Position numbers and translations under genes: made by a program. This document shows positions 1-33,211 of a stretch of 33,211 nucleotides of DNA, piece after piece (position 1 is the stretch's first letter; each line of letters opens with the position of its first letter). The stretch spans positions 1 to 33,211 of IMG/VR virus record IMGVR_UViG_3300008450_000225, one strand, 5' to 3'. Source of the stretch: a virus. Below the pieces are notes generated by a model. It made no database searches. It was given only the letters and a program-made list of their open reading frames with translations, and was not told where the DNA came from.

Positions 1-365
1 AAAATACAGTTTTTATAATGTTGCCAATTTACACGGTAAGATGGGTCAACCACTCCACCGTTTAACTTTTTTATTAAGTCATTTAACGCATTAATAGTAT
101 AAAGCGTATTAGTTTCTTTTTTTCTATGTACCAGGATTGTATTTAAAGGAATTGCCTCTACGTTACCTTGTTCTACATTATAAGTAACTACATATTCGTC
201 TGTGCTTTTAACATATAACACAAACATTTTGTTATACATTATTGAATAGGCCTTAGTAAGTTCACTAACCAATTCATCTAAACCCTCTAAATTTGTAAAT
301 GTACAAAACAGTTTATTATTCACGTCTCTTGTATTTATGGAATCAAAATCGTATCCCATATACAT
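1..365 (-). CDS. Partial unknown phage protein (N-terminal 121 residues)
   Basis: An open frame starts at ATG 365-363 and runs without a stop off the left edge, so the C-terminus is missing. It begins MYMGYDFDSINTRDVNNKLF; a second ATG at 359-357 (MGYDFDS) could be the true start. The visible protein is mixed alpha/beta in composition, with no signal peptide or membrane segment, and contains the stretch HRKKETNTLYTINALNDLI. I do not recognise a family with a known function. It begins four bases after the stop codon of the DNA polymerase-like gene, so the two are very probably co-transcribed. Like that gene it has more CG dinucleotides than the baseplate genes upstream. The function is open; a replication-associated role would be a guess from position only. 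Confidence 0.75.
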   Translation of the reverse strand, partial: MYMGYDFDSINTRDVNNKLFCTFTNLEGLDELVSELTKAYSIMYNKMFVLYVKSTDEYVVTYNVEQGNVEAIPLNTILVHRKKETNTLYTINALNDLIKKLNGGVVDPSYRVNWQHYKNCI

Positions 366-369
366 ATGT

Positions 370-1659
370 TTATTTTTTTGTAAAATCGTATGTGTCTCCA
401 TAACTTGTTTTTGTTAATAACTTATATTTTTCAAATATTTTTTTAATTTCAATTTCAATATCTTCCTCACCTTGACCTAATTCAAATAAAAACGAATCGT
501 ATGTATATAATACAATTTTTGTTTTCTTACCTTTCAACAATTTATGTATATCTACTAGAATGTAGGAATTAACAGCCGATTCCACATTCTGTAACATATA
601 ATTAAATAGTTTCTGTGGATTCATATTTTCAAGCGATTGACTTTTAAAACAATAACCTGAAATTGGTACAATAACTTCACCCGAGTTATTAAACTCCTCC
701 CAATTTATTGCCACAAAGTTTTTTACTTTCTGAAAAAATTCCAGATGCTCATATTCTTTAAATACTCCACCATAGAGTTGTTTGAACGTAATTTCTTTGG
801 CCTCTTGGTAACTCGTACCATAGAGTTGCGCGAATTCCTCGTGGACATCTCTATTGCTAAAAACATGGGCAACCATACGAGCAATAAGGTTAGGATGGTA
901 TGCACTAATATCGAACTCCACAAACCCATGACTCGATATAAAGCTCCCCCTTGCGCCATTTTCTTTATTTAATGCGGCAAAATTAATGCCATTAAAAGAG
1001 TTACTTGGTCTACGTGTTGTTGTAGCCAAATTATAGCATGTGTAGATCCTATCGCCTTGGATTGAATAATTCTCGTGATTAGGTTCATAGTGTTTATCAA
1101 ATTCATCTTTATTAATTTTAATTCCGTTCTTTTCAATTCCAAAAAACGCTAGTACTACCTTATTGTTGTAAAAATCAAACCAAGTGGGTAGTTCTTGAGG
1201 TATAACACTACGAACGTGTTCATAAATATGTTGGCACCTTTCATAGTGTTTGGCAACAGGTATTAGTTTGTTAACCTTTTCGTAAGTTGGATATTTTTGG
1301 TAAAAGTGATTGAATACTTTAGGTGCCTCTTGTATATACGGAGGAATAAGTTGGGACAGGTCATGCAATGCTTTAATTGGAAAATAATACAATGCCTGTT
1401 TTTTGTCTCGTACCCACACGCGCTCTATATTTTGTAGTATAGCGCCTATAACCGTCTTATCAAGCGAGAATGTTTCACTATGGTCAACACATAACATATA
1501 ACCTTTTGTGTCATTAAACGGTCTAATGTACACTAGAGACACATCGTTTAAAGCAGGGTGTATGTTATCGTGGTGTGGAATAATTTCTACAAACGCCTCT
1601 AATATAGGTTTTTGATATAAGTATTCTAGATCTTTTTCCGTTTCAATTAGCCAAAACAT
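370..1659 (-). CDS. Short, divergent family-A DNA polymerase-like protein
   Basis: A 429-residue protein with the polymerase motifs of DNA polymerase I in order. T215-R-R-P-S-N is a variant of the TGRLSS signature, followed by an 'NGINFAAL' segment where PNLQNIP normally lies. Motif A is FDISAYHPN with D250. Motif B (O-helix) is K288-E-I-T-F292-K-Q-L-Y296-G, matching the K758/F762/Y766 spacing of E. coli Pol I, although the preceding conserved Arg (R754) is not there. N353-x3-Q357 resembles the Q-helix. Motif C is Y387-D388-S389 in place of HDE. Both catalytic aspartates are kept, but the Glu of motif C is not. The first ~200 residues show no clear 3'-5' exonuclease DxE motif and are too short for a full exonuclease domain, so this is about half the size of a normal Pol I. 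It lies after the tail genes and before an unknown gene with which it is nearly contiguous. T4 itself uses a family-B polymerase. Activity is unproven. Confidence 0.8.
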   Translation of the reverse strand: MFWLIETEKDLEYLYQKPILEAFVEIIPHHDNIHPALNDVSLVYIRPFNDTKGYMLCVDHSETFSLDKTVIGAILQNIERVWVRDKKQALYYFPIKALHDLSQLIPPYIQEAPKVFNHFYQKYPTYEKVNKLIPVAKHYERCQHIYEHVRSVIPQELPTWFDFYNNKVVLAFFGIEKNGIKINKDEFDKHYEPNHENYSIQGDRIYTCYNLATTTRRPSNSFNGINFAALNKENGARGSFISSHGFVEFDISAYHPNLIARMVAHVFSNRDVHEEFAQLYGTSYQEAKEITFKQLYGGVFKEYEHLEFFQKVKNFVAINWEEFNNSGEVIVPISGYCFKSQSLENMNPQKLFNYMLQNVESAVNSYILVDIHKLLKGKKTKIVLYTYDSFLFELGQGEEDIEIEIKKIFEKYKLLTKTSYGDTYDFTKK

Positions 1660-1705
1660 AACCTTGATTTACGTGAATATAATATCAAGATTTTATAATA
1701 CCAAA

Positions 1706-2359
1706 TTATTGGTAATATTTTGTGTAATCTTCTCTTAAATACAAATTGAATTTAGGTAAACTCAAACGTTTTATAGTTAATTCTACTATATTTTTATTTG
1801 TACGAGCCACTTGTTGTTTATCTCCAGTTAATTGCCAATCAACATAAAAGGCCAAATATAAAGCATAATCTACTTGAGGATCTTTAAGTGATATTTTATC
1901 AAAATAATCTTGATTTATCTCTAAATAAATTAAATCATTTGTTTTTTTACAAAAATATCTTCTGAATTCCCCAATTTGATAATCTTGTTGGGTAGGCAAT
2001 GTTGGTGAATAAACAATAGGATAAACTTTAGCATCCACATCAACATTGGCTAAATTAACATAATCTGAAACTAAATTAGGATTAAAAGGTAAATTTTGGT
2101 TTGATTCCTCATTTATATCATATTCCAAAGCTATGTAACCGGGGTTAGTGGTTAATGTTGGAGGAGGTAAATCATTTCTTTCTTGAGGAATTGGTTCTAA
2201 TAATTGGTTTGGTTTATCAGATGAATTTCTTCCTGTATAGAATTGTCCTTTAGATGTTTTAAAGTAGTAACCTGTATAGACCTGTTGAGTTCCATATATA
2301 ATAAATTCACTACCATTGGTATATAAATTTGGGGTTATTTGGGATAAAGGAAAATACAT
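1706..2359 (-). CDS. Putative tail/baseplate structural protein, 217 aa
   Basis: A 217-residue protein starting MYFPLSQITPNLYTNGSEFI. The N-terminus (residues 1-60) is rich in Tyr, Gly and Thr and looks like beta structure (TGYYFKTSKGQFYTG); a Pro-rich linker follows around residues 70-85. The C-terminal ~90 residues look helical and Lys/Arg/Tyr-rich (EFRRYFCKKTNDLIYLEINQ). There is no enzyme motif, signal peptide or membrane segment. It starts three bases after the hub-lysozyme gene stops, so it belongs to the same baseplate transcription unit and is inferred to be a virion or baseplate component. The stop codon sits in the loop of a small hairpin (ACCAA-TAA-TTTGGT), which may weakly reduce read-through into the polymerase gene. 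The exact function is not recognised. Confidence 0.65.
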   Translation of the reverse strand: MYFPLSQITPNLYTNGSEFIIYGTQQVYTGYYFKTSKGQFYTGRNSSDKPNQLLEPIPQERNDLPPPTLTTNPGYIALEYDINEESNQNLPFNPNLVSDYVNLANVDVDAKVYPIVYSPTLPTQQDYQIGEFRRYFCKKTNDLIYLEINQDYFDKISLKDPQVDYALYLAFYVDWQLTGDKQQVARTNKNIVELTIKRLSLPKFNLYLREDYTKYYQ

Positions 2360-2362
2360 GGT

Positions 2363-5104
2363 TTATGTTCTTTTTACAATTGCCTCTTTGTAAATTAAAT
2401 TATTGATAGTTTTCCAAGCACTAGCTACTGGAGGTGTGAATTTACTGCCCCAAGGTGAATTATTTACAGCAACCATAGCTTTACTAATATCATTTTCGTT
2501 TTTAATATTTCTTATAGCTTTAATTACATCTGTGTAATAAGATAAAGATAAAGTTTCAATAGTGGCTTTAAGACCTGTTTGTCTATCGGGGTAATTTTGT
2601 ACGTTTACACTATTATAGGGTAAAGATCCTGTTTTGCGTTTAGTAGTATTAAATGGGTTCCAAGCAGCTGATGCTCCTTCATGTTGTCTCCATGATTTCA
2701 TGAATTGGATTTGGAATTGGTTTGGGTTTGGGATATTTAAACCTTTTAATACATCTATAAGAAACTCAGTTGTCTCATTTAAAGTTGTTTTTATAGAACC
2801 TCTGAAGAATGAGGTTGTTGTAACTCCTCCTCTACTACTTGCTTTTTCTACTGTAGAGGATATATCAGCAGCACCTCCTATTCCTGAAATATTATTAGGT
2901 ACTGCAATGGATTCTATGGTTGTATCCCAAATATTATTAGCTATTTCATGGGTAACACTTTTAATTAAAAAGTCTAAATTATTAGGATAATTAGTAGGTA
3001 AATAACTTGTATCAATAGTGTATTTTTGATATACTTTCATACCTGATAATCCATCCATTTTAATTTGTAGATTAAAAGGTAAGAATCCTATAGTTGGAGA
3101 TCCTTTACCATCTTTTTCACTTTGTTTAGCTTGATCATAAGCTAGGAAATCTTGAACTGTGGATTTATAAGCCTCTATTGCCTCTAAATTCCATTGAGGT
3201 TTGGTTTGAAAAGAAATGGAAGATAAATCTCTAACAAAAACATTAAAGTTATCTAAAGGAACTTTAAATCTTTCAGTTAATGGTTTTGATTCCTCAGTAA
3301 CGGGGGTATCAGGATCATTAATCGCTACTTTATATCTATCTATTATCCCAGCATTCATTCTGGATAAAGCTGTAGAATCTGAACCTACTATGTTTCCATT
3401 TGATGTTGCTCCTATAGTAATCATTGAGGCCATTTGAGGAGTTATTTCGGTTCTCATTTGAAAATCCTTAATAAAACCAGCATTTTGGTTTGCCTCATTT
3501 TTATTATAGTATCCATATACATCAAAAATTGCTTTAGTAGTTGATATATTTAAAGTACTTAATATTTTATCTCTATCAGGTAATGGTACTCCGTCAATAA
3601 TAGTTACCAGATCTTCTTGGTTTGGAGAAATTACTACCTCTAGTTTATTAAAATTACCAGTAGCATCACAAACTCCAGTTATTAAACTTTGTAAAAAATC
3701 TATTAATTTAACATTACCTTCTTCATCTTTTAATTGATCTAATTTATCTAAAACAAAAGTAAAATTTAGGTAAACATTCATTATTTTACCATAAGTGTTT
3801 TTTGTGTTAACAAATGTTGTTTCAAAAGGTTCACAATTATAAAATAAATGGGATTCGGAATTTGGGTTAATAAATGTTTTTTTAAATATACAAATACGAG
3901 GATCTGCACTTATTTGGCGAGGTGCTATGTAAATAATATTTGTATCTGTATCTGTATTAAATTTTAAAGATTTTACATTTTTTCCATTTTTATCTTTTAA
4001 AGTTGGAGTAATTTTTTGCTCAATAAATTCTAAAAAGGTACCTAATCTAACATAATATTCTGTTCTATCTTTACCATTTTCACCTCCTACAAATAATTGT
4101 TGAACTATATCAATATGTTCTTTTCCATCTTTAGATTTTATAGCATTAGTTACCCATTTCATTCCTGCATTAGCTGCATATGGAGAAAAATTATATTGGC
4201 CTGAGGTTTGGAATTTTTGTTGGTTTTGATAAAAGAAATTTGAAATTGAATTTTTATCTTTAGCGGCTACAATAACATCATCGGGAGTTGGTTCTGGAAC
4301 TGAACCTGTTGTAGCTGAACCTGTTACTGGGGCACTAGATGGATTTGGATTAATAACATTACATTTTAAAGACTCAATTACATCTCCAACACTTCTTAAA
4401 ATGATAGTTATGTCATAGCTTCCATCATTTCCAAATGTCCAAGAAAAATTAACTACTTTACCAAATATAGCATCGTAGTTTCCATTAGATGCTAATCTAT
4501 TTTCTTGAATTTCAGTTAATATTTGATCATAAGTTAATGTACCTTTTAAAAAAATATCAGCTAAACTAAAAGGATTATTAGTTATATAAGTTCCGTTATT
4601 ATCATAATAACTTGAATGTCCCCATTCTAATAGAACTGAATATCCTAATCTTAAATATAGGACATCAATAATATCAAATTGTGTTCTATTCCAAGCTTTA
4701 ATTTGGATGTTTGCTGTTTTTAGAGAACCTCTAGTTTCAGTTTTTACATTAGCTGATATAATACCAGGCATTGGTCTGTTACCAAATTCTAATCCACCTA
4801 AACCATAGGCTGTATTTGTATAAACAGAGTTATTTCTTGCTATACCTGATCTGCCTCCATTACCTAAATTTTTTCCCTCATCAACCATTCCATTAAATAA
4901 AACATAGTCCTCAGCTTTAGGTAATCCTAAACCTGGTCTAGGTTCTTTTTCAACAATAGCTCCGGATACTAATTTAGCCCATCCTGTTTTAGAATTTAAG
5001 TAAGATAAAACCTGATTGGATCTGTTTGCAGAACCATATATTTTTTGTCTTTGAGTAATTTGACCTAATATTTCTCTATTAAAACCTTCTCCAATTATAT
5101 TCAT
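2363..5104 (-). CDS. Baseplate hub protein with C-terminal lysozyme-like domain
   Basis: A 913-residue protein, the second largest in the tail module after the fibres. The N-terminal two thirds (about 1-760) is a beta-rich structural region with typical baseplate-hub flavour, e.g. 'VLYLRLGYSVLLEWGHSSYY' near residues 148-167. The C-terminal ~120 residues (about 795-913) read FMKSWRQHEGASAAWNPFNT, then YNSVNVQNYPDRQTGLKAT, then SPWGSKFT. This is the pattern of lysozyme-superfamily domains found in many phage tail proteins, with Glu809 in 'QHEG' as the likely catalytic acid. Known logic: T4 gp5 is a hub-lysozyme that opens peptidoglycan at injection. Inference: this protein combines hub and cell-wall-hydrolase roles. 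It follows the LysM-like baseplate gene by four bases and precedes the 217-aa gene by three. The domain assignment of the N-terminal part is less secure. Confidence 0.72.
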   Translation of the reverse strand: MNIIGEGFNREILGQITQRQKIYGSANRSNQVLSYLNSKTGWAKLVSGAIVEKEPRPGLGLPKAEDYVLFNGMVDEGKNLGNGGRSGIARNNSVYTNTAYGLGGLEFGNRPMPGIISANVKTETRGSLKTANIQIKAWNRTQFDIIDVLYLRLGYSVLLEWGHSSYYDNNGTYITNNPFSLADIFLKGTLTYDQILTEIQENRLASNGNYDAIFGKVVNFSWTFGNDGSYDITIILRSVGDVIESLKCNVINPNPSSAPVTGSATTGSVPEPTPDDVIVAAKDKNSISNFFYQNQQKFQTSGQYNFSPYAANAGMKWVTNAIKSKDGKEHIDIVQQLFVGGENGKDRTEYYVRLGTFLEFIEQKITPTLKDKNGKNVKSLKFNTDTDTNIIYIAPRQISADPRICIFKKTFINPNSESHLFYNCEPFETTFVNTKNTYGKIMNVYLNFTFVLDKLDQLKDEEGNVKLIDFLQSLITGVCDATGNFNKLEVVISPNQEDLVTIIDGVPLPDRDKILSTLNISTTKAIFDVYGYYNKNEANQNAGFIKDFQMRTEITPQMASMITIGATSNGNIVGSDSTALSRMNAGIIDRYKVAINDPDTPVTEESKPLTERFKVPLDNFNVFVRDLSSISFQTKPQWNLEAIEAYKSTVQDFLAYDQAKQSEKDGKGSPTIGFLPFNLQIKMDGLSGMKVYQKYTIDTSYLPTNYPNNLDFLIKSVTHEIANNIWDTTIESIAVPNNISGIGGAADISSTVEKASSRGGVTTTSFFRGSIKTTLNETTEFLIDVLKGLNIPNPNQFQIQFMKSWRQHEGASAAWNPFNTTKRKTGSLPYNSVNVQNYPDRQTGLKATIETLSLSYYTDVIKAIRNIKNENDISKAMVAVNNSPWGSKFTPPVASAWKTINNLIYKEAIVKRT

Positions 5105-5108
5105 AATT

Positions 5109-5408
5109 TTAAGAATTTATTGAATTAAATGCACTTATAACACTATTGTAATTAGCAGGAATTCTAATTTGTAATCCTGGAGGTATTACTAGAGCATTTT
5201 GATTTAATTTATCAGTATTTGCAATCGAAATAATCCACCATAATGAACTATCTTTATAGAATTGTTGTGCTAAAGTATCAAATCTATCACCTTGTGAAGT
5301 ATACACATAGATATCATTTTCAGATAAAGGTACCTCAGGATAACGAGAGGTTACATAAACTTCTTTACCATTAATTTTAGTTTTTGGTATGTTTTGATAT
5401 CTATTCAT
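5109..5408 (-). CDS. Small LysM-like baseplate protein
   Basis: A 99-residue protein. Residues ~32-85 have the layout of a LysM / tail protein X fold: 'TSQGDRFDTLAQQFYKDSSL', then WWIISIAN, then PPGLQIRIP. In contractile phages small LysM-like proteins (gpX of P2, the LysM-like part of T4 gp53) bind the hub or tube and hold the baseplate together. Its place between the tube-initiator-like protein and the hub-lysozyme gene fits this role exactly. It starts one base after the stop of the previous gene and ends four bases before the hub gene start, so translation is probably coupled. There is no signal peptide. The LysM-type fold is recognised with fair certainty; which T4 protein it replaces is not certain. 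Confidence 0.72.
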   Translation of the reverse strand: MNRYQNIPKTKINGKEVYVTSRYPEVPLSENDIYVYTSQGDRFDTLAQQFYKDSSLWWIISIANTDKLNQNALVIPPGLQIRIPANYNSVISAFNSINS

Positions 5409-5409
5409 T

Positions 5410-7131
5410 TTATACTACTTTATATTTGCTGATATTATAAGGTTCAGCAGTATCGTAATTATTATATTGAGAACCACTTCCTACTGATAGAGCTATAAAT
5501 CTTTCAGGACCATAACCATTGGCAAATCCTTTACTTACAACAATATCTTGTCCATCTTTATTTTTTATAGTTGATAATAATTGATCATCAAATACTAGGG
5601 TTTGTTTTGCAGGAACAAAATCATGTATTGGGGTAAAGGAAGCTTGTACTTTAATTATATGAGATAATTCTTTAACAGATCTATCTTCACCACCTTCATC
5701 ATTTATTCCTATTTCCCAAGTTGAATCTGATGGGATTTCATATGTTAAGGATGTAAAAAATCCTACTTGTTCATATAAATAACCACCCATAGTAAGTTGT
5801 AGTAAAGGACCTCTCATGTATCCGTTATTACTATAATCAGGCATTAAGTTTGAAGCTAAGTAATTTAATTTTTTATACATTGGCATAAGCTCCTCTTTTG
5901 ATTGAGCGGCTACAGTCCATGATAATGAAATTGTTCTATTAAATCCAGTATAATTATAAAAATTTTCACCTCTACCTAAGTATTTTGTTGAAGCCCAATC
6001 CCCAGTATATGAATCTGAGAAACTATCTATAAAGGCTCTAAAATGCATAAATGTTTTAAAATTAGGATTATCACCATCAATGGCAGCAATTCTAAATTTA
6101 ACTAAATCATTTTTTAAAGTATCATCTGGAGTTACCCATTGGCTTCTGTAAATAGGTAAAGCATTTATTTTGTCTAAAGGTCCTTTACCTGAACCTTTAG
6201 TATATGAAATAAGATTTTTTCCTACTTTATCTCCAGGATCACCTAATAATACTCTATTTTCAATATTTTCAGTTAAATAATCCGGAGAATCAGATAAAAT
6301 GGTTGAGATATTAAGATTTTTTCTTAAAATAGCTCTAAAATCTTGTTTAACACCATAACTAAAACCTACCTCAGATTGAGGTTTAGCATCATTTAGTTGT
6401 TTTGTACTATAAGTTGAAGGATTAAGATTTTCTCCTGGAGTGTTTAAGTAACTGGTTTGGGCATTTATTGTTGGGGGAGAGGCTAGTGTTTTTAAATCAC
6501 CATTACTCTCAAATCTAATATTGGTTTGTCCTACTCCTAAATTAGAGCCTGGTCCTCCATCATAAGTTATGATAGTGGTTGAGTTTTGATTTAAAATAAC
6601 TCCATTAGATAATTTAATGCTTGTATTTTGAGAAACAGCATTTTTTAATAAAGTTAATCTATTTTCATTAACTGGTTGACTTGGTTTTACTCTAACACTA
6701 TATAAAGCCTCATTATTAGAATAAAGACCAGTTTGTTCAAATGGGTTTGTACCTTGTTTATTTAAATGACCTCCAATAGATGATACACCCGCCTGAGCTA
6801 AAGTAGATAATGGATTATAGACGTTACTATTTAGGTTACTGGTGGAGGTTTGTGTTTTTACAGCGGTACGAGATAATAAATTTTGCTTTGCTGTAAATAA
6901 AAATCCATTAGGGGATTTTAAATCAAAAAACATTTTAGTTAATCTACTAACATCATCTGCTGTACTAAGAGGATTTAAATATCCATTTCTTAGTAAAAAA
7001 TCAGGAGAGGAAGACGTTAACCCATCAGGAATTGCGGATTTGATATAGGGTTGTCCACTATCACCTCCGTCTTTCCTGTCCTTGCCGTATTTTAGGCTTT
7101 TAAGGTCAGTTTGTAGATTAACTAAGGGCAT
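5410..7131 (-). CDS. Baseplate / tail-tube-initiator-like structural protein
   Basis: A 573-residue protein. The N-terminal half (about 1-290) is low in recognisable motifs and rich in Asn, Ser and Leu. The C-terminal half (about 355-500) has 'FMHFRAFIDSFSDSYTGDW', a Trp-Ser-Trp beta segment (ISLSWTVAAQSKEEL), 'GYMRGPLLQLTMGGYLYEQV' and 'DSTWEIG'. These strands look like the tail-tube fold also used by T4 gp48/gp54, which cap the baseplate and start tube polymerisation; this is inference from pattern and position only. The gene overlaps the 80-aa repeat protein by one base (TAATG) and is followed by the LysM-like gene. It is certainly a tail gene by context; the specific role is moderately sure. 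Confidence 0.65.
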   Translation of the reverse strand: MPLVNLQTDLKSLKYGKDRKDGGDSGQPYIKSAIPDGLTSSSPDFLLRNGYLNPLSTADDVSRLTKMFFDLKSPNGFLFTAKQNLLSRTAVKTQTSTSNLNSNVYNPLSTLAQAGVSSIGGHLNKQGTNPFEQTGLYSNNEALYSVRVKPSQPVNENRLTLLKNAVSQNTSIKLSNGVILNQNSTTIITYDGGPGSNLGVGQTNIRFESNGDLKTLASPPTINAQTSYLNTPGENLNPSTYSTKQLNDAKPQSEVGFSYGVKQDFRAILRKNLNISTILSDSPDYLTENIENRVLLGDPGDKVGKNLISYTKGSGKGPLDKINALPIYRSQWVTPDDTLKNDLVKFRIAAIDGDNPNFKTFMHFRAFIDSFSDSYTGDWASTKYLGRGENFYNYTGFNRTISLSWTVAAQSKEELMPMYKKLNYLASNLMPDYSNNGYMRGPLLQLTMGGYLYEQVGFFTSLTYEIPSDSTWEIGINDEGGEDRSVKELSHIIKVQASFTPIHDFVPAKQTLVFDDQLLSTIKNKDGQDIVVSKGFANGYGPERFIALSVGSGSQYNNYDTAEPYNISKYKVV

Positions 7132-7373
7132 TATCTTGGAGGATTATCTAAGTATTTTTCAGGAGTTTTTCCGTCCAAATCTAATTGAGATGCTGCTAAT
7201 CCTTTTTGGTATTGAGTTAAACGATCATATTCTAAAGGTTTTCTACCATCTAAATCTAATTGAGATGTTGCTAATCCTTTTTGGTATTGAGAAGTTCCAT
7301 TATATGATGTGGGAGTCTTACCATCATATTCAGTTAGGTTTGATCCTTTTTTAAGTAAATCTAGTAATGCCAT
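7131..7373 (-). CDS. Small repeat-containing protein between tape measure and baseplate genes
   Basis: An 80-residue hydrophilic protein. It carries two copies of a ~28-residue unit, YQKGLATSQLDLDGRKPLEY and YQKGLAASQLDLDGKTPEKY, preceded by a partial third copy (EYDGKTPTSYNGTSQ). The repetition is visible at DNA level too (7161-7295). There is no known domain, membrane segment or cysteine. The gene has its own AATATTTATAA element 12 bases upstream and overlaps the next baseplate gene by one base (TAATG), suggesting translational coupling. Its fixed position between tape measure and baseplate suggests a small structural or assembly part of the tail tip, but I do not recognise a function. Confidence 0.65.
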   Translation of the reverse strand: MALLDLLKKGSNLTEYDGKTPTSYNGTSQYQKGLATSQLDLDGRKPLEYDRLTQYQKGLAASQLDLDGKTPEKYLDNPPR

Positions 7374-7385
7374 AATTTTATTTTA

Positions 7386-7396
7386 TTATAAATATT
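7386..7396 (-). promoter_or_regulatory. AATATTTATAA element upstream of the 80-aa gene
   Basis: In gene sense the 11-mer AATATTTATAA ends 12 bases before the ATG, in the 27-base gap after the tape-measure gene. It is one of about a dozen near-identical copies in this window. Interpreted as a phage late promoter or 5'-end element; the role is inferred from recurrence. Confidence 0.55.
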
Positions 7397-7400
7397 AAAT

Positions 7401-9866
7401 TTATTGGGTTCTGAATGTGCTTAAAGACATTGCTGTACCTACTTTATTCCCATCAAGATAAACACTACCTCCTGATTTGACAACAGTTATAAGTTCTTGT
7501 AATAAAGCTACCATTTCATCAGTTCGACCTAATTTAGTACCACCAGCACCTACTATTGTATCTTCTGGTAATGTTTTAATTACATAATCTTTAGCTTCAA
7601 TTACACCTCCTTTTTCAGTTTTAGCTGCTCCTGGAGTGATGGTTCCTGCTTTTTTAAAGTCACGAGCAGCAATACCAGCATCAGCTGCTAAAGATAAACC
7701 AGTACCTAAACCTGGTACTACTAAATCTAATAACCCTAATCCAGCAGAACCTGTTTCCAATAAAGCTCCTTCTACATCTCCTTTCATTAATCTATCAACA
7801 GCAAAACCTAAACCTACAACTGATCCTAATATTGGAATTCTCTTAAGTAAACCTTTACCAGCTAATTTACTACCTGCTTTTGCTGCTAATTTTGTTCCTT
7901 CTTTTCCCGCTACTTTAGTGGCGGTTGCTGTTCCTGCTTTAACAGCTGCTTGTGCTGCGGCGCCAGAAACTACTTTTCCACCATCTTTCATAGTAGCTTG
8001 GAGTACTTTTGGAGCTGCTTTTTCAGCCATACCAAAAAATTTAGCTATACTTTTAGCCCATCCAGCCATTTTTCCAAATATTTTACCCATTTTACCAATT
8101 TTACTGAATAAAACGGCGCCACCAACTACAGTTAATATTTTAGCAAGAGTATCAGCATACTCAACCATTTTTTCCATTAATCCTGTAATTTTAGGTAAAA
8201 TATTAGAAGATAAATCATTCATAGCTGTAGCCATTTTAGTAGTGGCTTCTAATTGTAATTCTGCTAATGATCTATTTTCTCTTTGACGAATTAATTCATC
8301 AGAACCTAATTTATCTACTAATTGTTTTCTAACTGCTTCGGCTTCTGTAAACTTACCTGCTTTCCTAAGAGCTTCAATATTTTTCATTTCAGACTCAACT
8401 TTAGCATCGCGTTCTTTAGCATCTTTAGCTCCTAATTTAGTAAGAGCTTCTTGTTCCATTAAAGAAGCAGCTAAATCTTCACGAGTCATTCCAACTGATT
8501 TAGCAATAGCTTCTTGTTGTAAACGATTCATTTTACTAAATTGTTCAGCATTACCTACATTTTTAGTAATTTCGGCTGTTAAACCTTCTATATTACCATT
8601 TAAAGCAAAAGCTCTTGCTCTTTCAAGATTTAAATCTTTACCAGTTAACAATTCTGCTTCTAACTCAGATGAAATTGATTGTTCAAAGTCCAGTAAACTA
8701 CTAGCTATAGAATCTACTTTATTTAAATCTAAACCAAATTTTCTAGCAGCAATACCTGCATCTCCTAAACTTTTACCTTGACCTTTAATAGTAAGTAAAA
8801 TAGCAGAATTTGCATTTCCTACATCTTTTAAAACTTTTTTATAATCTACAGCGGATCTATTTCTATAATTACTAAATTTTACTTCACCTATTATACTTTG
8901 AGTAATAGATTTAGAACTCTGGTTAATTGATAATGATAATGTTTCTAGTTTAGCTGCCTCATTAGTAGCTAAACCTAATTGTTTAGTTATTACCGTAAAA
9001 TTAATAGCATCTTCAGCACTAATAGAGGCTGTAGTACCTAAAGCATCTGCAAAATCTTCTGCTGATTTTACCATTTCTGGTCCTGTAATACCAGCCATGT
9101 TTTGTGAAGCTAAATCAAATTCTTTTACAAGATTCATAGCTTCTGATCTGCTTTTATTCAGATTTCTAGCTACAGAGGTTGTTCTTTCATCTAATAAATT
9201 AACTCCTTTTACTAAATTTCCTATAGCAAAGGCAGCAATTGCTTTTCCTGCTAATCCTGCTAATTCTTTACCACCAGCTTTTAAAGCGCTACCTCCTTCA
9301 GAAGCAGCTTCTCGAGCAGCATCCGATGCTTTTTGAAAATCACCTAAAACTTTACTCAATCCAGGAATTTGCTGAGTGAACTCAGCCATATCATCAAAGA
9401 TTTTAGTTTGTTTATTTAATTTTTCAAATTGTTCTGTAACTCTTCCAGCGGCTTTGGCTTGTTCTCTTAATTTCTCAGCACCATCTTCATAACCTCTAGC
9501 TACACGATAAGCTTCTTTTGCTTGTTCTTTAGTAAAATTAACAGCTTCTGCTCTTAAACGAGAGGCTTTAGCTTCTAATTTAGTAGCTTCTTCTTGAGCT
9601 TTACGTACTTTATCCTGAAAGGTTGCTTGTTGTTTTTTTGATTTTAAAGTATCAGAATCTACTTTAGCTAAAGCATCACCTAATGATTTAGCAGCATTAA
9701 AACTTTCTTTAAAACCAGCAGTACTTTCTCCTGTTAATTGACTAACTTTTTGGAGATTAGCATTAATGCTTTTTCCAATAGAATCTAGATCGTTTAATAC
9801 ACCTATAGATTCTTGTCTAATTTTTTTAATTTCACTTTCGTTTAATTCTCCTACTTTTTTAGCCAT
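7401..9866 (-). CDS. Tail tape measure protein
   Basis: An 821-residue, Ala/Lys/Glu-rich protein with long helical and coiled-coil stretches at the N-terminus (about 1-170). Smaller hydrophobic segments follow, around 200-220 (LAGLAGKAIAAFAIGNLVKG), 575-590 (ILTVVGGAVLFSKIG) and 675-695 (IPILGSVVGLGFAV). The C-terminus is Gly-rich. Tape measures fix tail length inside the tube and often help the genome cross the membrane. The length and the position directly after tube and tail-assembly-chaperone genes are diagnostic. It has its own upstream AATATTTATAA element, 15 bases from the start, just behind a terminator-like hairpin. It ends 27 bases before the small repeat gene. For a T4-like tail the tape measure is of ordinary size. 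Confidence 0.85.
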   Translation of the reverse strand: MAKKVGELNESEIKKIRQESIGVLNDLDSIGKSINANLQKVSQLTGESTAGFKESFNAAKSLGDALAKVDSDTLKSKKQQATFQDKVRKAQEEATKLEAKASRLRAEAVNFTKEQAKEAYRVARGYEDGAEKLREQAKAAGRVTEQFEKLNKQTKIFDDMAEFTQQIPGLSKVLGDFQKASDAAREAASEGGSALKAGGKELAGLAGKAIAAFAIGNLVKGVNLLDERTTSVARNLNKSRSEAMNLVKEFDLASQNMAGITGPEMVKSAEDFADALGTTASISAEDAINFTVITKQLGLATNEAAKLETLSLSINQSSKSITQSIIGEVKFSNYRNRSAVDYKKVLKDVGNANSAILLTIKGQGKSLGDAGIAARKFGLDLNKVDSIASSLLDFEQSISSELEAELLTGKDLNLERARAFALNGNIEGLTAEITKNVGNAEQFSKMNRLQQEAIAKSVGMTREDLAASLMEQEALTKLGAKDAKERDAKVESEMKNIEALRKAGKFTEAEAVRKQLVDKLGSDELIRQRENRSLAELQLEATTKMATAMNDLSSNILPKITGLMEKMVEYADTLAKILTVVGGAVLFSKIGKMGKIFGKMAGWAKSIAKFFGMAEKAAPKVLQATMKDGGKVVSGAAAQAAVKAGTATATKVAGKEGTKLAAKAGSKLAGKGLLKRIPILGSVVGLGFAVDRLMKGDVEGALLETGSAGLGLLDLVVPGLGTGLSLAADAGIAARDFKKAGTITPGAAKTEKGGVIEAKDYVIKTLPEDTIVGAGGTKLGRTDEMVALLQELITVVKSGGSVYLDGNKVGTAMSLSTFRTQ

Positions 9867-9881
9867 TTAAAGGATTATTTA

Positions 9882-9892
9882 TTATAAATATT
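9882..9892 (-). promoter_or_regulatory. AATATTTATAA element upstream of the tape measure gene
   Basis: In gene sense AATATTTATAA ends 15 bases before the tape-measure ATG and starts directly after the T-tail of the hairpin at 9894-9919. A terminator followed at once by this element argues that the element starts transcription. Confidence 0.6.
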
Positions 9893-9919
9893 AAAAGGCA
9901 TCACTTTTTGGATGCCTTT
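9893..9919 (-). terminator. Terminator-like hairpin after the tail chaperone gene
   Basis: In gene sense AAAGGCATC, an 8-base loop, then GATGCCTTTT: a perfect 9-bp stem followed by a short T tract. The TGA stop of the chaperone frame lies at the edge of stem and loop. It separates the chaperone genes from the tape measure, which has its own promoter-like element. Confidence 0.65.
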
Positions 9920-10137
9920 GTAATATATGAGGGAACATTTACTGTTTTATTTGTTCCTGCTGCTTTCATAGCAGCAATAGATTTTTCTACAGTATCATTA
10001 TTAGTATTAGTTTCGTTATAAAATTCTTTAATTCGTTTAAAAGTAAAATTTCTTAACCAAATAGGCATATTATAAATTGTATTCCAATCATAACCACCCT
10101 TTCCAAAAAATACTATTTCATGGATTTGTTCAAACAA
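9901..10137 (-). CDS. Tail assembly chaperone, downstream frame (probably made by frameshifting)
   Basis: A 78-residue frame if started at TTG 10137-10135; no ATG or GTG is available. The frame is open further upstream to 10179, and the extra residues GLTPDYRVD lead smoothly into LFEQIHEIVFFGKGGYDW, so translation probably enters from the preceding gene by ribosomal frameshifting rather than starting at TTG. Residues about 12-30 (GKGGYDWNTIYNMPIWLRNF) form an aromatic core; the C-terminus is Lys-rich. Its place (sheath, tube, chaperone, this frame, tape measure) is the classical position of the second frame of the gpG/gpGT type of tail assembly chaperone, which coats the tape measure during tube assembly. 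It ends at a hairpin with a T tail. A separately initiated small protein remains the alternative. Confidence 0.72.
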   Translation of the reverse strand: MFEQIHEIVFFGKGGYDWNTIYNMPIWLRNFTFKRIKEFYNETNTNNDTVEKSIAAMKAAGTNKTVNVPSYITKASKK

Positions 10138-10150
10138 ATCTACTCTATAA

Positions 10151-10179
10151 TCAGGCGTCAGGCCAAAAAAAGTTAATCC
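10151..10179 (-). other. Candidate programmed frameshift window with T7 slippery run
   Basis: In gene sense the upstream frame ends AAC TTT TTT TGG CCT GAC GCC TGA. The downstream frame opens just after a TAG at 10182-10180 and stays open from 10179. The 29-base shared window contains seven consecutive T (10171-10165). Moving from the first to the second frame needs a +1 (or -2) shift on this run; a -1 shift does not give the downstream frame. Confidence 0.65.
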
Positions 10180-10894
10180 CTATTGGTAAATCAGTGTCCT
10201 CCTCCACACCATCAGAATTTATTAGAGTTACCTTTAAATTCATATCTGGAGAGATTTCATTGTAATATGCTCTAAATGCTCTAGCATCTTTAGCTAAAAA
10301 ATAGTTATTGACAAAATCTCTAATGTCTTTTTTATCTGTGGATCCGTTAATAGATGTTATTATATGACTAAGTCTTATAGTAACCTCACTTGTAGATTCT
10401 TTATTAATTTTTTGTAATCCTTTAATTTCTTGATCAATTTTAATTTCATCACCATGATTAAGAAGTTTGAAAGTAAGTACATTTCCTGTTTCTGGAAGAG
10501 TAAAACTAAATTCATTTTGAGAAGTTTTTTCAATCTCAGAGTGTAAAGATTTTGGTTCTAAATTACTTAAATCAATAGATTGAGGTATACCATCATACAT
10601 AAATTCATAATTAGCACCATAAGATAAAATACGTGCCGCTATCATAATAGCGTTTTTATCTCCAACTAATAAATCATTATAATCAATTTTACTAATAATT
10701 AAAGAACTAAGTAATTTATCAATCACTGTTCCCTGTTTAATATAGTTTTGATTAGTTAAAATGTCTTCTTCTTTGGCAGTCATGTACTTCATTTCTATTT
10801 TACCTTCACGAAGAGGACTTGATTCTGGGTACAATAAACCTTTTGAGGGTAAGTCTACAACCTCTGTGGGTAATTTGAATTTATTTTCTTCCAT
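10151..10894 (-). CDS. T4 gp26/gp51-type baseplate or tail assembly chaperone
   Basis: A 247-residue soluble protein beginning MEENKFKLPTEVVDLPSKGL, then REGKIEMKYMTAKEEDILTN and QNYIKQGTVIDKLLSSLI. I recognise this N-terminal pattern as the 'T4 bacteriophage base plate protein' family (T4 gp26-like), common in T4-like phages next to the tape measure gene. The position between tube and tape measure, and the T7 run at the 3' end leading into a second frame without a good start codon, suggest it acts as the tail assembly chaperone (first frame), making a minor frameshifted product. An AT-rich leader of about 30 bases carries an ATATTTATATA element and lies behind a strong terminator. Family recognition is good; the exact assembly role is inferred. 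Confidence 0.78.
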   Translation of the reverse strand: MEENKFKLPTEVVDLPSKGLLYPESSPLREGKIEMKYMTAKEEDILTNQNYIKQGTVIDKLLSSLIISKIDYNDLLVGDKNAIMIAARILSYGANYEFMYDGIPQSIDLSNLEPKSLHSEIEKTSQNEFSFTLPETGNVLTFKLLNHGDEIKIDQEIKGLQKINKESTSEVTIRLSHIITSINGSTDKKDIRDFVNNYFLAKDARAFRAYYNEISPDMNLKVTLINSDGVEEDTDLPIGINFFWPDA

Positions 10895-10922
10895 AAATAA
10901 TTTTTTAATAACTTTGTTGTCG

Positions 10923-10935
10923 TATATAAATATAT
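10923..10935 (-). promoter_or_regulatory. ATATATTTATATA element upstream of the chaperone gene
   Basis: A variant of the recurring element, in gene sense ATATATTTATATA, lying about 28 bases before the ATG and directly behind the terminator hairpin at 10947-10970. It is the longest leader in the series. Confidence 0.55.
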
Positions 10936-10940
10936 GAAAA

Positions 10941-10970
10941 ACAAAAAAGCTCGCAATTTCTTGCGAGCTT
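10941..10970 (-). terminator. Rho-independent terminator after the tail tube gene
   Basis: In gene sense AAGCTCGCAA, a GAAA tetraloop, TTGCGAGCTT, then TTTTGTTTTT. The 10-bp GC-containing stem with stable tetraloop and T tract is the best terminator in the window. It follows the tube gene by about 20 bases, so abundant tube mRNA can be kept separate from chaperone mRNA. Confidence 0.85.
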
Positions 10971-10991
10971 CCTTATAGTGTTTTTTATTAA

Positions 10992-11480
10992 TTAGAAATT
11001 CAATACACAGTAGTCAGGTTGTACTGTCATAGTAATGTTTACAGCAGTATCAGCAGTATCCCAGTTATATTCACCGAAGTTAGCTTCAGTAATTAATGCA
11101 CCTTTGATAATCCATTCTGATACGATATCACCTACAGGTCCTAATACGTTGAAAGTTAAATCTTTCTTGTAAAAATCGCTATAACCATCTCTACCAGTTA
11201 CTGATTCGTGGTGTAAACGTACCCATTCCATTACAGCTTGAGCACCTGATGGGGTAATTGGGTCAAATAATGTGAACTGAATAGTACCCCAAGTGGTTTT
11301 ACCTTTAACAAAACGTTGAATGTTGATATGATTTAAAGGTACAGTACCTTGGCTTACTGTTACAGCACCTACTCCTTTGATCTCATAAGCAGGAATACCA
11401 TCAATATACATGATGAATCGGTTCGCCTGTTTTGGCTCAAAAGCGGTGAAAAATATTTCGTTTGGATTTAATACTGCCAT
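10992..11480 (-). CDS. gp19: Tail tube protein (T4 gp19-like)
   Basis: A 162-residue protein, the usual size of T4-like tail tube subunits (gp19, 163 aa). It starts MAVLNPNEIFFTAFEPKQAN and continues RFIMYIDGIPAYEIKGVG. A central segment is GTIQFTLFDPITPSGAQAVM, followed by 'EWVRLHHESVTGRDGY', a pattern typical of gp19-type tubes. The C-terminus 'VNITMTVQPDYCVLNF' is the closing strand. Hexameric rings of this protein form the inner tube inside the sheath. It follows the sheath gene directly, as 18-19 do in T4. It has its own AATATTTATAA element 12 bases upstream and a strong terminator downstream, suggesting high independent expression. Confidence 0.92.
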   Translation of the reverse strand: MAVLNPNEIFFTAFEPKQANRFIMYIDGIPAYEIKGVGAVTVSQGTVPLNHINIQRFVKGKTTWGTIQFTLFDPITPSGAQAVMEWVRLHHESVTGRDGYSDFYKKDLTFNVLGPVGDIVSEWIIKGALITEANFGEYNWDTADTAVNITMTVQPDYCVLNF

Positions 11481-11492
11481 TTTATTATTTTG

Positions 11493-11503
11493 TTATAAAT
11501 ATT
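11493..11503 (-). promoter_or_regulatory. AATATTTATAA element upstream of the tail tube gene
   Basis: In gene sense AATATTTATAA ends 12 bases before the tube ATG, inside the 37-base gap after the sheath gene. The spacer CAAAATAATAAA is A-rich and lacks a Shine-Dalgarno sequence. Confidence 0.58.
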
Positions 11504-11517
11504 CCGTCTTTAAAAAA

Positions 11518-13221
11518 TTATTCGAAAGATACTCCTGTAGGTAAGATATTGAAGTTCAAGTAAATAAATTCAGCAGTTTTGGTTGGTTGTAAATAAATAG
11601 CTCCAATTAATTGGTTTCTATCGATTACATCTGCTGTATTATTTGAATCATCCATTACTACTTTAAAAGCATACAAACCTTGTCTTTGTTGTACTGATTC
11701 CAAATATGGGTTAACTTGTGATAAGAAAGTATTACGAGTAGCAATTGTGTTTTGTTCGAATACTAAGTTATTTGCTACTTGAGAAATGTAAGATTTAAGA
11801 GAAATTAATAATCTTCTTACGTTTACTCTGTCTAAAGCAGATGCTTTAGTTTGTAATGTTTTCTGACCGTAAACTACAGTTCCAGTACCTGGGAAAGTAG
11901 CGATTGGGTTAACTTTACCGTTATATAAAGTATCTCTGTTAGTTTGAGATAATTTTTGTTCTGCTCTGATTACGTTACCTAATCCACCTCTGTTAATACC
12001 TGCTGGTGCAAACCAAGGCTCACTTACTGAATCGTTGTAAGCATAAACTCCACCAATCATAGTTGAAGCAGGTACCCAAACGTTAGCTCCAGTATCAGGA
12101 TCAATTGTTTGAACCCAAGGCCAGTAAGAAGCAGCATATGATGTATTACGAGAAGCAGCTTGAGCTGTTACTGCAGTAACTGTTGAATCATAAGGTACTA
12201 AATCAAGTACGTAAATACTATCTCCTCTGTTTTCAGTATTAGAAATAACTGAAGTACATTTAGAGGTTTGTAATGAATTGAATAAACCAGGAGTTAATAT
12301 TACATTAAATCTATAATCATCAGCATTTGATAACAAGTTAATCATGTTATCGTAGCTAGCACTATTAATACCTTGAGAATGGTTACCGTCAGTAATTTGA
12401 TTATAGTATTGAGCTTTTCCATTAAATAAGTTACCAGTTGCTCCTTGGAAAGAACCACTAGAATTTAAAGGAATAGAACTAGTATATTCGGCTTTAAAAG
12501 TACCATCGTTTTTAAAATAGGTTGGAGTTGGTAAATTGACAGCTTTAACTCTAACATATTTAGAGGCATTTGGATAAGAACCAGATACTTGGATTTGGTT
12601 ATTAGTTGAGCTATAATTTAAAGTATAATCACCTATCACTCTAGCAACATAATTAGGTGCTAAAGGATCCATTGATAAATTAGTCCATGTTTCTAAAACT
12701 ACTGGGTTAGTAGTTGAATCATTACCTTGTCTAATTAATAATGAGAAAGTACCTGATGAGGTATCTGAGTTAGCAATTTGCCATCTAATGTTATCTGTTG
12801 AACCACTTGGTAAAGTACCGTCACTAGCTAAACTTGAGCTACTGTTCATAATAGTACCTTCAGAAAGAGTTTCTAATACTAAAGCTGCTGAAGCTGAGTT
12901 AGAAGCGGAAATTGGTGATGATTCAGCTGATGTGAATGATCCTGTTACTACTCTTGCTACTAATAAAGTTTCTCCACCATTTGCAAAATAGTTATAAGCT
13001 GCAATTGAGGTAAAGTAAGTATAAACTTGACTTGCGCTTGTAAATGTAGTACCAAAAATATTTTGATACTGACTGTAAGAGGTAACAATTGTTGGTACTT
13101 CTACAGGACCTTTTACGGTAGGACCTATAATAGCGGCTCCAACAGTTACAGGTTGTTGGGTGATAAATGACTGGTCATTTTCTAATGCTAGTACGCCAGG
13201 TGATATTAAAGTTGATGCCAT
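11518..13221 (-). CDS. gp18: Tail sheath protein (T4 gp18-like)
   Basis: A 567-residue protein starting MASTLISPGVLALENDQSFI, the N-terminal 'SPGV' signature of contractile sheath proteins. A conserved core follows ('VGAAIIGPTVKGPVEVPTIV'). The C-terminal polymerisation domain (about 380-567) has 'SEPWFAPAGINRGGL', 'NPIATFPGTGTVVYGQKT' and 'VRRLLISLKSYISQVA', the last two being hallmark sheath features (the P-x-G-x-V-V-x-G-x-R/K-T motif and the R-R helix). A variable Ser/Thr-rich insert lies around 105-270. It directly precedes the tube gene. The 98-base upstream gap carries two copies of the AT-rich element and a 21-base A-rich leader. The contracted sheath drives the tube through the envelope. 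Confidence 0.95.
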   Translation of the reverse strand: MASTLISPGVLALENDQSFITQQPVTVGAAIIGPTVKGPVEVPTIVTSYSQYQNIFGTTFTSASQVYTYFTSIAAYNYFANGGETLLVARVVTGSFTSAESSPISASNSASAALVLETLSEGTIMNSSSSLASDGTLPSGSTDNIRWQIANSDTSSGTFSLLIRQGNDSTTNPVVLETWTNLSMDPLAPNYVARVIGDYTLNYSSTNNQIQVSGSYPNASKYVRVKAVNLPTPTYFKNDGTFKAEYTSSIPLNSSGSFQGATGNLFNGKAQYYNQITDGNHSQGINSASYDNMINLLSNADDYRFNVILTPGLFNSLQTSKCTSVISNTENRGDSIYVLDLVPYDSTVTAVTAQAASRNTSYAASYWPWVQTIDPDTGANVWVPASTMIGGVYAYNDSVSEPWFAPAGINRGGLGNVIRAEQKLSQTNRDTLYNGKVNPIATFPGTGTVVYGQKTLQTKASALDRVNVRRLLISLKSYISQVANNLVFEQNTIATRNTFLSQVNPYLESVQQRQGLYAFKVVMDDSNNTADVIDRNQLIGAIYLQPTKTAEFIYLNFNILPTGVSFE

Positions 13222-13242
13222 TTTCTTTTAGTTTTTATTCTG

Positions 13243-13253
13243 TTATAAATATA
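13243..13253 (-). promoter_or_regulatory. ATATTTATAA element upstream of the sheath gene
   Basis: In gene sense TATATTTATAA ends 21 bases before the sheath ATG; the leader that follows (CAGAATAAAAACTAAAAGAA) is strongly A-rich, as is common in highly translated Bacteroidota genes. Confidence 0.58.
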
Positions 13254-13307
13254 TTAAAAAGTCTTAAAAATCAGAGTAGATTATAACTATTAAAATAAAA
13301 ACCCTTA

Positions 13308-13319
13308 TATATAAATATG
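13308..13319 (-). promoter_or_regulatory. Second ATATTTATATA element in the sheath upstream region
   Basis: In gene sense CATATTTATATA begins at the stop codon of the 175-aa gene, about 85 bases before the sheath start. Together with the copy at 13243 it may give the sheath gene tandem start sites. It is weaker than the other copies because the final bases differ. Confidence 0.4.
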
Positions 13320-13847
13320 TTACTGTAGATAAACTACAATAAAATTCACATCATCGTTTGTAGAGGCTCCAATATCTTTAATAAAGAAGGAACCTGCTCC
13401 AGGAGCTGTTTCTTGAATCATTAAAGCATTATTACCTGGGGAAGTAGAACCTGAAACTTTAGTGGCTGTAACCCAATATTGTGTTTGAAGTACTTTTCCT
13501 GTTAAAGCTGTAGGGTTTATTACTGGAGATACACCTGAGGATAATTTAGATGCACCTGCTAATAATCCTAGATTGCCTGGTCCTAAAAATGTTCCACCAG
13601 GATTTGGTAAATAGTTTTGAGGAGTAGAAACAACATAAGTAGAGGTTGTAGAATTTCCTATTAAAGAACCTGTAAAAAATGAAGATGTTACACTACCTGT
13701 AACATTAATGCTTCCGGTTGTTGTAAAAGAACCAGATAAAGTTATATCATATCGTGTGATACCAGTAAAAGCATCTACAGATTGAGTAACATGACCTGGT
13801 TGGACAGTTGCTCCGCTTGTTATTCCAGATTTAGATAATACAGCCAT
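13320..13847 (-). CDS. Small fibre-like virion protein, 175 aa
   Basis: A 175-residue Ser/Thr/Gly-rich protein with beta-structured, fibre-like sequence: MAVLSKSGITSGATVQPGHV, then GITRYDITLSGSFTTTGSI and VTGSVTSSFFTGSLIG. The 'TGS' repeats are the same style as the long fibres upstream, while residues 105-175 look like a compact domain ('VLQTQYWVTATKVSGS', 'DDVNFIVVYLQ'). There is no enzyme motif. It is the last gene of the fibre cassette before the sheath gene and starts six bases after an AATATTTATAA element that overlaps the stop codon of the preceding LamG gene. It is likely a fibre tip, connector or decoration protein; the exact role is unknown. Confidence 0.6.
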   Translation of the reverse strand: MAVLSKSGITSGATVQPGHVTQSVDAFTGITRYDITLSGSFTTTGSINVTGSVTSSFFTGSLIGNSTTSTYVVSTPQNYLPNPGGTFLGPGNLGLLAGASKLSSGVSPVINPTALTGKVLQTQYWVTATKVSGSTSPGNNALMIQETAPGAGSFFIKDIGASTNDDVNFIVVYLQ

Positions 13848-13853
13848 AATTTA

Positions 13854-13864
13854 TTATAAATATT
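13854..13864 (-). promoter_or_regulatory. AATATTTATAA element fused to a stop codon
   Basis: In gene sense TAATATTTATAATAAATT-ATG: the TAA stop of the LamG gene provides the first bases of the element, and the start codon of the 175-aa gene follows six bases after it. If the element is a -10-like sequence, the mRNA would be leaderless or nearly so. Confidence 0.55.
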
Positions 13865-14579
13865 ATAAACCAAATCTTCCTTTGGTTGCATTGTAGTTTT
13901 GAAGTACTTCTGAGGGTGATAGGGCTCTATTATAAAATAAGTAGTTAAATAAGGTTCCTGCAAGAGGGTTTTGATAATTATTTACTCCTGTTGCACTAAA
14001 TTGTCGGCAAGCTAAAAATAATAGATTATGATCATTAAATGTTACTGTAGATGTTATTGGTTGGGTTCCATCTGCTACTCCATTAAGATAGTAAGTTACT
14101 AAATTACTACTTTGATTACATACCACAGTACAATGACTTGTTTTTTGATAAATTACAGTATTATTTCTAGAAGTATTTCCACCAAATAAATTATTACATT
14201 CCATCCCAAAATAACCCCCACTTATTGTGTGTATAACAAAATTATTACTATTATAATCAGTACTATCTGATGCGTTTTTCATAACAAATATACCTCTATG
14301 ATTTAACAATGTATTTATGTTAATCCAAAAAGAAACTGTAAAGTTTGAATATGTTTCAAATGAACCTGTAATATAACCATAGTCATCAGTTCCATCAAAT
14401 ACAAGAGAACCTAAAGACCCTGTGTTAAAAGTAGGTCCGTTATTTAAAACGCCAATATAATTATTTCCGGATTTATCAAACCAAGTAGTTCCTGTACCTG
14501 AGTAGGATTTAGTATTACCGGCATCTAGTTCTAAAACTAGTCCCGATTTTACTGTATTTGGTCCTTCTACTACACTCAT
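13863..14579 (-). CDS. LamG-like (concanavalin-fold) virion adhesin, copy 3
   Basis: A 238-residue single-domain protein of the laminin-G/concanavalin jelly-roll type. It opens with 'LVLELDAGNTKSYSGTGTTW' and has 'SLVFDGTDDYGYITGSFETY', 'FTVSFWINI' and the closing 'NYLFYNRALSPSEVLQNYNA'. The C-terminus is TKGRFGL. Such domains bind glycans, so a role in recognising host surface polysaccharide is likely. It overlaps the preceding LamG gene by four bases (ATGA), implying translational coupling, and shares its layout with the two LamG genes upstream. There is no signal peptide, as expected for a virion protein. The fold is confident; ligand and virion location are inferred. Confidence 0.8.
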   Translation of the reverse strand: MSVVEGPNTVKSGLVLELDAGNTKSYSGTGTTWFDKSGNNYIGVLNNGPTFNTGSLGSLVFDGTDDYGYITGSFETYSNFTVSFWININTLLNHRGIFVMKNASDSTDYNSNNFVIHTISGGYFGMECNNLFGGNTSRNNTVIYQKTSHCTVVCNQSSNLVTYYLNGVADGTQPITSTVTFNDHNLLFLACRQFSATGVNNYQNPLAGTLFNYLFYNRALSPSEVLQNYNATKGRFGL

Positions 14580-15271
14580 AATCCAAATCTCCCCCTAGTT
14601 GCATTATAATTTTGAAGAATTTCTTCATTAGATAATGATCTATTATATACTAAAACATTTGCTAGATCCATTCCAGGACTTCTAAAGTTAAGACCTCCTA
14701 TATAAAGAGGTAGGGAATTTGTATTTCTATCTGTCAAATTTGCTGTTACTGAATCTTGTACTCCATTTTTAAAAACCATCATTACTCCATTTCTAGATTG
14801 AAATATATAATTAGCCCATACACCTATTGGGGGTGTTAGAGGATCACTAGTATTTAATTCTATTTGGCCTTGACCAGAAGCACCCCAAGTACAGTGAAAT
14901 CTACTAGTTTGGTCTGAATAAAACCATATACCGGGTCTTCGTTCTGCATTACCATCTCCTTTAACAAATAGTTGAGTCCAAGTACCATTATCATCAAAAT
15001 TTACTTTTATCCAAAGTGAATAACACCAATTTAGATAATTATAGTTGAGATCAGCACTATTAGGAATAGTAACAAGTTGGTTACTAGAATTTAATGTAAA
15101 ATTAATACTACCCGAAGAATAGGTAAGACCAGATCCGATAGTACCATTATTGCCTCTATTAGTTAGATCTTTCCATCCTGTACCTGTTCCTGGATATGAT
15201 TTTGTATTACCGGCATCTAATGCTAGTACTAATCCATCTGTTACTATTTTAGGTGAATATTGTGTTGCCAT
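14576..15271 (-). CDS. LamG-like virion adhesin, copy 2
   Basis: A 231-residue paralogue of its neighbours, with 'LVLALDAGNTKSYPGTGTGW' at the N-terminus, 'LNWCYSLWIKVNFDDN' in the core and 'LANVLVYNRSLSNEEILQNY' before the C-terminal TRGRFGL. It is a single concanavalin-like jelly roll, probably a carbohydrate-binding virion protein. Its start (ATG 15271-15269) overlaps by one base the stop of a 14-codon remnant peptide (TAATG), so translation may be coupled to that vestige. Its end overlaps the next LamG gene by four bases. The N- and C-terminal parts match the paralogues better than the centre does, as expected where receptor-binding surfaces diverge. Confidence 0.8.
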   Translation of the reverse strand: MATQYSPKIVTDGLVLALDAGNTKSYPGTGTGWKDLTNRGNNGTIGSGLTYSSGSINFTLNSSNQLVTIPNSADLNYNYLNWCYSLWIKVNFDDNGTWTQLFVKGDGNAERRPGIWFYSDQTSRFHCTWGASGQGQIELNTSDPLTPPIGVWANYIFQSRNGVMMVFKNGVQDSVTANLTDRNTNSLPLYIGGLNFRSPGMDLANVLVYNRSLSNEEILQNYNATRGRFGL

Positions 15272-15315
15272 TATAAACCGTATCTTCTTTTTGTTGTGTC
15301 TTGTGATTGTCCCAT
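15271..15315 (-). pseudogene. Vestigial LamG gene end encoding a 14-residue peptide
   Basis: A mini-ORF, MGQSQDTTKRRYGL, starts 12 bases after an AT-rich element and ends with TAATG into the next LamG gene. Its last nine codons align with the end of the LamG gene at 13863 (ATKGRFGL): 23 of 28 bases are identical by eye. Read as the two ends of a LamG gene left after internal deletion, possibly kept as a coupling leader. Confidence 0.55.
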
Positions 15316-15327
15316 ATTATTTATGTA

Positions 15328-15338
15328 ATATAAATATT
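15328..15338 (-). promoter_or_regulatory. AATATTTATAT element upstream of LamG copy 2
   Basis: In gene sense AATATTTATAT ends 12 bases before the ATG of the 14-codon remnant and about 56 bases before LamG copy 2. The element has survived with the remnant, suggesting it still drives the downstream LamG pair. Confidence 0.5.
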
Positions 15339-15344
15339 TTTTAT

Positions 15345-16061
15345 TTAAAATCCAAATCTTGGTTTGGTTGCATTATAGTTTTGTAGTACTTCTGTTGATG
15401 TGATAGCACGATTATAAACTACAAAAGTACCTACTCTACCTCCTCCATAACCTGATGTTCCCATATTTGTACTGTCTATAGCAAATAGAGCATAATGATA
15501 TTGAAATCCATTATTGTAAGGAGCTGCTCTACTAAAATTTGTTGTTCCTATAGATGATCCATTTATGTAAGCAGTTAATGTTGTTCCATCGTAAGAAAAT
15601 CCAACGTTATACCAATTATTAAAAGATAAATTAGAAGATACTACTCTATTACCCAAACCACCATGCCAAGTTGAAAAACTAAAAGCCCCTGCACTATTAA
15701 TTTCAATATTTGAATCATGCCAACTTGCATTGATTGCTGTTTGTCCTAATTCTACCACTATTTGACCTGCGGATGTTGGGTAAACCCAAATAAAATGAGA
15801 AACACTTGTTGATGAAAAATATGGATTTAAACTATTTTGATTAGCTAGTATATAATCATTTGTTCCATCACATATAATAGTACCACCATTACTTCCTGTA
15901 AAAGTAGGTCCGTTAGTTAACGTACCATTATTACTACCTCTAGATAAATCTCTCCATACAGTTCCAGTACCTGGATATGATGTTTTATCATTGGCATCTA
16001 ACCAAAGTACTAGTCCATCTTTAACAATATCTTGTTGACTAAAACCAGTTGCTGTAAACAT
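15345..16061 (-). CDS. LamG-like virion adhesin, copy 1
   Basis: A 238-residue concanavalin-fold protein: 'LVLWLDANDKTSYPGTGTVW' at the N-terminus, 'IICDGTNDYILANQNS' and 'SHFIWVYPTS' in the core, 'YNVGFSYDGTTLTAYINGSS', and 'TFVVYNRAITSTEVLQNYNA' with C-terminal TKPRFGF. It is the first of three tandem LamG genes and overlaps the stop of the 1276-residue fibre gene by one base (TAATG), so it is probably translated with that fibre. Inferred role: a receptor-binding or glycan-binding protein carried on the tail fibre or another virion site. There are no catalytic residues that would indicate an enzyme. Confidence 0.8.
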   Translation of the reverse strand: MFTATGFSQQDIVKDGLVLWLDANDKTSYPGTGTVWRDLSRGSNNGTLTNGPTFTGSNGGTIICDGTNDYILANQNSLNPYFSSTSVSHFIWVYPTSAGQIVVELGQTAINASWHDSNIEINSAGAFSFSTWHGGLGNRVVSSNLSFNNWYNVGFSYDGTTLTAYINGSSIGTTNFSRAAPYNNGFQYHYALFAIDSTNMGTSGYGGGRVGTFVVYNRAITSTEVLQNYNATKPRFGF

Positions 16062-19000
16062 TATGATAAGTTTTTAATTGCCGAACCGTACAAGTTAGTT
16101 GTATCAAAAGTAACAAAAGAAATTATATCGACTGCTGATCCTGTGGATGATGCTGTGTAAGGTATTCCACCTGCAAATTTAAATTGGGAACCATAACTTA
16201 AACTACCTGAGGTAGCAGGTTGTGTTATTCTTAAGTTAATTGTTTGGCCTGGTTGGATATTTGAGGCAGATAAAAATAATGTAAAACTTGAAGATAAAGT
16301 TAAGTTAAAGAAGTTACCTCTAGAACAATCTAAAGAAGCTGTTCCTGAAGCAGTAGGTACAGTTACAGGATATCCTAAAAATGCTCCTGATACGTGTAAT
16401 GAGGCAGAGGGAGTTGAGGTAAAAACACCTACTCTAGATCCTGTTACTGTTAAAGCAGCAGCTCCATAAGTACCCATTACTACTTTATCATCAGAAGATA
16501 CTTCAAGTATTGGCAACCCAGATACATCATTAACGGACATTAATGAGCCTGTTAGACTGTCTATTATTGAAAGTAATTGTCCTGATGAACCTTGTATATC
16601 AACTACTGTAGATCCTGATTTATAAACAGATAAAGAAGACGATATGGATACTGAACTTGTAGAAACTTGAATCCGTCTTGCATTACCCACTCCAATATCC
16701 CATGTTCCCTCTGTTTCATAATTCCATAATCTAGCATCAACCCCTGAGGTCCATAATCCCATATAAACACCATCTGTTGAACCTGTATTAGTGGTTGGAT
16801 TTGTTAGTTTTATACCTGAAGGCCATGAACCAAATGGGGAATGAATATGGTGATAATATCCTAGAGTTTCTAAAGTATTCCATCTTGTTATACCTTGAGT
16901 AACAACACCAGGTAACTGTAATGCTACTCCTCCTTCAAATGCGTATAGAATATTATTATTATTAGATACAATACGGAAAGGATTTGAATAAGAATAACCA
17001 GAGTATATTTCAGTTTTATAATTTACATTATCTCCACTATATGCATCTAAAATAAGTGCTGTTTCAAAATTATAAGGACCGTTTCCTACGTATAGAGCAG
17101 CGTATGGTTGGGTAAAAGTACTTTTTCTACCTATTGTAGTTACTTGTCCATCAGTAACTTGTAGTAAGTTAGTACCGGATGAATTTTGTACTAATAAAGA
17201 ATCTGTTGATGTAGTAGTACCTGATCCTATAATTTGTAATTTAGCTGTGGGAGTGGTTGTTCCTATTCCTACATTACCACCACTACCAACTAAAAATACA
17301 TTAGGGGTGGTTGTTCTAGAAAATTGTAAAAATTCATATTTAGAATTACTACTTACACTATAAAAATAACCATTTCCATTAACTGTCTGGTCTAATCCAA
17401 TATCCATTCCAAAATTTAGGTCATTGGATTGACGTATTGAAATAGCGGATGCGGTTGATTCATCAGGAGCTGAAATAACTAATTTACCTTGTGTAGGAGA
17501 AGTTGTTCCTATTCCTACATTACCGTTATCTAAAACAACTAATGAGGTAGCGTTAGATGAGTTTTCTACTCTTAAGGCAGTTGTAGCTGAGGTTGCTCCT
17601 GATCCTTTAACCTGTAATCTAGCAGTTGGTGAACTATTACCAACTCCCATATTACCAGTAGATCCGTTTATTACTACTAAATCACTAGCTACTTGATTTC
17701 TAAATACAAACTGTGTAAAATCTCCATAATATCCACCCCCGTAATTAACAGCATATGTGTTACCAAACCCGTCCAAAGGCCTGTAGAATGAATTCCCAGT
17801 ACTGCTTATAAGACTATCATTAGGTGATACAAATTGTATTGAACCTGATATAACTTGGGAACCTTTAACTAATAGTGAACCAGTTACTGTTAAATCAGAT
17901 GTAAAACGACCTGAACCCGATACTTGGAGTTTTTCTCCTGTATCTGTAGTAGTTCCTATTAATATGTTAGTTGATGCTGGAGAGTATAGTCTAATAGAGC
18001 CTGAATTGGTTCCTATTACTATTGAATTTGATATACCTGCCCCTAATTGGTTTAGAGTATATCTACCTCCTATAATTACATTGTTTGAACCACTTTGAAA
18101 TAATCTAGTTTCAACTCCTAAGAAAGTGTTATATGAACCTGATTCGAAACTTCTTCCAGCATAATATCCTAATCCTGTATTATAACTACCTGTGCTATTT
18201 AAATCTCCTAAAGCTACATCTCCTACACCCACATTAAAATCTCCAACTTGGTGTGATATTAAAGCCGCTTCTCCTATAGCTGTATTATTACTACCTGAGC
18301 GATTATTAGATAATGTACTATACCCAATTGCTATATTTTCTTTTCCAACCGAATTGTTAAGTAAAGCCTCTGTACCTATAGCTATATTATCGTTTCCTGT
18401 TGTGTTTGCTGGGAGTATATTATATCCAAGTCCTACATTTCGTGCACCGGTTGTATTAGAACCAAAACCAAATACACCAGCATACACATTTAATGAAGTT
18501 CCGTTATTAGAACTACCAAATACAATTCCATTAGCTAATATGTTTCCACTACCAGTAATTGAACCTGTTACTAATAATCCGTTAGTTATTCTAGCAGAAC
18601 CAGATACTTGTAATTTTTGACCAGTATCAGTAAATGTTCCTATTAATACATTTGAACTAGATGGAGAATAAAATCTTACTGAACCTATACCATCTGATAT
18701 AATAACTGAATTGTTTAATATTTTTGAACTTGTTATACTAGTGGTTGATAATCTCCCACCTAAAACAGTATTATTTGAACCTGTTTCAAAAGGATATGAA
18801 TCAGATCCAACAAAAGTATTAAAAGAACCACTATATAAAAAAACACCAGCATTATAACCCAAAGCGGTATTGTTTGAACTTGTTGCTTGAGTTAAAATTC
18901 CTAACGCACTATCTCCAACTGCTGTGTTTCTTCTTCCAAATTTATTTCCTTGTAAAGCCGCATTACCAATAGCTGTATTACTATTTCCATCAATATTGGC

Positions 19001-19891
19001 TTTAAGAGCTTGATATCCAAATGCTGAATTTGTTTCACCATTAGTATTAGATTGCATACTTTGATAACCAACTGATGTATTATAATTACCCCCAGTATTT
19101 AATAATAAAGCATCCCCCCCAATTCCAATATTACCTTCAGTAGTTGAATTAAATTTTAAAGCCGCACTACCGATTGCTATATTAAAATAACCTGTGGTTA
19201 AATCTCGTAAAGCATCGTCACCAATAGCTATATTTCTTCTATTGAAAGATAATGAAGATGTACTAAAATTACCTTCCCCAATAGCAATATTCCGTCCAGA
19301 TGATACACTTCCACTAGTTCCTCCTCTACCAATATTGATAGAGTTAACTAAAATATCTTGAGAAGAAGTAATTGAACCTAATACCTTAATGGAACCGGTA
19401 ACAATTAAATTTTTACTTATATTATCCCAATTTAATCCAGAGTCTGTTTGGAAATTATCATTTTCATTAAAAAATATTTGCCCTGTAGAACCTGGTATTC
19501 TATCTTGTGTTATTTCACCATTATCTATGTCATAATATAATACATTAGTACCTGTTCTATTGGTTAAACCCATCAGTACTTCCCCATTTAATATAGTACG
19601 TCCCTGTACTGTCAAAGAACCAGTCATTTGAACCGAACCAGTAAACTGTTGTATATCACTTAATTCATCACCAAATATATTTGAGCCTGAATAATATGAT
19701 TGGGTAACAATAACTTGTGTATTTGCAAATAAAGTACCCGAAACATATAAATTACCACTTACATTTAAATTAGGAAATGTTAAATTATTTAAAATACTAC
19801 CTGTACCATCGGCAAGGTAAGTTCCATCGGTTTGAACAACACGTTGGTAGGTACTACTTATGGGGTTACCTGAAAAATTTTCTATAGGCAT
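16061..19891 (-). CDS. Long tail fibre protein with YadA-head-like repeats
   Basis: A 1276-residue fibre, the largest protein in the window. Two arrays of YadA/trimeric-adhesin head-type repeats (N-x-A/S-I/V-G-x-x-A-L) lie at about 200-377 and 480-610, e.g. 'NTAIGNAALQGNKFGRRNTA' and 'NIAIGTEALLNNSVGKENIA'. Each array is followed by the same linker type, YSPxSxNxLIGTxTDTGxKL, so the block has been duplicated within the gene. Then come 'VGIGTTSPTQGKLVIS' (about 791) and 'VGIGTTTPTAKLQI' (about 870) repeats, a shared 'GQLLSIIDSLTGSLMSV' module, and a C-terminal domain (about 1174-1276, from 'CSRGNFFNLTLSSSFTL'). No S74-type chaperone triad is evident. It is likely trimeric and elongated. A one-base overlap leads into the LamG genes, which may decorate or tip this fibre. 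Confidence 0.82.
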   Translation of the reverse strand: MPIENFSGNPISSTYQRVVQTDGTYLADGTGSILNNLTFPNLNVSGNLYVSGTLFANTQVIVTQSYYSGSNIFGDELSDIQQFTGSVQMTGSLTVQGRTILNGEVLMGLTNRTGTNVLYYDIDNGEITQDRIPGSTGQIFFNENDNFQTDSGLNWDNISKNLIVTGSIKVLGSITSSQDILVNSINIGRGGTSGSVSSGRNIAIGEGNFSTSSLSFNRRNIAIGDDALRDLTTGYFNIAIGSAALKFNSTTEGNIGIGGDALLLNTGGNYNTSVGYQSMQSNTNGETNSAFGYQALKANIDGNSNTAIGNAALQGNKFGRRNTAVGDSALGILTQATSSNNTALGYNAGVFLYSGSFNTFVGSDSYPFETGSNNTVLGGRLSTTSITSSKILNNSVIISDGIGSVRFYSPSSSNVLIGTFTDTGQKLQVSGSARITNGLLVTGSITGSGNILANGIVFGSSNNGTSLNVYAGVFGFGSNTTGARNVGLGYNILPANTTGNDNIAIGTEALLNNSVGKENIAIGYSTLSNNRSGSNNTAIGEAALISHQVGDFNVGVGDVALGDLNSTGSYNTGLGYYAGRSFESGSYNTFLGVETRLFQSGSNNVIIGGRYTLNQLGAGISNSIVIGTNSGSIRLYSPASTNILIGTTTDTGEKLQVSGSGRFTSDLTVTGSLLVKGSQVISGSIQFVSPNDSLISSTGNSFYRPLDGFGNTYAVNYGGGYYGDFTQFVFRNQVASDLVVINGSTGNMGVGNSSPTARLQVKGSGATSATTALRVENSSNATSLVVLDNGNVGIGTTSPTQGKLVISAPDESTASAISIRQSNDLNFGMDIGLDQTVNGNGYFYSVSSNSKYEFLQFSRTTTPNVFLVGSGGNVGIGTTTPTAKLQIIGSGTTTSTDSLLVQNSSGTNLLQVTDGQVTTIGRKSTFTQPYAALYVGNGPYNFETALILDAYSGDNVNYKTEIYSGYSYSNPFRIVSNNNNILYAFEGGVALQLPGVVTQGITRWNTLETLGYYHHIHSPFGSWPSGIKLTNPTTNTGSTDGVYMGLWTSGVDARLWNYETEGTWDIGVGNARRIQVSTSSVSISSSLSVYKSGSTVVDIQGSSGQLLSIIDSLTGSLMSVNDVSGLPILEVSSDDKVVMGTYGAAALTVTGSRVGVFTSTPSASLHVSGAFLGYPVTVPTASGTASLDCSRGNFFNLTLSSSFTLFLSASNIQPGQTINLRITQPATSGSLSYGSQFKFAGGIPYTASSTGSAVDIISFVTFDTTNLYGSAIKNLS

Positions 19892-19902
19892 TTGTAATCA
19901 AC

Positions 19903-20472
19903 TTAAAATTTATCTACAAGATATTCTAAGGTTGATTCTAATGTTTTTTCGGAGAGTTTGTTTTCAGAAATATAGTTTTTAACTACACGTTTTGCTTTAA
20001 CGTTTTGTTTTAACATAGTATCAAGTGATTTGTATTTTTTGATATCTATATTTTCTTTAACTAAGTTTCTAAGTACTTTTTCCCCGTGGTTTATAGAATC
20101 AACTTTAGGAGTATCATCAATATACGAAACCTCTGTTACTTCCACAAGTGGTTTTGAAGAAGTTTCTTCCTCTATCATTTCTACAGTAATTACTCTAGAT
20201 TGTTCTAAAATATATTCTGATTTCCAAGGGGTAAAGTATGTATCATCTGCTATAACCTCTAGTTTTACTTGTCCTTTTGATTTAAAATTATCAAAGTTTT
20301 TGAATTTACCAATGTTTACCTCACAAATACCATCTTTTAGTTTTCCATCAAACATTAAGTTATGTGATTCACCTTCAATTACTAAACGAGCTACTGCTGT
20401 TTTTTCATTAGCTCCTTCAACAACTACTTTACATTTAAAGGTATTGTTTTTATCTGTGTATAATTTGAACAT
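19903..20472 (-). CDS. Unknown conserved-looking protein, probable virion component
   Basis: A 189-residue soluble protein. Residues 1-95 are a beta-rich domain ('CKVVVEGANEKTAVARLVIE', 'GQVKLEVIADDTYFTPWKSE'). An acidic linker at about 97-125 (MIEEETSSKPLVEVTEV) leads to a charged, Lys-rich helical C-terminus (about 130-189). I have a sense of having seen the 'LEVIADDTYFxPW' pattern in T4-like phages but cannot name a function. The gene starts 23 bases inside the preceding gene, so the two are likely coupled, and it ends 11 bases before the long fibre gene. Candidate roles are a structural or assembly factor for the fibre; this is only from neighbourhood. Confidence 0.6.
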   Translation of the reverse strand: MFKLYTDKNNTFKCKVVVEGANEKTAVARLVIEGESHNLMFDGKLKDGICEVNIGKFKNFDNFKSKGQVKLEVIADDTYFTPWKSEYILEQSRVITVEMIEEETSSKPLVEVTEVSYIDDTPKVDSINHGEKVLRNLVKENIDIKKYKSLDTMLKQNVKAKRVVKNYISENKLSEKTLESTLEYLVDKF

Positions 20473-20881
20473 CTTCTAATATTATTTTTTGACCAAACTT
20501 TTCAGTTAATATGTTTTCTACGTTTTGTTTAAATTCAACTTTAACTTGAGTATTTTTTTCTTTTTCAAATACTTTTTCCAAGTCGTCTATCATAAATATT
20601 AACTTAATCTTTTTTCGTTTCTTTTCTTTTTTACCTAATTGTTGATCTTGGTAATCATATCCAGAAGGAAAAGCGATTGTTAAAGATATTGCATGATCCC
20701 AAAGTACCCCATATGGAGGACCTGGTACTGCTATACCAAATTCAGCCTCAATATAACTAGCATAATATTGGTCGGCATAAAAGGTATCCCAATTATAATT
20801 AGCCTCGTCCCAATTTATTTCTGTAACCGAGGTAACTAACCATGTATTAATATTTTTATTTACAATAGTGGTTTCACCCAT
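20450..20881 (-). CDS. Unknown 143-aa protein in the fibre cassette
   Basis: A 143-residue protein in two parts. Residues 1-75 are aromatic and acidic (EINWDEANYNWDTFYADQYY, then PYGVLWDHAISLTIAFPSGY). From about 80 on there is a highly basic stretch (QLGKKEKKRKKIKLIFMIDD) followed by a charged helical region. No known family, signal peptide or membrane span is seen. The start lies only three bases after an AATATATTTATAA element, one of the two tightest spacings in the window. The 3' end overlaps the next gene by 23 bases. It lies between the Ser-repeat fibre and the long fibre, so a fibre-attachment or assembly function is possible but unproven. Confidence 0.58.
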   Translation of the reverse strand: MGETTIVNKNINTWLVTSVTEINWDEANYNWDTFYADQYYASYIEAEFGIAVPGPPYGVLWDHAISLTIAFPSGYDYQDQQLGKKEKKRKKIKLIFMIDDLEKVFEKEKNTQVKVEFKQNVENILTEKFGQKIILEDVQIIHR

Positions 20882-20884
20882 TTA

Positions 20885-20895
20885 TTATAAATATA
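20885..20895 (-). promoter_or_regulatory. TATATTTATAA element three bases before a start codon
   Basis: In gene sense TATATTTATAA-TAA-ATG in a 19-base gap. At a three-base spacing, a classical -10 box would place the transcript start inside the start codon, so this copy tests what the element really does. Confidence 0.5.
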
Positions 20896-20900
20896 TTAAG

Positions 20901-23498
20901 TTATGCTATTTGTTGAATAATAAGTTGTGTATTAAGATCTCCTCTAATAAATTCACCGGATAATGCACTAGTTGATGGTGTCATTCTTATCTTAATATCA
21001 GTATTTCCTCCTGGTGCATAAATGAATTCCAAGGTTCCATCACTTATATTGTTACTTCCATTAGTTGATTGTACTATTTCAACTGTAGGTCCTATTTGTA
21101 TATTAGCACTATCGTAACAAGAATATTGAAATAAGTAAGAGGAGGCTGCTGACCATGCTAATCTTGAAGTAATTCTATAAACTTTTCCTCCAGTTAAAGT
21201 AGCAGTTCCTGCTACTGGATTGTAAGGAATTCCTTTAACAGCTACAATAGTATCAAAGAAAACATCCTGATTTGCCCATGTTTGTGGAGGTGGGATTGTT
21301 TGATTTGTATTTAAGGTCACATAAAGATAATCATTAGGTAGTCCACTATATGCACTAGCGGTGACTGCTCCTACAAATTGAGTATTTCCTGATTGGAGAT
21401 TAATATAAACTAAACCTGCATTACTTCCACCGGTATTACTTCCTCGTAAAATCCTAAATTGGTCTTGCCATGTATCTAACATGGATGCCGAGGTATACAA
21501 TCCTCCTGAGGCCGCTAGTAGTATTTGACCTCCTTCACCTGTTCCTCCGGCAAATGGTGGATAAACATTTAGTGTATTTTCAGAAGCAGGTGTACTTGTT
21601 CTGTTACCTACTGTTAAACTTCCACTTACAATTACGTTTTGAATAAGTGTATTAACAAAGGAAGAAGTTGCTGCTTGAGAACTACTAACAGCAAAAGATG
21701 CAGATACAGCCTGTGAGCTAGATACTGCAAAAGATGCACTTACAGCTTGAGAACTAGATATTGAAAAAGAGGCAGATACTGCTCTAGAGGATGACACAGC
21801 CCATGATGCTGATATAGCTTGAGAACTAGAAATAGCCCAAGATGAAGATATAGCTTGAGATGAAGATACTGACCAAGAACTTGTACCCTGTAAAGAACCA
21901 GTAAATGATCCTGAAAACGAGCCTGTAAATGAACCTGATGTTATTGCTCCACCTCCACCGGGTAATGATGATGTTATAAATAAAGCATTATTTAATGTAT
22001 CAAACATTACTGTGTTAACAACAGGGGAAGGAGAGTAAGGTAAAGCTAATCCAGGTAATAAAACTGTTGGAGGAGAAATAATTACTGTAGTTCCATTTAA
22101 AGTAGTATCTCCATTTACGTTTAAATTACTACTTATATTAGTTGACCCTGTTACTGTTAATGAACCAGAAATAATAGCTGATCCTGTAAATGGGAAGATA
22201 GGGGCCCAAGATGCAGATACTGCTCTAGAGGCAGATATAGCAAAAGATGCAGATACTGCTCTAGATGATGATACTGAAAAAGATGCACTTGTAGCTTGTG
22301 AGCTTGAAAGGGCATAACTTGCACTTACTGCTTGAGAACTTGATATTGCCCAAGATGAAGATATAGCTTGTGATGAGGATACTGACCAAGAGGATGTTCC
22401 AAATAAAGATCCTGTAAATGAGGTAGCATTTAAACTACCTGTTAAACCATAAGAGCCAGAAAGTTGATTAGTGTGGGACCAAACACCTGTAGATCCGCTT
22501 GCAATATAAGTCCAAATATCTCCAATACTGTATGAACCGGTTACTAATACAGAACTTAAATCACTAAAATCTATTGGTTCTTGTACGGCAACATATATAA
22601 TTCCACTTGTTCCAGGTGATGCTTTTACACAAACACCAACAGGAATAATTTCATAAGGGGCAACAGGGGCATTATTTTGTAAAACTCCTGCTGATCCTGT
22701 ACCTACAAATAAAGTATCTCCATCATTAAAAGCATTTGTGTTTAACCCTCGTACTAGCCCTTGTGTGGTAATAAAACCTTTTGAGTTATCTTCAATATCG
22801 TGAGTAGCAACACCTAAAATTTGATTTAGGAGGTTAACACTACCTGATACAATTACTGATTGAGCTAATTCTACCTCTGGTACATCACCGTGTGCTCCTT
22901 TAAGTCTAACTACAGTACCATTTAAAATAGTTGCACCTGTTCTGTTAGATACTCTAGTCCAGTTTTCTTGACCAATTTGTAAAGTAATATCTTGTTCGGC
23001 ATTATAGACAGATAATGCCCCATCTGTATTATCCCAAAATACTCTACCTGATTTCCAAGCGGGTACTGCTGATCCTGTATTAAAATCAATATAATCTACA
23101 TTGTTTACTGAGCCTGAGATTATTAGGTTTTGGGAGTATGATGATGTAGCAGAATAAGATGAAGATATTGCTCTTGATGCTGAAACAGCCCAAGAAGCAC
23201 TAGTAGCTTGAGAACTACTTAAAGCATAAGATGCTGAAACAGTTGTAGAGGAAGCATTAATAGTAACTACACCTGTTCCTCCAGGAGGAGAAATAGATAT
23301 GTTAGTACCAGCTATAATCTGAGTTACACCTGATGCTGCTCCACCACCATTAATTAATACAGTTACATCATTAAAGGGTCCTACTGATGCTGTAACACCT
23401 GAACCTGTAAAGTTAATTTTATTAACTTGTGTTGTTAATAAACTATTTTGATTTTCAACTTTTAATTGTATTAAACCTGGTTTTGTTAATAATGCCAT
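20901..23498 (-). CDS. Tail fibre protein with Ser-rich tandem repeats
   Basis: An 865-residue fibre. It has an N-terminal attachment-like region (MALLTKPGLIQLKVENQNSL). Three arrays of a ~12-residue repeat, AVSSSQAVSASF and variants (S-S-S-Q/R-A-V/I-S-A/S-S-F/W), lie at about 86-122, 367-432 and 538-614. Between them is a compact region with 'WTRVSNRTGATILNGTVVRL' and 'IIPVGVCVKASPG'. The C-terminal ~140 residues ('LPNDYLYVTLNTNQTIPPP', 'LTGGKVYRITSRLAWSAASS', 'GDLNTQLIIQQIA') look like a globular jelly-roll tip, perhaps C1q-like; this is tentative. The repeats probably form a thin trimeric shaft. It follows the gp15-like gene with a one-base overlap (TAATG), so this fibre is coupled to the neck/tail-completion operon. 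Confidence 0.78.
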   Translation of the reverse strand: MALLTKPGLIQLKVENQNSLLTTQVNKINFTGSGVTASVGPFNDVTVLINGGGAASGVTQIIAGTNISISPPGGTGVVTINASSTTVSASYALSSSQATSASWAVSASRAISSSYSATSSYSQNLIISGSVNNVDYIDFNTGSAVPAWKSGRVFWDNTDGALSVYNAEQDITLQIGQENWTRVSNRTGATILNGTVVRLKGAHGDVPEVELAQSVIVSGSVNLLNQILGVATHDIEDNSKGFITTQGLVRGLNTNAFNDGDTLFVGTGSAGVLQNNAPVAPYEIIPVGVCVKASPGTSGIIYVAVQEPIDFSDLSSVLVTGSYSIGDIWTYIASGSTGVWSHTNQLSGSYGLTGSLNATSFTGSLFGTSSWSVSSSQAISSSWAISSSQAVSASYALSSSQATSASFSVSSSRAVSASFAISASRAVSASWAPIFPFTGSAIISGSLTVTGSTNISSNLNVNGDTTLNGTTVIISPPTVLLPGLALPYSPSPVVNTVMFDTLNNALFITSSLPGGGGAITSGSFTGSFSGSFTGSLQGTSSWSVSSSQAISSSWAISSSQAISASWAVSSSRAVSASFSISSSQAVSASFAVSSSQAVSASFAVSSSQAATSSFVNTLIQNVIVSGSLTVGNRTSTPASENTLNVYPPFAGGTGEGGQILLAASGGLYTSASMLDTWQDQFRILRGSNTGGSNAGLVYINLQSGNTQFVGAVTASAYSGLPNDYLYVTLNTNQTIPPPQTWANQDVFFDTIVAVKGIPYNPVAGTATLTGGKVYRITSRLAWSAASSYLFQYSCYDSANIQIGPTVEIVQSTNGSNNISDGTLEFIYAPGGNTDIKIRMTPSTSALSGEFIRGDLNTQLIIQQIA
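21655..21886 (-). repeat. Ser-rich 12-residue tandem repeats, array 3
   Basis: About six degenerate copies of a 36-base unit encoding AVSSSQAVSASF-like repeats. Neighbouring copies are nearly identical in protein but vary at synonymous positions. Confidence 0.7.
22203..22400 (-). repeat. Ser-rich 12-residue tandem repeats, array 2
   Basis: About five copies of the same 36-base unit (SSSQAISSSWAISSSQAVSA and similar), starting after 'FGTSSWSV', the same junction that precedes array 3 (QGTSSWSV). Confidence 0.7.
23133..23243 (-). repeat. Ser-rich 12-residue tandem repeats, array 1
   Basis: The shortest array, about three copies (YALSSSQATSASWAVSASRA, then SSSYSATSSYSQ), close to the N-terminus of the fibre. 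Confidence 0.65.
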
Positions 23499-24349
23499 TA
23501 ATCTAAATTATCAGTAGTTTCTAGGAAAATAGTTGTTTTGGTTTTGTTTGAAAACTTATTAATAGCGGTAGTTGATTTTTGGATATTATCAGGAATGATA
23601 TAACCATTTAAAGTAACATCAAAAGTACTTCTAACTACTCTTTCAGAGTTTTCATTTAGTTCGGCCTGGAATCCGAATGAATTAATCATTGCTTTGAATT
23701 TAAAACGTTCAGGATTACCCCAATAGGCATCAGAGGCATAATTCATAGCCTCAACAATTTTATTTAGTTGTTCTACGTAATAAGTAAAAATAACAAATTG
23801 ATAAGTTACTGTTACATAGTCAGGGGCAACAACAGCATAGTATTGTTTTTCTGGTTTTCTATTATTTAAAACATTAAAAGCATCATAAGCATTTCTTGAA
23901 TCATATGATTTTTGAAATATACCATAGTTATTAGGATTATTAGCATCCATTTTGTTTGCTAATGATCTGTTTTTTTCAAGTGAATTTCTTTTAAATATAA
24001 TTAAAGGTGCCATTAGACTACCTTTTACATCTCTTAGGTAACCATCTTTTTGAAAGTTTTTCCATTTTTCAGGAGAACCGTATAGTACAGGAACAGGAAT
24101 TGATTCACCATTTTGTATTACTGTTGGTTTAACCACATTTTCTAAATAATAAAAAACGGCCTCATCAATGTCTTGAATACCTACCGAATAAGGCTTTACA
24201 GTATCTTCTCTCCAAGAGGTTTGTAATGCTCTATCTTTAGGATTAGGGACAGCATTATTTGGATTACCCTGTTGTTGATCAGTAGGGGTAATTAAAGAGT
24301 TTGCTATCTCTTTTTGAGTTTTTGGTATGGGTTTTCTTTGTTTAGCCAT
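23498..24349 (-). CDS. gp15: Tail sheath stabiliser / tail completion protein (T4 gp15-like)
   Basis: A 283-residue protein, close to T4 gp15 (272 aa). From memory of the T4 sequence, three landmarks line up in order: 'VPVLYGSPEKW' with gp15 VPITYASKEHF; 'VTYQFVIFTYYVEQLNKIVE' with the gp15 YELSIFTRYEDD region; and 'TFDVTLNGYIIPD' with gp15 LTFEVNGWMYPP. gp15 caps the finished sheath and tube and joins the tail to the head. The order gp13-gp14-gp15 in this window is as in T4. The N-terminus (1-45) is a Lys/Gln/Pro-rich tail. It overlaps both neighbours by one base (TAATG). Unlike T4, the next gene is a fibre rather than the terminase. Confidence 0.8.
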   Translation of the reverse strand: MAKQRKPIPKTQKEIANSLITPTDQQQGNPNNAVPNPKDRALQTSWREDTVKPYSVGIQDIDEAVFYYLENVVKPTVIQNGESIPVPVLYGSPEKWKNFQKDGYLRDVKGSLMAPLIIFKRNSLEKNRSLANKMDANNPNNYGIFQKSYDSRNAYDAFNVLNNRKPEKQYYAVVAPDYVTVTYQFVIFTYYVEQLNKIVEAMNYASDAYWGNPERFKFKAMINSFGFQAELNENSERVVRSTFDVTLNGYIIPDNIQKSTTAINKFSNKTKTTIFLETTDNLD

Positions 24350-24870
24350 TATAATCTCATTTTATCAATTCCAACACGGTCAGCAGGAACGTAATGGGCG
24401 GTACAGATTACTGAAATGTTGTAACCAAATTCACTTAAATCATTTTCGTAAGGATTATTTCCTGTAGAATCAGTATATGGATAATCAGGATCTTTACCTA
24501 CAAATAACTGATTAATATTTTCATTATCTATTTCCCAATAAGCATCTTGCCACATTATAAAATCACCTATTTCAGGAACTAAATTAGCATCAACTAAGTC
24601 ATCTCTTAAGAATCTAACTGTAATTGGCCAATTGAATCCTACTAAATCATCTTGTATAGGGGCAGTTTGGTCACCTCTTTCAATTAAAGCATATAATAAA
24701 ACAGGTTGCTCAAATACTCTACCAGATGATGCCTCACCGTACATATTTGTTTTAGTTTCCGTTATATTGCATTTATAAAACACTACCTGTTGAGACACAA
24801 TATTCTGCATCAACTCACGGTTAATGTGTCTAAATAAACTTATATCGCGTGATCCTCCAAATAAAGCCAT
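24349..24870 (-). CDS. gp14: Neck protein (T4 gp14-like)
   Basis: A 173-residue protein starting with SRDISLFRHINRELMQNIVS, followed by 'QQVVFYKCNITETKTNMYGE', a pattern resembling T4 gp14 (the CYYVPREYVSPDLIFGED region). 'PEIGDFIMWQDAYWEIDNEN' resembles gp14 [20 protein letters not shown]. It is shorter than T4 gp14 (256 aa), lacking the C-terminal extension. gp14 and gp13 form the neck joining portal to tail. It lies one base after the gp13-like gene and overlaps the gp15-like gene by one base, so the three are one translational unit. Assignment rests on motif order and synteny; fairly confident. Confidence 0.75.
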   Translation of the reverse strand: MALFGGSRDISLFRHINRELMQNIVSQQVVFYKCNITETKTNMYGEASSGRVFEQPVLLYALIERGDQTAPIQDDLVGFNWPITVRFLRDDLVDANLVPEIGDFIMWQDAYWEIDNENINQLFVGKDPDYPYTDSTGNNPYENDLSEFGYNISVICTAHYVPADRVGIDKMRL

Positions 24871-24871
24871 A

Positions 24872-26023
24872 TTAGCCGATATAAATAGTCATTGGTACTT
24901 GATTTAGTTCAGTTTGGCGAGCTGTTGATTCTGCTGCTCTTCTTTCTAACAAAGATTGTTTAGAGGTTGTATCAAAATATTCTCTTATTCTTGTTATTAA
25001 AGCCTCTTTTTCATTAGTGGCAGCAGTTATTAAATCACCTTGGTTTAAGGTAACTTCAGCACCTGGAATAGGGATAGAGGAGTATTTACCTCTAATATAT
25101 CCTAGCATTTCTTTACATAATGCTAAAGTATATTCAAAAATCCAACTTCTACCAATAGCATTTATTTGAGAATAATTTGGGTTATTATAAGGGGTATTAC
25201 TTACATTAGTTATTTTACCAGGGGCGGGAGTTAAAGATGAATTTAATCTTTCTTCTACTTTAATATAGTTAAACCAAAATTGTAATCCACTATCATTACC
25301 TCCAGGTATAGGAAATATTCTTAACTTATTGTTTATTAATTGGAAAGTATAGTTAGAATATCTAACATTATTACTCATTTCAATAGCATTGATGTTAGCC
25401 ATATCATAACTTAAAGGCATTAAAACAAAGTTAGTTGAAGGACCATAACCTGCTAAACCTAACAAACCAACAGCAGCTGTTGTACCTGGTCCTAAACCAG
25501 ACCAAGGACTGTATAATTCGTTAATAGCGGGAGTACCCTCGTAAAATACTCTTTTTACCTCAATACCACCTGTAATATTGTTTTGTGTGGCCCAATCCCC
25601 TAAATCATAATCCTGAACACTAGAGGTTAGTGTAACAGAACCACTATACCAAGTTACATTACCTCCTGTACCTGCTTCCTCAGCATATTGTTGAGATAAT
25701 CTTACTATAGGACCTAGGTTAGGGGTAACTAAAGTATTATTTAAAGCAGAGGAGGTTGGTGAACCTTCTAAAGATAAATAATTATCTCTTAATTGATAAG
25801 CATATACCTCATTACCATAAACAGTTACTGCCTCTTCAAAAGCCGCATAAAAGTTTAAATCCTGTAGTTCAACATTTTCAATAGGATAACCTAAACGTAA
25901 AGCACAAAAACGAGTTACTTTATCGGCATCTGTTTGGAACTGGTAGTCATAATCATAAAATCCAAAAGGTGTATTACCAGGAAAAAATGATGATGAACCA
26001 GGGTAAATTGGGATATTAGCCAT
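24872..26023 (-). CDS. gp13: Neck protein (T4 gp13-like)
   Basis: A 383-residue protein from ATG 26023 (MANIPIYPGSSSFFPGNTPF). The frame is open up to an ATG at 26071, but those extra 16 codons are read from the terminator hairpin and promoter-like element, so 26023 is the right start. Residues ~35-75 (VTRFCALRLGYPIENVELQD, then FEEAVTVYGNEV) match the N-terminal helix layout of gp13-type neck proteins. The centre is beta-rich ('YDMANINAIEMSNNVRYSNY') and residues ~285-310 include 'RSWIFEYTLALCKEMLGYIR'. It is somewhat longer than T4 gp13 (309 aa). It is the first gene of a neck operon with its own terminator/promoter junction upstream. Confidence 0.75.
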   Translation of the reverse strand: MANIPIYPGSSSFFPGNTPFGFYDYDYQFQTDADKVTRFCALRLGYPIENVELQDLNFYAAFEEAVTVYGNEVYAYQLRDNYLSLEGSPTSSALNNTLVTPNLGPIVRLSQQYAEEAGTGGNVTWYSGSVTLTSSVQDYDLGDWATQNNITGGIEVKRVFYEGTPAINELYSPWSGLGPGTTAAVGLLGLAGYGPSTNFVLMPLSYDMANINAIEMSNNVRYSNYTFQLINNKLRIFPIPGGNDSGLQFWFNYIKVEERLNSSLTPAPGKITNVSNTPYNNPNYSQINAIGRSWIFEYTLALCKEMLGYIRGKYSSIPIPGAEVTLNQGDLITAATNEKEALITRIREYFDTTSKQSLLERRAAESTARQTELNQVPMTIYIG

Positions 26024-26037
26024 AATGTAGTATTTGG

Positions 26038-26048
26038 TTATAAATATT
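26038..26048 (-). promoter_or_regulatory. AATATTTATAA element upstream of the neck operon
   Basis: In gene sense AATATTTATAA ends 14 bases before the gp13-like ATG and begins just after the T tract of the hairpin at 26059-26082: the second clear terminator-then-element junction. Confidence 0.6.
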
Positions 26049-26049
26049 A

Positions 26050-26082
26050 AAAACAAGGAAAGGACCCACATTGGGGTCCTTT
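26050..26082 (-). terminator. Terminator-like hairpin before the neck operon
   Basis: In gene sense AAAGGACCC, loop CAATGT, GGGTCCTTT, then CCTTGTTTTT. A perfect 9-bp GC-containing stem with a T-rich tail, 22 bases after the coiled-coil gene. Confidence 0.75.
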
Positions 26083-26103
26083 TAATTTATATTAAAAAGT
26101 TAA

Positions 26104-26355
26104 TTAGGAATTAGGAATAAATTCTCCTTTTTCCAAATCAATTGTTCCGTTACCGTACTTGGTTGATAATTCTTTACCAAGTTCTTGTTCTTTAGTTTTT
26201 AATTGAGAGTGAAACTCAACCAATTCATCATAACGGTTTTCGATTTGGATCTTAGTGATTTCCAAATTACCTAATTCTAAAGCTAATGCTTGATTTTGCT
26301 GCTGTATTTCTTGCAACTTTTCGATTTCTTCTACTGTTAGTTTTGTATTCTCCAT
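26104..26355 (-). CDS. Small coiled-coil protein
   Basis: An 83-residue acidic protein that is almost entirely heptad-type helix: 'VEEIEKLQEIQQQNQALALE', then 'RYDELVEFHSQLKTKEQELG'. The last 20 residues (GNGTIDLEKGEFIPNS) are non-helical. It has no Cys, signal peptide or membrane segment. It is the last gene before a terminator, just upstream of the neck genes; small coiled-coil proteins occur at this place in T4-like phages, but I know no established function. It could be an oligomeric assembly factor or scaffold. No AATATTTATAA element is seen directly upstream, so it is probably co-transcribed with the 108-aa gene. Confidence 0.68.
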   Translation of the reverse strand: MENTKLTVEEIEKLQEIQQQNQALALELGNLEITKIQIENRYDELVEFHSQLKTKEQELGKELSTKYGNGTIDLEKGEFIPNS

Positions 26356-26391
26356 AACATTAATATAATAAATTATTTTTTAAAAGCCAAA

Positions 26392-26718
26392 TTAGATTGT
26401 AGGAATTTCTACAATCTCAAAAGTAGATCCTGTAGACATAGTCTCAAGTGATCCTGTAATCTGTTCTGTTACATAAAGTAAATACTTATTTACTACATTG
26501 TCCCCACTATTGTCTATAGAGGCAGAGGCATTATTTACGTAAAACGGAAAACAAGTTAAATAACTAGATCCAGAAATGTATGCCTCTTGTGAGGGATACA
26601 TAAAACAATCCACAGGTGTTTCTTGTCCTGATACGGGTAAGTGGGTTACAATACGAAAATAAGGATTTGTGTATGTAGCATAATTGTAACTAAAATTGGA
26701 GGTTGATTGTATTGCCAT
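26392..26718 (-). CDS. Small virion-type protein, 108 aa
   Basis: A 108-residue beta-rich protein: 'FSYNYATYTNPYFRIVTHLP', 'VDCFMYPSQEAYISGSSYLT' and 'NKYLLYVTEQITGSLETM'. It has two Cys, no signal peptide or membrane span and no recognised family. The start codon lies three bases after an AATATTTATAA element that is fused to the stop codon of the preceding gene. The 36-base gap to the coiled-coil gene shows no terminator. By position and composition it is likely a minor structural protein; function unknown. Confidence 0.58.
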   Translation of the reverse strand: MAIQSTSNFSYNYATYTNPYFRIVTHLPVSGQETPVDCFMYPSQEAYISGSSYLTCFPFYVNNASASIDNSGDNVVNKYLLYVTEQITGSLETMSTGSTFEIVEIPTI

Positions 26719-26721
26719 ATA

Positions 26722-26732
26722 TTATAAATATT
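26722..26732 (-). promoter_or_regulatory. AATATTTATAA element fused to a stop codon, upstream of the 108-aa gene
   Basis: In gene sense ACA TAA TATTTATAA-TAT-ATG: the stop of the 130-aa gene supplies the first bases and the next start codon follows after three bases. Confidence 0.52.
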
Positions 26733-27123
26733 ATGTAATTAGTAAATAACTTGCCACAGCAGAAATTGATCCTGTAAATACTCCGTTTAAGGGATTAGAT
26801 CCTGTAAGTATTAGTTGAATACTGTCTCCAGACTCTAACACTAAAGTATTAGATACTATATCTAAAGAGGCATATGCTGGTACTGCTCCAAAAGTAATCA
26901 AATTATATGTAGAGGTTGATCCGGATTTAATTAGGTTGGCGGTTGTGTTTACTGTATAACCTGAGGTTATTGAGTTATTAGCAATTTGTATATTTTTTAA
27001 CACAACTGTTGAGCTAGTTGGACAGGTTAGTAATGATCCTGAGGCCGCATATGAACCTGAGGCAGCACTACTTGAAACAGATGCTGTTAAATTTAGACCT
27101 ATGTTTTTATATGTATTTGGCAT
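26731..27123 (-). CDS. Small beta-rich virion protein, 130 aa
   Basis: A 130-residue Ser/Thr/Leu-rich protein that looks like one beta-sandwich: 'YKNIGLNLTASVSSSAASGS', 'TVVLKNIQIANNSITSGYTV', 'YASLDIVSNTLVLESGDSIQ' and 'FTGSISAVASYLLIT'. Small proteins with the 'VVLKNIQIANN...LESGDSIQL' layout occur in phages as minor capsid, tail or decoration proteins; that is a general resemblance, not an assignment. It starts two bases before the stop of the 300-aa adhesin gene and is probably co-translated with it. There is no enzyme signature. Confidence 0.58.
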   Translation of the reverse strand: MPNTYKNIGLNLTASVSSSAASGSYAASGSLLTCPTSSTVVLKNIQIANNSITSGYTVNTTANLIKSGSTSTYNLITFGAVPAYASLDIVSNTLVLESGDSIQLILTGSNPLNGVFTGSISAVASYLLIT

Positions 27124-27125
27124 TT

Positions 27126-28028
27126 TTAATAGTAATTAAAATAATTATTTATATTTGTATTTATATTAGATACATCAGCTGTTTTATCATTAGCATAAAT
27201 TATAACCTCTTGTATATAACCTCTAAAATTTTGGGATGTTAAATATCCTGTTCCTAAATATAAAATACTTCGATTTGTAATACCAGCATTAGGTGTAGTA
27301 GCATTTGATCCTATAGAAGAATTATTCATCCAATATTGAGATCCTGTTGCTTTATATATTAAAGTATGTAATAAAGGATTAGTTGTTCCAGCATATGAGT
27401 AATTAGCATCATTACTAAAATGGGCTATTGTTGGGGTATTTTGATTTCTCCACCCTAAATGTAATGAACTTGGAGTTCCTAAAAAATAATTTTCAGCTGG
27501 ACCAAAAGCTGTTGCTTTAGTAGCTATAAAAACTGAATAAGAACCAGAAAGTGATGATATGTTACTATTAGATAAAAAACTAGAAGTAGTATTATTTAAA
27601 GAAGGTTTGATTAAACCAGAAGGTGAAACTTCAAAGGGAGGTTGGTTAACAGCTGTGGTTTGGGTAAAATGTCTATTATTTCCAGATTGATCATACCACG
27701 TAGTTATAAAACCATTAGATCCTTGTAAGAAATTAGTTAATATTGATAAATTTAAATCTCCAGTAGAACTAAATCCAATATCTTGTTCAGTATTATCTAA
27801 AGATCTTCTAACACGAAGTGCTGATCCTGAATAGAAAGCTGAAAGTTTTCTAGTGGATAAAGCAATGTATGAACCACTGTATGTATCTAATAATCCTGTA
27901 TAACTTAAGAAAGGTTCAAATCTTCCATCCAACCTCTCCAAATAAAACTTACCATAACTAACAGCACCAACAGCCGTATCTCTTTGATCCGACCCAATAT
28001 ATCCTGAATTCCAGCCTAATTTTCCCAT
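27126..28028 (-). CDS. Adhesin with arabinofuranosidase-B-like (concanavalin) domain
   Basis: A 300-residue protein. After a unique N-terminus (MGKLGWNSGYIGSDQRDTAV) it has one domain from about residue 60: 'SGSALRVRRSLDNTEQDIGF', 'GFITTWYDQSGNNRHFTQTT' and 'INTNINNYFNYY' at the end. The R-V-R-R-S-x-D-x-x-E-x-D-I-G-F / T-T-W-Y-D-Q-S-G-N signature is that of the alpha-L-arabinofuranosidase B (ArabFuran) catalytic fold, a concanavalin-like domain. The same domain forms the second half of the two ~500-aa adhesins upstream. Whether it is catalytic here is unknown; glycan binding is likelier given the stand-alone virion context. It follows the 236-aa fibre gene by four bases. Confidence 0.72.
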   Translation of the reverse strand: MGKLGWNSGYIGSDQRDTAVGAVSYGKFYLERLDGRFEPFLSYTGLLDTYSGSYIALSTRKLSAFYSGSALRVRRSLDNTEQDIGFSSTGDLNLSILTNFLQGSNGFITTWYDQSGNNRHFTQTTAVNQPPFEVSPSGLIKPSLNNTTSSFLSNSNISSLSGSYSVFIATKATAFGPAENYFLGTPSSLHLGWRNQNTPTIAHFSNDANYSYAGTTNPLLHTLIYKATGSQYWMNNSSIGSNATTPNAGITNRSILYLGTGYLTSQNFRGYIQEVIIYANDKTADVSNINTNINNYFNYY

Positions 28029-28032
28029 ATTT

Positions 28033-28743
28033 TTATACCATAAACCAAATTAAAGCAGGATCCATTGTTTGACCCTGTACCACTAAAGACCCTGTTACAT
28101 TAGCAACAGAACCTGTTATAATTAAAGCCGGTAATCCGTAGTTACCCATTCTGATAGTTGCATCAGAGAAGGCCTCCATAATTGGTAAACCAGAGATTGT
28201 ATTTACTGAAAATAAAGAACCTGATAATCCATCAACTACTGAAAATAATTGACCTGAGGGACCGTTTACATCAAACATTACCCCCTCGGATGTTGAACCA
28301 TAAACAGAAACTACGTTTGTGGTCCCGTAGGCATTTATTCGGGCAACAGAGGAGGTTGTTCCTATAGAAATATATGAGGTGTTAGTTCCTAAAATTGATC
28401 CTGATAATATTAGTGAACCGGAATAATCAATTTTGCTTACTTTAGAACCAGATACTACTAGGGCAGGGGATGAATAAGCACCCAAATTTATTCTTCCGGT
28501 TGAAAAGGCCTCCATAATAGGTAAACCGGAAATAGTATTAACAGAAAATAATGAACCCTCTAGCCCGTCTGTTACTGTAAATAATTGACCCGCTGTACCA
28601 AAGACGTTAAAGATAGGGGCTGTACCTCCTGCGGATGCTTGGGCATTTAATACATCAGAGGAACCTGTAATAGTGGTTGAACCAGTTACGGCTAAACTGC
28701 TGGATACTTGGGCTCCATTCCTTATTACAAATTCATTTGGCAT
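28033..28743 (-). CDS. Short fibre protein with a duplicated module
   Basis: A 236-residue fibre-like protein containing two copies of a ~57-residue module (about 44-100 and 156-212), each with 'GQLFxVxDGLxGSLFSVNTI' followed by 'SGLPIMEAFS' and ending 'PALxxxGS'. A divergent copy occurs in the 1276-residue fibre near 'GQLLSIIDSLTGSLMSVNDV'. It begins MPNEFVIRNGAQVSSSLAVT and ends 'MDPALIWFMV'. It has an AATATTTATAA element six bases before its ATG, immediately after a vestigial gene end. Likely an elongated trimeric virion fibre or fibre segment; its size suggests a short or side fibre. Confidence 0.7.
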   Translation of the reverse strand: MPNEFVIRNGAQVSSSLAVTGSTTITGSSDVLNAQASAGGTAPIFNVFGTAGQLFTVTDGLEGSLFSVNTISGLPIMEAFSTGRINLGAYSSPALVVSGSKVSKIDYSGSLILSGSILGTNTSYISIGTTSSVARINAYGTTNVVSVYGSTSEGVMFDVNGPSGQLFSVVDGLSGSLFSVNTISGLPIMEAFSDATIRMGNYGLPALIITGSVANVTGSLVVQGQTMDPALIWFMV

Positions 28744-28749
28744 ATTTTG

Positions 28750-28760
28750 TTATAAATATT
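28750..28760 (-). promoter_or_regulatory. AATATTTATAA element upstream of the short fibre gene
   Basis: In gene sense CCCAAATATTTATAACAAAAT-ATG: the element ends six bases before the start and starts five bases after the stop of the vestigial gene end at 28766. Confidence 0.55.
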
Positions 28761-28765
28761 TGGGA

Positions 28766-28831
28766 TTAGTAGATTGAATAATAGGAGTTGATGTTGGTTG
28801 AAATGCTTGTATAGTTGTATATTAATAACTG
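28766..28831 (-). pseudogene. Vestigial duplicate C-terminus of an adhesin gene
   Basis: Directly after the stop of the 501-aa adhesin, in the same frame, 21 codons read QLLIYNYTSISTNINSYYSI-Y then TAA. The end matches the C-termini of the neighbouring adhesins (ESNINSYYGIY, NTLINSYYTIY, NTNINNYFNYY). It has no start codon of its own and looks like the tail of a deleted tandem copy. Confidence 0.65.
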
Positions 28832-30337
28832 TTAATAAATGCCATAGTATGAGTTTATGTTTGATTCTATCCCTGTACGATTATTTTCTTGTGCTGAATT
28901 GTAGTATATAATTTCTTGTAATCTACAATTTGAAAAATTACTTGAAGCATACAATCCAATAGAATTAATATTTTGATTTAAAGAAAAAGCAATAAATATA
29001 CTTGTAATTTGATTTCCATTTTTATAAATTCTTTGAGTTCCTCCACTTTCTCTTAATCCTGTTAGCAATAGATGCGATGTACTTGTATCTGTTGTTGTAC
29101 TGGCTTGATAGCCTGATGTATTGGCTTGTAGATAATAGTTATTATCTGACCATAATGCAAAATTATATTGATTTCCTGCTAATCCCATTAAAAGACTACC
29201 TGCTGAAGTTCTTTGTCCAACAAACGAATTATAATTGGATGCTTCGTAAGTAAATTGTGTAATTGATAATGAATCATTTGAACCGTCAAAATCTATTCGA
29301 GGTTTACTATTTATAGTTAATACATTTCCACTGCTAACAATTTGCGGTTGATTTGCTGCCGTTGTTTGTGTTGCATTTCTTGCATTTCCTGATTGGTCGT
29401 ACCAAGTTGTAACAAAACCATTTCCTACTCCACAAAATAATAATAAAGCTCCAGTATTTAAATCACCATTTCCATCAAACCCAATATCTTGTTCGGTATT
29501 ATCAGAGGATCTTCTTACTCTAATAGCATTACCTGTATAAGAGGTTTGTAATAAACGTAATGAATATGCACCTGTTGCTCCTGGATAGGAATCTAACAAC
29601 AAAGGAGCAGAAGGAGTATATAGAGCTAATGGTAATCCAAATCTAGAACACATAGAATTATAATTTTTTCTAATGTTTGAAGAATTTATATAAGGATTAT
29701 AAACTTTAAAGTTATACAAATTACCAACACTACCAGCATTAGAGGCAGTAGTATTATTCAGTAATAATAAACTAGCTGAAGTAGATAAAGATCCTAAACC
29801 ATTTGCTGAACCAGATGCTATATAATTAGAATTTAAATACACAGAAGTAATTATATTATTAGGTATATAAGTTACATCCAATACATAATTTGATCCTGTA
29901 ACAATAGAGCCTACAGCAGTAGTGGCCGAAGAGGAAATAGTAGAGGATACATTATAAAAAGCAGTCAATCTTCCACTACCACCAGAACCAGTTATAAAAG
30001 CTCCAAAGTTAGGAAATGATCCTGAATTTTTAGAATATAGCCAATGTCTTCCATTAATTTGGGATGGTAAAAAAGCCATCTCTACGGTAAAAGAACCTTG
30101 TCCAAAATCTGCCGCCGAGCCAGAAAAACTAACCGCGGAGGCAGAGTTAGAGGAAACTAAAGCACCACGGTTAGTGGTTGCAAACGAGATGGAACTAGAG
30201 ATAGTTCCTGTAAAGCCGTTACCGGTAACATCCGTCCAACTAGTGCCCGAACCAGGGTAAGATAAAGGATCAGCAGCATCAACTGCTAGCTTTAAACCTG
30301 TGGTTGTTATTTGGGAAAATGCATATTGTACGGCCAT
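28832..30337 (-). CDS. Two-domain adhesin: LamG plus ArabFuran-like, copy B
   Basis: A 501-residue protein with two concanavalin-like domains. Domain 1 (about 1-240): 'LKLAVDAADPLSYPGSGTSW', 'GRHWLYSKNSGSFPNFGAFI', ending at 'RKNYNSMCSRFGLPLALYTP', the same ending as the small LamG proteins. Domain 2 (about 245-501): 'SYTGNAIRVRRSSDNTEQDI', 'GFVTTWYDQSGNARNATQTT', ending NINSYYGIY. It is a paralogue of the 502-aa protein at 30591. Probably a host-glycan-binding virion protein. It is preceded by the 79-aa gene (10-base gap) and followed in frame by a relic C-terminus. No signal peptide. Fold confident; ligand and catalysis unknown. Confidence 0.75.
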   Translation of the reverse strand: MAVQYAFSQITTTGLKLAVDAADPLSYPGSGTSWTDVTGNGFTGTISSSISFATTNRGALVSSNSASAVSFSGSAADFGQGSFTVEMAFLPSQINGRHWLYSKNSGSFPNFGAFITGSGGSGRLTAFYNVSSTISSSATTAVGSIVTGSNYVLDVTYIPNNIITSVYLNSNYIASGSANGLGSLSTSASLLLLNNTTASNAGSVGNLYNFKVYNPYINSSNIRKNYNSMCSRFGLPLALYTPSAPLLLDSYPGATGAYSLRLLQTSYTGNAIRVRRSSDNTEQDIGFDGNGDLNTGALLLFCGVGNGFVTTWYDQSGNARNATQTTAANQPQIVSSGNVLTINSKPRIDFDGSNDSLSITQFTYEASNYNSFVGQRTSAGSLLMGLAGNQYNFALWSDNNYYLQANTSGYQASTTTDTSTSHLLLTGLRESGGTQRIYKNGNQITSIFIAFSLNQNINSIGLYASSNFSNCRLQEIIYYNSAQENNRTGIESNINSYYGIY

Positions 30338-30347
30338 AATCTGTTTT

Positions 30348-30587
30348 TTAGTAAGGGGTTGGTGGGGTAGTTACTTCAAATTCTGTTGGTTGTCCTAACA
30401 CTACCTCTAAAGATTGATCATAGGTTATGTACCAAAAGGTAGGATCATCTAGAGTGGCTTGTTGGTAGTCAACCCAGTTTTGGGTAACGTCCTCTGGTGA
30501 AACGGGGATTCCATAGTAGGTATCACAGGTTTCTCTTGCTGTGATGGCCTCTTGTTCTGTTGTGTATTTGTATCCTGTGATTGTCAT
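30348..30587 (-). CDS. Small acidic protein with Pro-rich tail, 79 aa
   Basis: A 79-residue acidic protein: MTITGYKYTTEQEAITARET, then 'CDTYYGIPVSPEDVTQNWVD', 'FWYITYDQSLEVVLGQPTEF' and a Thr/Pro tail (EVTTPPTPY). It has no known domain. It sits three bases after the upstream 502-aa adhesin and ten before the 501-aa adhesin, in the same place as the 72-aa gene relative to the previous adhesin. Such small genes beside fibres can encode fibre-assembly chaperones or connectors; that is inference from arrangement. There is no promoter-like element before it, so it depends on the upstream gene. Confidence 0.62.
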   Translation of the reverse strand: MTITGYKYTTEQEAITARETCDTYYGIPVSPEDVTQNWVDYQQATLDDPTFWYITYDQSLEVVLGQPTEFEVTTPPTPY

Positions 30588-30590
30588 AGA

Positions 30591-32099
30591 TTAATATATT
30601 GTGTAGTATGAGTTAATAAGGGTGTTAATATCACTTCGGTTTGTTAGTTGACTAAAACTGTATATTATCAATTCTTGAGTGTATGCATTTGAAAAAGTAT
30701 TACCGCTACCTATAGAATTCCACGGTGTTTGAAAAGAACTTCCAGCATAAGATGATGATGGGAGTTGTGTATTATTTACATAAAATAAAAAACCTGAAGG
30801 GCCATATCCCGCGGCAAAAGCTGATATTAAATCTTGGTTAGTAGTATTATAAGGTCCATATTCTGCTATTCCTGATGCTCGATAATTATAATTATCATTG
30901 GCTAAATGACCTATAAAGAAAGGAAAAGAAGATCCTGTATTTGATAATATAATACCGTTTGAACTATTTGTTTTTCTTCTTCCTAACATAAAAATACTAT
31001 CTTGAGAAGTAGGAGTTATACTAGAAAAATTATAAAAATCATTTGTACCATCAAAATCTAAAGCAGGTTTATTATTATCTAATATAATAGATCCTGAATT
31101 TACAATTAATGGTTGAGAGATTGCTGTTCCTTGTGTAGCGTTTCTTCCATTACCTGATTGATCATACCATGTAGTAACGAATCCACTACCTCCTCCAACA
31201 AAAGTTAATAAACTAGTTGTATCTAAATTGCTACCTACAAATCCTATATCTTGTTCAGTATTATCAGAAGATCTTCGTACTCTAATAGCAGACCCACCAT
31301 AATCACCATTTAATAATCTTACAGAAAAAGCAGCGGATGCTCCAGGGTATATATTTAACAATCCATCACTACCTATAAATAAAAATGGTTTTGTAGGTAA
31401 GCTTAATCTAGTACTTAAAGAATTATAATTTTGTCTAATAGCGCCTGGTACTAATCTAGGAGTGTATAACTTAGCGTTAAATATTTCTGAAGGAATACCA
31501 ACAGATGAACCTGAGTTTCTATTAGAAATAAATAATGAAGAAGTTGTTGTTAAAGAACCAGTTCCATTAGGAGTAATACTAGCTGATAGTTCTGAGTTTA
31601 GATAGATGGTACTTATGTTTCCAAGAGAAGGTGCAAAGTTTATATCAACCAAATAATTAGATCCTGTTACAATAGAACCTGTAGGGGTTGACATAGAACA
31701 AGAAACAGTAGAGGAGGCATTAAAAAAAGCAGTTATTCTACCACTACCACTAGAGCCTGTAATGAAGGCACCCCAAGAGGGAAATGAGCCAGAATTTTTT
31801 GCCACTAGCCAATGTTGTCCATTGATTTGATTTGGTTGAAAAGCCAATTCCACAGTAAAAGAATCCGTACCAAAATTACCTGAGGAGGTAGGGAAAATAA
31901 TTACTGAAGATGAATTATTTACCACTAATGTGCCTTTAAAATCGGAGGCATAAGTGATTGATCCTGATAAAGAACCTGTTATACCGGTGACAATATCGGT
32001 CCAACTAGTTCCTGAACCAGGATAAGATAGTGGGTCGGCGGCATCTACCAACAACGATAAACCAGTGGTTACTGTACGAGGACCATTATTAAAAGACAT
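30591..32099 (-). CDS. Two-domain adhesin: LamG plus ArabFuran-like, copy A
   Basis: A 502-residue paralogue of copy B: 'LSLLVDAADPLSYPGSGTSW' and 'GQHWLVAKNSGSFPSWGAFI' in the first LamG domain, 'RQNYNSLSTRLSLPTKPFLF' at its end, then 'GGSAIRVRRSSDNTEQDIGF', 'GFVTTWYDQSGNGRNATQGT' and C-terminal INSYYTIY. Conserved blocks alternate with variable ones, typical of receptor-binding paralogues under diversifying selection. Its ATG lies six bases after an AATATTTATAA element that overlaps the stop of the 72-aa gene. It is probably exposed on the virion and glycan-binding. No signal peptide or membrane segment. Confidence 0.75.
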   Translation of the reverse strand: MSFNNGPRTVTTGLSLLVDAADPLSYPGSGTSWTDIVTGITGSLSGSITYASDFKGTLVVNNSSSVIIFPTSSGNFGTDSFTVELAFQPNQINGQHWLVAKNSGSFPSWGAFITGSSGSGRITAFFNASSTVSCSMSTPTGSIVTGSNYLVDINFAPSLGNISTIYLNSELSASITPNGTGSLTTTSSLFISNRNSGSSVGIPSEIFNAKLYTPRLVPGAIRQNYNSLSTRLSLPTKPFLFIGSDGLLNIYPGASAAFSVRLLNGDYGGSAIRVRRSSDNTEQDIGFVGSNLDTTSLLTFVGGGSGFVTTWYDQSGNGRNATQGTAISQPLIVNSGSIILDNNKPALDFDGTNDFYNFSSITPTSQDSIFMLGRRKTNSSNGIILSNTGSSFPFFIGHLANDNYNYRASGIAEYGPYNTTNQDLISAFAAGYGPSGFLFYVNNTQLPSSSYAGSSFQTPWNSIGSGNTFSNAYTQELIIYSFSQLTNRSDINTLINSYYTIY

Positions 32100-32105
32100 A
32101 CTTTA

Positions 32106-32116
32106 TTATAAATATT
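32106..32116 (-). promoter_or_regulatory. AATATTTATAA element fused to a stop codon, upstream of adhesin A
   Basis: In gene sense GAA TAA TATTTATAATAAAGT-ATG: the element overlaps the stop of the 72-aa gene and ends six bases before the adhesin start, the same architecture as at 13854 and 26722. Confidence 0.55.
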
Positions 32117-32333
32117 ATTCACCATGAAAAGGTGGTGGGGGAACAGGCTCATACTCAATTAAAGGACAATTTGATAACCAATCAAAATCGGGATTGATGT
32201 TTTGGGTTTGTTCCTCTATGGAGATAATCCAGTTTCCATTGTTGTCTTGGATGGGATTAAAGTAAGAGTCTTTGGCAAATCGTTTGCCTTGTATCTCTTG
32301 TTTTTGTTGGGGGGTTAATAATACAACTTGCAT
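32115..32333 (-). CDS. Small protein with Pro-rich tail, 72 aa
   Basis: A 72-residue protein: MQVVLLTPQQKQEIQGKRFA, 'KDSYFNPIQDNNGNWIISIE', 'NPDFDWLSNCPLIEYEPVPP' and a Pro-rich end (PPPFHGE). I have seen similar small proteins beside fibre genes of Bacteroidota phages but know of no established function. It lies six bases after the right-edge adhesin and shares a stop/promoter-like overlap with adhesin A. A linker, chaperone or attachment role for an adhesin is possible. One Cys, no membrane segment. Confidence 0.62.
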   Translation of the reverse strand: MQVVLLTPQQKQEIQGKRFAKDSYFNPIQDNNGNWIISIEEQTQNINPDFDWLSNCPLIEYEPVPPPPFHGE

Positions 32334-32339
32334 ATTTTA

Positions 32340-33211
32340 TTATACTTGACGGCCTAGGGTTGTTTGGAAGGTTTGGACTGCGGTGTATAGGTTTAATAGT
32401 TCAGTATCAGTTAAACCATCACCAATCCAAGAAAATGCACATCTTCCGCCTCCATATTCAGCAGAACTACCATAATTTACTCCACCTGCTGCCCAAAAAC
32501 TATTACTTGTAAGACCAGAAGATGCAATGGAAGCAGTATTTAATAATGTAGAATTTTTATAATATCTAAATTCAGTAGATACAATTCTCGATAGTGCATA
32601 TAAACCTGTTGTATATGGACTGCCATTATAAGCTTGTGTACTATTAGAGGCAACCCTATTATATGAAACATTAGAAACATTTGCAATTAGATAACTACCA
32701 TTACCAAACCCTGCATTTGCTGATCCCATTTCCGTAGATGGAGAGGTCATATTCCCATTGTTATAATATCCAAATGAAATATTATTTTGAGAAGTAAAAT
32801 TACTACTCGGAATAAATCCAGTATCCATATAAGCATTTACCCCATTAGGTGTAGCCCCTGTTGAAGAATGAGTCCAACCACCAACAAATGTACCTGTAAA
32901 TGTATTTGGATTTTTTAGATTATACTTTTGAGAGAAAGCTGTTCCTCCAACAAATGGATAAATGGCTTTCATTTTATCCCATAAGTTATAGGTTTTTAAA
33001 TCTACAACTAAAGTAGTGATAGCTGATACCTCAGTAGGATCTCCTATACCTGCGGCCTCTATAAATGCTTGAACATCAGGATCAGAAGAAGGAGTTACAA
33101 TAGTAGGTAATCCAAATCTAGTTGCTAACCCGTTATAATTAGTTGCAATAAAATAAGAACTTAAACTAGTATTATAAACGGCAACATTAGCTACAGAACC
33201 TGATAAATAAG
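32340..33211 (-). CDS. LamG-containing adhesin, C-terminal 289 residues (runs off the edge)
   Basis: The frame is open from the stop at 32340 to the right edge without a stop; an ATG at 32972 lies inside the protein and is not its start. The first visible residues (YLSGSVANVAVYNTSLSSYF, then 'NYNGLATRFGLPTIVTPSSD') are the end of a LamG domain of the same type as in the adhesins downstream. A linker follows ('GIGDPTEVSAITTLVVDLKT'), then a C-terminal domain with 'NLWDKMKAIYPFVGGTAFSQ', 'GVNAYMDTGFIPSSNFTSQN' and 'RCAFSWIGDGLTDTELLNLY'. The C-terminal domain also looks beta-rich and concanavalin-like. Probably a receptor-binding virion protein with two or more domains. The N-terminus and true length are outside the window. 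Confidence 0.75.
   Translation of the reverse strand, partial: YLSGSVANVAVYNTSLSSYFIATNYNGLATRFGLPTIVTPSSDPDVQAFIEAAGIGDPTEVSAITTLVVDLKTYNLWDKMKAIYPFVGGTAFSQKYNLKNPNTFTGTFVGGWTHSSTGATPNGVNAYMDTGFIPSSNFTSQNNISFGYYNNGNMTSPSTEMGSANAGFGNGSYLIANVSNVSYNRVASNSTQAYNGSPYTTGLYALSRIVSTEFRYYKNSTLLNTASIASSGLTSNSFWAAGGVNYGSSAEYGGGRCAFSWIGDGLTDTELLNLYTAVQTFQTTLGRQV

Follow-up and report, generated by a model that had tools for sequence, protein, structure and literature searches.

The divPolA1 gene and its family

The window, by which we mean the whole 33,211-base virus record that was analysed, carries every long open reading frame on its minus strand. The frame at 370-1659 (-), for which a sequence-only reading of this DNA had given no strand, encodes a divergent family-A DNA polymerase of 429 amino acids, recognised by profile, homology, AlphaFold and Foldseek. 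We firmly identify the product as divPolA1, a family described in 2024 by Yutin et al. (Virol J 21:200; PMC11348598), and the window gene is a new member of it. In that description, divPolA1 occurs in 14 phages, Flavobacterium phage immuto and its relatives, of 155-190 kb, which also encode a regular family-A, -B or -C polymerase. It is reported there to have a truncated thumb, an inactivated exonuclease in which all three catalytic aspartates are replaced, and conserved replication genes downstream, and the authors consider retained polymerase activity and a part in replication most likely (PMC11348598). Everything that we tested agrees with this description. Within the literature searched, the term divPolA1 occurred only in that paper and its preprint.

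The type member of the family is immuto gp001 (YP_010114413.1), to which the window protein is 35.8% identical over 93% of the query (tblastn, E=2e-78). Taken alone, the window protein found only noise in a single-sequence phmmer search of the PDB and had no match to Pfam DNA_pol_A (PF00476), for which 9 of 69 relatives gave weak matches; immuto gp001 itself lies above the cut-off of that profile (E=4.6e-11, 42.7 bits against 34.3). Because single-sequence searches were weak, homologues were gathered, and the resulting family profile was needed to reach the PDB, where it aligned with Klenow (E=9e-4), placing D250 on D705, K288 on K758 and D388 on D882; hhalign of the family against E. coli Pol I gave E=7.5e-4. 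These matches, together with the fold described below and the length of 429 residues, bear out the earlier claim of a half-sized family-A polymerase, and D250, K288/F292/Y296 and Y387-D388-S389 all stand where that reading had put them. The gene is under strong purifying selection, with dN/dS of 0.11-0.18 between the window protein and its close relatives and a median of about 0.10 over 55 close pairs.

A first scan of viral contigs yielded 68 loci encoding relatives and a second one at least 566 in IMG/VR, so that the family is much larger than first listed (14 phages) and is widespread in aquatic viromes. Annotated phages contributed six records only, namely four immuto records, an unannotated 484-kb phage and Microcystis phage Mel-JY01. 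The immuto gene is annotated as "DNA polymerase family A". In Mel-JY01, the protein annotated as "DNA polymerase I" (WWT39339.1; L074:25057-26097) comprises only a 5'-3' exonuclease (FEN) domain, and the actual family-A polymerase, WWT39333.1, is annotated as a hypothetical protein.

Bacterial genomes gave only five matches, all in Flavobacteriia contigs or metagenome-assembled genomes; they support a Bacteroidota host, although they may be mis-binned phage contigs. Recognised reading frames of the window encode a tail sheath, a tail tube, a baseplate and other virion proteins, and most of its frames are homologous to, and collinear in blocks with, those of immuto, and partly with those of Mel-JY01. 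The immuto annotation includes gp20- and gp23-like proteins. The "T4-like" context proposed from the sequence, that of a myophage, is thus fair in a broad sense, and we take the source to be a large T4-related, Bacteroidota-type aquatic phage. Among the virion genes, three consecutive related proteins of 238, 231 and 238 aa (window 13863-16061; phrog_24074/phrog_8510) look like tandem duplicates, with two further relatives at 28832-30337 and 30591-32099.

Fold, exonuclease relic and nucleotide pocket

An AlphaFold model built from 69 aligned proteins of the window and contigs had a mean pLDDT of 92.2 and a pTM of 0.90. Foldseek returned 216 PDB matches at E<=0.001, and the 50 listed were all family-A DNA polymerases; the best of them, apicoplast polymerase (apPol), Klenow and KlenTaq, covered nearly the whole chain at E down to 5e-17. 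The predicted architecture is therefore that of a Klenow-like enzyme along its entire length, with a shrunken exonuclease relic and a reduced thumb. In the model, a small alpha/beta domain occupies residues 1-110 (1330-1659 (-), boundary approximate), and model secondary structure, Foldseek and column statistics together point to a 3'-5' exonuclease-like domain stripped of its catalytic carboxylates. Where the sequence-only reading had seen no recognisable exonuclease, we would thus place a shrunken and catalytically dead one. The conserved acidic residues of the N-terminal region depart from the exonuclease pattern, since only E6, E25, E62 and D85 are at least 95% conserved within residues 1-134. 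The first-strand FDTE appears as F23-V24-E25-I26 in the window protein, in a putative register to exo motifs I-III. The relic has conserved residues of its own, with H60, K86 and K87 present in 119/119 sequences and E25, H34 and E62 nearly invariant, and this suggests that it retains a binding role. Residues 111-200 (1060-1329 (-), boundary approximate) make up a reduced thumb and linker, as judged from the model and from hhalign to E. coli Pol I; residues 114-190 are modelled as a few helices, and about 84 residues of the Pol I thumb lack a counterpart, falling between residues 190 and 191 in the hhalign alignment.

Conservation was counted over 119 sequences, whose identity to the window protein in the sampled alignment is 28-86%, and the residues of E. 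coli Pol I, T7 DNA polymerase and T7 RNA polymerase used for comparison were taken from their genomes. Eleven positions are invariant in all 119: R217, D250, H255, K288, F292, Y296, K350, Q357, E360, Y387 and D388. R217 (1009-1011 (-)) occupies the Arg668 position of Pol I, in TxRPSN for TGRLSS, and D250 (910-912 (-)) is the metal-binding aspartate of motif A, D705 in Pol I. The O-helix residues K288, F292 and Y296 (772-798 (-)) match K758, F762 and Y766, and motif C, Y387-D388-S389 (493-501 (-)), takes the place of H881-D882-E883, its third residue being Ser in 111 sequences and Ala in 8. The sequence-only reading had listed, as observations that would speak against its proposal, a full-length replicase elsewhere together with loss of the two aspartates in homologues; such a replicase does occur in relatives, as set out below, and both aspartates are kept throughout the 119 sequences.

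Three changes set the pocket apart: His255 for Glu710, Tyr284 for Arg754 and Ser/Ala389 for Glu883. That reading had reported the second and third, as a Pol I HDE altered to YDS and a missing R754 equivalent, and both hold; the R754 position is filled by Y284 (808-810 (-)), four residues ahead of K288 and Tyr in 116/119. It stressed motif C and did not mention the invariant histidine at the Glu710 (steric gate) position (H255, 895-897 (-); 119/119), which amounts to a natural experiment at a site reported to be strongly conserved among PolA enzymes. Through His255 and Tyr284, the enzyme probably reads the incoming nucleotide, both its sugar and its triphosphate, in a different way. With R754 missing from 116/119 sequences and E710 from every one, the enzyme might bind dNTPs very weakly or use a different chemistry. 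Activity is nevertheless plausible by analogy with the PolA of Thermus phage Tt72, whose natural serine at the E883 position gives the serine of motif C a working precedent: its S616A mutant retains 76% of activity and E389A (the E710 equivalent) 35%, and mutation of either aspartate reduces activity to 4% (PMC9324360). The YDS of divPolA1 also resembles the HDS of T7 RNA polymerase, in which the E883 position is likewise serine. A T7-like RNA polymerase was rejected as an identity; hhalign gave no alignment of the catalytic core (E=0.12, in the wrong region), and the E710 position holds His, not Gly.

Neighbouring genes and coexisting polymerases

Wherever more than 6 kb of downstream sequence is available, which holds for 52 loci, the gene order is divPolA1, a gp002-like gene, a gp32-type single-stranded DNA-binding protein (SSB), RecA/UvsX, a FEN nuclease and a DnaB helicase (DnaB_C, E=1.7e-17), usually with ribonucleotide reductase next. 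The window shows the gp002-like gene alone of these downstream genes, as a 5' part at 3-365 (-) that starts 4 nt after the divPolA1 stop and is cut by the contig end; the whole protein is about 140 aa, with homologues for example at L070:1346-1801 in immuto and L050:11301-11720 in the contig that carries the closest full-length divPolA1 homologue. In most loci only a few nucleotides separate its start from the end of divPolA1. Among 50,697 phage records it occurs in the same six as divPolA1 and in no others, and divPolA1 lies upstream in 67 of 67 IMG/VR gp002 loci with enough upstream DNA. It is also the more conserved of the two, at about 59% identity to immuto against 36% for divPolA1. Pfam, PHROGs and Foldseek gave it no usable identity; its model had no PDB match at E<=0.001, with top Foldseek hits that were not OB folds, and model quality was uneven (pLDDT 85 in the best, 49-75 in the others). 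Gene linkage suggests that the gp002-like protein binds the polymerase and is likely a partner subunit or a processivity or regulatory factor, which offers a concrete and testable pair. We found no discussion of this strict pairing in the accessible parts of Yutin et al. (PMC11348598).

As the window spans 33 kb only, the question of a second polymerase was read from related records. A complete PolB or PolA was present in 15 of the 19 searched, the remaining four being partial contigs of 57-73 kb. DNA_pol_B scored over cut-off in 14 of the 19, with 8 positives among the initial 9 records and 6 among the 10 added to them. One of the 14 is the contig (G012, the same as L050) that encodes the full-length homologue nearest to the window protein, at 86% identity, and its PolB lies in an 889-aa frame. 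Immuto lacks PolB; its separate regular polymerase is a 777-aa family-A enzyme whose exonuclease domain scores as intact. divPolA1 is thus very probably not the replicase, and in these relatives it coexists with a complete replicative polymerase. Among nine long records, no stand-alone DNA_pol_A_exo1 protein scored over cut-off; the sole match above it belonged to the full-length PolA of immuto, and a single sub-threshold match lay in another record (G003). A DnaG-type primase related to that of immuto was found in seven of these nine, the two without it being partial contigs.

Some PolB genes themselves look unusual. The family-B polymerase appears split or shortened in G005 (58817-60168), G006 (86123-86770) and G008 (46559-47233), with frames of 556-573 aa; in G005 the shortened frame is followed by one of 324 aa, and such cases are possibly a split gene 43. 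In the 484-kb phage, PolB matches fall in two frames, one of 1022 and one of 625 aa, separated by about 4 kb (LR756508.1, 260623-266900), which suggests a large insert or a split gene.

A candidate role among known polymerases

We think it reasonably probable, though well short of certain, that divPolA1 serves the phage replisome or recombination as an active accessory polymerase without proofreading, with the gp002-like protein as its likely partner. Its fold and invariant residues point to catalytic activity, which would proceed by two-metal catalysis with D250 and D388. The enzyme would extend primers on a template without proofreading and with low processivity, working with the products of neighbouring phage genes (SSB, UvsX/RecA, FEN nuclease and DnaB helicase), and the gp002-like protein would act as a subunit or as a processivity or regulatory factor. 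Bulk synthesis would fall to PolB, or to PolA or PolC in other members of the family. Synteny is consistent with gap-filling, for example after the FEN nuclease removes Okazaki primers, so that two genes would share work of the kind that Pol I does; alternatively, divPolA1 may extend recombination intermediates. Because the neighbouring genes serve gap-filling, recombination-linked synthesis and priming alike, synteny cannot separate the three. A search for DNA ligase as a hint of Okazaki maturation gave nothing over cut-off, but it covered PF01653 alone, a profile that leaves aside ATP-dependent ligases, and is therefore uninformative. Of the roles floated by the sequence-only reading, that of a repair enzyme, taken widely so as to include an accessory or replisome polymerase, fits best. 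That a second family-A polymerase heads the replication block, whichever family replicates, suggests a constant division of labour outside the T4 model.

Of the other explanations, we give most attention to a primase or primase-polymerase, formed by divPolA1 and the adjacent small protein by analogy with the SCCmec CcPol-MP pairs and TV-Pol, although we consider it unlikely. A family-A palm with a partial exonuclease would here start chains, helped by a small ssDNA-binding partner; priming is the role of CcPol-MP (PMC10061031) and has been proposed for TV-Pol (PMC2579912). Those systems also have a shortened family-A polymerase linked to a helicase; in CcPol-MP the truncation is of the same kind, with a partial exonuclease and a short thumb, and a small protein gene lies directly 3' of the polymerase, as in divPolA1 loci (PMC10061031). 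The replaced Glu710 sugar gate and the serine shared with T7 RNA polymerase would suit the use of rNTPs, and a helicase is encoded in the same block. However, that helicase is of DnaB type and accompanied by DnaG, whereas the CcPol and TV-Pol elements carry D5-type helicases; the partners of CcPol are OB folds, and the gp002-like protein is not recognisably one; and TV-Pol keeps an RxxxK motif that divPolA1 lacks (Y284xxxK288 in 116/119). The usual presence of a DnaG-type primase disfavours the role further, and the primase-like activity raised by the sequence-only reading is not needed. A still bolder and somewhat less likely proposal is that divPolA1 and the gp002-like protein form a two-subunit polymerase whose sugar gate, rebuilt on the invariant histidine, accepts ribonucleotides or starts chains; if true, these phages would possess, in addition to DnaG and PolB, a family-A enzyme that makes primers or fills gaps with mixed RNA/DNA.

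A translesion or damage-tolerance polymerase, its pocket altered for damaged or modified bases so as to relieve stalled forks, appears to us a little more doubtful again. The lack of proofreading, the altered dNTP pocket and the RecA and SSB neighbours would suit it, as would the 7-deazaguanine DNA modification pathway of immuto, the one genome in which this was looked at (QueC, QueD, QueE, QueF, FolE and DpdA; L070, 18607-37015). On the other hand, the invariant F292 and Y296 and the highly conserved O-helix are unlike an opened pocket, and the unchanging position within a core replication block points to a standing role and not to one reserved for emergencies. The sequence-only reading had also offered a minimal replicase, or else a split polymerase of which this protein would be one part, with the exonuclease elsewhere. 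We rejected the first because PolB or PolA coexists in relatives, and the second for that reason and because no stand-alone family-A exonuclease was found over cut-off in the nine long records; the thumb, moreover, is not of normal size. That divPolA1 heads the SSB-RecA-FEN-DnaB block, and that the regular polymerase has the looser gene context according to Yutin et al. (PMC11348598), speak for a main replicase served by the exonuclease of another protein, which we nonetheless regard as very improbable. Least credible of all is a catalytically dead scaffold or degenerating relic, since, although the exonuclease site and the counterparts of E710, R754 and E883 are lost, the metal aspartates, K288, F292, Y296, R217 and Q357 are invariant; low dN/dS weighs against it as well, and together with the invariant motifs rules out a pseudogene.

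An accessory polymerase with a small partner, our preferred reading, can be set against several known systems, and what we add to the published family is the invariant sugar-gate histidine, the tyrosine for R754, the obligate small neighbour and a wider spread. Immuto gp001 is alike in its palm catalytic residues, truncated thumb and dead exonuclease and, judging by the relatives of the window gene, in its separate regular polymerase and downstream genes. Nothing sets the two apart as families; the clade of the window differs in its pairing with PolB instead of PolA, and in having Ser rather than Ala after the motif C aspartate. Klenow, KlenTaq and apPol share the predicted whole-chain fold, and divPolA1 has equivalents of D705, K758, F762, Y766, D882 and Q849, but they are enzymes of about 600 aa, whereas divPolA1 has 429, with no exonuclease carboxylates, a reduced thumb, and H255, Y284, Y387 and S389 for E710, R754, H881 and E883. 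Tt72 PolA is an active phage family-A enzyme with the same serine, but it is a protein of 703 aa with strong proofreading and keeps Glu at the 710 position (PMC9324360). Finally, the divPolA2 of barbaviruses, as described in PMC11348598, is likewise a family-A polymerase that lacks an exonuclease and comes second to a regular PolB. Its N-terminal globular domain is unique to it and its gene neighbourhood varies, whereas divPolA1 has an exonuclease relic and an invariant neighbourhood.
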